64,000 nt of DNA from Stutzerimonas stutzeri. GTDB lineage: Bacteria; Pseudomonadota; Gammaproteobacteria; Pseudomonadales; Pseudomonadaceae. A model generated the notes under the pieces. The model was not told the origin of the DNA, did no database searches, and worked only from the letters and a program-made list of their open reading frames with translations. A program made the position numbers and the translations under genes. The stretch spans positions 1-64,000 of the forward strand of contig NZ_JAMOIH010000004.1 of NCBI RefSeq assembly GCF_024448955.1, given 5' to 3'. Every line of letters begins with the position of its first letter. Positions within the stretch are counted from its first letter, which is position 1. Positions 1 to 64,000 of the stretch are shown piece after piece.

Positions 1-219
1 TGAACGACGAATAACGCCATACGGCGTTGCGGGACTTGGCAAGGGAGCAACCATTACCTGCGTCCCGCGCCTTGCCTGGCGACATTTGGCGCAGCAACGC
101 GGCTCGCAACGAAACGTCAACAGCCCCTTACGTTCTGCCTGTATCACTGACATCCCGTCTGCAGCGTTACAACCGAAACAAGAAACTTGTGGCGCTATGG
201 CACGATAACGAGAATTTCC

Positions 220-639
220 ATGTCCCCTAATGTTCTGAATATCGCCACAGCCTGCCTGTTCAACGAAGCCGGTCACATATTGGTCGTACGCAAGCGCGGT
301 ACACGCCTATTCATGTTGCCGGGCGGCAAGATCGAGGCGGAAGAAACACCGTTGCAAGCGTTGCGGCGCGAGCTGCATGAGGAGCTGGGTTTACGGATCG
401 AGGAATCGCAACTGCAGGCGCTTGGGCATTTCCAGTCACGCGCAGCCAACGAGCCAGATCACTGGGTTGAAGCAGACGTTTTCGTAGGCCGTGTTGAAGG
501 CGAGGTACAGGTACAGGCAGAAATCGAAGCGCTGGACTGGCTGGTACCTCGTACGCAGCAGCAGGAACATCTCGCCCCGCTGTTGCGCGAACAGGTACTT
601 CCCGCTCTGCTCCAGCGGCTAGCAGCGGAAGAAAGTTGA
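220..639 (+). CDS. NUDIX hydrolase (MutT-like)
   Basis: The protein has 139 residues and one NUDIX domain. The Nudix box is complete: GGKIEAEE, then REL and EELGL in the G-x5-E-x7-REU-x-EE-x-GU arrangement, at about residues 36-59. Such enzymes hydrolyse nucleoside diphosphates linked to another group; the substrate cannot be read from sequence. I chose the ATG at 220, which gives the usual beta-strand start of the fold. A TTG in frame at 187 would add 11 residues and has no better ribosome site. The gene stands alone, convergent with a small minus-strand gene. Confidence 0.88.
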   Translation: MSPNVLNIATACLFNEAGHILVVRKRGTRLFMLPGGKIEAEETPLQALRRELHEELGLRIEESQLQALGHFQSRAANEPDHWVEADVFVGRVEGEVQVQAEIEALDWLVPRTQQQEHLAPLLREQVLPALLQRLAAEES

Positions 640-667
640 CACACCATCATCTGGTGCTGGCGCTAGG

Positions 668-814
668 CTATGGAGAGATGGGATCACTTGCCGGAAAGGT
701 TTCTTCTAGCGCCTCGTCCAGCTTATCTTCATCGGCCTCGTCTGGACGGCGTTTGATCTGGTCTTCTTGATCTGATGCCGGCTGGGCAGGTTGATTCGAG
801 TCTTTGCCGTTCAT
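668..814 (-). CDS. Small acidic protein of 48 residues, FPASDP type
   Basis: An ATG at 814 is preceded by a strong ribosome site (AGAGGAG, 5-6 bases upstream) and opens a 48-codon frame ending in TAG at 668. The product is very polar: an N-terminal half rich in Asn, Gln and Asp, then KRRPDEADEDKLDEALEETF and the tail PASDPISP. Small bacterial proteins ending in an EETFPASDP-like motif recur widely as uncharacterised proteins (from memory). It has no signal peptide or membrane segment. The perfect Shine-Dalgarno site and the conserved-looking tail argue that it is real. Function is unknown. It lies just beyond the end of the rsmZ transcript and is read in the same direction. Confidence 0.72.
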   Translation of the reverse strand: MNGKDSNQPAQPASDQEDQIKRRPDEADEDKLDEALEETFPASDPISP

Positions 815-898
815 GGTGAGCTCCTCTGAGTTTGAATCAGAACGTTAGGCCACCCAGCAAAGCAGTCGTTCGGCGGGATCGAATACCTATTCGCAGAC

Positions 899-1035
899 AA
901 AAAAAGGGGCGGGGTTTAATCCCCGCCCGCCTCCTTCCCTGTTTCCTTTATTTCCTGCTCGTCATCCTGACGCACCGCATCCAGCGGTTAATCCTGACCA
1001 ACATCCTTGCTGGCCTGCGCTTGTCCTTAAGCACG
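899..1035 (-). ncRNA. rsmZ: RsmZ-type small RNA (RsmA/CsrA-sequestering)
   Basis: The minus strand carries about ten GGA motifs in roughly 137 nt, several displayed in hairpin loops: GCTT-AAGGAC-AAGC, CCAGC-AAGGAT-GTTGG, ACCGC-TGGAT-GCGGT and CGTC-AGGAT-GACG. It ends in a strong intrinsic terminator, an 8-bp GGGCGGGG/CCCCGCCC stem (907-928) followed by seven U (899-905). This is the design of RsmZ/RsmX/RsmY RNAs, which titrate the translational repressor RsmA. The position downstream of rpoS is the known place of rsmZ in pseudomonads. A promoter with -35 TTGTAG (1064-1069), 16-bp spacer and -10 TAATAT (1042-1047) places the start near 1035. The exact 5' end is inferred. Confidence 0.9.
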
Positions 1036-1205
1036 GGTGCGATATTAAGGTTTTTGACGACAACTACAACTCTCAAAAATTCGTAATGGCTTTTGGATAA
1101 GGATGTGAGATTTTATTTTTATCCTTATTGATCAATCAGTTAATAAATAAAATTTTGGAAAGGGAGCATAGCCAGCAACGCTATTCACTCTTTTCTTACA
1201 CGCTG

Positions 1206-1223
1206 CGTAAGCAAATGCTTACA
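1206..1223 (-). promoter_or_regulatory. GacA upstream activating sequence for rsmZ
   Basis: On the minus strand the site reads TGTAAGCATTTGCTTACG. It matches the consensus TGTAAG-N6-CTTACA at 11 of 12 defined positions. It lies about 170 bp upstream of the inferred rsmZ start, the spacing reported for rsmZ promoters in fluorescent pseudomonads. It should place rsmZ under the GacS/GacA two-component system. Confidence 0.88.
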
Positions 1224-1299
1224 TGGCAAACAGCTTTCGAGGAAATACGACGAAACCAGGACTAACCCTATGGTTAGACCTGAGCTCACTTAGAAAAAT

Positions 1300-1339
1300 A
1301 TAAGCGTGGGAACGCCCCTTACGTTGCCGGTAAGGGGCG
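1300..1339 (-). terminator. Probable rpoS terminator
   Basis: A perfect 10-bp stem, CGCCCCTTAC (1313-1322) and GTAAGGGGCG (1330-1339), with a 7-nt loop, lies immediately after the rpoS stop codon. On the minus strand it is followed by TTCCC and only later by a T-rich stretch, so termination may be partial. Confidence 0.65.
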
Positions 1340-1345
1340 CCGTCC

Positions 1346-2344
1346 TTAGTGGAACAGGGATTCGCTCGACAGACCGTTACGCTCGAAGATCTCGCGTAAC
1401 CGCTTAAGCGCTTCGACCTGAATCTGCCGTACCCGCTCACGAGTCAGCCCGATTTCCTGGCCGACCTCTTCCAGCGTGCAGCTTTCATGGCCGCGCAAAC
1501 CGAAGCGCCGGATGACCACCTCGCGCTGCTTCTCGGTCAGGTCGGACAGCCATTGGTCGATGCTTTCCGACAGATCGTCGTCAAGCAGCAGATCGCAGGG
1601 ATCGCTGGGCCGGTCATCGGTCAGGGTATCGAGCAATGTTTTGTCGGTGTCCGGCCCGAGAGACACGTCCACGGAGGTCACGCGCTCATTCAGCCCCAGC
1701 ATCCGCTTGACCTCCGCGACCGGCTTCTCGAGCAGGTTGGCGATTTCCTCCGGGCTGGGTTCGTGGTCAAGCTTCTGGGTCAGCTCGCGCGCGGCACGCA
1801 AGTAAACGTTCAGCTCCTTGACCACGTGAATCGGCAAGCGAATGGTGCGGGTCTGGTTCATGATCGCCCGCTCGATGGTCTGCCGAATCCACCAGGTGGC
1901 ATAGGTAGAAAAGCGGAAGCCACGCTCGGGATCGAACTTCTCGACAGCCCGTATCAGCCCCAGGTTGCCCTCTTCGACCAGGTCCAGCAAAGACAGCCCA
2001 CGGTTGACGTAGCGCCGGGCGATTTTCACCACCAGTCGCAGATTGCTTTCGATCATGCGCTTGCGCCCTGCCGGATCACCCTTCTGAGCCAGACGTGCGA
2101 AATGCACCTCTTGCTCGGGAGTCAGCAGGGGAGAAAATCCGATTTCGTTGAGATACAGCTGAGTGGCGTCGAGCGCACGGGTGTAGTCGATGAACTTGTG
2201 TTGCTTGAGGGTCGCGGTCTTGGATCGGGTGCCCGTTGAACCGGCGCGGGAGATATCGCTGACTGGATCGGCGTCCGCGGACGGTTCCATGAGTAGAACG
2301 GCATCGTCTACGTCAAACTCCGGCACTTCTTTTTTGAGAGCCAT
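1346..2344 (-). CDS. rpoS: RNA polymerase sigma factor RpoS (sigma-38)
   Basis: RpoS directs stationary-phase and general stress transcription. The product has 332 residues, normal for Pseudomonas. Region 1.2 begins near [17 protein letters not shown], region 2 includes the -10 recognition helix with YATWWIRQ, and region 4 ends in a helix-turn-helix ([19 protein letters not shown]). I chose the ATG at 2344 ([14 protein letters not shown]), which matches family N-termini; the longer frame adds 16 atypical residues. nlpD lies just upstream, and rpoS promoters commonly lie inside nlpD. Through RsmZ/RsmA its neighbour may also influence stationary-phase control. Confidence 0.98.
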
Positions 2345-2442
2345 TATTGTTTTCCTGTTCTGAGTTCGACAACAGGCTCGGGCGGCACGCACTCCCTGGT
2401 AACGCTCAAGCCCCTCCTAGTACCGGAACAGGTAGTAGCAAA

Positions 2443-3288
2443 TCAGCGCTTTGGCAGGTATTGCAGAGGATCCACAGGTTTGCCTTGACGGCGAATCTCA
2501 AAATGCAGCTTCACCCGGTCGGTTCCAGTCGATCCCATCTCGGCAATGGTCTGCCCAGCTTTGACTTGTTGACCCTCCTGAACCAGCAGCCTGCGGTTGT
2601 GGCCGTAGGCACTTACATAGGTATCGCTGTGCTTGATGATCACAAGTTCGCCGTAACCCCGTAAACCACTGCCGGCGTACACAACAGCCCCATCAGAAGC
2701 AGCTAAAACAGGCTGTCCTAATTCCCCGGCGATATCAATGCCTTTATTCAAACTGCCGTTTGAGGAAAAACGACCGATTACAGCGCCGTTCGTAGGCCAG
2801 GCCCAACCGCTTGCAGAGCGCGCCACAGACTTGACTGGCGTAGTCGCAGCGGGAGGCTTGGCCGCCGGTACGCTGGGCCTCGTCAGCGGTGGCGGAATGG
2901 GCACGGGCGTAGTCACCACGGATGGCGATGTGCTGGCTGGCGGTGTGGGCGCAGGAGTCGGACGAGCGGCTACTGCCCGGGATTGAGTATGCCGAGTGAA
3001 GCGAATCGCCTGTCCCGGATGGATGACGTGCGGCGGGGGAATATTGTTGACTTGAGCCAGCTCCCGCCAATCCCAACCGAAGCGAAAGGCAATCGACCAA
3101 AGGGAGTCACCCCGTTGGACAATATAGTGGCCGCTGGTAACACGGTCGCGGCTGTTGCGATCGACGACATGTACGCCTCCGGACGGAGGACTGGCGCAGC
3201 CAGCAAGTAACGCACCCGCGAGCAGCGCGACAAGCGCACAACGTAAAGGCGGAATGCTCATCCACCGCATGCTAGCTGTGGCCTTCAC
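2443..3288 (-). CDS. nlpD: Lipoprotein NlpD, LysM and degenerate LytM (M23) domains
   Basis: This outer-membrane lipoprotein activates amidases that split septal peptidoglycan. It has a signal peptide with lipobox LAGC, a LysM domain (YIVQRGDSLWSIAFRFGW) and a C-terminal LytM domain. The first metal-binding His is replaced (NKGIDIAG instead of HKGIDIA) and the HxH motif is reduced to KLHFEI, so it should be an activator, not an enzyme. The start is a GTG at 3288 with AAGGAG six bases before it. The middle is a Pro/Thr/Ala-rich linker. The product has 281 residues. Confidence 0.93.
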   Translation of the reverse strand: MKATASMRWMSIPPLRCALVALLAGALLAGCASPPSGGVHVVDRNSRDRVTSGHYIVQRGDSLWSIAFRFGWDWRELAQVNNIPPPHVIHPGQAIRFTRHTQSRAVAARPTPAPTPPASTSPSVVTTPVPIPPPLTRPSVPAAKPPAATTPVKSVARSASGWAWPTNGAVIGRFSSNGSLNKGIDIAGELGQPVLAASDGAVVYAGSGLRGYGELVIIKHSDTYVSAYGHNRRLLVQEGQQVKAGQTIAEMGSTGTDRVKLHFEIRRQGKPVDPLQYLPKR

Positions 3289-3317
3289 GACGCGCTCCTT
3301 TTGATCGACAAGGCCGT

Positions 3318-4253
3318 TCAGACCGTTTGCACCGATGGCTGGCGCCGCCCGGCGAACCATTCGAGACCAAGGACGAGAACGATACCAACTACTGCCAGTG
3401 CTATCGCCAGCGCGAGTTGCGGGTCCTGTCCAGTCAGCTCGGCATAGGCGCCAGGCAGCAGGTTCTGCTCCAGCATCGGGATACGCTCGCCATGGGAGTC
3501 AATGCGCCAGGTCAGCGTCTCCTTCCATGGCCAAACCTTGTTCAGCGAACCCAGCATCAGGCCCGTAAGGAAGGTCAGCGTGAGGTCGCGCCAACGGTCG
3601 AGCATCCAGCTCAGCACACGGGCGAAACTGAGAATGCCCACCAGACAACCTGCCGCAAAAATCGCCATGACGGCTAGATCTAGATCCTTCACCGCGCTGA
3701 GTACGACCGGATACAGTCCCAGCAGCACAAGAATGAAGCTACCGGAGATGCCCGGCAGGATCATCGCGCAGATTGCAATGGCACCTGCGAAAAACAAACT
3801 CAAACTACTGCTGCTCCACTGCATCGGAGCGGCCACAGTTATTACGTAGGCGAAGACGACACCAAGGATCAGACCGACGATGCGTGACAGATCCCAGCGC
3901 TGAATCTCTTTGCCGACAAGATGCACCGAAACCAGTATCAGACCGAAGAAGAACGACCATACCGGGATTGGGTGTGCTTCCAATAGATAGGTGATCAGCT
4001 TCGCGAGGCTGAACACGCTGGTAAGAATTCCGCCGAATAGAACCAGAAGGAAATTCGCATTTGCCGTCGCCCATGCTTCCCGAATGCGGCCACGAAACAA
4101 TAGCATCGCAGCGCCGGGTATAGCGCCGATCGACCGCAGCAATTCGTCATAGATGCCGGTAATAAAAGCGATGGTACCGCCAGAGACTCCCGGCACCACA
4201 TCCGCCGCGCCCATCGCGATGCCCTTGGCGTACAACAACAACGTGTTTTTCAT
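3318..4253 (-). CDS. DUF368 membrane protein, PopT-type polyprenyl-phosphate transporter
   Basis: The product has 311 residues with about eight to nine hydrophobic segments. Two related Gly-rich motifs, PGVSGGTIAFITGIYDELL near the N-terminus and PGISGSFILVLLGLY in the middle, are the DUF368 signature. DUF368 proteins (PopT) were shown in other bacteria to return undecaprenyl phosphate across the inner membrane; the same role here is inferred from family membership. The ATG at 4253 has GGAAGG upstream. It lies between nlpD and pcm, tightly spaced in the same direction, so it is probably cotranscribed. Confidence 0.87.
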   Translation of the reverse strand: MKNTLLLYAKGIAMGAADVVPGVSGGTIAFITGIYDELLRSIGAIPGAAMLLFRGRIREAWATANANFLLVLFGGILTSVFSLAKLITYLLEAHPIPVWSFFFGLILVSVHLVGKEIQRWDLSRIVGLILGVVFAYVITVAAPMQWSSSSLSLFFAGAIAICAMILPGISGSFILVLLGLYPVVLSAVKDLDLAVMAIFAAGCLVGILSFARVLSWMLDRWRDLTLTFLTGLMLGSLNKVWPWKETLTWRIDSHGERIPMLEQNLLPGAYAELTGQDPQLALAIALAVVGIVLVLGLEWFAGRRQPSVQTV

Positions 4254-4270
4254 GCTTCCTTCCGCTGAGA

Positions 4271-4951
4271 TCAAACTACAGGTCCATTGAGCAGCGGCAC
4301 GAAGCGTACGGTATCCAGCAGATGGCGGGAAAAACCGTCTTCCTCTCGAATGATCAGCATCAGTTGCTGGACTTCGCCCACCCCGACCGGAATCACCAGC
4401 CGCCCGCCGGGAGCCAGTTGATCGAGCAAGGCTTGTGGCACGTCGGCTGCCGCCGCGGTAACGATGATGCCGTTATAAGGTGCCAATGCAGGCCAACCTT
4501 CCCAACCATCACCCCAGCGAAAGACCACATTACGCAATTTGAGTTCGACCAGACGCTCTTTTGCACGATCCTGCAGCGCCTGGATGCGCTCGACCGAGAA
4601 CACCCGTTCGACCAGTTGTGCCAGCACAGCGGTCTGATAACCGGAGCCGGTACCGATTTCCAAGACCTTATCCAGCGGGCCGTCCGCAAGCAGCAGCTCA
4701 CTCATGCGCGCGACCATGAACGGCTGCGAGATGGTCTGGTTGTGACCGATTGGCAGCGCGGTGTCTTCGTAAGCGCGATGCGACAGCGCCTCGTCGACGA
4801 ACAGATGACGCGGCGTGCGTCGAATGACCTCAAGCACGCGAGGATCGGACAGGCCCTCCTCATACAACCGCTGAATCAGGCGATCGCGGGTGCGCTGCGA
4901 AGTCATGCCGGTGCCGTGGCGCAGCAGATCATCTTGTCCACGGTGATTCAC
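4271..4951 (-). CDS. pcm: Protein-L-isoaspartate O-methyltransferase
   Basis: Pcm uses S-adenosylmethionine to methylate isoaspartyl residues and start repair of damaged proteins. The SAM motif [15 protein letters not shown] and the upstream [11 protein letters not shown] are plain. Start choice: a GTG at 4951 overlaps the surE stop (GTGA) and has GGAGGA six bases upstream, giving 226 residues. The ATG at 4906 ([10 protein letters not shown]) gives the 211 residues common in Pseudomonas but lacks a clear ribosome site. I give the longer form. Confidence 0.95.
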
Positions 4952-5697
4952 AGTACGTCCTCCAGCCAGTTATCGAGCCCCTTGAACGCTTCATGGAACG
5001 TCCGATCGAGCTGCAAAGGAGTAATCGACACGTAGCCCTGCATCACTGCATGAAAATCGGTCCCTGGCCCACCATCTTCGACGTCACCGGCAACCGAGAT
5101 CCAGTAGCCGTCCTTGCCCCGCGGGTTGGCCTGCTTAACCGGCGGTTTGGCCCGGCTACGGTGACCAAGGCGGGTCAACTGGATGCCGCGGATATGATCC
5201 AGCGGCAGGTTGGGCACGTTGATGCTGAGCACAGTACGTGGCGGCAGGTCGAGCTGATCGTGTTTCTCGACCAGCTTGCGAGCGATGTAGGCAGCCGTAG
5301 GCAGATTGTCCGGAGCGCGCGAGATCAGCGAAAACGCAAATGCCGGTTTGCCAGTGAAGCGGCCTTCGATTGCTGCAGCGACGGTGCCTGAGTACAGGAC
5401 GTCGTCCCCCAGATTGGCGCCCAGATTAATACCGGAAACCACCATGTCGGGTGCTTCGTCGAGCAGCCCGTTCATGCCCAGGTGAACGCAATCGGTAGGT
5501 GTGCCGTTCACGCCGATGAAACCGTTCGGCATGGTCGTAGGATGAAGCGGGCGATCCAGCGTCAGCGCGCTACTGGCGCCGCTCATGTCCTGGATGGGGG
5601 CGACTACGCGGCACTCGGCATAATCGGCCAGCGCGTCATAAAGCGCGGCGAGCCCGGGTGCATACACCCCGTCGTCGTTGGCGATCAGAATACGCAT
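4948..5697 (-). CDS. surE: 5'/3'-nucleotidase SurE
   Basis: SurE is a metal-dependent nucleoside monophosphatase linked to stationary-phase survival. The 249-residue product starts [10 protein letters not shown] with the metal-binding Asp pair at residues 8-9, followed by [10 protein letters not shown] and [18 protein letters not shown], which supply the Ser and Asn ligands. Its ATG overlaps the truD stop as TGATG. The surE-pcm pair is conserved and both act in damage survival. Confidence 0.97.
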
Positions 5698-6737
5698 CAG
5701 ATGTCCGTCTGCCCTGCCAGGCTGACCAGCTCGCGTACCACAGCTGTGGCGAAGCATCCGGTCGGCAGGACGAATTCAAGTTGCAGAATGTCAGGCTCGG
5801 GATAATGCCACGACAAGCCGCCAATGGGGAGGCGAAGAATGCGCCGTTCATGCTTCATTCCAGCTTCTGCGAGCCACTTGGCGATTGCCGGTTCTGCCCC
5901 CGCGACATTCGATTCCAGCGCAGGTACCACGCCACCTGCGGGCGACTCACCGACGCCCCACAATGGGCCGGTGGGGTGCAGATCGAGAATGGCCAGACGC
6001 GGGTCGCTGCATTCGGCCTCGCCTGCTGGGAAGAAGCTGCGGCTGTCGGTAAAGGCCAGTAGATCACCCACCTGCGCCTTATCCCAGGTCCCGCTCGCGA
6101 CACGCTCGGCCAAGACCCGATTGAACAAATAGCTGCGCCCCGCCGAGAGCAGCCGCGAGCGTAGGTTGCGCTGCACGGGAAGCTCCTGTCGCTCGGCATA
6201 TTCGCGTGCGCCATGAACGTTGCTGCCCTCGAAGCCGAAGCGTTGCAGGCCGAAATAATTGGGCACGCCGTGCGTCTTGATTCGCTCGAGGCGCGCGTCC
6301 AGTTCAGCGTGTTCGGCCTGCAGTTGGGTCAGGCGCAGGGTGAAGCCGTTTGCCGAGTGGGCGCCGCGCTGCAGTTTGCGCTGGTGACGACAGGTCTTGA
6401 GAATCTTCAGCGTTTCGTCTTCAGCTCTATCCAAAGTGGGATCGGCCTTGCCCGGCAAATGCAGACTGAACCACTGGCGGGTCAGCGCTTGGCGATCCTT
6501 CAGACCGGCGTAGCTGATACTGCGTACCGGGACTCCGGCAGCGCGGGAGATGCGGCGCGCCGCTTCCTCGGTATTGAGATTGCGTTTCTCCACCCAAAGC
6601 CAGAGGTGCTCGCCTTCGCCGGACAACGGAATGTCCAGCACTTCATCGACTTGAAAGTCCTCGGCCACGCCCTTGAGCACCGCGCTGCCGCATGGCCCGC
6701 CATGCGCCTGCGGCCCGAGCAACTGATCTTCGGTCAT
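5697..6737 (-). CDS. truD: tRNA pseudouridine(13) synthase TruD
   Basis: TruD converts U13 of tRNA-Glu to pseudouridine. The product has 346 residues. The catalytic Asp lies in [10 protein letters not shown] at about residue 80, and the NYFGLQRFG motif follows. The start ATG overlaps the ispF stop as ATGA. Confidence 0.96.
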
Positions 6738-7207
6738 GCGCGGACCAGCAGGGCGACGGCGTGCACGGCGATACCCTCTTCCCGCCCGACGAAACCCAGC
6801 TTCTCGGTAGTGGTGGCCTTGACGTTGACCTGATCCAACTCGACCTGCAGATCTTCGGCGATCAGGCCGCGCATGGCCTCGATATGTGACGCCATCTTCG
6901 GTGCCTGGGCAATGATGGTGGCATCGACATTACCGACCTTCCAGCCCTTGCTCTTCACCTGTTCCAGCACATGGCGCAGCAGCACGCGGCTGTCGGCGCC
7001 CAAGAACTGCGGGTCGGTATCCGGGAAATGCTTGCCGATATCGCCCAGCGCGGCGGCACCGAGCAGCGCGTCGCTGAGCGCATGCAGCAGCACGTCACCA
7101 TCGGAATGCGCCAGCAGACCGAACCTGTGAGGAATCCGTACTCCACCGAGGGTGATGAAGTCGCCCTCGCCGAAGCGGTGCACGTCATAGCCGTGGCCAA
7201 TACGCAT
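6734..7207 (-). CDS. ispF: 2-C-methyl-D-erythritol 2,4-cyclodiphosphate synthase IspF
   Basis: IspF forms the cyclic diphosphate in the MEP isoprenoid pathway. The 157-residue product carries the metal ligands Asp8, His10 (GYDVH) and His42 (LLHAL), and the conserved AHSDGD and TTTEKLGF motifs. It heads the minus-strand run. Its usual partner ispD is not adjacent but lies at 13781-14473, with ftsB. Confidence 0.98.
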
Positions 7208-7325
7208 AGTCAGAACACCCTTGAAAGATCAGCGGCGGATTCTACAGGAGACGTCATGGCTTGGCTCATCGGCTCCGGAGCCGGCATCAACGAGCGCGAT
7301 AGTCACCATCAACCGAATCGATCCC

Positions 7326-7345
7326 ATATCGTTATTCGACGATAT
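7326..7345. promoter_or_regulatory. Palindromic operator candidate for the ArsR-type regulator
   Basis: A perfect inverted repeat ATATCGT (7326-7332) and ACGATAT (7339-7345) with a 6-bp spacer lies about 40 bp before the ArsR gene, within likely promoter DNA. Size and symmetry fit an ArsR-family dimer. No binding is proven. Confidence 0.6.
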
Positions 7346-7386
7346 ATAGTTCGCCCCATCGCGATAAACCGAACCAGACGAACCCC

Positions 7387-7689
7387 ATGCCCGACGACTT
7401 CGACGACATCATCAAGGCCCTCGCCCACCCGCTACGCCGGGAAATCCTGCAGTGGCTGAAGGAGCCACAACGGTACTTTCCCGAGCAATTCCATTCGCTG
7501 GAGAACGGCGTCTGCGCCGGGCAGATCGACCAGCGGGCCGGTCTTTCTCAATCGACGGTATCGGCCCACTTGGCCACCCTGCAGCGAGCCGGGTTGATTA
7601 CCAGCCGCAAAGTCGGCCAGTGGCATTTCTTTCAACGCAATGAGCCGGTCATCCAGGGCTTTCTAGCCCGCATCGGCCAGGAACTCTGA
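7387..7689 (+). CDS. ArsR-family transcriptional regulator
   Basis: The 100-residue protein has a winged helix: KALAHPLRREILQWL, then the recognition helix LSQSTVSAHLATLQRAGLI, then the wing VGQWHFFQRNE. No Cys-rich metal site of the classic ArsR kind (CxC in helix 3) is visible, and only one Cys is present (Cys43, in NGVCAGQ). It more likely senses an organic or redox signal. It sits 23 bp before the Old Yellow Enzyme gene, same direction, and probably controls it. Confidence 0.88.
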   Translation: MPDDFDDIIKALAHPLRREILQWLKEPQRYFPEQFHSLENGVCAGQIDQRAGLSQSTVSAHLATLQRAGLITSRKVGQWHFFQRNEPVIQGFLARIGQEL

Positions 7690-7712
7690 ATCTTCTATAG
7701 GAGCAACACCCC

Positions 7713-8762
7713 ATGCCCACACTTTTCGATCCGATCCGCATTGGCGAGCTGGAACTGGCTAACCGCGTCATCATGGCGCCCCTGACCCGCTGCCGCGCCG
7801 AGCCCGGCCGCGTACCGGGTGAGCTGATGGTCGAATACTACGCCCAGCGCGCCGATGCCGGTTTGATCATCAGCGAAGCCACCTCGGTAACGCCCATGGG
7901 CGTCGGCTACCCGGACACGCCCGGCATCTGGTCCGCCGAGCAGGTGCAGGGCTGGAAGAGGATCACCGACGCGGTACATGCCAAGGGCGGCAAGATCGTG
8001 CTGCAGCTCTGGCATGTCGGCCGCATCTCCGACCCGCGCTACCTCGACGGCCAGCTGCCGGTTGCACCGAGCGCCATCAAGCCCGCCGGGCATGTGAGCT
8101 TGGTACGGCCGATGAAGGATTACGAGACCCCGCGCGCGCTGGAAACCGAAGAAATAGCCGGCATCGTCGAGGCCTACCGCAAAGGTGCCGAGAATGCCAA
8201 GGAGGCGGGCTTCGACGGCGTGGAAATCCACGGCGCCAATGGCTACTTGCTCGACCAGTTCCTGCAGGACAGCACCAACCAGCGTACCGACCAGTACGGC
8301 GGCTCGCTGGAAAATCGCGCACGCCTGATGTTGGAAGTCACCGATGCCGCGATCAGCGTTTGGGGTGCCGGCCGCGTCGGCGTACACCTGGCACCGCGTG
8401 CCGACTCCCACGATATGGGCGACTCCAACCGCACCGAGACCTTCGGCTACGTGGCCCGAGAGCTCGGCAAGCGCGGCATCGCGTTCATATGCACGCGTGA
8501 AAAAGCCGGAGAAGACAGTCTCGGCCCGCAGCTGAAGCAGATCTTCGGCGGCGTCTACATCGCTAACGAACGTTTCACCGGCGAACAGGCCAACGCCTGG
8601 CTGGCCGACGGCAAAGCCGACGCGGTGGCCTTCGGCATTCCTTATATCGCTAACCCGGACCTGGTCGAGCGCCTGCGCCAGGACGCGCCGCTCAACGAGC
8701 CCAAGCCTGAGCTGTTCTACGCCCAGGGCGCAGAGGGCTACACCGATTATCCATCGCTCTAG
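7713..8762 (+). CDS. Alkene reductase, Old Yellow Enzyme family (NemA/XenB-like)
   Basis: This 349-residue FMN-dependent ene-reductase would reduce activated C=C bonds, nitro compounds or nitrate esters with NAD(P)H. Visible motifs include the N-terminal NRVIMAPLTRCRA, the ligand-binding LQLWHVGRIS, FDGVEIHGANGYLLDQFLQ, and TDQYGGSLENRARL. A ribosome site (ATAGGAGCAAC) precedes the ATG. It is paired with the ArsR regulator. The natural substrate is not evident. Confidence 0.94.
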   Translation: MPTLFDPIRIGELELANRVIMAPLTRCRAEPGRVPGELMVEYYAQRADAGLIISEATSVTPMGVGYPDTPGIWSAEQVQGWKRITDAVHAKGGKIVLQLWHVGRISDPRYLDGQLPVAPSAIKPAGHVSLVRPMKDYETPRALETEEIAGIVEAYRKGAENAKEAGFDGVEIHGANGYLLDQFLQDSTNQRTDQYGGSLENRARLMLEVTDAAISVWGAGRVGVHLAPRADSHDMGDSNRTETFGYVARELGKRGIAFICTREKAGEDSLGPQLKQIFGGVYIANERFTGEQANAWLADGKADAVAFGIPYIANPDLVERLRQDAPLNEPKPELFYAQGAEGYTDYPSL

Positions 8763-8775
8763 CTCCCAGCGATGG

Positions 8776-8809
8776 AAGGCCCGACCGGTAACTCCGGCCG
8801 GGCCTTTTT
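8776..8809 (+). terminator. Intrinsic terminator after the alkene reductase
   Basis: A stem of AAGGCCCGACCGG against CCGGCCGGGCCTT, with one mismatch and a 5-nt loop, is followed by TTTTT, 13 bp after the stop codon. Confidence 0.88.
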
Positions 8810-8898
8810 CGTTTTGATGGCAATCGTTCGGGGGCGTGGCGCCATCAGTACCCGTAGGCTGCAGGCTTATCTATGCCTAAACCAGATCAGATCTATTC

Positions 8899-8955
8899 GT
8901 AGGAGCGAGCTTGCTCGCGAATCGGGCCGCGATTCGCGAGCAAGCTCGCTCCTAC
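8899..8955. repeat. REP inverted pair (REPIN) of Pseudomonas type
   Basis: Two 25-bp arms are perfectly inverted: GTAGGAGCGAGCTTGCTCGC plus GAATC at 8899-8923, and its exact complement at 8931-8955, with a 7-bp spacer GGGCCGC. The GTAGGAGCGAGCTTGCTCGCG core is the common Pseudomonas REP sequence. It lies in the gap between two convergent transcription units. Confidence 0.92.
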
Positions 8956-8995
8956 AGTAAAGCGTCTGGGGGTGACCAATGATCGACGGCAGACC

Positions 8996-9841
8996 TCAGG
9001 CCTTCAGCGCCTCTGCATGATGACGCAGATGGTCATCGATGAAGCTCGCGATGAAATGGTAGCTGTGGTCGTAACCCGGTTGAATGCGCAGCGTGAGCGG
9101 ATGCCCCGCTGCCTTGGCTGCGGCTTCCAGCGCCTCGGGCTTGAGCTGGTTGACCATGAAATCGTCACGATCACCTTGATCGACCAGAATCGGCAACTGT
9201 TCCCCAGCCTCGGCGATCAGTGCACAGGCATCCCATTCGCGCCAGCGCGAGCGATCCTCGCCCAGATAGCCGGAAAAGGCCTTTTCGCCCCAGGGGCAAT
9301 TGGTGGGATTGGTGATGGGCGAGAAAGCCGAAACCGATAGATAACGCCCCGGATTCTTCAGCGCACAGACCAGCGCACCATGGCCGCCCATGGAGTGCCC
9401 ACTGATGCCGCGCTTGTCGGACACCGGGAAATTCGCCGCGATCAGCGCCGGCAACTCATCGACCACGTAGTCGTACATGCGGTAGTGCTGCGCCCAGGGT
9501 TCCTGCGTGGCATTGAGGTAGAAGCCGGCACCCAGGCCGAAATCCCAGGCACCGTCCGGGTCGTCCGGCACGTCCGACCCGCGTGGACTGGTATCCGGTG
9601 CGACGATGATCAACCCCAGCTCTGCGGCCAGCCGCTGCGCACCGGCTTTCTGCATGAAATTCTCGTCGGTGCAGGTCAGTCCCGACAGCCAGTACAGCAC
9701 CGGCAGCTTCTCGCCCTGCTCCGCCTGTGGCGGCAGGTAGACGGCGAACACCATGTCGCAGTTCAGGCTGCTGGAGCGGTGACGGTAGCGTTTGTGCCAG
9801 CCGCCGAAACTCTTGTTGCAAGAAATGTTTTCAAGGGTCAT
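8996..9841 (-). CDS. fghA: S-formylglutathione hydrolase
   Basis: This enzyme splits S-formylglutathione to formate and glutathione, the second step of formaldehyde detoxification. The 281-residue alpha/beta hydrolase has the nucleophile Ser150 in GHSMGGHGA, a likely catalytic Asp in QGDRDDF, and His in DHSYHF. I chose the ATG at 9841 ([15 protein letters not shown]), as in the family. It lies 60 bp downstream of adhC in the same direction. Confidence 0.97.
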
Positions 9842-9901
9842 GGATATGCCTCGCGCCGGGTGGACAAGCCGTCTGGCGACGGCGTTATCCACCCCTACGG
9901 A

Positions 9902-11113
<1,212 letters not shown>

Positions 11114-11138
11114 TCAAGCCTTTAAAAAGGAGTCCGAC

Positions 11139-12038
11139 ATGAATCGCTGGGAAGGTCTCGACGAATTCGTCGCCGTCGCCGAATGCGGCAGCTTCATGCG
11201 GGCCGCCGAGCAATTGCGGGTATCGTCCTCCCACGTCAGCCGCCAAGTGGCGCGCCTCGAAGAGCGCTTGCAGGCCCGCCTGCTCTACCGCACCACGCGC
11301 CGCGTCTCGCTGACCGAGGCAGGGCATACCTTTCTTTCCCGCTGCCAGCGCTTGATCGAAGAGCGCGACGAAGCCTTCCATGCCATCAGCGACCTGCACG
11401 CAGCACCCACCGGGCTACTGCGCATGACCGCAGCCGTGGCTTACGGCGAGCGCTTCATCGTGCCGCTGGTGAACGAGTTCATGGCGCAGCATCCGCAATT
11501 GCGGGTCGAGATCGAACTGTCCAACCGCACCCTGGACTTAGTGCAGGAGGGCTTCGATCTGGCCATACGCTTGGGCCGGCTCAGCGAATCGCGGCTAGTG
11601 GCGACCCGCATCGCGCCACGAGCCATGTACCTCTGTGCCGCGCCGGCCTACCTCGAACGCTACGGGCGTCCGCACACACTTTCCGAACTAGCGCGGCACA
11701 ACTGCCTGGTGGGCACGGGCGATAGCTGGATGCTGCAGGTCGATGGTCGCGAGCAGCCGTTCAAACCCAGCGGCAATTGGCGTTGCAATAGTGGCCAGGC
11801 GGTGCTGGACGCCGCCTTGCGCGGCTTCGGCCTCTGCCAGCTGCCGGACTATTACGTGCAGGAGCCGCTGCGCCGAGGTGAGCTGGTGTCGCTGCTGGAA
11901 GCCAATCAGCCACCCAATACCGCCGTCTGGGCCGTCTACCCGCAGCGCCGCTATCCGCTGCCAAAGGTGCGCCTGCTGATCCAGGCATTGAAGCAAGGCC
12001 TGGCCAGTCGCCCGGAATACCGCAGCGGACGCAACTGA
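11139..12038 (+). CDS. LysR-family regulator of formaldehyde detoxification
   Basis: The 299-residue protein has an N-terminal winged HTH (LDEFVAVAECGSFMRAAEQL, then SSSHVSRQVARLEERL) and a substrate-binding domain. The ATG at 11139 follows AAAAAGGAG; the longer upstream frame is not needed. Its divergent position to adhC-fghA matches GfnR of P. aeruginosa, which controls glutathione-dependent formaldehyde neutralisation; the assignment rests on synteny. The 121-bp shared gap should hold its site, but I could not define a clean one. Confidence 0.9.
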   Translation: MNRWEGLDEFVAVAECGSFMRAAEQLRVSSSHVSRQVARLEERLQARLLYRTTRRVSLTEAGHTFLSRCQRLIEERDEAFHAISDLHAAPTGLLRMTAAVAYGERFIVPLVNEFMAQHPQLRVEIELSNRTLDLVQEGFDLAIRLGRLSESRLVATRIAPRAMYLCAAPAYLERYGRPHTLSELARHNCLVGTGDSWMLQVDGREQPFKPSGNWRCNSGQAVLDAALRGFGLCQLPDYYVQEPLRRGELVSLLEANQPPNTAVWAVYPQRRYPLPKVRLLIQALKQGLASRPEYRSGRN

Positions 12039-12169
12039 AGTGCTACGGCGCCGCGCGTCTGACTGCCTATTTCAGGAGGAACCCGCCTCCGTAGGCCACG
12101 TCGATATTGTGTAGCCGGTGCCCTTTGCGTTTGCCTGGAGCTACCCGGCGATTCAATCAGGAGGACATC

Positions 12170-12484
12170 ATGCAGATTCTGGTGAACAGCAATCACAGCG
12201 TCAGCGTAACCAGCAACCTCGAGGAGCACCTGAAAGCAACTGTGGAGAGTGAGCTGGAGCGTTTCGATGATCAGCTGACCCGAGTCGAAGTTCATCTCAA
12301 CGATGAGAACAGCGGTAAAAGCGGCCCCCAGGACAAGCGTTGCCAGATGGAAGCCCGAGTGAAAGGCCATGAGCCGATTTCGGCCACCCACAAGGCGGAC
12401 TCCATGACGCTCGCCATCGACGGCGCCGCGGAAAAGCTCAACCATGCCCTGGCGCATGCCCTGGACAAACTCAACCATCACTGA
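12170..12484 (+). CDS. HPF/RaiA-family ribosome-associated protein
   Basis: The 104-residue product has the beta-alpha-beta-beta-beta-alpha pattern of hibernation factors: an N-terminal strand (MQILVNSNHSVSV), an acidic helix (LEEHLKATVESELERF), and a basic patch with KRCQMEARV before the final helix. HPF/RaiA proteins bind the 30S decoding centre and silence or dimerise ribosomes. AGGAGG lies 5 bases before the ATG. Pseudomonads normally carry a separate hpf next to rpoN, so this would be a second paralogue. It lies 70 bp before a release-factor-like gene, same direction. Confidence 0.85.
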   Translation: MQILVNSNHSVSVTSNLEEHLKATVESELERFDDQLTRVEVHLNDENSGKSGPQDKRCQMEARVKGHEPISATHKADSMTLAIDGAAEKLNHALAHALDKLNHH

Positions 12485-12554
12485 CCCGTCACTTGCCGAA
12501 CCAGGCCATCAATGCCCGAGGGACCGAACCACCCGATTACGAAAGAGGCCATGC

Positions 12555-13721
12555 ATGAACAGATTGCTCGATCGCGAAACCATGTCCCAGCTGCTGGCGA
12601 AGCGCGAGGCGCCATGCCTGTCGCTGTACCAGCCCACCCACCGCAGCTTTCCCGAGCGCCAGCAAGACCCGATCCGCTTCAAGCACCTGGTGCGACAGCT
12701 GGAAGATTCTCTCAAACAGCAAGGCCGAGGAGATCAGGCCAAATCGCTGCTCGAGCCGTTTTACGCGCTGATCGATGACGTCGACTTCTGGAACTCCAAC
12801 CGCGACGGACTGGCTGTGTTCGGCGCCAAGGACTATTTCGAGGTGTTCCGCCTCCAGCGCAACGTACCTGAGCTGGCGGTCGCCAATGATCGTATGCACC
12901 TTAAGCCGCTGCTGCGCATTGCCCAATCCGCCGATCGTTACCAGATCCTCGCGATAACGCTGGATTCGGTACGCCTGTTCGAAGGCAACCGCGATGGTGT
13001 CGATGAAGTTCCGCTTGCCGACGGCGTACCGAAGACTGTGGAAGAGGCACTTGGCCGCGACCTGACTGAGAAAGGTCAAACAGGATTTCCGCAAGGTTAT
13101 AGCCGCGCCAGCGAGCGTGGCGACCCCATGCAGGTTGAAAGCGGCGGGGCCGGGCGACAGGACGAAATCGATCGAGACCGAGAACGCTTCTTCCGCGAAG
13201 TCGATCGCGCCTTCCTTGAGCATCACAGCCGCAAGACCCGACTGCCGCTGATTCTCGCTGGACTCGCAGAACACCAGTCCCACTTCCGCAAGCTCAGTCA
13301 CAACGAGTTTCTGTTACCCGACGGTATCGAAAACGATGTCTCCCTGCTCAGTCGGGACGAGCTGCGAGAAAAGAGTTGGATGGTAATGCAGCCGCGTTAT
13401 ATCAAACGCCTCGAAGGATTCATCAACCAGTACGGCGAATCGCACGGTCAAGGTCTGGCCACCGATCAGCTCGAACAGATCGGTCAGGCGACTCTGGAAG
13501 GTCGGGTGGCGACGTTGCTGGTCGAAGCTGATCGGCAGATACCGGGGATGGCGGACAAGCAGGAAGGCAAGGCGATAGCGGTCGACGATGGGTCAGCCAC
13601 CACACCCGATCTGCTCGACGAGTTGACGATCTGGACGTTAGAACAAGGCGGCGAAGTGATCTCGGTGCCCACCGAGCGTATGCCAACCGCGAGCGGCGCG
13701 GCGGCGATCTACCGCTACTGA
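12555..13721 (+). CDS. Archaeo-eukaryotic release-factor-like protein (baeRF type)
   Basis: The 388-residue product starts MNRLLDRETMSQLLAKREAP, followed by LSLYQPTHR. It resembles bacterial proteins annotated as baeRF family 3, distant relatives of eRF1 and Pelota (recalled from sequence pattern, not searched). No GGQ motif is seen. A Gly-rich segment with GGAGRQDE near residue 198 sits where such a loop might be, and the C-terminal part (TLLVEADRQIPG, EQGGEVISVP) looks like an L7Ae/eRF1 domain 3. AAAGAGG precedes the ATG at 12555. The HPF gene just upstream suggests a joint role on stalled or idle ribosomes, which is inference. Confidence 0.68.
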   Translation: MNRLLDRETMSQLLAKREAPCLSLYQPTHRSFPERQQDPIRFKHLVRQLEDSLKQQGRGDQAKSLLEPFYALIDDVDFWNSNRDGLAVFGAKDYFEVFRLQRNVPELAVANDRMHLKPLLRIAQSADRYQILAITLDSVRLFEGNRDGVDEVPLADGVPKTVEEALGRDLTEKGQTGFPQGYSRASERGDPMQVESGGAGRQDEIDRDRERFFREVDRAFLEHHSRKTRLPLILAGLAEHQSHFRKLSHNEFLLPDGIENDVSLLSRDELREKSWMVMQPRYIKRLEGFINQYGESHGQGLATDQLEQIGQATLEGRVATLLVEADRQIPGMADKQEGKAIAVDDGSATTPDLLDELTIWTLEQGGEVISVPTERMPTASGAAAIYRY

Positions 13722-13780
13722 TCAGTCACCGCCACGAAACTGCGAAAGAATCGCGCTTCACGACGCACAGCGCTGCGCAA

Positions 13781-14473
13781 TCACGATTGCCAGCGCTGCT
13801 GCAGCCATTGCAGATCTTCTGGACGCGTGATCTTTAAATTATCTGAGCGCCCTTCTATCAGCCGCGGACTGAATCCCGCCCATTCCAGCGCGGACGCTTC
13901 ATCAGTAACGGCTGCACCAGCTTCGAGCGCGTTGGTAAGCGCATCGCGTAACGCCCCGAGGTGAAACATTTGCGGTGTGAAAGCCTGCCATATCACGCTA
14001 CGGTCGATGGTTTCCACGACTCGTCCGTCGGCACCTGCTCGTTTCAAAGTGTCGCGAGCCGGTACGGCGAGTAGCCCACCGACTGGATCGTCGCCCAGTT
14101 CGGCCAGCAGTTTGTCGAGATCCTGACGCGAGAGATTGGGCCGAGCGGCATCATGCACCAGCACCCAGTCGCCGTCTCGTGCGCCTAGCTCGGACAGACG
14201 ATGTAGCCCGGCCAGTACCGAGTCTGCACGTTCGGCGCCGCCGTCAGCGCGTTGAATGCGAGGGTCCTTGGCGCAGTCCAGACTCGCCCAGTACGGATCA
14301 TCGGCGGCCAAGCCGACGACCAACCCAAGCAAACCGGGATGGTCGAGAAAACAGCTGAGCGTATGTTCGATGACGCTCTTGCCGGCCAAGGGCAGGTATT
14401 GCTTAGGCCGATCGGCGCGCATGCGGCTACCGACACCGGCAGCCGGTATCACGGTCCAGAACTCCGGGAACAT
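13781..14473 (-). CDS. ispD: 2-C-methyl-D-erythritol 4-phosphate cytidylyltransferase IspD
   Basis: IspD joins CTP to methylerythritol phosphate, the third step of the MEP pathway. The 230-residue product has the CTP-binding loop IPAAGVGSRM-x3-RPKQY and the conserved LVHDAARP. It lies 8 bp downstream of ftsB in the same direction. Confidence 0.97.
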   Translation of the reverse strand: MFPEFWTVIPAAGVGSRMRADRPKQYLPLAGKSVIEHTLSCFLDHPGLLGLVVGLAADDPYWASLDCAKDPRIQRADGGAERADSVLAGLHRLSELGARDGDWVLVHDAARPNLSRQDLDKLLAELGDDPVGGLLAVPARDTLKRAGADGRVVETIDRSVIWQAFTPQMFHLGALRDALTNALEAGAAVTDEASALEWAGFSPRLIEGRSDNLKITRPEDLQWLQQRWQS

Positions 14474-14481
14474 GGCCGTCC

Positions 14482-14760
14482 TTACTCTGTGAGCTGGAAT
14501 AGCGTCTCGCCTTCCTTGACCATCCCAAGCTCCTGACGAGCACGTTCTTCGACGGTTTCCATGCCCTGCTTGAGCTCCATCACCTCAGCCTCAAGGATGC
14601 GATTGCGCTCGAGCAAACGCTGGTTCTCGCCCTGCTGCTCAGCGATCTGCTTGTTCAGTCCGCTGACCTGAGCAAGGCTCCCCTCGCCCACCCACAGACG
14701 GTACTGAAGACCACCCAACAACAGGATCAGAACGACGAACAACCAGTAGGGGCTACGCAT
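14482..14760 (-). CDS. ftsB: Cell division protein FtsB
   Basis: FtsB is a bitopic divisome protein that works with FtsL and FtsQ. The 92-residue product has a short cytoplasmic start (MRSPYW), one membrane segment (LFVVLILLLGGLQYRLW) and a periplasmic coiled coil (LNKQIAEQQGENQRLLERN). I chose the ATG at 14760; the longer frame adds 21 unrelated residues. The ftsB-ispD pairing is conserved in gammaproteobacteria. Confidence 0.95.
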   Translation of the reverse strand: MRSPYWLFVVLILLLGGLQYRLWVGEGSLAQVSGLNKQIAEQQGENQRLLERNRILEAEVMELKQGMETVEERARQELGMVKEGETLFQLTE

Positions 14761-14897
14761 GGACGGCATGGAACGGCTTCGGTTGGTTTCAGATGACGTG
14801 ATATATGCAGCGGTCAGCGACATGGCCTGGCTTCCTTTGCTGGCGGGCGCATCGCCTCATTTCGACGGCGACCTTATCAGTGCTGAACGTTATCCAC

Positions 14898-14923
14898 AAA
14901 AAAGGGCGACTAACGCCGCCCCT
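14898..14923 (-). terminator. Intrinsic terminator after eno
   Basis: On the minus strand a stem GGGCGGC/GTCGCCC with loop GTTA is followed by six T, 18 bp after the eno stop codon. Confidence 0.85.
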
Positions 14924-14940
14924 TTCTAGCATGCGAAGTA

Positions 14941-18758
<3,818 letters not shown>

Positions 18759-18908
18759 TTAAGCGGCCGGCGCCGCCGGGGGAAAGCGAAGGTGCCATTG
18801 CGCATCGAGCGGCAATAGCGCAACTGCCACGGATTCGAAGAAACCGCAGAAGCTGTATTGAGACGGGAGCGTAGTCTACTGGAAAGACCCCATCAGCTCA
18901 AACACGCA

Positions 18909-20192
18909 TCACGCCGGCGGCGTCCAGACGAGTGACACCGGGGCGACATCGAATTGGGGCAGATTCGCGATTGCAATCAACTCGCCATCGAGATAGAGCA
19001 GCGGCAGGCGTGAACGGACGAATCCCGGCACCTGGGCTTCGTTGAGCAGGCGCTTCAGATCGCGTCTGCCACGTCCGGGTACTGTCATGCTCTCGCCGCC
19101 TTGCCGATAACGAATCTCGAACGCGCCCTGCATCGCTCCTTCGAGGCTCACCGCGCCGTTACCGGCCAATGCCAGCGTGGTGACCCTTCGCTCCAAGGGA
19201 AACGCACCTGCGACCGCTTCGAGCCAGGGCCCGTAAAGCCACCATAGCCGACGTCCGGCACGATGAAGCTCGCCGCCCTCCAAACGCCAGCGGGGCGTGG
19301 CATCCACAGCGGCATCGCGCAGCGCCTCCCAGCCGGCCCAGTGGTCGGTATCCGGCAACAGCGTGAAATCAGCCAGCCAGTGGCGTAGCGCATTGCGCTG
19401 TCTAGCCGAACTCAGTGAGCGCAGTACGGATAAGTCCAAGCTCCGCAGGGGAAGCCATGGCCAGTCATCTGGCGCTCGAGCCGCCAGTAGATCCATCTCG
19501 GCGAGCTCATCGAGCAGCGACTGCGCTTCGGCCAGGTGCGCAGCGGTTCGAGCCATGCTAGACGGCGCGCGCGGCCAGCGCTGCTTCAGCACCGGCATCA
19601 CTTGGCGGCGAAGGTAGTTGCGCGAATGCACAAGGCTTGCGTTTGAGGGATCTTCGATCCATTCCAACTGTTGCGCGCGCGCGTAGGATTCCAAATCGGC
19701 CCGATCAATAGCGAGTAACGGCCGCACCAGCCTACCCTGTCCTAGTTCGCGACTGACAGGTATCGCTCCGAGGCCGCGCACGCCGGCACCACGCAGCATA
19801 CGAAACAGCAGTGTTTCGGCTTGGTCATCCTGGTGCTGAGCCATGAGCAGCACCTCACCCTCGCCAAGTCTGTCGGCGAAAGCTTTGTAGCGAGCCACTC
19901 GGGCGGCGCGCTCGATACTCGCGCCTGTCGCTACCTGCACCGGCACGACTTCAAACGGAACACCCAAGCCATCGCAGATCTTCGCGCAGTGCGCAGGCCA
20001 GCTCTCGGCCACAGCCTGCAAGCCGTGATGAATATAAATGGCACTGAGCGGTGGCAAGTGGTGTTGCCGCCGCAGACAGGCCAAGGCATTGAGCAACACC
20101 GTCGAATCCAGCCCACCGGAAAAAGCAATGCGCCATGCCGGCGCATCGAGCCACGGTTTCAGAAAGCAAAGAAGATGAGATTCAAGTGCCAT
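18909..20192 (-). CDS. tilS: tRNA(Ile)-lysidine synthetase TilS
   Basis: TilS attaches lysine to C34 of the tRNA-Ile that reads AUA, changing its decoding. The 427-residue product has the PP-loop SGGLDS at residues 25-30 and downstream LMAQHQDDQAET, followed by the TilS substrate-binding and C-terminal domains. I chose the ATG at 20192 so that the PP-loop falls at its usual distance from the N-terminus; the ribosome site is weak. A GTG at 20240 is an alternative. Confidence 0.95.
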   Translation of the reverse strand: MALESHLLCFLKPWLDAPAWRIAFSGGLDSTVLLNALACLRRQHHLPPLSAIYIHHGLQAVAESWPAHCAKICDGLGVPFEVVPVQVATGASIERAARVARYKAFADRLGEGEVLLMAQHQDDQAETLLFRMLRGAGVRGLGAIPVSRELGQGRLVRPLLAIDRADLESYARAQQLEWIEDPSNASLVHSRNYLRRQVMPVLKQRWPRAPSSMARTAAHLAEAQSLLDELAEMDLLAARAPDDWPWLPLRSLDLSVLRSLSSARQRNALRHWLADFTLLPDTDHWAGWEALRDAAVDATPRWRLEGGELHRAGRRLWWLYGPWLEAVAGAFPLERRVTTLALAGNGAVSLEGAMQGAFEIRYRQGGESMTVPGRGRRDLKRLLNEAQVPGFVRSRLPLLYLDGELIAIANLPQFDVAPVSLVWTPPA

Positions 20193-20274
20193 GCGCCTAC
20201 GCTCGGAAAGGCGGAACGCCAAGGATAGGGCTGAAAACACGCGAAAGCAGCGCCGCCTGACCTTGCAAAAAGAA

Positions 20275-20300
20275 ACGGCGGGCCTATGCCCGCCGTTTTT
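20275..20300 (-). terminator. Terminator between accA and tilS
   Basis: A perfect 9-bp stem ACGGCGGGC/GCCCGCCGT with a CTAT loop lies after the accA stop. On the minus strand it is followed by TTCTTTTTG. It also has TTTTT on the plus side, so it could work both ways. It separates accA from tilS. Confidence 0.8.
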
Positions 20301-20315
20301 GTCATGCCATCACGC

Positions 20316-21266
20316 TCAAGCGATACCGTAGCTCATCAGACGATCATAGCGACGGGCCAGCAGCGCGTCGGTATCGAGGCTCTTGAGCATATCAAGCTGC
20401 GAGGTCAGCTCGTCACGCAACGATGCGGCCGTCACCGCGGGATTCCGATGCGCGCCACCCAACGGCTCAGGGATGACCTTGTCGACGATGCCCAGATCCT
20501 TCAAACGCTCGGCGGTAACGCCCATGGCCTCGGCTGCTTCCGGCGCCTTTTCGGCGGTACGCCAGAGAATCGAGGCACAGCCTTCCGGAGAGATGACCGC
20601 ATAGGTGGAATACTGAAGCATGTTCAACTGATCGCAGACACCAATGGCCAACGCCCCACCGGAACCGCCTTCACCAATGACAGTCGCGATGATCGGCGTC
20701 TTCAAGCGGGACATCACGCGAAGATTCCAAGCGATCGCCTCACTCTGATTGCGCTCTTCGGCATCAATGCCCGGATAAGCACCCGGCGTATCGATGAAGG
20801 TGAGGATCGGCATCTTGAAACGCTCGGCCATTTCCATCAGACGGCAGGCCTTGCGGTAGCCTTCAGGACGCGGCATGCCGAAGTTGCGACGCACCTTCTC
20901 GCGGACTTCGCGGCCCTTCTGATGCCCGATGATCATCACCGGCTCACCGTTAAGGCGAGCCGTACCGCCAACAATCGCGGCGTCATCGGAGAAATGCCGG
21001 TCGCCGTGCAGTTCTTCGAACTCGGTGAAAAGATGTTTGACGTAATCGAGGGTATAGGGGCGCTGCGGGTGACGAGCCAGACGAGCGATCTGCCAGCTGG
21101 TGAGATTGCCGAAAATGCTCTCAGTGAGCGACTCGCTCTTGTCCTGCAGTCTGGCAATCTCATCGCCAATATTCAGCGAGTTGTCGTTACCAACCAGGCG
21201 CAATTCTTCGATCTTGGCTTGCAGGTCGGCGATCGGCTGTTCGAAATCGAGAAAATTCGGGTTCAT
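20316..21266 (-). CDS. accA: Acetyl-CoA carboxylase carboxyltransferase subunit alpha
   Basis: AccA with AccD moves the carboxyl group from biotin to acetyl-CoA, committing carbon to fatty acids. The 316-residue product has the conserved [22 protein letters not shown] and [10 protein letters not shown] motifs. I chose the ATG at 21266 ([10 protein letters not shown]). Confidence 0.98.
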
Positions 21267-21454
21267 AGTCATCCGTCATGCGTCGACGGCCAGGCGGCCG
21301 GGAAGCTGTTCCGTTTTTTGCGCCCTACCTTACGGGACGGACGCATTCAGGTCGAACAAAAAATGTTCGCAATTTTGACCGATTCAGGATCGGATCGTAT
21401 CGGCGGTCATCCGGACCGGCTACCAGCATTGGCACGCCAATCCGTTACGTCCCG

Positions 21455-24976
<3,522 letters not shown>

Positions 24977-25075
24977 GAAAGAACCTTGAACTGGTGAAAC
25001 GACAGGCCGCAAATTGTACCGGAAAGCCTGAACGATGAAGGCGACGGGTGATCACCAGTCGCGAAACGCGCCGGC

Positions 25076-25717
25076 TCAGACCGGTAAGGCAACCATGACG
25101 CTGACAGACTCTGCGAGGGCGGTCTGCTCCAGCAGATTGCGTACCGGTGCAAATGATCGCCGATGGATGACTGACGGGCCGAGCCGCTGCAGTGCTTCCA
25201 AATGATGCGGCGTCGGGTACCCCTTGTGAGCCGACAGGCCGTAGCCCGGATAGCATAGATCCAGCGCACACATCTCCCGGTCACGGCTGACTTTCGCCAG
25301 GATCGAGGCAGCCGCGATGGCAGGCACCTGAGCGTCGCCTTGGATCACCGGAGCACTGGGCACTGCAAGCTGCGGGCATCGGTTACCGTCGATAAGGGCC
25401 AATCGGGGCGTCACACTCAGCCCTTCGACCGCTCGCTGCATCGCCAGCATGGTGGCGTGCAGGATGTTCAACTGGTCGATCTCGTGTACCTCGGCGCGGG
25501 CAATGCACCAGGCGAGCGCCTTCGCACAAATCTCGTCGAACAGCGCCTCTCGCCTTGCTTCGGTGAGCTTCTTCGAGTCATTGAGACCCTCGATCGGCCG
25601 CGCGGGATCGAGAATCACCGCAGCCGTCACGACAGGTCCGCACAGGGGGCCACGGCCGACCTCGTCGACGCCAGCAACCAGCTCTTCGACGAGGTTGAAA
25701 TCGAGACCGATCTGCAT
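25076..25717 (-). CDS. rnhB: Ribonuclease HII
   Basis: RNase HII removes single ribonucleotides and RNA from RNA-DNA hybrids. The 213-residue product has the catalytic Asp-Glu in [15 protein letters not shown] and further acidic residues in LIDGNRCP and [10 protein letters not shown]. It carries a slightly longer C-terminal tail than usual. Its ATG overlaps the lpxB stop as TGATG. Confidence 0.97.
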
Positions 25718-26850
25718 CAGCTTGCCTCGACCAGTTCGAGTACCGCACTGGCAGCCTGACTCGACGCATCGCAACGCAGCGTCCGATGGATGGCGTCGAA
25801 GCCTTCGGTTTGTATATCGCCGTTGTCCAGCAGGGGCGACAGCAGTTGCGCCATGGCATCCGGAGTCGCGGCGTCCTGCAGAAGCTCTGGCACCAGCAAG
25901 CGCTGGGCAAGAAGATTGGGTAATGACACGTACGGACTTTTCACCATGCGTTTGAGGATGCGAAAGGTCAACGGCGCAACGCTATAGGCCACGACCATGG
26001 GGCGCTTGAATAACAAGGCCTCGAGCGTCGCAGTACCAGAGGCGATCAGCACTGCATTGCACGCCGCCAGCACCTCATGGGACCGCCCATCGAGCAGCGA
26101 CAGCGGTAAGTCGCGGCCAGCCAACATCTGCTCCAGCTGCGCACGTCTTTCGGGACTGGCACAGGGAACAATGAAGCGGATACCGGGGCGCATCGAACGT
26201 AGTCGGTCCGCGGCGTCGAGGAAAAGCTCGCCCAGACGACCTACTTCGCCACCCCGGCTACCCGGCATCAGCGCAACGATCATTCCTTCCTGCGGAAGGT
26301 TCAACGCAGCTCGTGCCGCGGCGCGATCGGGTTCCAGCGGAATGGTATCGGCCAAGGGATGGCCGACGAAACGCACCGCGACCTGGTGCGCGTCGTAGAA
26401 CTTCGCCTCGAACGGAAAAAGGGTAAGCATCAGGTCGCAGGCGTCTCGGATCTTCATCACACGCTTCTGCCGCCACGCCCATACCGAGGGGCTGACGTAG
26501 TGCACAGTCTTGATACCGTTGCGCCGCAGCTTGAGGGCCAGATCCAGGTTGAAATCCGGTGCATCTATACCAATGAACACGTCGGGGCGGACTTCGAGCA
26601 GCGTTTTCAGCAAACGCTTGCGGCGTGCAAGAAGTTCGGGCAGCCGACCGAGCACCTCCACCAAGCCCATCACCGCCAGACGTTCCAGCGGGAAGTAGGA
26701 TTTAAGCCCCTGCGCCTCCATGAGAGGACCGCCCACGCCAATGAATTCGACCTCCGGGTGCTGCGCTCTGAGCGCCTGCATCAGACCCGAACCAAGAATG
26801 TCGCCAGAGGCCTCACCGGCCACCAGCGCGACTGTCAGCGGCCTGGACAT
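25717..26850 (-). CDS. lpxB: Lipid-A-disaccharide synthase
   Basis: LpxB joins UDP-2,3-diacylglucosamine and lipid X to the lipid A disaccharide at the inner membrane. The 377-residue product shows [14 protein letters not shown] at the N-terminus, [19 protein letters not shown] and [11 protein letters not shown] chose the ATG at 26850, which leaves one base after the lpxA stop codon. Confidence 0.98.
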
Positions 26851-26851
26851 A

Positions 26852-27628
26852 TCAGCGCGTGATGCCACGTTTCGAGGCTTGCACCGAATCACGGAACAGC
26901 GCCACTTCGGGAAACGTCTGCGCATCGGCGGCGAGCGCGGCCAACGCAGCGTCGACCGTCAGCCCTTTGCGGTAGACGACCTTGTAGGCGTTGCGCAGGG
27001 CTGTGATGGCCTCGGCACTGAAACCGCGGCGGCGCATGCCCTCGAAATTCATGCTGCGTGCCTCGGCGGGATTACCGAATACAGTGACGAACGCCGGAAC
27101 GTCTTTGCCAATGGCGGTACCCATGCCCGAAAAGCTGTATGCGCCGATATGGCAATACTGATGAACCAAGGTGTATCCCGACAAAATCGCCCAATCGCCG
27201 ACATGCACATGCCCCGCCAGCGCGGTGTTGTTCACCAGGATGCAATGGTTGGCGATCACGCTGTCATGACCGATGTGCGCGTAGGCCATGATGAGGTTAT
27301 GGTCCCCGATGGTGGTTTCGCTTCGATCCTGCACGGTACCGCGGTGAATGGTCACGCCTTCGCGGATCACGTTGTGGTCACCGATCACCAGACGCGTCGG
27401 CTCGCCTTTGTACTTGAGGTCGGGCGTGTCCTCGCCAATCGAAGAAAACTGAAAAATACGATTATGGCGACCGATGCGGGTCGGCCCCTTGATGACCACA
27501 TGCGACGCGATCACCGTCCCCTCGCCTATTTCGACGTCCGGGCCGATGATCGACCACGGCCCGACCTGGACGTCATCCGCCAGCCTGGCCGAAGGATCGA
27601 CGATAGCGCGAGGGTCGATCAAACTCAT
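26852..27628 (-). CDS. lpxA: UDP-N-acetylglucosamine acyltransferase LpxA
   Basis: LpxA adds the first acyl chain to UDP-GlcNAc, starting lipid A synthesis. The 258-residue product is a left-handed beta-helix of hexapeptide repeats ([20 protein letters not shown] and on), with the active-site segment around [12 protein letters not shown] and [10 protein letters not shown], and a C-terminal helical part. The ATG overlaps the fabZ stop as ATGA. Confidence 0.98.
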
Positions 27629-28065
27629 ATCTTCTGTTCCGCGCAAATGATTTCGGCGGAGCAGACGAGCTTGCCTTCAACACTCGCACGGCAATCGAAC
27701 TTCCAGATCCCGCGCTTGGCACTGATGAAAGACGCTTCAAGGCTCAGCTGATCGCCCGGCACGACCGGCTGGCGGAAGCGCAGCTTATCCGAGCCGACGA
27801 AATAATAAAGCGTACCGTCAGCCGGCTTAGCGCCCATCATCTTGAACCCAAGCAGTCCGGCCGCCTGCGCCATAGCTTCGATAATCAGCACGCCTGGCAT
27901 GATGGGATGTTGTGGAAAATGACCATTGAAGAACGGTTCGTTGACGGAGACGTTCTTGTATGCGCGAACACGCTTGGCGTCCGTATCCAGCTCCGTCACC
28001 CGATCAACCAATAAAAAGGGGTAACGGTGAGGAAGGTATTCGCGAATCTCGTTGATATCCATCAT
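27625..28065 (-). CDS. fabZ: 3-hydroxyacyl-ACP dehydratase FabZ
   Basis: FabZ dehydrates 3-hydroxyacyl-ACP in fatty acid elongation and competes with LpxA and LpxD for hydroxyacyl-ACP. The 146-residue hot-dog protein has catalytic His49 ([12 protein letters not shown]) and Glu63 ([10 protein letters not shown]). I chose the ATG at 28065 ([17 protein letters not shown]). Placement between lpxA and lpxD is conserved. Confidence 0.98.
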
Positions 28066-28160
28066 ATGAAGAAAATGCCCGTAAGAATTATGGGAGCCAG
28101 CACGGCCAGGGTCGTGCACCCGCGGTAAAAGCCTCTAGCAGGGACGATCAGGCGATAGGG

Positions 28161-29219
28161 TCAGGCATCAGAAGCCGCATCCCCACGCGGGGTCACGGAA
28201 GCCAGGCGTTTTTCCACTTGCTGCAGGCGACGAGCCATATCGTCGAGATGACGAATCCGGGCGGCACTCTTGCGCCATTCCGCGGCTGGCTGCATGGCCG
28301 TCCCCGAGGAATAGCTTCCCGGCTCTGTGATTGACCGAGTGACCATAGTCATACCGGTAATGAAGACGTTATCGCACACTTCGATATGTCCAACGAGCCC
28401 GACACCACCGGCAATCATACAGTTGCGGCCGATCTTGGTGCTTCCGGAAATACCGCTGCAACCGGCCATGGCGGTGTTATCGCCGATCTGGACGTTGTGC
28501 GCGATCATGATCTGATTATCCAACTTCACACCATTACCGATCACGGTATCTGCTATCGCGCCGCGGTCTATGGTGGTATTGGCACCGATCTCGACATCAT
28601 CACCGATGCGCACGCCGCCGAGCTGGGCGATTTTTTCCCAGCTGCCCTGCTCCTGAGCAAAGCCAAACCCTTCACCGCCAATGACAGCACCGGGCTGAAT
28701 AACGACTCGCTCGCCGATAACAACGTCGTGACACAGCGTTACTCGAGATGCCAGCCTGCCGTCAGCCCCGATACGACTCCGCGCTCCGATCACCGATTGC
28801 GCACCGATCTCAACATTTGCGCCGATCCATACATCAGCCTCGATGATTACCTGCGCAGCGATGCGCGCGGTCGGATCGATCTGGGCACTAGGATCAACGA
28901 TGGCGCTGGGATGGATACCCACGGTCCCCTGCGGCCGACTCTCGAATAAATGCGAGAGACGTGCGTAGGCGAGATAGGGGTTAGCGACGACGAGGGCGGC
29001 ACCCGCGTAGTCCTCCGCATCCTTGGACGTAAGCAGCACGGCACCGGCGCGAGTAGTGGCGAGAAACTTACGGTACTGCGCATTGGCCAGAAAACTCAGC
29101 TGCTCGGCCTTTGCGTCCTGCAACGTCGCCAGCCCTGATACTCGCAGCGAACGATCGCCGCGCACCTCGGCCCCAAGCTGCTCGGCGAGATCACCGAGCG
29201 TATAGACGACACTGCTCAT
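28161..29219 (-). CDS. lpxD: UDP-3-O-(3-hydroxyacyl)glucosamine N-acyltransferase LpxD
   Basis: LpxD adds the N-linked hydroxyacyl chain in the third step of lipid A synthesis. The 352-residue product has an N-terminal uridine-binding domain ([17 protein letters not shown]), a hexapeptide beta-helix with the active-site region [18 protein letters not shown], and a C-terminal helix ([14 protein letters not shown]). The start overlaps the skp stop as TGATG. Confidence 0.98.
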
Positions 29220-29722
29220 CAGCGCAGCTGATTCATGCGCTCGATGACTTGGCGGGTGATGTCGTACTGCGGCTTGACATCAACCACCGCGCCGCGCTCG
29301 AGCACCAGATCGTAGTCACCCTTTTTGATGACTTCTTCCACAGCCTTGTCCAGCTTCGGCTTAAGCTGTTTGAGCATGTCACGATCAGCAGCGGCCTTGG
29401 ATTCGTTCAGCTCCTTGGAGAGGAACTGGAAATCACGCGCCTTCTGTTTGAATTCAAGCTCAAGGCGCTCACGCTCGGCTTGCTGCATCTTATCCCCATC
29501 CTTGCCCAGACGGTCCTGGATGCGCTTGGCATCGCTTTCCAAACCTTTGAGCTTGTCCAGCTGCGGGCCGAACTTCTTTTCCGCATCGACGGAGTAACGC
29601 TTGGCAGCGTCCGATTCGAGCAGCGCCATCTGGTAGTTCATCACCGCAATCTTCATGTCGGCGAATGCAGGCGTCGCCACTAGAGCAGCAGCCACAAGGA
29701 GCAATTGAGTCAACTTACGCAC
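29219..29722 (-). CDS. skp: Periplasmic chaperone Skp/OmpH
   Basis: Skp holds unfolded outer-membrane proteins in the periplasm on their way to BamA. The 167-residue product has a signal peptide ([21 protein letters not shown] then DMKIAV) and long charged coiled-coil helices. I chose the GTG at 29722, which matches family N-termini; a GTG at 29734 adds four residues but has no spacing from the GAAGA sequence before it. It lies just downstream of bamA. Confidence 0.95.
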
Positions 29723-29768
29723 GGTATATACCACTCTTCAGGAAACACTGGAGCAACGCTCCGGATGA

Positions 29769-32153
29769 TTAAAAGGTTTGGCCCAGCGAGAACTGGAAAA
29801 CCTGGGTATCTGCATCGTCGGGCTTCACGACTGGCATCGCCAAGCTGAAACTCAAAGGCCCCATCGCGGTAATCCAGGTCAGTCCTACGCCGACCGAGCT
29901 GGCCACATCGCCGAAATCGATATCGCTGCATTTGGCTGATTCCGACGGGCAATTGGTATCGTAGACGTTACCGATGTCCCAGAACACCGAAGTACGCAGC
30001 GAACGCTGATCCTTGACGAAGGGCATCGGGAATAGAACTTCCATGCCACCTTGAATCAGCACGTTACCACCAAAGGGGAGTTCGTCCCGATCCGGGTCGG
30101 TGCAGAGCTCACCGGCACATTGACCCGGAGGCAGCGGTTGCCCGTTTGCGTAAGCAGTACTCGGCGTACTACGCGGCCCAAGACTGCTGTCTTCAAAACC
30201 GCGAACCGAGTTGAAACCGCCGGCATAGTAGTGCTCATAGAACGGCAGGCGCGATGTCGAGCCGTAAGCATCGCCATACCCTAGCTGAGTATGCAGACGC
30301 ATGGTGTAGCTCTCGCTCAACGGCACGAAAAGCTGACCGTTATAGTCGATCTTGTAGAAGGACAGGTCACTGCCTGGAATGGTGGTTTCCAGCGAGAGAC
30401 TTTGCGAGTGACCGCGCGTCGCCAGTACACCGCGGTTCAGTGTGGATTCGGACCAGCCAACGGACGCCTTGAAGTTGAGGTAGCTGTCACCCTCCTCCTC
30501 CATGAAATCGAAAATCTCGTCGACGGTGTAACGGCCACTATCGATGGTGTCCTGCTGCGCGGACAGACCAAACGACAACCGCGACGTCTCGCTGATCGGA
30601 TAACCGATATTGACCCCGCCGCCCAGGCTGTCGACCGAGTAGCTGGACACGTCATAGTCCAGCTCGTCGTAGTCAGTGGTCCGGTAGAAGGCGTTATAGC
30701 CAAGACTGACACCGTCTTCGGTCCAGTAGGGATCGACGAAGCCGAAGTTGTAACGCGACTGGTATTCGCTGCGGGTCAAACCGATGCTGACCCGGTTACC
30801 GGTACCCAAAAAGTTGTTCTGGCTGATCGAACCACCGAGGATCAGACCAGCATTCTGAGCGAAGCCAATGCTCGCCATGATCGAACCGGAAGGCTGCTCT
30901 TCGACGCTGTAATTCACATCGATCTGGTCATCGGTGCCAGGCACCTGCGGGGTTTCGACGTTTACTTCCTTGAAGAATCCCAAGCGCTCCAGACGGGTCT
31001 TGGACTGATCGATCAGGTAGGTCGAGGCCCAGCCGCCTTCCATCTGGCGCATTTCGCGACGCAGTACTTCGTCTTCAGTCTTGGTGTTGCCACGGAAATT
31101 GATGCGGTTGACGTAAGCCCGCTTGCCTGGATCGACGACGAAAGTAATCGATACGGTGTTGTCTTCATCATTGGCTTGCGGCACGCCGTTGACGTTGGCG
31201 AAGGTATAGCCTTCATTACCCAGTCGTCGCGTGATCAGCTCGGAGGTGGTGGTCATCACCTTTCGCGAGAAAACCTGGCCTTCTTTCGCCAGCAGCAGAG
31301 ACTGCAATTCTTCCTGCGGAACCTTGAGATCACCGCTCAGTTTTACGTCGCTGACCGTGTAGCGATCGCCTTCGGCGATATTCACGGTGACGTAAACGTC
31401 TTTCTTGTCAGGCGTGATGGATACCTGGGTGGAGGTGATATCCATATTGATATAGCCACGATCCAGGTAATAGGAACGCAGGCGCTCGAGGTCTCCGGAG
31501 AGCTTTTCCCGAGCATATTTGTCGTCGTTACGGAAGAACGACAACCAATTGCTGGTCTTCAGCTCGAACAGGTCGGTAAGGTCTTCATCGGGGAAGACCG
31601 AATTGCCAACGACGTTGATGTGCTTGATCGAAGCGACCGAGCCTTCGTTGATGTTGATCTTCAGCGCGACGCGATTACGCGGCTGCGGGACGACCTCGGT
31701 CTCGATGGTGGCCGAGTAACGGCCCTGTGCAACGTATTGGCGTTGCAACTCGTTGCGTACGCCTTCGAGCGTCGCGCGCTGAAAGATCTCACCCTCGGCG
31801 AGGCCCGACTGCTGCAAACCGGAAAGCAGATCTTCGGTTTTGATGGCCTTGTTGCCGTCGATTTCGATACCGGAAATCGATGGTCGCTCGACCACATTGA
31901 TTACCAGCACATCGCCTTCGCGACCAAGCTGGATATCCTCGAAGAAGCCGGTACGGAACAGCGCGCGGGTTGCATCTACCAGACGACTGTCATCGGCAGC
32001 CTGACCGACGTTCAACGGCAACGCACCAAAGACACTGCCTGCGGAGACGCGTTGCAGGCCATTGACACGTATATCGGAGATGGTGAAGGACTCGGCGTGA
32101 ACTTCGGCAATCATCAGTGCGGAAATAACCGCAGGTAGCAGCAGACGTTTCAT
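29769..32153 (-). CDS. bamA: Outer membrane protein assembly factor BamA
   Basis: BamA inserts beta-barrel proteins into the outer membrane. The 794-residue product has a signal peptide (MKRLLLPAVISALMIAEVHA), five POTRA repeats (starting FTISDIRVNGLQRV and ending near residue 420), and a C-terminal 16-strand barrel with the VRGF motif (FNSVRGFEDSSLGP) and terminal aromatic QFSLGQTF. AAAGGA precedes the ATG at 32153. Confidence 0.99.
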   Translation of the reverse strand: MKRLLLPAVISALMIAEVHAESFTISDIRVNGLQRVSAGSVFGALPLNVGQAADDSRLVDATRALFRTGFFEDIQLGREGDVLVINVVERPSISGIEIDGNKAIKTEDLLSGLQQSGLAEGEIFQRATLEGVRNELQRQYVAQGRYSATIETEVVPQPRNRVALKININEGSVASIKHINVVGNSVFPDEDLTDLFELKTSNWLSFFRNDDKYAREKLSGDLERLRSYYLDRGYINMDITSTQVSITPDKKDVYVTVNIAEGDRYTVSDVKLSGDLKVPQEELQSLLLAKEGQVFSRKVMTTTSELITRRLGNEGYTFANVNGVPQANDEDNTVSITFVVDPGKRAYVNRINFRGNTKTEDEVLRREMRQMEGGWASTYLIDQSKTRLERLGFFKEVNVETPQVPGTDDQIDVNYSVEEQPSGSIMASIGFAQNAGLILGGSISQNNFLGTGNRVSIGLTRSEYQSRYNFGFVDPYWTEDGVSLGYNAFYRTTDYDELDYDVSSYSVDSLGGGVNIGYPISETSRLSFGLSAQQDTIDSGRYTVDEIFDFMEEEGDSYLNFKASVGWSESTLNRGVLATRGHSQSLSLETTIPGSDLSFYKIDYNGQLFVPLSESYTMRLHTQLGYGDAYGSTSRLPFYEHYYAGGFNSVRGFEDSSLGPRSTPSTAYANGQPLPPGQCAGELCTDPDRDELPFGGNVLIQGGMEVLFPMPFVKDQRSLRTSVFWDIGNVYDTNCPSESAKCSDIDFGDVASSVGVGLTWITAMGPLSFSLAMPVVKPDDADTQVFQFSLGQTF

Positions 32154-32222
32154 GAAGTCCTTTCTTTTCAAACCTGATAATTGAACCTGCGCTTTGCGCG
32201 GCGACATCAAGGTATATGGCAA

Positions 32223-33575
32223 TTAAAGGCGGCCAAGGTCGTTGACCAGCGCAAGCAGCATCACCCCAACAACCAGGCTGATACCGATCTGTACTCCCCA
32301 GCCCTGGACCCTGTCCGACAAGGGACGTCCACGGACCCACTCAACCAGATAGAAGAGCAAATGCCCACCATCCAGGACCGGGATAGGCAATAGATTGAGT
32401 ACCCCAAGGCTAATACTCAGGTAGGCGAGGAAGTTCAGAAAGTCGCCCACGCCCGACTGTGCAGAAGCGCCCGCCACTTTAGCAATGGTTATCGGGCCGC
32501 TCAAGTTTTTTACCGAGAGCTCCCCGAAGAGCATTTTTTTCAAAGAATCGAGCGTCAGAACGCTCATTGTCCAGGTCCGACGGAGCCCTTCGACTACCGC
32601 TTCGAGCGGCCCGTAACTGACGTTTCGCAGCATTTCCGCCGGCCACTCACCGGCTGCGACTCCAGCACCAAGATACCCACGACGGCTACCGTCTTCACCC
32701 CGCTCGGCTAACGTTAGAGGCAGCTCCAACCGCTGCCCATCGCGTTCGATTTCGAGTTGAACGGCCTGACCGTACAGCGGCTTGACACGATCGATCACGT
32801 CCTGCCATTCGTTAAGCGCCTCGCCATCGAGGCTGAGCAGCCGATCGCCGAGACGCACGCCGGCCGCCTGAGCAGGTCCTTGTGGATCGAGTTGAGCGAC
32901 TACCGGGGCGATTTCCGGACGCCAGGGGCGTATACCCAGCGAACCGATCGGGTCCGGTTCCTCGGCGCCTTTCAGCCAATCTTTCAACTCCAACTGCAGT
33001 CGCTGCGACTGACTGCTATCACTATCGCGCACAAGCAATTCGAGCGAGCCGCTTTCGCCCAGCCGCCTGATCAGTTGAAGATTCACCTCTGACCAGCCCG
33101 AGGTAGATTTGCCGTTGACCTCTACGATTTCATGCCCGGCCATCACTCCGGCGCGCTCGGCGAGGCTGCCCGCTTCGACAGCACCGATTACCGGTCGAAT
33201 CTGCTCGGTTCCAAGCATTGCCAGCGCCCAGAAAAACACCAGCGCAAGGAGGAAGTTCGCCAACGGCCCGGCCGAGACGATGGCGAAGCGTTGTTTCACT
33301 GACTTGCGGTTGAACGTCTGATTCAGCAATGCAGGCGGGACATCGCCTTCACGCTCATCGAGCATCTTCACATAGCCGCCGAGCGGAATCGCCGCTATGA
33401 CGAACTCGGTGCCCTGGCGATCGTGCCAACGCACCAATGGACGACCGAAGCCTACCGAAAAACGCAGAACTTTGACGCCGCAACGACGCGCGACCCAGAA
33501 ATGTCCGTACTCGTGAAAGGTTACCAGCACACCCAGCGCCACTAGGGTGCCGATGATCATGTACAGCGCGCCCAT
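32223..33575 (-). CDS. rseP: Site-2 protease RseP (MucP)
   Basis: RseP is the membrane metalloprotease that cuts anti-sigma factors such as MucA after a first cleavage, releasing the envelope-stress sigma factor. The 450-residue product has HEYGH at residues 21-25, two PDZ domains in the periplasmic part, and the second zinc motif PVLDGGHLLFYL near the C-terminus. GAGGAAAAT precedes the ATG at 33575. It lies between bamA and dxr. Confidence 0.98.
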   Translation of the reverse strand: MGALYMIIGTLVALGVLVTFHEYGHFWVARRCGVKVLRFSVGFGRPLVRWHDRQGTEFVIAAIPLGGYVKMLDEREGDVPPALLNQTFNRKSVKQRFAIVSAGPLANFLLALVFFWALAMLGTEQIRPVIGAVEAGSLAERAGVMAGHEIVEVNGKSTSGWSEVNLQLIRRLGESGSLELLVRDSDSSQSQRLQLELKDWLKGAEEPDPIGSLGIRPWRPEIAPVVAQLDPQGPAQAAGVRLGDRLLSLDGEALNEWQDVIDRVKPLYGQAVQLEIERDGQRLELPLTLAERGEDGSRRGYLGAGVAAGEWPAEMLRNVSYGPLEAVVEGLRRTWTMSVLTLDSLKKMLFGELSVKNLSGPITIAKVAGASAQSGVGDFLNFLAYLSISLGVLNLLPIPVLDGGHLLFYLVEWVRGRPLSDRVQGWGVQIGISLVVGVMLLALVNDLGRL

Positions 33576-33665
33576 ATTTTCCTCTGCCTCGAAAGGCCTG
33601 TTAGAAGCCACCGACTCCGGTGAAATCAATTCCGCGCGTCGCCACTGCCGGCACGGGTTCAGCCA

Positions 33666-34856
33666 CTAGCGATCGCGATTACGCAACCAACGCGAAGCCA
33701 ATGTGCGAGCCTGCGCATCGGCGGCAAGCACATCTGCCAAGCAGCGAGCCGGAACCGATGCTTCCTGGTCGAGTACGGCCTCGATGATACTCGCGATTTC
33801 AGTGAAGCGAATGCGACCATCGAGGAACGCATCCACCGCCACCTCGTTCGAGGCATTGAGCATGGCCGGCGCAGTCCCGCCGTCCTGAGCGGCCTGCCGA
33901 GCAATGCGAAGGCATGGGAACCGCTGCAGGTCTGGAGCTTCGAAGTTCAAACTTCCTGTCTGCAACAGGTCCAGCGCCGAAACACCTGAGTCGATTCGCT
34001 CCGGCCAAGCCAGCGCGTGCGCTATTGGAGTGCGCATGTCAGGGTTACCGAGCTGCGCCAGCACAGAGCCGTCAATATAGTCGACCATAGAATGAATGAC
34101 GCTTTGCGGGTGAATGACCACTTCGACCTGCTCAGGACGCGCGTCGAACAGCCAGCACGCCTCGATGAGCTCGAGACCCTTGTTCATCATGCTTGCCGAG
34201 TCCACGGAGATCTTGCGCCCCATGGACCAGTTCGGATGCGCACATGCCTGCTCGGCGGTCACGGCTGAAAGCTGTTCCAGCGGTAGCTGGCGGAACGGTC
34301 CTCCGGACGCGGTTAGCAGTATCCGCCGCACCCCGACGCTGCTGAGCCCTTGCGCATAGTTGCCCGGCAGGCATTGGAAGATAGCGTTATGTTCGCTGTC
34401 GATTGGCAGCAATACGGCCTCGCTGTCCCGAAGCGCCTGCATGAACAGCGCGCCGGACATTACCAGCGCCTCCTTATTCGCCAACAGCACGCGTTTGCTG
34501 GCCTGCACGGCTGCGAGCGTGGGACGCAAGCCAGCCGCACCGACAATAGCGGCCATCACCACATCAACCTCGGGATGCGCCGCAGCTTCGCTCAGCCCGC
34601 CCTCGCCGACCAGCACGCGAGTCTTTACACCATCGCTGTCGAGCTGACTCTGCAGCTCGCGCCCTTTGTCGCTGTCAGCCACCACGGCATAACGTGGACG
34701 ATGTATGCGGCACAGCTCGCGCAGTTCAGCGACGCGACTGAATGCAGTCAATGCGAACGTTCTGTAGCGCTCCGGATGACGAGAGATGACGTCCAGCGTG
34801 CTCAAGCCGATCGAACCGGTCGCCCCCAGCACCGTTACCTGCAAGGGTCGATTCAC
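33666..34856 (-). CDS. dxr: 1-deoxy-D-xylulose 5-phosphate reductoisomerase
   Basis: Dxr makes methylerythritol phosphate, the committed MEP pathway step. The 396-residue product has the NADPH motif [14 protein letters not shown] and metal and substrate residues in [13 protein letters not shown] and LTASGGPFR. The start is a GTG at 34856 overlapping the cdsA stop (GTGA). A start further upstream (34880) is possible but gives atypical sequence. Confidence 0.97.
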
Positions 34857-35668
34857 CAAGCACCCCAGCCAGCAAGCCACAACAAAACGGCAAACACCGG
34901 TACCGCCGCGGTCAGACTGTCGATGCGATCCATCACACCACCATGTCCGGGCAGCAGCTGGCTGCTGTCTTTGATGCCGGAGCTACGTTTGAACATGCTT
35001 TCGGTCAGATCGCCCACAACGGAGATCACAACCACCAGGGCAGCGCCGAGGAGCGCCAATACCAGCTCCCGCGGCGACCAGCCCTGATACAAGCCGACAC
35101 CGAGCGTGATCAGCAGGCTCGTGAGCAGCCCGCCAATCAAGCCTTCCCAGCTTTTACCCGGGCTAACCTGAGGTGCCAGTTTGCGCCGACCAAAGGTCTT
35201 GCCTGAAAAATAGGCACCGATGTCGGCCGCCCAAACCAGCACCATCACCGCTACGATCAGCCAATTTCCTTGCGGCCATTGCTTGAGCACGACGAGCGCC
35301 TGCCAAGCCGGAAGCAAAATCAACAAACCGATCACGAGACTGCCAATGCGTCCTCCCCAATGGCGCTGACTGCCGGGATATCCAAGCACCAATGCCGTTG
35401 CGATCAGCCACCAGACGACGCTGATCGAGAGCAACCAAGGAGTCAGTGGTGGCAGCTGGTACAGCGCAACGAGCAGCAGGGCAACGACCAGCGCATAGCC
35501 GATTCTCGCGAACTGACCGGAAAACCCCGCCAGACGCGCCCACTCCCAGCCACCCAATACCACCACCACACCAATGAACAGCGCGAATGCGAGACCGTCG
35601 AGGAGAAAGAAGCCGATCAGTGCGATCGGCAGGAGGATGGCGGCGGTGATGATGCGTTGTTTCAACAT
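34853..35668 (-). CDS. cdsA: Phosphatidate cytidylyltransferase CdsA
   Basis: CdsA makes CDP-diacylglycerol for all phospholipids. The 271-residue product is an inner-membrane protein with about seven to eight hydrophobic segments and the family signature near the C-terminus ([30 protein letters not shown]). It overlaps uppS by seven bases. Confidence 0.98.
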
Positions 35669-36423
35669 TCTGCACGGACCTCTGTCCCGACCTGATCGCC
35701 GGTCTTACCGAAACGCCGTTGCCGCTTGGCGAAATCGGCCAGAGCGGCGCGCATTGCATCGTGTTTGAAATCCGGCCAGAACAGGTCGGAGAAATACAGC
35801 TCAGCGTATGCCAGCTGCCACAGCAGGAAATTGCTGATGCGTCGTTCGCCGCCGGTGCGAATGCATAGATCCGGCAACGGCATATCGCCGGTGGCGAGAT
35901 AACTCTGGAAAAGCGCCGGAGTAACCGACTCTGGATCTAGACGACCACTCTGTGCTTCACGAGCCATCCGTTGAGCCGCCTGCAGGATGTCCCACTGACC
36001 GCCATAATTCGCTGCGACCTGCAGAACGAAACGGCCGGCACCAGCCGTTATCTCTTCGGCCTCGAGCATTGCGGTCTGCAGCTCAGGATGAAAGCGCGAG
36101 CGATCACCGATGATTCGCAGGCTGATGCCGTTCTCATTGAGCTTGCGCGCCTCTCGGCGCAGCGCAGTCAGAAACAGCTCCATCAACGCACCAACCTCAT
36201 CAGCCGGCCGTTGCCAGTTCTCGCTGGAGAAGGCGAATAGCGTCAGCACCTCGACACCCGCCTCTGCACAGACCTCGATGACGGCTCGCACCGCATCGAC
36301 ACCCGCCTTGTGCCCCGCCACGCCCGGCAAGAGACGGCGCTTGGCCCAGCGATTATTGCCATCCATGATGACTGCGACATGACGGGGTACATTCCGCCCG
36401 GCAATCTGCCTGACCTTTTCCAT
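35662..36423 (-). CDS. uppS: Undecaprenyl diphosphate synthase UppS
   Basis: UppS extends farnesyl diphosphate to the C55 lipid carrier used for peptidoglycan and O-antigen. The 253-residue product has the catalytic Asp21 in VAVIMDGNNRWAKRR and the family motifs FSSENWQRP and PDLCIRTGGERRISNFLLWQ. It draws on the isoprenoid units supplied by IspD, IspF and Dxr in this window. Confidence 0.98.
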   Translation of the reverse strand: MEKVRQIAGRNVPRHVAVIMDGNNRWAKRRLLPGVAGHKAGVDAVRAVIEVCAEAGVEVLTLFAFSSENWQRPADEVGALMELFLTALRREARKLNENGISLRIIGDRSRFHPELQTAMLEAEEITAGAGRFVLQVAANYGGQWDILQAAQRMAREAQSGRLDPESVTPALFQSYLATGDMPLPDLCIRTGGERRISNFLLWQLAYAELYFSDLFWPDFKHDAMRAALADFAKRQRRFGKTGDQVGTEVRAEC

Positions 36424-36572
36424 GAAACGACTCTACCTGCGCTCAATCACGTTGCGAACAGTGGGAGGAACTGACGAAGGCAATTCCTGGGGCACATCCC
36501 CCTCGCGCCTGGGATCCTGGACGGATCGCGCGCTCCGACGCGAGCAATACGGACGAAGTCCTGTACCGCCCA

Positions 36573-37130
36573 TCAAACGGCCATCAGGTCGCTTTCCTTG
36601 CTTTCAAGTGCCTTGTCGATTTCCGCAACATACTTGTCGGTCAGCTTTTGAACGTCGTCCTGAGCCCGCCGATCTTCGTCTTCGCTGATTTCCTTTTCTT
36701 TCAGCAAATCCTTCAATTGCGCGATGGCATCGCGGCGAATATTACGCACCGCAACACGAGCGTTCTCGGCTTCGGCACGCGCCTGCTTGGTATAACCCTT
36801 ACGAGTCTCCTCGGTGAGCGCAGGCATCGGAACACGAATAGTGGTACCGGCAGTAGCGGGATTCAATCCCAGGTCAGAGGTCATGATGGCCTTCTCGACG
36901 GCCTGAATCATGCTCTTGTCGAAAACGGTCAGGGCCAGGGTACGGGAATCTTCGGCAACCACGTTTGCAACCTGACGCAACGGGGTATCGCTGCCGTAGT
37001 ACGACACCATCACGCTATCGAGGATGCTCGGGTGAGCACGGCCGGTACGGATCTTGGCGAATGCATGCCCCAGAGATTCCAGGGTCTTCGTCATACGCTC
37101 CTGGGCGTCTTGCTTGATCTCGTTGATCAT
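36573..37130 (-). CDS. frr: Ribosome recycling factor
   Basis: With EF-G, RRF splits the post-termination ribosome. The 185-residue product has the typical [10 protein letters not shown] and the [12 protein letters not shown] helix segment. The start overlaps the pyrH stop as ATGA. A 149-bp gap separates it from uppS. Confidence 0.99.
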
Positions 37131-37870
37131 TGGTTCTGTTCCTCGATCAGTGTTCCTTCAGCGCCGCCGAGCACGATATTGAGCAGGGCACCGGGCTTGT
37201 TCATGTTGAACACTCGCAGCGGCATATTGTGGTCGCGGCATAGGCAGATGGCGGTCAGGTCCATGACGCCCAGCTTGCGGTCGAGCACGTCATCATAAGT
37301 CAGTTGTTCGAATTTCTCGGCATTCGGATCCTTGAAAGGATCAGCGGTGTAAACGCCGTCAACCTTGGTAGCCTTGAGCACCACATCAGCATGGATCTCG
37401 ATAGCGCGCAGACAGGCGGCCGAATCAGTGGTGAAGAAAGGATTGCCGGTGCCGGCCGAGAAGATCACCACTTCGCCGCTTTTGAGATGGCGCATCGCCT
37501 TGCGACGATCGTAATGATCAGTCACACCGACCATGGAAATCGACGACATGACCAGGGCGGGAATGTTCGAGCGTTCCAGAGCGTCGCGCATGGCCAGCGA
37601 ATTCATCACCGTTGCCAGCATTCCCATGTGATCGCCGGTTACGCGGTCCATACCGGCTGCCGAAAGGGCGGCGCCACGGAACAGGTTCCCGCCGCCAATG
37701 ACCAGACCCACCTCTACGCCGATACCTACCAATTGCCCGACTTCCAAGGCCATGCGATCAAGCACCTTGGGATCAATGCCGAAGTCTTCCGAACCCATCA
37801 GGGCTTCGCCGCTTAATTTGAGCAGAATGCGTTTATAGCGAGGATTGCGTGCACTCATCTGCTGAGCCAT
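37127..37870 (-). CDS. pyrH: UMP kinase
   Basis: PyrH phosphorylates UMP to UDP for all pyrimidine nucleotides. The 247-residue amino acid kinase fold shows [22 protein letters not shown], and [17 protein letters not shown] 193-bp gap with a hairpin separates it from tsf. Confidence 0.99.
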
Positions 37871-38010
37871 TGGCGTTGTCTCTCCTGCGGCGTTTGTATG
37901 ACTAAGCTGGCTCTACTGCCAGAAAATATCTGCGCTATGACAGCGCAGTGACGGGTTGGTGCCAGCGCTGACTATAGCGCGGCAGAAAACATTTCCACCC
38001 TCCAGTCTGA

Positions 38011-38046
38011 CGAAGAGGCCGCGCGCGTGAGCGGGCAGCCTCTTCG
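38011..38046 (-). terminator. Hairpin after tsf, possible partial terminator
   Basis: Nine-base arms CGAAGAGGC (38011-38019) and GCCTCTTCG (38038-38046) are perfectly inverted around an 18-nt loop, 17 bp after the tsf stop codon. There is no strong T tract after it on the minus strand, so it may only attenuate or stabilise the mRNA. Confidence 0.45.
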
Positions 38047-38063
38047 AGGACAGCAGAAGCGTC

Positions 38064-38933
38064 TTATTGCTTAGTGGCAGCTACCTGAGCCGCAACTTCA
38101 GCAGCGAAGTCGACTTCAGCACGCTCGATGCCTTCGCCCACTTCGTAACGGACGAAGGAAACGATCTCTGCACCGGCTTTCTTCGCCAGCTCGCCAACCT
38201 TGACGTCAGGATCTTTGACAAAGGCCTGCTCGACCAGGCTGGCTTCAGCAAGGAACTTGCTGATGCGACCAGCAACCATCTTCTCGACGATTTCGGCGGG
38301 CTTGCCCTTGATCTTATCTTCGTTCAGCGCCAGGAAAATTTCCTTTTCCTTCGCGACGGCCTCTTCGGAAACCTGCGACGGATCCAGGAACTGGGGGTTG
38401 CTGGCCGCGACGTGCATGGCAATTTCTTTAGCCAACTCGACGTTACCACCCTTCAGGGCTACCAGAACGCCGATGCGATGGCCATGCAGATAGGAACCAA
38501 CCAGATCAGCTTCAACAGTGGTCAGACGGCGAATATTGACGTTCTCGCCGCACTTGGCAACCAGCGCCTCACGATCAGTTTCCTGAGCGGCAATCAGCGG
38601 AGCTGCATCGACCATCTTCTCGGCGAAGGCCTTCTCGACGCTGTTGCTTACGAAATTCTTAAAGTCGTCCTGCAGAGCCAGGAAGTCGGTCTGCGAGTTA
38701 ACTTCGATAATTACGGCACGCTTGTTGTCATCGGCGACTTTGACCGCAATGGAACCTTCAGCGGCGATGTTGCCCGCCTTCTTGGCGGCCTTGATGGCAC
38801 CAGCGGCACGCATGTCGTCGATGGCTTTCTCGATGTCGCCGCCGGCTGCGGTGAGTGCCTTTTTGCAATCCATCATGCCTTGGCCAGTGCGCTCGCGCAG
38901 TTCTTTAACCAGGGCTGCAGTGATCTCTGCCAT
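38064..38933 (-). CDS. tsf: Elongation factor Ts
   Basis: EF-Ts reloads EF-Tu with GTP. The 289-residue product has the N-terminal UBA-like domain (LVKELRERTGQGMMDCKKAL) and the core with VNSQTDFLA, then coiled-coil and C-terminal parts. It follows rpsB after a gap holding a strong hairpin terminator. Confidence 0.99.
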   Translation of the reverse strand: MAEITAALVKELRERTGQGMMDCKKALTAAGGDIEKAIDDMRAAGAIKAAKKAGNIAAEGSIAVKVADDNKRAVIIEVNSQTDFLALQDDFKNFVSNSVEKAFAEKMVDAAPLIAAQETDREALVAKCGENVNIRRLTTVEADLVGSYLHGHRIGVLVALKGGNVELAKEIAMHVAASNPQFLDPSQVSEEAVAKEKEIFLALNEDKIKGKPAEIVEKMVAGRISKFLAEASLVEQAFVKDPDVKVGELAKKAGAEIVSFVRYEVGEGIERAEVDFAAEVAAQVAATKQ

Positions 38934-39000
38934 GTTCGCAAATCCTCTCGATTCGATTTTCGATCATGCCCTCTAACTCGGGCGATCAATTCGTGATTGG

Positions 39001-39023
39001 CAAAAAGGGGGCATAGCCCCCTT
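39001..39023 (-). terminator. Strong hairpin terminator or attenuator between rpsB and tsf
   Basis: An 8-bp stem AAGGGGGC/GCCCCCTT with loop TAT is followed on the minus strand by TTTTTG. It lies 36 bp after the rpsB stop and about 70 bp before tsf. A partial terminator in this gap sets the S2:EF-Ts ratio in E. coli; the same is likely here. Confidence 0.85.
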
Positions 39024-39058
39024 TCTGTTCAACGGGTATCAGCTATGCGACCGCGCGC

Positions 39059-39799
39059 TCAGCCTTGAGCGGCCTCGGGGGCGGCTTCTTCGACGAACTC
39101 GTCAGCACCACCGGCGCCATTCTGACGGCCACGCAGCACAGCATCCGCCATGGAGCCCAGATACAGTTGCACGGCACGGATGGCATCGTCATTACCAGGA
39201 ATGATGTAGTCGACGCCTTCCGGGCTGCTGTTGGTATCGACGATACCGATGACCGGAATGCCCAGCTTGTTTGCTTCGGAAATGGCAATGCGCTCGTGAT
39301 CGACGTCAACGACGAACATCGCGTCCGGCAGACCGCCCATGTCCTTGATACCACCCAGGCTACGATCCAGCTTTTCCAGATCACGGGTACGCATCAGGGC
39401 TTCTTTCTTGGTCAGCTTGTCGAAAGTGCCGTCCTGAGACTGGGCTTCCAGCTCGCGCAGACGCTTGATCGACGCACGAATGGTCTTGTAGTTAGTCAGC
39501 ATGCCGCCCAACCAGCGATGATCGACATACGGCGAGCCACAACGAGCGGCTTCTTCGCGAACGATCTTGCCAGCGGAACGCTTGGTGCCGACGAACAGAA
39601 TCTTGTTCTTACCCGCAGCCAGCTTTTCAACGAACTGCAGCGCGTCGTTGAACATCGGCAGGGTTTTTTCGAGGTTGATGATATGGATCTTGTTGCGCGC
39701 ACCGAAGATGAACTTGTTCATTTTCGGGTTCCAGTAACGGGTCTGGTGGCCGAAGTGCACACCGGCCTTCAGCATGTCGCGCATGGTGACTTGAGTCAT
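39059..39799 (-). CDS. rpsB: Small ribosomal subunit protein S2
   Basis: S2 joins the 30S subunit late and helps bind S1. The 246-residue product starts [20 protein letters not shown] and has [16 protein letters not shown] and [19 protein letters not shown]. The ATG at 39799 has GAGGAAGTATC before it. Confidence 0.99.
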
Positions 39800-39930
39800 G
39801 ATACTTCCTCGGATAAGTCGGGTTAGGCCTCCACGCGTCCCGATATCCAACTCTTGCGAGCACCCAGGATACCGTGTCGACACGTGTGTGGGGTTAAGCG
39901 CAACGGGCCTCCCCGTTGAGCGGCGCGTTT
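39800..39930 (-). promoter_or_regulatory. rpsB leader, possible S2-binding RNA
   Basis: The minus strand carries a likely -10 (TATAAA at about 39926-39931) and then a transcribed leader of about 120 nt. The leader has a hairpin AACGGG-GAGG-CCCGTT and a second copy of GGAGGCC further down. In gammaproteobacteria the rpsB leader is a conserved structure bound by S2 for autocontrol; I infer this role from place and structure only. Confidence 0.5.
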
Positions 39931-40087
39931 TATAGCACAAAGACAGTCTGGAAGGCTAGGCGGAATTCTCGAGCGCCCTGTTCGTTGAGCCGTCTAGCCT
40001 CCAGCGCTTTTATCAGCTCCTCATTCATTTGGTTTATCATTTGCGCTTTCGTTTTTCGCAGCGCTCCCCGGCGCCAATGAGGTTTGC

Positions 40088-40870
40088 ATGACTGTCACCA
40101 TCAAAACGCCCGAAGATATCGAGAAGATGCGCATTGCCGGGCGGCTCGCCGCCGAGGTGCTCGAGATGATCGGCGAGCACGTCAAGCCGGGTGTCACCAC
40201 CGACGAGCTGGATCGCCTCTGTCACGACCATATCGTTAACGTACAGCAGGCCATACCTGCCCCGCTCAACTACAAGGGCTTCCCCAAATCGATCTGCACC
40301 TCTATCAACCACGTGGTCTGCCATGGCATTCCCAATGACAAGCCGTTGAAGGATGGCGACATCCTTAATATCGACATCACGGTCATTAAGGATGGTTACC
40401 ACGGCGACACCAGCAGGATGTTCATCGTCGGCAAAGCACCGGAATGGGCCGAGCGCCTGTGCAAGGTGACTCAAGAGTGCCTCTATAAAGGTATCGAGAT
40501 CGTCCGTCCCGGCACGCGTCTAGGCGATATTGGCGAAGTGATCCAAAAGCACGCCGAGAAAAATGGATTCTCTGTGGTCCGCGAATACTGTGGTCATGGC
40601 ATCGGCAAGGTTTTTCACGAGGAACCCCAGGTGCTTCACTATGGCCGCGCGGGAACCGGTCTTGAACTTAAGGAAGGTATGACCTTCACGATCGAGCCAA
40701 TGATCAATCAGGGCCGTTCGGAAACCCGCCTGCTCGGTGATGGTTGGACTGCCATCACCAAGGACCGCAAGCTGTCCGCTCAATGGGAACACACGATTGT
40801 GGTCACCGCTGACGGCTATGAAATTTTCACACTGCGCAGCGATGACACCATAGCTCGCACATCGCCATGA
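40088..40870 (+). CDS. map: Methionine aminopeptidase, type I
   Basis: Map removes the initiator methionine. The 260-residue product has the metal ligands in LNIDITVIKDGYHGDTSRMF, GHGIGKVFHEEP, FTIEPMIN and WEHTIVV. It is divergent from rpsB, with both promoters in the 288-bp shared gap. Confidence 0.98.
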   Translation: MTVTIKTPEDIEKMRIAGRLAAEVLEMIGEHVKPGVTTDELDRLCHDHIVNVQQAIPAPLNYKGFPKSICTSINHVVCHGIPNDKPLKDGDILNIDITVIKDGYHGDTSRMFIVGKAPEWAERLCKVTQECLYKGIEIVRPGTRLGDIGEVIQKHAEKNGFSVVREYCGHGIGKVFHEEPQVLHYGRAGTGLELKEGMTFTIEPMINQGRSETRLLGDGWTAITKDRKLSAQWEHTIVVTADGYEIFTLRSDDTIARTSP

Positions 40871-40907
40871 TTGCTTACCGATTTGATGTTTGACGGAGGG
40901 CGGCGGC

Positions 40908-43610
40908 ATGCCTCAGGTTGATCCAGAGTTATTCGACCGCAGCCAGTTCCAAGCAGAATTGGCGCTCAAGGCCAGCCCCATCACCGCCTTCAAAAAGGCC
41001 ATTCGCAATGCGCGGGAAGTGCTCGACGCGCGCTTCCTGGCTGGCCGTGATATCCGCCGCCTGATCGAAGACCGAGCATGGTTCGTAGATCAGATCCTCA
41101 GGGCCGCCTGGGGCCGCTTCGACTGGAGCAGCGATGCCGAAATCGCACTGGTTGCCGTTGGCGGCTATGGCCGCGGCGAGCTACACCCCTATTCCGATAT
41201 CGACTTACTGATCCTGCTCGAAGACAACAGTCACGAGAAATTTCGCGACTCCATCGAAGGCCTTCTGACCCTGCTCTGGGATATCGGACTCGAGGTCGGC
41301 CAGAGCGTGCGCTCGGTCCGGGAGTGCGCCGAAGAGGCACGTGCGGACCTGACGGTCATTACCAATCTCATGGAAAGCCGCACCATTGCCGGCCCCGAGC
41401 ACCTACGGCAAAACATGCTGAAGGTCACCAACCCATCGGAAATGTGGCCGAGCAAGGAATTCTTTCTCGCCAAGCGTAACGAGCAGGCGGCACGCCACTC
41501 CAAGTACAACAACACCGAATACAACCTGGAGCCGAACGTCAAAGGTTCACCCGGCGGGTTGCGCGACATTCAGACGATACTGTGGATCGCACGCCGGCAG
41601 TTCGGCAGCCTGAACCTGAATGCGATCGTCGACCAGGGGTTCTTGACCGAAGGTGAATTCGCATTGCTGGTTTCAGGCCAGGAGTTCATCTGGCGTGTCC
41701 GTTACGGGCTGCACATGCTGGCTGGACGCGCGGAGGATCGCCTGCTGTTCGACCATCAGCGCAGCCTCGCCGCCCTCCTCGGCTATAAGGACAGCGACGC
41801 CAAGCTGGCGATCGAACGCTTCATGCAGAAGTACTACCGCGTCGTCATGAGCATTTCCGAGCTCAGCGATCTGGTGGGGCAGCACTTTGCGGAAGTTATT
41901 CTTTGGGAAGGCGACAGCGGTGATGCCGTACCGCTCAATAGCCGCTTTCTGGTACGCGACGGTTATCTCGAAGTAACTGACGACTCGGTGTTTCAACGCA
42001 GGCCCTTCGCGATTCTCGAAATCTTCGTACTGCTGGCGCAGCACCCTGAAATTCAAGGTGTTCGGGCCGAAACCATTCGCCTGTTGCGTGACCATCGTCA
42101 CCTCATCGATGACGATTTCCGCAGCGACATTCGCAACACCAGCCTGTTCGTCGAGCTGTTCAAGTGCAAGGAAGGCATCCACCGCAACCTGCGTCGAATG
42201 AACCGCTACGGCATCCTGGGGCGTTATCTGCCCGAGTTCGGCCATATCGTCGGGCAGATGCAACATGACCTGTTCCATATCTATACGGTCGATGCCCACA
42301 CGCTCAACGTCATCAAATACCTGCGCAAGCTCAGCAAGCCCGGCGTGGCGGAGAAGTACCCGCTGGCCAGCAAGCTGGTCGAGCGCCTGCCCAAGCCTGA
42401 ACTCATCTACATCGCAGGGCTTTATCACGACATTGCCAAAGGCCGCGGCGGCGACCATTCGGAACTTGGCGCAGTGGACGCTCAGGCATTCTGTGAGCGC
42501 CACAAGCTTCCCGCCTGGGATACACGCTTGGTAGTCTGGCTGGTAGAAAACCATCTGGTCATGTCCACCACCGCTCAGCGCAAGGACTTGTCGGACCCGC
42601 AGGTCATCAATGATTTCGCCCAGCTGGTCGGCGATGAGACCCACCTCGATTACCTGTACGTACTGACGGTGGCGGACATCAACGCAACCAACCCGACCCT
42701 CTGGAATTCCTGGCGCGCCAGTCTGCTGCGCCAGCTATATACCGAAACCAAACGAGCCCTCAAACGTGGCCTGGAAAACCCACTAGGTCGCGAGGAGCAG
42801 ATTCGCCAGACCCAGCGTGCCGCACTCGACAATCTGGTGCGCAACGGCACCGATCCCGACGACGCAGAACAGCTGTGGTCGCAGCTGGGCGACGATTACT
42901 TCATGCGCCACAGCTCCACCGATGTCGCCTGGCATACCGAAGCCATCATCGAGCATCCAAGCGACGGCGGTCCGCTGGTTTTAATCAAGGAAACCACCCA
43001 GCGCGAGTTTGAAGGCGGCACGCAGATTTTCATTTACGCACCGGATCAACACGACTTCTTCGCGGTGACCGTAGCGGCTATGGATCAGTTGAATCTGAAC
43101 ATTCACGACGCCCGCATCATTACCTCAAGTAGCCAGTTCACCCTGGACACCTACATCGTGCTGGATGCCGATGGCACACCTATTGGCAACGACCCGAAGC
43201 GCACCAAAGAAATCCGCCAAGGCCTGATCGATGCGCTGCGCAATCCGGACGATTACCTGACGATCATTAAGAAGCGCGTACCTCGCCAGCTGAAGCATTT
43301 TGCATTTCCGCCGCAGGTCACCATCCATAACGATATGCAACGCCCGCAGACCATTATCGAAGTGATTGCGCCCGACCGCCCCGGCCTGCTGGCACGTATC
43401 GGCCAACTGTTCCAAGACTTCGATCTTTCCGTGCAGAACGCCAAGATCGCCACGCTCGGCGAGCGCGTCGAGGACGTGTTCTTCGTCACCAATGCGGACA
43501 ATCAGCCACTATCGGATTTGAAACTTTGCATTCAGCTACAACAGGCGATGATCAAGCAGCTGTCCCAGGAAAATGAGCACCAGCCCTCCCCAAGCAGCAT
43601 CGTCATCTGA
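40908..43610 (+). CDS. glnD: Bifunctional uridylyltransferase/uridylyl-removing enzyme GlnD
   Basis: GlnD senses glutamine and adds or removes UMP on PII proteins to control nitrogen assimilation. The 900-residue product has a nucleotidyltransferase domain ([19 protein letters not shown]), an HD domain for removal ([17 protein letters not shown]), and two C-terminal ACT domains ([38 protein letters not shown]). The ATG at 40908 follows GGAGG. It lies 37 bp downstream of map. Confidence 0.98.
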
Positions 43611-43656
43611 CGTGCCGCTTGGGTAAATGAGAGCAGCAAGCATGCAGCAAGCCGCG

Positions 43657-43674
43657 AGCCCCTACTCAGGGGCT
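43657..43674. terminator. Weak hairpin between convergent glnD and mrpG
   Basis: A 6-bp stem AGCCCC/GGGGCT with loop TACTCA lies in the 84-bp gap between the two convergent genes. There is no long T tract, so the role is uncertain. Confidence 0.35.
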
Positions 43675-43694
43675 GGGTTCAATGCATAACGCCT

Positions 43695-44024
43695 TTAATC
43701 CCAAGGCTTACCACGGGTTCGCTCGACGCAGGCCAGCTTCTGCTGCATGGCAGCCTTCGCCAGCATGTGTGCGCTGACCGGAGCGGTAATGAAGAGAAAC
43801 ATGGTGATCAGCAGCTCATGCAGGCTCAGGCCGTCGTTCCTGCTGCTGAAGAAAATCATCGAGGCAATGATGATGCCGCCAACGCCGAGCGTCGTGGCCT
43901 TGGTCGGCCCATGCAGGCGCGTATAGAAATCGGGCAGACGATACAGGCCTATCGCTCCGATCAATGCAAAGATACTTCCGATGATCAGGCAGGCGCTGAC
44001 CAACAACTCAATCCAGAACGGCAT
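43695..44024 (-). CDS. mrpG: Mrp-type Na+/H+ antiporter subunit G
   Basis: This 109-residue protein has three hydrophobic segments (LLVSACLIIGSIFALIGAIG, and two more) and the MnhG/PhaG signature GLYRLPDFYTRLHGPTKATT. It is the last gene of the mrp operon. The ATG at 44024 follows GGGAGAG. Confidence 0.95.
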   Translation of the reverse strand: MPFWIELLVSACLIIGSIFALIGAIGLYRLPDFYTRLHGPTKATTLGVGGIIIASMIFFSSRNDGLSLHELLITMFLFITAPVSAHMLAKAAMQQKLACVERTRGKPWD

Positions 44025-44034
44025 GTGCTCTCCC

Positions 44035-44304
44035 TCAATCGATGATGTCGCCATGCAGCAAATGCTTGCCCACCGCGACGGTACTGACGAACCCCATCAC
44101 CGCAATCAGCAGCGCGGCCTCGAAGAACAGATCGGACGCCAGCCAGATACCGAATAACACGATCAGCGCCAGGCCGTTTATGTACAGCGTATCCAGTGCC
44201 AATACCCGATCGGGCATTTCGGGCCCCTTGATCAGGCGAATGACATTGAGCAATGCCGCCACACCCAACAGGCCCATACAAAGCGGAATCACATAGGCTA
44301 GCAT
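44035..44304 (-). CDS. mrpF: Mrp-type Na+/H+ antiporter subunit F
   Basis: The 89-residue product has three membrane segments and the MnhF signature RLIKGPEMPDRVLALD. It overlaps mrpE by seven bases. Confidence 0.94.
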   Translation of the reverse strand: MLAYVIPLCMGLLGVAALLNVIRLIKGPEMPDRVLALDTLYINGLALIVLFGIWLASDLFFEAALLIAVMGFVSTVAVGKHLLHGDIID

Positions 44305-44792
44305 TCGAAAATCTCCAGCAGCGGCGCCTCGTAGCTGCTCTTCACATCAGCGACCAGCGCCTCGATATCGGGTGCGTCCAGCGCATGCAGAATCAATACT
44401 TTGTGGTCCTCACTAAGGCCGGCTGACACCGTGCCGGGAGTCAACGAGATGATGCTGGTCAACATTGCCAGCACGAATTCGTTCTCGATCGCCATCGGCA
44501 CCTCGATGAATGCGGGCTGCAAGTTCTCCCTTGGCCCAAGTACCAGCTTGGCTACATGCATATTGGCAATAACGATGTCATAGAACACTTTCAGCATGAA
44601 TAGGCAGAGCCTGAGGGGCTTGCGTACAGGCGGCACCTCGATCAGAAAACCTGAAATCAGAAGCGGAATCGCCCAGCCGAGGAAGAGACCCAGCAGGATA
44701 TGACCCAATCCCAAGGTGTTGTTAAGCAAAAGCCATAGCGCGGTCAGCAACAATGTAAGAGCAGGATTCGGCAACAGGCGGGACTTCTTCAT
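44298..44792 (-). CDS. mrpE: Mrp-type Na+/H+ antiporter subunit E
   Basis: The 164-residue product has N-terminal membrane segments and the MnhE-type cytoplasmic part (FIEVPMAIENEFVLAMLTSI, SLTPGTVSAGLSEDH). The start overlaps the mrpD stop as ATGA. Confidence 0.94.
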   Translation of the reverse strand: MKKSRLLPNPALTLLLTALWLLLNNTLGLGHILLGLFLGWAIPLLISGFLIEVPPVRKPLRLCLFMLKVFYDIVIANMHVAKLVLGPRENLQPAFIEVPMAIENEFVLAMLTSIISLTPGTVSAGLSEDHKVLILHALDAPDIEALVADVKSSYEAPLLEIFEC

Positions 44793-46291
44793 GCACCAGC
44801 TCCCTGAATAATCTGCAGATATGGCCCAAGGTCGAACAGCTGGGCAGCTGTGGCCTGGACGTAGGCCTGGATCGGTTGCGCGGCAATAACCAGCAGCACA
44901 CTACCCAGCAACAGCCCGAAGGTTGCAAGCATGCGCAGCGAATCGGCTGGCACGGCCACGACTGCCGCCTCGCTCGATCTCCAGAAAATCAGACTTCCAG
45001 CGCGGCTCAGCGCTATCACCATACCCAACCCACCGATCAGCACTACCGACCAGAGCAGCGAGGCACCGCTACCGGGTGAGACCGCCTGCAGCAGCATCAC
45101 CTTGCCCAAAAAACCGGAAAACGGTGGCAATCCCGCGACTGAAATCGCGCCGGCAAAAAATAGCGCACCCAGCATAAGAGGCTGCCTCAATGCTGGCGCC
45201 GAAGCCAGATCCGACGCCATCTCGCCCCGCTGACGAGCAATCAAATCCGCCAGCAAGAACAGACCGCCTGTCACCAGCGTGCTGTGCAGCAGGTAATAAA
45301 GCGCAGCGCTCAGCCCCTGCTCAGTGCCCAGTGCGACACCGGCCAGCAGCGTTCCCACCGAAACCACAACCAGATAAGACAGGAGAATCTGCAGGTTGCG
45401 CGCAGCCAGAGCGCCCAGCACGCCGGCGGCGAGCGTGAGCATTGATAATGGCCACAGCCAATCGAGCACCATGTTGCTCAAGGTGCCCGCCTCGCTGCCG
45501 TAGATGAGCGTAAACACTCGGACGATCGCATAGAGACCGAGCTTGGTCATGATCGCAAACAGCGCCGCAACCGGTGCCGTCGCTGAGGCATAAGCACGCG
45601 GAAGCCAAAAGTACAGCGGCAGGATTGCGCCCTTGAGGGCGAACACCACCAGCAGCAGATAACCCGCCGCCGCTAGAAGCGGCGCATCGGCAGGGTCAGC
45701 TGCCCCAACTCGGATGGCCAGGTCGGCCATGTTCAGCGTCCCGGTGAGCCCATAAAGCATGCTTACGCCCACCAGGAACAGCGCAGAACCCAGCAGATTC
45801 AGCACCACATAGTGGATGCCAGCTTGTACGCGCTTGGCACCGTTGCCGTGCAGCAACAACGCATAGGATGAAATCAGCAGGATTTCAAAGAACACGAACA
45901 GGTTGAACAGATCCCCGGTCAGAAACGCACCGTTGATCCCGGCCAATTGAAACTGAAACAGCGCGTGGAAATTCGGCCCGCGCTCATCATCACCGCGCGA
46001 CGCGTAAAGCACTGCGAAGCTGGCAAGTACCGCCGTCACCAGCAACATCAGCGCGCTCAGACGGTCGAGCAGCAATATGATGCCGAACGGCGGCAGCCAA
46101 TCTCCCAGTTGGTAAACGAACAGAGTGCCAGTGTTTGCCTGTAGCAGCAGCCATAGGGCCAGCGGCACCAGCAGCCAAGTCGCCAACAATGACACCAGAC
46201 GTTTGAAGGGCAACGCCTGCTTATGGGTCAGCAGCAACAAACTACCGACGAACAGCGGAAGCAAGATCGGGAGGATCAACGCATGATTCAT
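44789..46291 (-). CDS. mrpD: Mrp-type Na+/H+ antiporter subunit D
   Basis: The 500-residue product has about fourteen membrane segments and is related to complex I subunits NuoL/M/N. Conserved charged residues lie in membrane helices, for example VFFEILLISSYALLL and FALKGAILPLYFWLPRAY. It is part of the proton path. The start overlaps the mrpC stop as ATGA. Confidence 0.96.
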   Translation of the reverse strand: MNHALILPILLPLFVGSLLLLTHKQALPFKRLVSLLATWLLVPLALWLLLQANTGTLFVYQLGDWLPPFGIILLLDRLSALMLLVTAVLASFAVLYASRGDDERGPNFHALFQFQLAGINGAFLTGDLFNLFVFFEILLISSYALLLHGNGAKRVQAGIHYVVLNLLGSALFLVGVSMLYGLTGTLNMADLAIRVGAADPADAPLLAAAGYLLLVVFALKGAILPLYFWLPRAYASATAPVAALFAIMTKLGLYAIVRVFTLIYGSEAGTLSNMVLDWLWPLSMLTLAAGVLGALAARNLQILLSYLVVVSVGTLLAGVALGTEQGLSAALYYLLHSTLVTGGLFLLADLIARQRGEMASDLASAPALRQPLMLGALFFAGAISVAGLPPFSGFLGKVMLLQAVSPGSGASLLWSVVLIGGLGMVIALSRAGSLIFWRSSEAAVVAVPADSLRMLATFGLLLGSVLLVIAAQPIQAYVQATAAQLFDLGPYLQIIQGAGA

Positions 46292-46617
46292 TCGCGCGGC
46301 TCCCTGCCATCCACATGGTCGGTGCGCAACTCACCCAGGCCGCGCAGTGACAGCACCACAATGAATGCAGTCATGGCGAAGCCGATGACAATGGCGGTTA
46401 GCACCAGAGCCTGCGGAAGCGGATCACCGTACTCGGCGCTTCTGCCTATTACGGCCGGCACGCCCGTGGCAAGCCTACCCATGGAGAAAATGAACAGGTT
46501 CACCGCGTAAGAAATTAGCGTCAGCCCCATCACCACCGGGAATATCCGCGCGCGAAGCAGCAGGTAGACGCCGCTTGCCATCATGATCCCCAGCGTTATC
46601 GCCAGTACGGCTTCCAT
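46288..46617 (-). CDS. mrpC: Mrp-type Na+/H+ antiporter subunit C
   Basis: The 109-residue product is NuoK-like with three membrane segments (AVLAITLGIMMASGVYLLL, then VVMGLTLISYAVNLFIFSMG, then QALVLTAIVIGFAMTAFIVV). AAGGAGG precedes the ATG, which overlaps the mrpA stop as TGATG. Confidence 0.95.
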   Translation of the reverse strand: MEAVLAITLGIMMASGVYLLLRARIFPVVMGLTLISYAVNLFIFSMGRLATGVPAVIGRSAEYGDPLPQALVLTAIVIGFAMTAFIVVLSLRGLGELRTDHVDGREPRE

Positions 46618-49409
46618 CAGAGCACCTCCTTGCACGTTTCATCCTGGCTGACGTGGCCAATGTTGGAGAGGATCAATAGCGTCGCGCCTACGACCGCCAG
46701 ATACACACCCAGATCGAACAGCATGGCCGTAGCCAACTCGAACTCGCCGATCACTGGAAGATGGAAATGACCGAACGCCGAGGTCAGGAAGGGATGCCCG
46801 AACAGCCAGCTGCCCAGCCCGGTCAGCCCTGCGATCAGCACTCCCATCCCCGCGACGCCGTGATAGCTGAAGGGCTGCCGTTGCTGGGCCCAGGTAACCC
46901 CGTGCGAAATGTATTGCAGAATCAGCGCGACCGCGGTGATCAGGCCGGCAATGAAGCCGCCACCCGGCAGATTGTGTCCACGCAGGAAAATGAACACCGA
47001 TATCAGCAAGGCCATCGGCAGCAGCGCACGCGACAGCACATCCAGAACCATCGGATGGCTATCGGTACTCCATAGTCGTCCTCTGTAGTCACGAAGCTGA
47101 TGTGGCAGATGCAACCCATAGAGCAATCCATAGATTCCCACCGCCGCGATGGCCAGCACCGATATTTCGCCGAGCGTATCGAAACCGCGGAAGTCGACCA
47201 GAATCACATTGACCACGTTGGTTCCGCCGCCGCCGGAAACGCTGTTCTCCAGGAAGAACGAAGCGATGCTGTCGTAAGGACGTGTCAGCACAGCATAAGT
47301 GAGCAAGGCGATCATGGTGCCGAAGCTGCCGGCCAGAACCAGGTCACGGAAGCTGCGCAGACTGCTCGACTCGGCCGGCGTTCGGTCAGGCATGAAGAAC
47401 AGCGCCAGGATCAGCAGAATGATGGTCACCACCTCGACCGAGAGCTGGGTCAATGCCAGATCGGGGGCTGAGTAGCGGGCGAACGCCAGCGACACCATCA
47501 AGCCGACAACGCTCAGCACCATCAACGCCACCAGACGCCGGCGGTGGAAAAATACCGTAAGCAGCGACGCCAGACAGAGAATCAGCATCCCCAATACCGT
47601 AATGACATCCAGCGGCGTGAGCGCAACCGGGCCAGTCAGAGCGGTCAACGGCGTCAGCGCGTATACCACCAGCAACAGCGTACTGAGCAGGACCAGCATC
47701 AGGTAGCGTTGCAACGAACCATTTTCCAAACGCCCCGTTATCCAGCGCGCGCCCCGCGCAATGTCACTGATAACACGCGTGAAAACCTGCAGCGAATCCA
47801 CGCGGGGAAGCCCCTCGTACCAGGCGAACACCCACTTGCGCAGCGAATAGATGAGCACGCCACCGGCCAGTGCGACAAAACTCATCAGCAGCGGAAGGTT
47901 GAAGCCGTGCCAGATCGACAGGCTGTAATCGGGCACCGGTCCATTGAGGCTTCCGGCAACCGCAGCCGCCAGCAACGGCGCCACGGTATAAGCCGGCAGC
48001 ATTCCGACCAGCAGGCACAGCAGCACCAGAATCTCCACCGGTATCTTCATATAGCGCGCCGGCTCGTGCGGCGGATATTTGGGTAGGTCGATCGGCTCGC
48101 CATTGAAGAAAACGTCATGCACGAAGCGCAGCGAATAAGCCACCGAAAAAGCACTTGCCAGGGTCGCCAGTGCCGGAATCGTCCAATAGAAGCTGCCCAG
48201 CAGATGCTGATCGAGGGTTTCGGCGAAAAACATTTCCTTGCTGAGGAATCCATTGAGCAAGGGCACCCCGGCCATGGCCAGCGAGGCGATCATCGCCAGC
48301 GCCGCCGTGTGCGGCATGTATTTCAGCATGCCGTTGATGCGCCGCATGTCGCGGGTCCCGGTTTCATGGTCGATGATGCCGGCAGCCATGAACAGCGACG
48401 CCTTGAAGGTGGCGTGGTTGATGATGTGGAAGATTGCCGCCACCGCACCCAGCCGCGAATCAAGCCCGAACAGCAAAGTGATCAACCCAAGGTGGCTGAT
48501 GGTCGAGTAAGCCAACAAGCCTTTGAGGTCGTGCTGGAACAGCGCCATGACCGCGCCGATCAACAGAGTTGCCAGCCCGGTCAAGCTGACCAGATAGAAC
48601 CACCACTCCGAATCCGAAAGTGCTGGATAAAGCCGCGCCAGCAGAAACACCCCAGCCTTGACCATGGTTGCCGAATGCAGAAAGGCCGAAACCGGTGTCG
48701 GTGCCGCCATTGCCTGCGGTAACCAGAAGTGAAACGGAAACTGTGCGGATTTGGTGAAAACCCCGAGCAGCACCAGGATCAGCGTCAGCGGATACAGCGC
48801 ATGTGCCCGAATCAGGTCACCCGAAGCCAGCACAGTGGTCAGCTCATAGCTGCCAACGATATGACCGATCAGCAGAATGCCAGCCAGCAGCGCCAACCCG
48901 CCCCCGCCAGTCACCGCCAACGCCATACGCGCGCCCTGACGGGCTTCGGTCCGATGATTCCAGAAGCCGATCAGGAGAAACGACGAGAGGCTGGTCAGCT
49001 CCCAGAACATCAGCATCAGCAGCAGATTTTCAGCCAGCACCACGCCGAGCATCGCACCCATGAAAAGCAGGAAAAATCCATAAAAGCGCCCCATCGGCTC
49101 ATGCTTGGATAGGTAATAACGCGCATAAAGGATGACCAGCAGACCAATGCCTAGAATCAGCAACGCAAACAAGAAGCCGAGTCCGTCGAGCCTCAGGCTC
49201 AGGTTCAACCCGAGTTCTGGCAGCCAGGGCATCATCTGTACGTCTATTTCGCCACCAAAGACAGCGGCACGTTTGGAGAACAAAAGAACCAGAGCCGCTA
49301 ACGGAGCCAACCCAGCACCGAACGCACAGGCGGATCTACCAAAACGTTCGAACAGTAGCGGTAGGCAAATCCCTAAAAATGGCAGAGCGATTATCAGCGC
49401 AAGCGCCAT
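46617..49409 (-). CDS. mrpA: Mrp-type Na+/H+ antiporter, fused A and B subunits
   Basis: The 930-residue product joins an MrpA core (NuoL-like, with [16 protein letters not shown] and [15 protein letters not shown]) to a C-terminal MrpB-like domain ([15 protein letters not shown]). That explains why no separate mrpB exists here. The six-gene form (A/B fused, C, D, E, F, G) is the group 2 (Sha/Pha) type of pseudomonads and rhizobia. The complex expels Na+ and keeps cytoplasmic pH under alkaline or salt stress. The ATG at 49409 has AAGGGG upstream. Confidence 0.96.
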
Positions 49410-49699
49410 GAGCAAAAACCCCTTAAGCCGCGCATGCGCGCGGCAGTTATATTCCCTGTCACGGATCTAAGCCCGAAGAGACATGGCGGTGTGGGCCGAT
49501 TATCCATACCGGTCGAAGCAACGTCATGGACTCAAGTATTTCGAAAAACAAAAGGCGCAGCCCAACCACCGTACCAGACGATGCTCAGTTTGAGCCTGAT
49601 CTTCCACGCAACGCGCGTCGTTTCAGGCGGGCATGCTTATAGCAAAATCGAGGTGCGCGGCAACAGCGCACCGTTCGCCTACTGCAGATTTTGTTTACT

Positions 49700-50161
49700 T
49701 CACGGTGCGATACGACTCGTACCATTGACCGTCATGATGCGTACGCGCTGACCGACACGAAAGACCTGGTTGGGCTCAACTTCCTGTACATAGGCGCGCA
49801 TGTTCCCGTCGTCCTCCCGCACAGTAATTTCAACCCCTTGTGCCCGGGTGATGCCCTCCTCCGCCGCGGCGCCAAGCATGCCGCCGGCCACCGCGCCGAT
49901 CACCGCTGCAACCGCACTGCCACGGCCACCGCCGACGCCACTACCGGCGATACCGCCCACTACGGCACCCGCACCGCTACCGATAGGCGTTTTGGTGCCC
50001 TCGAGCTTGACTGGACGTAATGATTCGATAGTTCCGTAACGGACGGTCTGAACCGTTCGTGCTTCGTCGCGGGAATAGGAATCCCCGGTGAGATTCGATG
50101 TACAGCCACCGATGGTCAGCGCTATGGCGGTAAATGAAGCAACAAAAATGGAGTTGCGCAT
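49700..50161 (-). CDS. Glycine-zipper outer-membrane lipoprotein (SlyB/Pcp-like)
   Basis: The 153-residue product has a lipoprotein signal (MRNSIFVASFTAIALTIGGC) with Cys at residue 20. A glycine-zipper 2TM region follows (GSGAGAVVGGIAGSGVGGG, IGAVAGGMLGAAAEEG), then a small beta domain (VEITVREDDGNMRAYVQEV). SlyB-type lipoproteins support outer-membrane stability. I chose the ATG at 50161; the longer frame adds 23 residues with no signal peptide. Confidence 0.88.
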   Translation of the reverse strand: MRNSIFVASFTAIALTIGGCTSNLTGDSYSRDEARTVQTVRYGTIESLRPVKLEGTKTPIGSGAGAVVGGIAGSGVGGGRGSAVAAVIGAVAGGMLGAAAEEGITRAQGVEITVREDDGNMRAYVQEVEPNQVFRVGQRVRIMTVNGTSRIAP

Positions 50162-50340
50162 GAAGTACTCTCCTGGAAACGGGTTGGCATTCCCGACCGC
50201 ATCGCCCAGGAGCCTGCGACGAACAGGCACTTGGCAGCGGTCTCGACCTTGCTCAGCATTCTGAATTAAGACCTTACTTTACCCGAGGCGATCCCGCCCC
50301 GCATGTAAGCTGCTGTTCAAGCTGTTTCACGAGACTATTC

Positions 50341-50577
50341 ATGGACTACTTCATCATCACCGTTGTCACCCTCGCCGGACTGGTTTTTCATGCCTGGCTG
50401 TTTGTGCGCTTCAGGCGCTGGGCGGACCGGGACTTGGCGTTATCCCTGGCGGGAAATGATCCAAAAAAGAGAGAGTGGGCATTGCAGCGGCTCGCAGCAG
50501 CGAAGGGCGCTGGTGTGAAAAGGAAGGATTTGCAGAGTTGGCTGGAGCGAGAATTGGGGCGCTACGACGCCAAATGA
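50341..50577 (+). CDS. Small single-pass membrane protein, function unknown
   Basis: The 78-residue product has one N-terminal membrane segment (FIITVVTLAGLVFHAWLFV) and a cytoplasmic basic-charged tail (KKREWALQRLAAAKGAGVKR). The gene keeps a fixed place next to pdxH in my memory of Pseudomonas genomes. I recognise no family name. The reading frame has good codon use and a plausible ATG. Confidence 0.75.
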   Translation: MDYFIITVVTLAGLVFHAWLFVRFRRWADRDLALSLAGNDPKKREWALQRLAAAKGAGVKRKDLQSWLERELGRYDAK

Positions 50578-50582
50578 CTGAT

Positions 50583-50610
50583 GGTGGAGCCGGCTATACC
50601 GGCCTCCGCC
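50583..50610. terminator. Hairpin between convergent small gene and pdxH
   Basis: GGTGGAGCCGG pairs with CCGGCCTCCGCC with one bulged base around a CTATA loop. It sits between the two stop codons but lacks a T tract, so it is a candidate only. Confidence 0.4.
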
Positions 50611-50644
50611 ATGTGGACGCAGTCATGCTCGAATGTAACAGCGG

Positions 50645-51292
50645 TCAGGGCGCCAGACGCTCGCGCTGCCAGTTATTGGAGACGCACCGATAGTTGAGAC
50701 GATCATGCAGACGGCTGGGACGCCCCTGCCAGAATTCCATCCGCTCCGGCAGCAAACGGTAACCTCCCCAATGAGGGGGGCAATGAGGCGCCTGATCGAG
50801 AAAACGTTGCTCGGTCTCGGCGAGCAGCCGCTCGAGCTCGGCCCGATCACGAATCGCTCGACTTTGCGGTGAAGCCCAGGCTCCCAAGCGGCTCCCCAGC
50901 GGCCGCACCTGGTAATAGGCGTCGGACTCGGCAGCACTAACTTTCTCGACCCGCCCCTCGATTCGCACCTGACGTTCCAGGCTAGGCCAGAAGAACGTCA
51001 TTGCAGCAAACGGACGAGCCGCCAGCTGCTCGGCCTTGGCACTTTCGTAGTTGGTAAAGAAGGTAAAGCCTTGATCATCCAGCGCCTTGAGCAAGAGCAC
51101 ACGGCAATGCGGGCGACCTTCGGCATCGACCGTAGCCAGCGTCATGGCGTTCGGCTCGACTGGCAACTGCTCCGTCTGCACCGCGTCAGCGAACCACTGG
51201 CGAAAGAGTGCAAAAGGCTCGTCCGGCGCGTTCGCTTCGCTGAGCCCTTCGCGCGTGTAGTCGCGTCGCATGTCGGCCAAGGTCTGGGTCAT
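50645..51292 (-). CDS. pdxH: Pyridoxamine/pyridoxine 5'-phosphate oxidase
   Basis: PdxH is an FMN enzyme that makes pyridoxal 5'-phosphate. The 215-residue product has [20 protein letters not shown], the FMN-binding [13 protein letters not shown] and [17 protein letters not shown], and the C-terminal RLHDRLNYR with ERLAP end. Confidence 0.97.
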
Positions 51293-51397
51293 CTCGGAAT
51301 CCTGGAAACAGTCGAAGCCAAAAGTTTATCGATTTGCTATTGGGTCCCGCTTGATTCAACACAACAAGGCCAAACAAGAATTGGCTTAGCGGCTTGG

Positions 51398-52027
51398 TTA
51401 TTTAGCCTTGGTCACCTCGGCAACCGCAACCTGGGTCTCTTTGGTGGGCGCCTCACTGTACTGGGCAACCAACGACAGCAATGTCGGCTGAGGTGCCAGC
51501 ACCATTTCGACTCGACGATTCAGAGCACGGCCTTCCTCGTTCTCGTTGGACGCGCGCGGCATATCCGAGCCCAGCCCTCGAATGCGCAGACGGTCGTGCT
51601 TCAAGCCGCTGAGACGAAAGATCGCCGCAACGGCACCGGCACGCTGGCGGCTGATGTCGCGATTGATTTCCAGCGATCCAGTGCTGTCGGCATGACCAAG
51701 CACGATAACGGCGGTTTTCTCGTCACCTTCGACCAGTTTCGCCACGCGGCTGAGCGGGCCAAGTGTCACAGGCAGCAACATGCCAGGGCGGTCAGGATTG
51801 AACGATGCATCGACCGGCGCAGTGACCACCAGCACACCCTCACGCCGCTCGAGCTCGAAGCGACTGTCCTTCAATGCATCGCGTAGCCGCGGCTCGTAGC
51901 CGTCCAGCCAGGCATGATCGATAACAGTCTCCGGCACAACGACCGTCTCTTTTGGTTTCTCGCTGTTGGAGCTACAGCCACCAATGACCATGCAGAGAAT
52001 GAAGAAGGCGCTTTTCGGCAAGTTCAT
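51398..52027 (-). CDS. OmpA-family lipoprotein
   Basis: The 209-residue product has a lipobox (FILCMVIGGCSSN) with Cys at about residue 18 and an OmpA/Pal-like domain with GHADSTGSLEINRDISRQRA and EEGRALNRRVEMVLAP. The peptidoglycan-binding Asp and Arg positions are present, though the usual GHTD is GHAD. It should anchor the outer membrane to the cell wall. The tail (TKETQVAVAEVTKAK) is extra. ATG at 52027 is chosen so that the signal peptide is intact. Confidence 0.86.
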   Translation of the reverse strand: MNLPKSAFFILCMVIGGCSSNSEKPKETVVVPETVIDHAWLDGYEPRLRDALKDSRFELERREGVLVVTAPVDASFNPDRPGMLLPVTLGPLSRVAKLVEGDEKTAVIVLGHADSTGSLEINRDISRQRAGAVAAIFRLSGLKHDRLRIRGLGSDMPRASNENEEGRALNRRVEMVLAPQPTLLSLVAQYSEAPTKETQVAVAEVTKAK

Positions 52028-52163
52028 GAGCCAGGTTCCGTGAGGTGGGTTGGCGAAACAGGTTGCGTGTGAATCTACGCGTAGCTTAAGCAAGGATTTG
52101 TCTTAAATTGTGGACGCAGGTCATTGTTATGAAAAGCTCTGCCATAGCGAACAGACGAGCGGT

Positions 52164-53312
52164 TCAACTCAGGCAAGCGTTCACGGTACTAGCCAGCGTC
52201 TGCGCACGTGGGTCCATCAAGACATAGGGACCTAGCGTATTGGTGACATAGCCGAACGCCAAGTCGCGCTGCGGGTCGGCGAAACCGATGCAGCCACCCG
52301 CACCCGGATGGCCAAAGGCGCCGGGCCCCGCACCGAACGTTGCGCTCTCCACATCCGGCTGATCCAGCCAGCAACCCAAGCCGAAACGAGTACGACTCAG
52401 CAGCGTACGGTCTTCACCGAGACAATGCTCACGGGTCATCTCGGTCAACAACTCATAATCGAGCAGCTCACCTCGCAGCAATCCGTCATAAAAGCCGGCC
52501 AGCGCCCGAGCATTGCCGTGTCCATTAGCTGCGGGCTGAACCATTCGGCGCCACTCCGGCTTGTTAGCACTGTTCATAATCGATGGCGGATTGGTGAACG
52601 CGCGAGCGGTGAGCGACTGCGGATCGCCCGTCAACGCCTTGAGCATGCGCTGAGCTGCCGCATCGCCGAAATTGTTCTTTTGCCTGGTCAAGTAGCCGAC
52701 CCGGTCGAATTCGGCGTCGGCCAGCCCCAGATGGAAATCCAGCTCCAAAGATCGGGCAGTACGCGCGACGATCGCTTCGCCCGGCTCACGGCCGTCGGCG
52801 CGGCGGATCAGCTCGCCGAGCAGCCAGCCGTAGGTAATCGCGGCATATCCATGCCCGTCACCTGGCGTCCACCATGGGCTCTCGGCCGCCAAAGCGGTGA
52901 TCATCGCCTCCCAGTCGTACAACGCTTCTGGGGGCAACGGCTGTCGGATAGCAGGCAGCCCGGCTTGATGGCTAAGCAGCTGCCGCAAGGTGATGGCCTG
53001 CTTGCCATTGGCGGCGAACTCCGGCCAGACACCTGCGACAGGTTCGTCCAGCTGCAGCTTGCCTTCGCCTACCAGTTGCAGGGCGGCGACCGCAGTAAAG
53101 GTCTTGGTGCACGAAAAAAGATTGACCAGGGTGTCGCTTTGCCAGGCTTGCTCACCGGCATTGTCGGCTACGCCGGCCCAGAGATCGACAACGGTTTCGC
53201 CGCCAACCTTCACACAGACCGCCGCTCCGCGCTGTTGGGTCTGCTCGAACAGATCGCTGAACGCGTCTTTGACGGCCTCGAAACGAAGATCGAAATATCC
53301 TTGAACCTGCAC
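52164..53312 (-). CDS. Serine hydrolase of beta-lactamase/esterase (EstB) fold
   Basis: The 382-residue product has the SxxK nucleophile motif SCTKT at about residue 67, a candidate Tyr motif (GYAAITYGW), and a C-terminal GHPGAGG in place of KTG. These features fit family VIII esterases and related class C beta-lactamase-fold hydrolases. No signal peptide is seen, so it should act in the cytoplasm. The substrate is unknown, and a true beta-lactamase role is unlikely. Confidence 0.88.
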   Translation of the reverse strand: MQVQGYFDLRFEAVKDAFSDLFEQTQQRGAAVCVKVGGETVVDLWAGVADNAGEQAWQSDTLVNLFSCTKTFTAVAALQLVGEGKLQLDEPVAGVWPEFAANGKQAITLRQLLSHQAGLPAIRQPLPPEALYDWEAMITALAAESPWWTPGDGHGYAAITYGWLLGELIRRADGREPGEAIVARTARSLELDFHLGLADAEFDRVGYLTRQKNNFGDAAAQRMLKALTGDPQSLTARAFTNPPSIMNSANKPEWRRMVQPAANGHGNARALAGFYDGLLRGELLDYELLTEMTREHCLGEDRTLLSRTRFGLGCWLDQPDVESATFGAGPGAFGHPGAGGCIGFADPQRDLAFGYVTNTLGPYVLMDPRAQTLASTVNACLS

Positions 53313-53452
53313 GTTCGCGCCCCTTGGTTATTAAGTATCCAGCGCATTGTTCCAGCCGCGCCGACGCAAGAAAACAGACTCGACGTCGATTACCGAACCA
53401 TCAGCCGTTTGAATAAGCCCCCATGCGGCGTACCGGATCGCCGCGAAAAGCG

Positions 53453-55597
53453 TTAGCTAATTTCTCTTCGAAACGGGGGCAACGCATTGAGAATGGCCTT
53501 GCCGTAGCGTTGAGTGACGACCCGACGGTCAAGCAGAGTAATCGTGCCGCGGTCCTCTTCGGTTCGCAGCAATCGGCCACAGGCCTGGACCAGGCGTAAT
53601 GACGCATCGGGCACGGCGATTTCCATGAACGGATTGCCGCCCCGCGCCTCGATCCATTCGGCAAGCGCAGCTTCTACCGGATCATCGGGAACCGCAAACG
53701 GGATCTTGGCGATCACCACGTGCTCGCAATAGGCACCCGGCAGATCGACGCCTTCGGCAAAGCTTGCCAGCCCGAACAGCACGCTTTTCTCACCGTCATC
53801 CACACGCGCCTTGTGCTTGTTCAGCGTTTCCTGCTTGGACAAATTCCCCTGGATCAGTACCCGACGGCGCCAGTCACGGTCCAGTCCGTCGAATACGTCC
53901 TGCATCTGCTTGCGTGACGAGAACAACACCAACGTCCCGCGCGAGGCCTCCACCTGCGCCGGAAGGTCACGTACGATCGCGGCCGTATGCGCGGTCGCGT
54001 CACGAGGGTCGGCATTGAGGTTGGGAACGCGCAGCACGCCGGCATCGGCATGATGAAACGGGCTCGGCACCACCGCAGTCACTGCGCATCGCGGCAGCCC
54101 GGCACGCATGCGGTATCGATCGAAACTGTTCAGTGCAGTGAGGGTTGCCGAGGTCACCAGCGCGCCGTAGCAGACATTCCACAGATTACGCCGCAGCGTC
54201 TCGGCGGCCAGGATCGGGCTGGCGTTGACCTCGATATCGAATAGCGCGCCGCCTTCAGCCAGGGTCAGCCAACGTGCCATTGGCGGGCTGTCTTCCGGGT
54301 CGTCGACGGTAAATGCCGTCCATAGCTCCCAGTTGCCCTGAGCGCGGGTCAACAGGCTGCCGAACAACGGGTACCACTCTTCGGCCTGATGGCTGGCGAT
54401 GCCGACACCCGCCTCGCCATCCATCGCTTCCTTCAGCAGCTCGGTCAATCGCGTGAACAGATCGTTGAGCTTGGCGAAGCCTTTTTTCAGCTCAATGCCC
54501 AGTTCGATCAGGTGTTCGGGCACCACGCCGCCGACAAAACGGTGTCTTGGCCGTTCGCGCCCTTCCATGTCCTCGCCTGCCTTGAAATCTGCCAATTGCT
54601 CGCAGGCGCTGAACATGAATTGCTGCTGACTGCGCAGGTCTCGGGCGATCTCTGGCACCGCCTCGATCAACCGACCCAGATCACCCGGTAGCGGATGCTG
54701 GGCGAGCAATTTGGTCAGGTTCTTTTCGATCTGCGCGAGCCAGTCGGCGGTGGAGCGCAGACGGGTAAAGTGTGCGAAATGGCCGATGGCCTTGTCTGGC
54801 AGATGATGACCTTCATCGAAGACATAAAGCGTGTCACGCGGGTCCGGCAGCACCGCACCGCCACCCAGCGCCAAGTCGGCGAGCACCATGTCGTGGTTAG
54901 TAACGATGACGTCGACCTTGGTCATGCCTTCCCGCGCCTTGTAGAACGCGCACTGCTGGAAATTGGGGCAGTGACGACCGGTGCACTGGCTGTGGTCTGT
55001 GGTCAAGCGCGCCCAGTCCGGATCGGCCAGCTCTTCCGGCCAGCTGTCGCGATCGCCGTCCCAGCGATTGCCGGCCAGCTTCTCGATCATGCTGCCGAAT
55101 AGCTTCTCGCTGCGCTCATCCACGTCGATGCGAAAGCCTTCTTCCTCGAAGAGCTGAGCGGTAGCGCTCTGCGCCTGGCCTTCCTGAAGCAGGACGTCGA
55201 GCTTGGACAAACACAGATAACGGCCTCGCCCCTTGGCGAGCGCGAACGAGAAACTCAAACCACTGTTGCGCAGCAGGTCCGGTAGATCCTTGTTTACGAT
55301 TTGCTCCTGCAACGCGACGGTAGCGGTCGCGATCACCAGACGCTTGCCCGCTGCCTTCGCCGTCGGAATGGTCGCCAGACTGTAGGCAACCGTCTTGCCG
55401 GTACCCGTTCCAGCCTCGACCGCGACGACCGCAGGCTCACCGTCCCGGCGACCCTCGTCATCAACCTTGATCGCGCCCAGAACCTTCGCCACTTCGGCAA
55501 TCATCAGGCGCTGGCCGTAGCGGGACTTGAGGCCTTTGGCTTCGAGGAATCGCGAGTAGGCGCCCTGGATCTGGGACTTGAGTTCGGTGCTGAGCAT
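53453..55597 (-). CDS. dinG: ATP-dependent DNA helicase DinG
   Basis: DinG is an XPD-like 5'-3' helicase that clears R-loops and other structures at replication forks. The 714-residue product has Walker A VEAGTGTGKTVAYSLA, iron-sulfur cysteines (RGRYLCLSKL, then CTGRHCPNFQQC), the DEGH box (YVFDEGHHLPDKA), and motif VI (LVQACGRLLRTEEDRG). A LexA box lies 12 bp before the start codon. No clear ribosome site is seen. Confidence 0.97.
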   Translation of the reverse strand: MLSTELKSQIQGAYSRFLEAKGLKSRYGQRLMIAEVAKVLGAIKVDDEGRRDGEPAVVAVEAGTGTGKTVAYSLATIPTAKAAGKRLVIATATVALQEQIVNKDLPDLLRNSGLSFSFALAKGRGRYLCLSKLDVLLQEGQAQSATAQLFEEEGFRIDVDERSEKLFGSMIEKLAGNRWDGDRDSWPEELADPDWARLTTDHSQCTGRHCPNFQQCAFYKAREGMTKVDVIVTNHDMVLADLALGGGAVLPDPRDTLYVFDEGHHLPDKAIGHFAHFTRLRSTADWLAQIEKNLTKLLAQHPLPGDLGRLIEAVPEIARDLRSQQQFMFSACEQLADFKAGEDMEGRERPRHRFVGGVVPEHLIELGIELKKGFAKLNDLFTRLTELLKEAMDGEAGVGIASHQAEEWYPLFGSLLTRAQGNWELWTAFTVDDPEDSPPMARWLTLAEGGALFDIEVNASPILAAETLRRNLWNVCYGALVTSATLTALNSFDRYRMRAGLPRCAVTAVVPSPFHHADAGVLRVPNLNADPRDATAHTAAIVRDLPAQVEASRGTLVLFSSRKQMQDVFDGLDRDWRRRVLIQGNLSKQETLNKHKARVDDGEKSVLFGLASFAEGVDLPGAYCEHVVIAKIPFAVPDDPVEAALAEWIEARGGNPFMEIAVPDASLRLVQACGRLLRTEEDRGTITLLDRRVVTQRYGKAILNALPPFRREIS

Positions 55598-55608
55598 GGG
55601 CGCGTGGG

Positions 55609-55624
55609 CTGTATATATTTTCAG
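55609..55624. promoter_or_regulatory. LexA (SOS) box at dinG
   Basis: The sequence CTGTATATATTTTCAG fits the CTG-N10-CAG LexA consensus with the usual TATATA-rich centre. It lies between the divergent dinG and CopD-like genes, overlapping a likely -10 for dinG. Confidence 0.8.
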
Positions 55625-55683
55625 TATTCCGGAGAGGTGGCTATGATAGCGCGCGTTTCTTCAATCGCCACCGGAGATTTACC

Positions 55684-56148
55684 GTGACCGCCTTCGCCCT
55701 GCCCTATTCGCTACACGTTCTGGCCGCCATGATCTGGGTCGGCGGTATGTTTTTCGCTTGGATGATAGTGCGCCCTGCCGCTGTCTCCGAACTGCAGGCT
55801 CCCGAGCGGTTGAAGTTGTGGGCCGAAGTATTTCGCCGCTTCTTCAAATGGGTCTGGGTCACGGTACTGATATTGCCGATCAGCGGTATCGGCATGTGGC
55901 ACATGCGCTTCGACGGGCTGGCGGCGGCACCCCGCTATGTACACATCATGGCTGGAGTGTTTCTGGTGATGCTGGCGCTGTTCCTGCGTATCCAGTTGCT
56001 GCAGCTGCCTGAACTCAAGCGCGCGATCACCGCCCAGAACTGGCCGGAAGGCGGCGCGGCGCTCGGACGGATCCGCCGGCTGGTAGGTATCAATCTATTG
56101 CTGGGACTGCTGGTTATCTTGCTGGCCAGCGCTCGTCCACTGTTCTGA
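55684..56148 (+). CDS. CopD-like/DUF4149-type inner-membrane protein
   Basis: The 154-residue product has four hydrophobic segments (YSLHVLAAMIWVGGMFFAWM; WVWVTVLILPISGIGMW; YVHIMAGVFLVMLALFL; LVGINLLLGLLVILLA). The HVLAAMIWVGGMF motif and later HIMAG are typical of the CopD superfamily. Function is unknown; a heme or copper role has been suggested for relatives. The start is a GTG at 55684 with GGAG upstream. Confidence 0.82.
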   Translation: MTAFALPYSLHVLAAMIWVGGMFFAWMIVRPAAVSELQAPERLKLWAEVFRRFFKWVWVTVLILPISGIGMWHMRFDGLAAAPRYVHIMAGVFLVMLALFLRIQLLQLPELKRAITAQNWPEGGAALGRIRRLVGINLLLGLLVILLASARPLF

Positions 56149-56174
56149 ATCAGACGAATCGACTCGACGACATG

Positions 56175-56203
56175 AAAAAGCCGGGCGCAGTGCCCGGCTT
56201 TGT
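56175..56203. terminator. Bidirectional terminator between convergent genes
   Basis: A perfect 10-bp stem AAAGCCGGGC/GCCCGGCTTT with loop GCAGT has A-rich sequence on one side and T on the other. It can end the CopD-like gene on the plus strand and the OmpA-family gene on the minus strand. Confidence 0.85.
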
Positions 56204-56218
56204 CATTTCAGCCACACC

Positions 56219-56857
56219 TTAAGGGCGAGCTTCTACTTCCGCCTCTACACGACGGTTGATGGCCCGTCCTTCATCCGTCGAGTTGTCGGCAACCGGACGA
56301 GACTCTCCATAACCCACTGCGTCGACTCGACTACCATCCAGACCATGCTGATTGACCAGCACGTCGCGCACAGCGTTGGCACGGCGCTCGGACAGACGCT
56401 GGTTGTACGCATCGGTACCAACCGAGTCGGTATGCCCCTCGACGACGGTCGAAGTCTGGCCATACTGCTTCATGAAGTCAGCCAGATCCTTGATGTCGGC
56501 CATGCTGTCCTGCTTGACTTGCGCACGGTCGAAGTCGAACTTGACGTCCAGCTCGACACGCACGGGCTCGGCCATGGGCTCTGGTTCAGGCTCGGCAACC
56601 GGCGTTGGCTCGACGGTCTCGACCACGGCGACCGTCTCCTGTTCGGTACCGTTGGCCCAGCAGTACGCCGCAGCCACACCGCCACCGATCAAGGCACCGT
56701 ACCCGGCGTAAGTGCTGCTTTCTATCGCACCCAACGCTGCACCGGTGACACCGCCGACCGCCGCACAGCTAGGCCAATCCTGCTTTTGCACCCCTGCACA
56801 GCCGGCCAGGAAGGTGGTCATTACAATCACGGGTACTGCTGTCCGTAAGCTACTCAT
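56219..56857 (-). CDS. OmpA-family lipoprotein with glycine zipper
   Basis: The 212-residue product has a lipoprotein signal (VPVIVMTTFLAGC), a glycine-rich zipper (GGVTGAALGAIESSTYAGYG), an acidic Pro-rich linker (EPTPVAEPEPEPMAEP) and an OmpA C-terminal domain with GHTDSVGTDAYNQRLSERRA and EGRAINRRVEAEV. It would link the outer membrane and peptidoglycan. It is the second OmpA-domain lipoprotein in 5 kb. Confidence 0.93.
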   Translation of the reverse strand: MSSLRTAVPVIVMTTFLAGCAGVQKQDWPSCAAVGGVTGAALGAIESSTYAGYGALIGGGVAAAYCWANGTEQETVAVVETVEPTPVAEPEPEPMAEPVRVELDVKFDFDRAQVKQDSMADIKDLADFMKQYGQTSTVVEGHTDSVGTDAYNQRLSERRANAVRDVLVNQHGLDGSRVDAVGYGESRPVADNSTDEGRAINRRVEAEVEARP

Positions 56858-56967
56858 CGGTAAAACCTCCTAGTTTGGAATCGGCCAGAGCGCCATGCGG
56901 GATGGCAAAGCGGCTCCAGTTATAACGAGACTAGGACGGCGCACGCCGTCGCGCTAGTCTTTACACC

Positions 56968-57525
56968 TTGGCAAAACATACGAACCGCAATCTGCAGCGT
57001 GCAGTACGTAACTTCGAGGATCCCGGCTTGATCGCATCCGGCTCACTACAATCGCCGCAACAGGCACTGGCTGCACTGCTTGAGCAGTACGTGCCGATGC
57101 GGCTCCTGCAGGTTGGCCGTAGCGCCATGCCAGCAGTCGATGCGTTCAGCCACAGCCATCTGAACAGCCACATCGACCACGCCCCGACCGCTCCGCTGCC
57201 CGACGAACTGGCGAGCCAACGTTATGATCTGGCGATCGTCGCCGATTGCCTCGAACATCTGCCCAAGCACGAAGGTCTGCAACTGCTCGGTGGCATCCGC
57301 AATCTCAACGCCAACCGAATCGCGGTTCTGATCGACCTCAATGCATGCGACTGGCAGGCCACCGACTTCTTTGCCCTCGCTCTGCAGATCAGCGCGCACT
57401 TCGAACGTGACCGCCAGACCCTGACCCTCTTCACCTACGACCTGCTTGCTTACAAGCAGGTTCCGGATTGGCTGAACGCGAAGTTTTGGGCCAATCCCCA
57501 GATGTTCGGTAAATATTGGTGGTGA
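56968..57525 (+). CDS. DUF6231-type protein, methyltransferase-like fold
   Basis: The 185-residue product has a Rossmann-like core with [15 protein letters not shown] and [18 protein letters not shown], resembling SAM-dependent methyltransferases, but the glycine-rich SAM loop is poor. The name DUF6231 is from memory. The start is TTG at 56968 because no in-frame ATG precedes the conserved part; no ribosome site is clear, so the true start is uncertain. It lies four bases before the YchJ-type gene. Confidence 0.72.
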
Positions 57526-57529
57526 ATCG

Positions 57530-58015
57530 ATGATCAGCGAAACACAACATGACGCCAATTGCCCTTGCGGCAGCGGCGACTCGCTCAGCGAGTGCTGCGG
57601 GCGATACCACGGCGGCCAGCCGGCGCCGAGTGCGGAACGGCTGATGCGTTCACGCTATAGCGCCTACGTCTTAGGGCTCGTCGATTATCTCAAGGCCACG
57701 ACGCTGCCCGTGCAGCAGCAGTCGCTAGACGTGCAATCGATGAGAGACTGGAGCGCCACGAGCACCTGGCTCGGGCTGGAAGTGGAAGATAGCCAACTCA
57801 TTGGTGGACAGCCGGAACACGCGCTGGTGACGTTCACCGCTCGCTGGCACGATCCGGCGGGACAGCATGCGCAGCATGAACGTTCGGCTTTCGTTCAGCA
57901 CGACGGGAAATGGTATTTCATCGATCCGACCGTCCAGCTGAAAGCCGGTCGCAACGATCCCTGCCCTTGCCGCAGCGGCCAAAAATTCAAGAAGTGCTGC
58001 GCTGCCTATATATGA
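57530..58015 (+). CDS. YchJ-family protein with two SEC-C motifs
   Basis: The 161-residue product has an N-terminal zinc motif [20 protein letters not shown], a central NTF2-like YchJ domain ([16 protein letters not shown]), and a C-terminal SEC-C motif ([16 protein letters not shown]). SEC-C motifs bind zinc and often contact SecB or ribosomes. Its function is unknown. Confidence 0.92.
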
Positions 58016-58055
58016 AAAAAGGCCGGCAAACGCATCGCGCCAGCCGGCCTTCTTT
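58014..58055. terminator. Terminator between convergent YchJ-type gene and fpr
   Basis: Stem GGCCGGC (58021-58027) and GCCGGCC (58043-58049), flanked by AAAAAAA before and TTCTTTC after, lies between the two stop codons and can act in both directions. Confidence 0.78.
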
Positions 58056-58073
58056 CACGATTTCACCGAGCGC

Positions 58074-58850
58074 TTACTTCTCGACGAAAGCACGCTCGAT
58101 CAGATAATGCCCTGGGTCGCCCATGCGCGGCGAAGCCTTGAGGCCGAAGCTGTTCAGCACCTCGCTGGTTTCAGTCAGCATACTCGGGCTTCCGCAGATC
58201 ATGGCGCGATCATCTTCGGGATTGATTGGAGGCAGACCAATGTCGGTGAACAACTTGCCGCTGCGCATCAGGTCGGTCAGGCGTCCCTGATTTTCGAACG
58301 GCTCGCGCGTCACGGTCGGATAGTAGATCAGCTTTTCTTTCAGCGCTTCGCCGAAGAATTCGTTCTGCGGGAGGTGCTCCGTGATGAATTCCCGGTAAGC
58401 GACTTCGTTCACGTAGCGCACGCCGTGAATCAGCACGACCTTTTCGAAACGCTCATAGGTCTCCGGATCCTGAATTACGCTCATGAATGGCGCCAAACCG
58501 GTACCCGTGCTCAGCAAATAGAGATATTTGCCTGGCAGCAGGTCGTCCAGGACGAGCGTGCCGGTAGGCTTACGGCTGATCATCAGCGAGTCGCCTTCCT
58601 TGAGGTGCTGCAGGCGCGACGTCAGGGGGCCATCCGGAACCTTGATGCTGAAAAATTCTAGATGCTCTTCGTAATTCGGGCTGGCGATGCTGTAGGCGCG
58701 CATCAGCGGTCGGCCCTCGACTTCGAGACCGATCATCACGAACTGGCCATTTTCAAAGCGCAGCCCTGGATTACGGGTGGTTTTGAAACTGAACAGCGTG
58801 TCGTTCCAATGATGAACACTGAGGACTCGCTCGACGTTCAGGTTACTCAT
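58074..58850 (-). CDS. fpr: Ferredoxin-NADP+ reductase Fpr
   Basis: Fpr passes electrons between NADPH and ferredoxin or flavodoxin and helps against oxidative stress. The 258-residue product has the FAD motif RAYSIASPN, the NADP motif STGTGLAPFMSV, MICGSPSML and the terminal YLIERAFVEK typical of bacterial FNR. It is divergent from finR, with a palindrome between them. Confidence 0.97.
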   Translation of the reverse strand: MSNLNVERVLSVHHWNDTLFSFKTTRNPGLRFENGQFVMIGLEVEGRPLMRAYSIASPNYEEHLEFFSIKVPDGPLTSRLQHLKEGDSLMISRKPTGTLVLDDLLPGKYLYLLSTGTGLAPFMSVIQDPETYERFEKVVLIHGVRYVNEVAYREFITEHLPQNEFFGEALKEKLIYYPTVTREPFENQGRLTDLMRSGKLFTDIGLPPINPEDDRAMICGSPSMLTETSEVLNSFGLKASPRMGDPGHYLIERAFVEK

Positions 58851-58912
58851 GTTACGGATTCCCCTTCTAGCTCGCGAAGAGCACGCTTTGATATTTACGA
58901 GAGTTTACCGGC

Positions 58913-58945
58913 ATCGTTAATATCCGCTAAGTGAATATTAACGAT
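58913..58945. promoter_or_regulatory. LysR-type operator in the fpr-finR gap
   Basis: Perfect 11-bp arms ATCGTTAATAT (58913-58923) and ATATTAACGAT (58935-58945) flank an 11-bp spacer, a full T-N11-A LysR-type site. It lies between fpr and finR, about 63 bp before the fpr start and 22 bp before finR. Confidence 0.85.
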
Positions 58946-58967
58946 ATATGTTATCGGTTATATAGAT

Positions 58968-59894
58968 ATGCATTTTACGCTGCGTCAGCTTCAGGTATTT
59001 GTTTCCATCGCCCGCCAGGAAAGCGTTTCCCGCGCGGCGCAAAGTCTTGCGCTGTCCCAATCGGCTACCAGTACTTCGCTGGCCGAACTGGAGCGGCAAT
59101 CGGGCTGCCAGTTGTTCGACCGCGCCGGCAAGCGCCTGTGGCTCAATTCACTAGGTCATCAGCTGCTGCCGCAAGCGGTGAGCCTGCTGGATCAGGCCAA
59201 GGCCATTGAGGACCTGCTGGCCGGCAAGACTGGCTTCGGCTCACTCAACGTCGGCGCAACCCTGACGATTGGCAACTATCTCGCCACCTTGCTGATTGGC
59301 AGTTTCATGCAGCGTCACCCCGAGTGCCGAGTGAAGCTGCATGTGCAAAATACGGCGCATATTGTCCATCAGGTCGCACAACATGAACTTGACCTGGGTC
59401 TGATCGAAGGCGATTGCCAGCACGCCGATATCGAAGTGTTGCCTTGGGTAGAAGATGAGCTGGTGGTCTTCTGCGCACCGCAACATGTCCTGGCGGGGCG
59501 CACCGAAGTAAGCATGGAAGAGCTTTCGCGTGAGGCCTGGATCCTTCGTGAACAGGGTTCCGGCACTCGGCGGACATTCGATCACGCGATGCGCCATCAT
59601 CCCGCCAAACTGAATATCCGGCTCGAACTGGAACATACCGAAGCGATCAAGCGCGCCGTCGAATCGGGTTTGGGGATCGGCTGCATATCACGGTTGGCAC
59701 TGCGCGACGCGTTTCGGCGCGGCAGTCTGGTTGCGGTGGAAACACCCGAACTGGATTTGACTCGGCAGTTTTATTTCATCTGGCATTCGCTGAAATACCA
59801 GACCGCAGCGATGCGCGAATTTATTGAGCAATGCCGGGCGCTGACGGCAGGGGTACGGCGCAGCGATGAAATCGTCCTACCATCGATCGCCTGA
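58968..59894 (+). CDS. finR: LysR-family regulator FinR
   Basis: The 308-residue product has a winged HTH (FTLRQLQVFVSIARQESVSR, LSQSATSTSLAELERQSG) and a substrate-binding domain. FinR activates fpr under superoxide stress in P. putida and P. aeruginosa. The assignment rests on the divergent pairing and the palindrome. ATG at 58968 lies 22 bp after the operator, so it probably also controls itself. Confidence 0.9.
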   Translation: MHFTLRQLQVFVSIARQESVSRAAQSLALSQSATSTSLAELERQSGCQLFDRAGKRLWLNSLGHQLLPQAVSLLDQAKAIEDLLAGKTGFGSLNVGATLTIGNYLATLLIGSFMQRHPECRVKLHVQNTAHIVHQVAQHELDLGLIEGDCQHADIEVLPWVEDELVVFCAPQHVLAGRTEVSMEELSREAWILREQGSGTRRTFDHAMRHHPAKLNIRLELEHTEAIKRAVESGLGIGCISRLALRDAFRRGSLVAVETPELDLTRQFYFIWHSLKYQTAAMREFIEQCRALTAGVRRSDEIVLPSIA

Positions 59895-59951
59895 TCGTAA
59901 ATCGTCTCGGTTTACGGGCCGCGCGCCCTTCGGCGAACCGTGACTCAGCCT

Positions 59952-60602
59952 TCAGCCGCCTGGAATCGAACCCATCTGCTGTAGCAACAACGCCGCTTGT
60001 GTCCGGGTACGAACGCCGAGCTTGCGGAAGATTGCGGTGACATGCGCCTTGATGGTCGCCTCGGACACGCTCAGCTCGTAGGCGATTTGCTTGTTCAGCA
60101 GGCCGTCACAAACCATGGTCAGTACCCGGAACTGCTGAGGCGTGAGGCTGGCGAGGCCCTCACTGGCCGCCTTGGCCTCTGGGCTGACGTGGGCAACGTC
60201 TTGAATATTGCTGGGCCACCAGACGTCGCCGTCCAGCACCATTCGCACCGCTTCTTGAATGGTTTCCAGCGAACTGGATTTGGGAATGAAGCCACTGGCG
60301 CCGAACTCGCGCGAACGGGCGACTACTGCCGCGTCTTCCTGAGCGGAAATCATCACTACCGGTAGCTGAGGATACTGCCCTCTGAGCAGCACCAATCCTG
60401 AAAAGCCATAAGCGCCCGGCATATTCAGATCCAGCAGGACCAAATCCCAATCTACGGTCCGGGTCAGTTGAGCTTCCAGCTCGGCAATGCTCGCCGCTTC
60501 GGACAAATGCACGCCGTCGCCCAGACCAAGCGTCAAGGCTTGCTGGAGCGCACTGCGGAATAGAGGATGATCGTCAGCGATAAGGATTTCGTAAGCAGCC
60601 AT
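59952..60602 (-). CDS. erdR: NarL-type response regulator, ErdR-like
   Basis: The 216-residue product has a receiver domain with acidic pair IADDHPLF, phosphoacceptor Asp58 (VLLDLNMPG), Lys108 (FIPKSS), and a LuxR-type HTH (QQFRVLTMVCDGLLNKQIAY, VSEATIKAHVTAIFRKLGV). ErdR controls ethanol oxidation and acetate use in Pseudomonas. No sensor kinase lies beside it. The name rests on similarity from memory and on the EamA/DTW neighbours. Confidence 0.85.
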   Translation of the reverse strand: MAAYEILIADDHPLFRSALQQALTLGLGDGVHLSEAASIAELEAQLTRTVDWDLVLLDLNMPGAYGFSGLVLLRGQYPQLPVVMISAQEDAAVVARSREFGASGFIPKSSSLETIQEAVRMVLDGDVWWPSNIQDVAHVSPEAKAASEGLASLTPQQFRVLTMVCDGLLNKQIAYELSVSEATIKAHVTAIFRKLGVRTRTQAALLLQQMGSIPGG

Positions 60603-60836
60603 GGCAGACCTATGATTTTTTTATTGGCGCTTTCACCGGCCTGAGCCGGATGCCGACTTCAGGTCGAAGAACCCGAGGCGTTCCTGATGGACCGCGGTGA
60701 TGATATCGCGCCACCACTCGAAATTCGATCACCGTTCCGCATTTAATCAGGGGCCCAGCCTAGTGGGCCGATGAATCTGTGGCCAATCGCATCGCTTTGA
60801 TGCACAGTTCGCAGGTTTCTCCAGACGAACTCAAAC

Positions 60837-61760
60837 ATGCGTAACCAAGCCCTTCGCGCTGATTTCCTGATGCTCATTACGGCCATGATCTGGGGCAGCG
60901 CTTTCGTCGCACAGCGGGTCGGAATGGATAACATCGGCCCCTTCCTTTTTACTGGCCTGCGCTTCGCCCTGGGCGCCATCGTTCTCTTGCCTCTGCTACT
61001 GCATCAGGGCCGTGGAGCTGCTCGGCACGAGCCTTTCTTTCAGCGCAGCCTGCTGTTGGGCGGCCTCTGCATGGGGCTTGCGCTAACACTGGGCATCAAT
61101 CTGCAACAGGTCGGCCTGCTCTTCACCAGCGTGACCAATTCCGGCTTCATCACCGGTCTGTACGTCATCGTCGTACCGCTGCTGGGGCTGATCATCGGCC
61201 AGCGAACCGGGACAGGCACTTGGTTAGGTGCGATTCTGGCCGTGATCGGCATGGCCCTGCTCAGCATCGGCGACAACTTCCAGGTCGCCTCCGGTGACTG
61301 GATTCAACTGGCCGGGGCCTTCGTATGGGGCGTGCACGTTTTGCTAGTGAGTTTCTTCGTCAGTCGCCACGACGCCATCCGCCTGGCCTTTCTGCAATTC
61401 GCCACCTGTGCAGTGGTCAGCCTGGCGCTGGCGGCAATCTTCGAGGAAGCCAGTCTGAACAGCATCTGGCTGGCGGCACCCGCTTTGATCTATGGCGGTC
61501 TATTTGCAGTGGGTGTTGGTTACACCTTGCAAGTAGTGGCGCAGAAGCACGCAATTGCCTCGCATGCGGCCATCATTCTGTCGCTCGAAGCGGTATTCGC
61601 CGCGATCGCCGGCGCGGTGTTTCTCGATGAAAGCCTCAGTATGCGCGGCTATTTCGGTTGCGCGCTGATGTTCGTCGGCATGCTCGCCGCGCAGCTTTGG
61701 CCGCGCAAGACGCTACCGATGGCTGCCGATAGCGACATTCCGCAAACAGCCCGGCACTGA
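60837..61760 (+). CDS. EamA-family (DMT) transporter
   Basis: The 307-residue product has about ten membrane segments in two EamA repeats (LMLITAMIWGSAFVAQRVGM; IQLAGAFVWGVHVLLVSFFV). Such proteins export or import small metabolites; the substrate cannot be told. Divergent from erdR over a 234-bp gap. Confidence 0.92.
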   Translation: MRNQALRADFLMLITAMIWGSAFVAQRVGMDNIGPFLFTGLRFALGAIVLLPLLLHQGRGAARHEPFFQRSLLLGGLCMGLALTLGINLQQVGLLFTSVTNSGFITGLYVIVVPLLGLIIGQRTGTGTWLGAILAVIGMALLSIGDNFQVASGDWIQLAGAFVWGVHVLLVSFFVSRHDAIRLAFLQFATCAVVSLALAAIFEEASLNSIWLAAPALIYGGLFAVGVGYTLQVVAQKHAIASHAAIILSLEAVFAAIAGAVFLDESLSMRGYFGCALMFVGMLAAQLWPRKTLPMAADSDIPQTARH

Positions 61761-61774
61761 TCGCGGCGACCCGG

Positions 61775-62491
61775 TCAGCACCGCCTGAACGCCGCCAATG
61801 CCCGATGTGTGGCGTCGTCCGGATCAGGCTTACGGTGGTGCTTGGCGCCCAGGTAATGATCGGTGAACACATCCAGCCAGGCATCCAGCGCACCAGCGGC
61901 CTGATCGTCCCCCGCCAGGTCCAAGCACAACGCGGCGACTTCAGCAGTGCAAAAATGCTCGCTACGCGTCGAGCGACGCAAACGATAGCGTGACACCGCC
62001 TCGGCCTGCAGGCTCAGCACGGGCAGGCCGCTCAGATAAGGACTCTTGCGAAACATCTTGCGTGCTTCGGTCCAGGTCGCATCGAGCAGGATGAACAGCG
62101 GGCGCTTGCCTGAGGACACTTCCACTTCTGAAACCACCCGCTCGGGCTCGGCATACTCGCCGGGAAACACCACAATCGGCTGATACCGGGAATCGGCGAG
62201 CAGCGCCAGTAGCGCTGGATCCACCCCGACCCGCTGCCAAGTGAAGGCGTAGGTATTGGCAACGATATCGGCAATCAGCCAGCCGGTATTGCTCGGCTTC
62301 AGCGGCTCGATGTCATGCATGACCAGGCACACCGCACTGTTCGCCGCCACCTGCGGAAGCCAGTCGCATAAGCAATGACTAGTGGCGACCCGACAACGTG
62401 GGCAGCGCGATGTACGCGATCCGCGTGCGATAAATGGCTTGGCGCTACGGGCCAGGCGCGCTTCACGCAAACGGGCTACAGCATGTGGCAT
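61775..62491 (-). CDS. DTW-domain protein, tRNA-uridine aminocarboxypropyltransferase
   Basis: DTW-domain enzymes (TapT/YfiP, TapA) add the acp group from S-adenosylmethionine to uridine, for example U47 of tRNA. The 238-residue product has a Cys cluster (CPRCRVATSHCLCDW) and the DTW core as ILLDATWTEARKM. It is convergent with the EamA gene with only 14 bp between stops. Confidence 0.9.
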   Translation of the reverse strand: MPHAVARLREARLARSAKPFIARGSRTSRCPRCRVATSHCLCDWLPQVAANSAVCLVMHDIEPLKPSNTGWLIADIVANTYAFTWQRVGVDPALLALLADSRYQPIVVFPGEYAEPERVVSEVEVSSGKRPLFILLDATWTEARKMFRKSPYLSGLPVLSLQAEAVSRYRLRRSTRSEHFCTAEVAALCLDLAGDDQAAGALDAWLDVFTDHYLGAKHHRKPDPDDATHRALAAFRRC

Positions 62492-62609
62492 GGGAAATTC
62501 GAACAGTCTGAGCGGGGCGGCAGTTTAGCAGCCTGACCGGAAACCATGGCAGCCGCTGAACCGTGCCGACGTGCACCGGTCGAACGACGGCAGTCACCTG
62601 GAGATCACC

Positions 62610-63002
62610 ATGCACCGTCTGACCATTTTATTCACGCTCAGCCTCGCCCTACCCTTCGCTCACACCGCCTCGGCACAGGATCAGGCACTCGGCCCGTTAC
62701 TCGAGAAAGTTGCGAGCGAAAGCAGCGTCGGAACACCGCGGGCAATCAACTCCGACCTCCTCGACGAAGGGTACAGCGTCGACGGTAATGAGCTGGTCAA
62801 CCATTTGAGCGTCCAGCCCCGCCATGCCGCGCAGATGCGCGACAATCCCAAGCAGGTCCGCACGCAGCTGGCTGCGAGTGTTTGCAGCAATGATGGCCTA
62901 CGTCAGCTGATGGACCAGGGCGCGGTGTTGCGCTTCGAATTCAGCGAATACGAAAACAAGAAGCCGATAACAACCGAAAGGTACCGTGCTAGCGATTGCT
63001 GA
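62610..63002 (+). CDS. Secreted QSregVF-family protein (PA3611-like)
   Basis: The 130-residue product has a signal peptide (LTILFTLSLALPFAHTASAQ) and a short mature domain with QVRTQLAASVCSNDGLRQLM and FEFSEYENKKPITT. It resembles the quorum-sensing-regulated virulence factor family of pseudomonads (recalled). Two cysteines in the mature part (at SVCSND and the C-terminal DC) could form a disulfide. The ATG at 62610 follows GGAGATCACC. Function is unknown. Confidence 0.78.
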   Translation: MHRLTILFTLSLALPFAHTASAQDQALGPLLEKVASESSVGTPRAINSDLLDEGYSVDGNELVNHLSVQPRHAAQMRDNPKQVRTQLAASVCSNDGLRQLMDQGAVLRFEFSEYENKKPITTERYRASDC

Positions 63003-63316
63003 AAATCCCTAATTGCTGAAAGCCCCTCAAAAGGGCAGCTGCGTGCCTGCCCTGCCGCCTGGCAAAAGAATCGTGCTCGCTTGCCCGTTACTGATATGTC
63101 TTTATTCGATTGAACAAGGCGGTTCGCAGCACCAAGCAAGCACGCGGCTGATATCTCGATCTCCGCGATGGGCCACCGTTAACTTCAAAAGGCATAGAGC
63201 ATTGCCCGATCTTGGTCTGTTCCAAAGATTACTGGCAAGCTTAAGCACACCGCGCGAACCCCTCGCGCAAGGCGGCCCAGAGCAACGCCGCAGGTTCCAA
63301 TGCAGGGAGACGTAGT
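63003..63316. other. Intergenic stretch, no gene recognised
   Basis: No convincing reading frame with a ribosome site was found. A 7-bp hairpin AGGGCAG/CTGCCCT with loop CTGCGTGC lies near 63033-63055 but has no T tract. The remaining DNA may hold the promoter of the next gene. Confidence 0.5.
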
Positions 63317-64000
63317 ATGCCTTTTGAACCAGACAACGACTTATCACGACATTTCGCGGCCAGCGGTGCCGAGCTGTCGAAAAGGGTTGATGACTTGGTG
63401 GCTTTGGTTGTACCGACGGACAGCCCGAACCTTCCCCTTTACCGCGAAATGCTGATCACCATCATGCGCCTGGCGCAAGCGGATCGAAGCCGTTGGAATG
63501 CCAAGATAATGCTGCAGACCATGCGCGAAATGGAGCATGCCTTCAGCCGACTCGAACCGTTCAAGCGGCGCCGCAAGGTCACGGTGTTCGGCTCGGCACG
63601 TACGCCCGTCGAGCATCCGCTGTATGCGCTGGCACGCGAACTGGGTGAAACCTTGGCACGCTACGACCTGATGGTCATTACCGGGGCCGGCGGTGGCATC
63701 ATGGCGGCCGCCCATGAGGGCGCCGGCACGGACAACAGCCTCGGACTGAATATCACCCTACCCTTCGAGCAACGCGCCAACCCCACGGTGGACGGTACTG
63801 AGCATTTGCTGTCCTTCCACTTCTTTTTCGTGCGCAAGCTGTTCTTCATCAAGGAAGCCGATGCATTGGTCCTGTGTCCCGGAGGATTCGGCACGCTGGA
63901 TGAAGCATTGGAAGTGCTGACGCTGATACAGACGGGAAAGAGCCCATTGGTGCCTGTCGTTCTGTTGGACGAGCCCGGCGGCTCCTTCTGGAAGGACGCG
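63317..64000 (+). CDS. LOG/TIGR00730-family Rossmann protein, cut by window end
   Basis: An ATG at 63317 after AGGGAG opens a frame still open after 228 codons at the window edge. It has a helical N-terminal extension (SRHFAASGAELSKRVDDLV), then the Rossmann core RRKVTVFGSARTP, MVITGAGGGIMAAAHEGA, and the signature LCPGGFGTLDEALEVLTLIQ. PGGxGTxxE marks the LOG family, including cytokinin riboside monophosphate phosphoribohydrolases and nucleotide-5'-monophosphate nucleosidases such as PpnN; the exact role is not clear. The C-terminus lies outside. Confidence 0.9.
   Translation, partial: MPFEPDNDLSRHFAASGAELSKRVDDLVALVVPTDSPNLPLYREMLITIMRLAQADRSRWNAKIMLQTMREMEHAFSRLEPFKRRRKVTVFGSARTPVEHPLYALARELGETLARYDLMVITGAGGGIMAAAHEGAGTDNSLGLNITLPFEQRANPTVDGTEHLLSFHFFFVRKLFFIKEADALVLCPGGFGTLDEALEVLTLIQTGKSPLVPVVLLDEPGGSFWKDA

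Follow-up and report, generated by a model that had tools for sequence, protein, structure and literature searches.

The window analysed here, a stretch of 64,000 nucleotides from Stutzerimonas stutzeri, carries a gene for a small hibernation factor of the HPF/RaiA type (raiA) followed by a gene for a protein of baeRF family 3, the family of the ribosome hibernation factor Balon. We consider it highly probable (about 90%) that this pair constitutes a stress operon encoding ribosome hibernation factors of the Balon type. The idea of such a pairing is already published. According to the sections cited of the report in Nature 2024, Balon is an A-site hibernation factor of Psychrobacter whose genes lie most often beside raiA, Balon and RaiA bind one ribosome, and Balon-bound ribosomes are hibernating, with RaiA present in state 1 (PMC10901736). 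In 2019, Burroughs and Aravind had predicted a link to HPF and a non-catalytic role in the A site for baeRF-1, in the part of their study used here (PMC6514570). The locus in the window is a divergent member of this known system, and what it adds is the divergent family member itself, an apparently dedicated RaiA partner, and a putative promoter. The features of the locus, all on the forward strand, are as follows.

12078..12103, forward: promoter-like element GGAACC-N15-CGTCG (which can also be written GGAACCC-N14-CGTC or GGAAC-N16-CGTC), starting 92 nt upstream of the raiA ATG.
12170..12484, forward: raiA, an S30AE (HPF/RaiA) protein of 104 aa, CxxEAR subfamily, without a C-terminal tail; ATG start preceded by AGGAGG.
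12485..12554, forward: intergenic spacer of 70 bp, which holds the GAGG of the second gene.
12555..13721, forward: balon-like gene, baeRF family 3, 388 aa with three predicted eRF1-like domains; ATG start with a weaker GAGG.
12636..12674, forward: predicted decoding-centre segment THRSFPERQQDPI, residues 28-40, aligned with THREHPANDQDPI of Balon.
13074..13151, forward: predicted disordered loop, residues 174-199 (pLDDT <50), aligned with the place of the Balon lasso; it reads GGAGR, not GGQ.
13713..13718, forward: C-terminal Arg387-Tyr388, aligned with Arg368-Tyr369 of Balon.

Coordinates and profiles agree with the earlier note on this DNA, which had read the locus as a 104-residue HPF/RaiA-type protein and a 388-residue baeRF-like protein encoded in the same direction 70 bp apart. 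Its statement that both genes have good ribosome-binding sites holds for raiA (AGGAGG) and has to be toned down for the second gene with its weaker GAGG. In the mechanical list of open reading frames the second frame extends from 12444 (425 aa) and overlaps raiA; the start at 12555 was adopted, and the homologous frames are able to open at the same residue, their starts having been picked near that of the query and so not being independent of it. A simple scan revealed no terminator-like site between raiA and the balon-like gene, and a sigma-70 scan no sigma-70 promoter-like site in the region 11900-13800. Judged from the sequence alone, the two genes may be co-transcribed. The LysR and IspD neighbours were identified by profile, and for three other neighbours we assume the names frmA, frmB, and ftsB. 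A functional tie of the pair to the frmA/frmB-like (formaldehyde), LysR, or IspD genes was considered and rejected, as the lysR and ispD flanks persist in the 6 of 56 genomes of the genus that are devoid of baeRF3.

The assignment of the longer protein rests on profiles and on its predicted structure. It matches PF18845 (baeRF_family3) over the whole model (residues 128-317, E 5.7e-45, 154.1 bits, cut-off 31.5), and PF18845 likewise is the best profile for Balon of Psychrobacter urativorans (E 4.6e-30, 105.6 bits). On NF052287, the NCBI equivalog model for Balon ("AOC03_06830 family ribosome hibernation factor"), the protein reaches 166.8 bits, less than the cut-off of 330, and it is therefore filed here as a baeRF family 3 or Balon-like protein and not as an AOC03_06830 equivalog; these comparisons do not certify its equivalence to Psychrobacter Balon. 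A phmmer search of the PDB retrieved Balon of P. urativorans (8rd8_B, E 1e-17, residues 9-388) as the sole strong relative in sequence. A profile built from 64 relatives found the same chain (E 4.4e-37); the mycobacterial Balons (E 0.14 and 0.37) and archaeal aRF1 (0.8) were insignificant matches of this profile, ranking behind a designed protein (0.016). An AlphaFold model, computed from the window protein and the loci of the named scan only, has a mean pLDDT of 81.2 and a pTM of 0.72. In comparisons of this model by Foldseek and VIA-align, Balons occupied ranks 1 to 6 with Z scores from 27.7 to 20.6. The best match (8rdw_B; Z 27.7, 351 aligned residues) has an rmsd of 5.8, and this high value probably reflects a rotation of domains. 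Next came aRF1/eRF1, with Z scores of no more than 14.9, and Pelota/Dom34, with about 10-11. By sequence and by predicted fold, the 388-aa protein thus is a member of baeRF family 3. The eRF1/Pelota-like (baeRF) nature proposed in the earlier note was borne out by two of the checks that it had named, the search with baeRF profiles and the structure prediction, and similarity was found at each level: to PF18845, to 8rd8_B in sequence, and in fold to Balon and then to eRF1 and Pelota.

With P. urativorans Balon (AOC03_06830; PDB 8rd8, 8rdv, 8rdw) the window protein shares the family, an alignment over the full length, the three eRF1-like domains, and the lack of a GGQ motif, and the Balon paper, as far as cited, also places Balon genes typically next to raiA (PMC10901736). 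The two differ in that overall identity is 21-23%, the window protein scores below the equivalog cut-off and has a longer lasso region, and phenylalanine replaces the histidine of the HP motif. The mycobacterial Balons Msmeg1130 and Rv2629 (PDB 8v9j, 8v9k, 8v9l), which are A-site hibernation factors too, resemble the model in fold (Z 25.1 to 20.6), whereas they are 14-17% identical to the window protein and belong to separate NCBIfam models. The three-domain fold is also common to aeRF1 and Pelota/Dom34, but unlike these the window protein is bacterial, has neither GGQ nor NIKS, and is linked to a hibernation factor.

The similarity to Pelota/Dom34 could mean that the protein takes part in non-catalytic rescue or recycling of stalled ribosomes, which RaiA would then take over once they are split or vacant. 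A non-catalytic role in rescue or shutdown was indeed proposed for baeRF-1 in the part of the 2019 study used here (PMC6514570). However, the Balon structures match far better than Pelota/Dom34, Balon-bound ribosomes are hibernating and contain RaiA in state 1 in the portion cited of the Balon paper (PMC10901736), and the gene for the hibernation factor is linked repeatedly, in both gene orders, among the best 80 named loci (see below). We therefore regard a rescue function as improbable. The earlier note had suggested a ribosome-silencing or ribosome-rescue module; of these, silencing is consistent with the role in hibernation measured for the baeRF3/Balon family, according to the passages cited (PMC10901736), and with the missing GGQ, and rescue fits less well.

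How regularly the two genes occur together depends on the distance from Stutzerimonas. The closest named loci are 94-88% identical and assign the window to the Stutzerimonas group (best 80 named loci). A baeRF3 gene was found in 50 of 56 genomes of the genus, one copy each, always between a LysR gene and ispD (50/50), and raiA lies directly upstream in 47 of these 50 loci; the exceptions with balon and without raiA are L033, L050, and L053. Thus, the two genes are not rarely adjacent within the genus, the outcome that the earlier note had named as speaking against the pair. Both genes are absent from the locus in the other six genomes, five of which have a short lysR–ispD gap. In the sixth (L056) the gap is filled; an unrelated ORF of 305 aa occupies positions 2282-3199 (+) there. 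The family survey detected a baeRF3 match in 65 of 198 genomes, and outside the genus raiA was next door in 4 of 35 loci and not found in the flanks of the other 31, which extended over about 1.1-1.3 kb in L094-L099 and L104 and up to 4 kb in the rest, less at contig ends; L125-L133, which make up nine of these 35 loci, score 132-148 bits and represent distant members. One of these, L133 from another genus of the family, shows a different neighbourhood: a weak baeRF3 gene (28% identical; 2215-3387, minus strand) lies divergently beside a gene for an RtcB RNA ligase (PF01139, E 4.8e-111; 3718-4821, plus strand). RtcB is named among the neighbours of Balon in the part cited of the Balon paper (PMC10901736).

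In a class-wide sample, 14 of 369 genomes passed the Pfam cut-off (12 of the 26 genomes in the scan scored below it and were left out as Balons), and outside the genus an S30AE gene was adjacent at 5 of 12 loci and absent at 7. Among the best 80 named loci, which lean to near relatives and whose flanks measure at least 326 nt, 51 have an S30AE gene in the same orientation at a distance of up to 600 nt (33 upstream, 18 downstream), one more has it in the flank, and 28 have none. Here, L146-L167 were taken as members of the genus at an identity of at least 72%, including two with Pseudomonas species names and several MAGs titled Pseudomonas sp.; the loci outside the genus (L168-L225) were paired in 31 of 58 cases, 13 with the S30AE gene upstream and 18 downstream. 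Paired records include Spirochaetes, Synechococcus, Trueperaceae, Anaerolineae, Nitrospirota, and Planctomycetota, many of them as MAGs. The S30AE profile used to find neighbours consisted of seven sequences, four with CxxE[AV]R, and other types of linked RaiA may be under-called in these counts. The raiA–balon pair is not obligate. That both gene orders occur across many phyla speaks for a recurrent functional pairing more than for shared ancestry alone.

The partner gene encodes an S30AE protein according to PF02482 (E 2.4e-12, 47.8 bits, cut-off 23.7) and TIGR00741 (HPF/YfiA family; 49.7 bits, cut-off 40.9). The genome contains four S30AE genes beside a single gene each for baeRF3 and RMF, and the designation of raiA as a hibernation-factor paralogue in the earlier note was correct. 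The nearest PDB match is the "ribosomal subunit interface protein" 7m4z_v (E 4e-16), which we take to be from Acinetobacter baumannii; it belongs to the S30AE family and has CxxEAR in common with the window protein. All 51 linked RaiA proteins among the best 80 named loci contain C-x-x-E-[AV]-R, which in most of them follows a stretch of DEN type. In the genome of the window, the canonical Hpf lacks CxxE[AV]R, differs from the linked RaiA with 28% identity, and is encoded next to an rpoN-like gene (L001), the name rpoN being our assumption. Two further paralogues from this genome (L003, C9:990-1298, and L004, C4:213052-213363) belong to the CxxEAR subfamily, show 57% and 56% identity with the linked RaiA, and have C-terminal tails (about 140 aa in total); no GGAAC-N15-17-CGT was found at their loci. 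In six Pseudomonas loci (L175, L177, L179, L182, L208, L214) the linked RaiA is closer to the C9 paralogue than to the linked RaiA of the window, and so different members of the subfamily adjoin Balon in different genera.

Subfamily and Balon also occur in the same genomes. A subfamily profile of 22 rows scored over 110 bits in 11 of the 369 class genomes, and eight of these are shared with the 14 Balon genomes (Fisher p 6e-11); the partner is missing from the remaining three genomes with the subfamily and six with Balon. The 110-bit cut was picked after the gap in the scores had been seen, and a looser cut (17 genomes) again gave eight shared genomes (p 8e-9). Without the genus of the window, six genomes are shared between 12 with Balon and nine with the subfamily (p 2e-8). 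The RaiA that was resolved beside Balon in 8rd8 (chain D) lies outside the linked subfamily, with 25.6 bits on the profile versus 115.9 for 7m4z_v. Since it represents another S30AE subfamily than the window RaiA, a joint occupancy of the ribosome by Balon and RaiA of the window type would follow by analogy only.

One could still suppose that raiA and balon are chance neighbours whose products act alone, and that their adjacency in the genus is inherited synteny. All 50 genus copies do share one locus, and 31 of the 35 family copies in other genera have no raiA next to them. This reading is nevertheless very unlikely: adjacency recurs in many phyla with raiA on either side (33 upstream and 18 downstream among the best 80 named loci), the RaiA subfamily co-occurs with baeRF3 in the sample of 369 genomes, and 6 of the 56 genomes of the genus lack both genes together at this locus.

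The residues with which Balon touches the ribosome are partly retained. Twelve residues, including Glu26, His27, and Pro28, are listed as contacting drug-site rRNA, and Arg368-Tyr369 touch A1067 and A1095 of the 23S rRNA, in the part cited of the respective study (PMC11317432). In the alignment, five of the twelve are identical in the window protein (Pro28=P33, Gly176=G197, Gly296=G316, Arg368=R387, Tyr369=Y388) and seven are changed (Glu26 to Ser, His27 to Phe32, and also Ser177, Asp178, Lys207, Asn344, and Asn345), with the contact list taken from the same part of that source (PMC11317432). Across 64 aligned sequences, R387 is invariant (64/64), P33 is kept in 63, and the last position is Phe or Tyr in 61. 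The HP motif of Balon reads Phe-Pro in the window; among the 64 relatives HP occurs 31 times and FP 25 times.

As the earlier note had observed, the protein has no GGQ: string searches found neither GGQ nor NIKS in it, nor GGQ in any of the 50 homologues from the genus. The missing motif argues that it is not a release enzyme. At the lasso tip, which by alignment would correspond to the GGQ place of eRF1, the window protein has GGAGR and distant relatives mostly GHGG[KR]; GGQ does not occur at this place in any of the 64 rows. The surrounding loop (residues 174-199) varies in length among relatives and was modelled with very low confidence. Outside the genus, some baeRF3 members hold a GGQ string elsewhere in the protein; such strings occur in 15 of the best 80 named loci, at residue 90 (n=1), 184-186 (n=4), or 357-372 (n=10), none of them at the aligned GG. 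That the protein is an alternative peptidyl-tRNA hydrolase using another residue of the loop is hardly credible, because the loop is disordered and variable and GGQ is missing from its position in all 64 rows, even though a double glycine (G197-G198) sits at the presumed eRF1 position, a glutamine occurs in the second-Gly column of L199 (GHGQ) and five residues past the first Gly in the window (GGAGRQ), and a few baeRF families retain a glutamine according to the part of the 2019 study used here (PMC6514570).

The element upstream of raiA is conserved throughout the genus. Its spacing is identical in 48 of 50 loci and one nucleotide longer in L049; the 190-nt slice from L032 does not contain the element, but a matching site (G001:C1:294148) was located some 240 nt ahead of raiA. 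In 37 distinct sites the boxes are invariant and the 14-nt spacer is 47% identical, where GGAAC and CGTC were the criterion by which sites were selected and the CC after GGAAC was not. The element is kept in the three genus loci without raiA (L033, L050, L053), and also in L170-L172 from Pseudomonas luteola, duriflava, and asuensis, whose sites have the same sequences as those of L094-L096. In this Pseudomonas luteola group it is located 256-259 nt upstream of balon, leaving no room for raiA, as if raiA had dropped out and the promoter had stayed. Related forms exist at the same locus in other genera (L099, L104, L124), and several other loci of the family, such as L108, L110, L111, L115, L116, and L120, gave no match to a regular expression over 260 nt.

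In form, the element resembles promoters of ECF sigma factors. The AlgU consensus is GAACTT-N16-17-TCtgA or TCcaA in the parts cited of two studies (PMC3819740, PMC3247240); the window site reads GAACCC-N16-TCGAT, and many relatives have GAACCC-N16-TCG[AT]A. As CC stands in the -35 region where the AlgU consensus has TT, the element is called AlgU/RpoE-class only. The genome does contain an AlgU/RpoE gene (328.5 bits, cut-off 236.15), and upstream of this algU-like gene a GGAACTT...GTC match with shorter spacing was found. A looser AlgU expression had no match on the plus strand of the window. The sequence does not prove that AlgU itself drives the element.

Taken as a Balon-type stress operon, the locus would function as follows. 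Judging by the motif, transcription probably begins at a promoter of the ECF-sigma (AlgU/RpoE) class some 90 nt before raiA, and envelope or general stress would induce the module independently of the ordinary Hpf and RMF. RaiA would fill the mRNA channel and decoding region of the small subunit, and by analogy with Psychrobacter the Balon-like protein may bind the same 70S ribosome and recruit EF-Tu, so that the ribosome would be vacant, inert, and protected until regrowth. A broader proposal is more tentative, and we hold it to be possible though somewhat doubtful: this bacterium may possess two hibernation pathways, RMF/Hpf on the one hand and on the other a CxxE[AV]R RaiA that co-evolved with baeRF3/Balon across phyla and is encoded in an AlgU/RpoE-class operon, through which envelope damage, and not starvation alone, would park ribosomes via the A site.

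Stutzerimonas is an easily grown, mostly environmental genus, for which a literature search retrieved no paper on ribosome hibernation. The genome of the window combines a Balon-type module and partner RaiA with RMF and Hpf, so both hibernation routes could be compared in one system. Should the promoter and the partner subfamily be confirmed, they would show when the cell produces Balon and which of its several RaiA paralogues cooperates with Balon, two questions to which the cited parts of the literature gave no answer. The linked CxxE[AV]R subfamily, the upstream element, and the score below the cut-off with the His to Phe exchange were likewise not found in the cited parts of the Balon and baeRF literature, and we make no claim that they are unpublished.

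The support for the element is its recurrence at the same places, not its abundance. The exact pattern GGAACC-N15-CGTCG has seven sites in the genome of the window versus 25 for the reversed control, and the six sites other than that of raiA–balon lie inside or at the end of ORFs. In the 56 genus genomes, GGAACCN{15,16}CGTCGWA, a pattern that the raiA–balon site of the window (CGTCGAT) does not fit, yielded 98 sites versus 202 for the reversed control; 54 genomes have a site, and 37 exactly two. A large regulon was therefore rejected, the pattern not being over-represented genome-wide against reversed controls. A second recurring site, GGAACC-N15-CGTCGAA (L065, 1501-1528; C6:144447-144474 in the genome of the window), is located upstream of ppa, the gene for inorganic pyrophosphatase. 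At a distance of 119-157 nt from the pyrophosphatase frame, it overlaps or touches the end of a Peptidase_M90 (MtfA-like) gene or follows shortly after it, and it precedes ppa in all 20 further genomes of the genus that were chosen (L257-L276), including the Balon-less G007, G016, G028, and G044. Its -35 part falls within the coding end of the MtfA-like gene, and coding constraint may help to retain it. Upstream of the MtfA-like gene, L065 contains an ORF with sigma-70 region 4 (3-668, plus strand; PF08281, E 2.3e-13).
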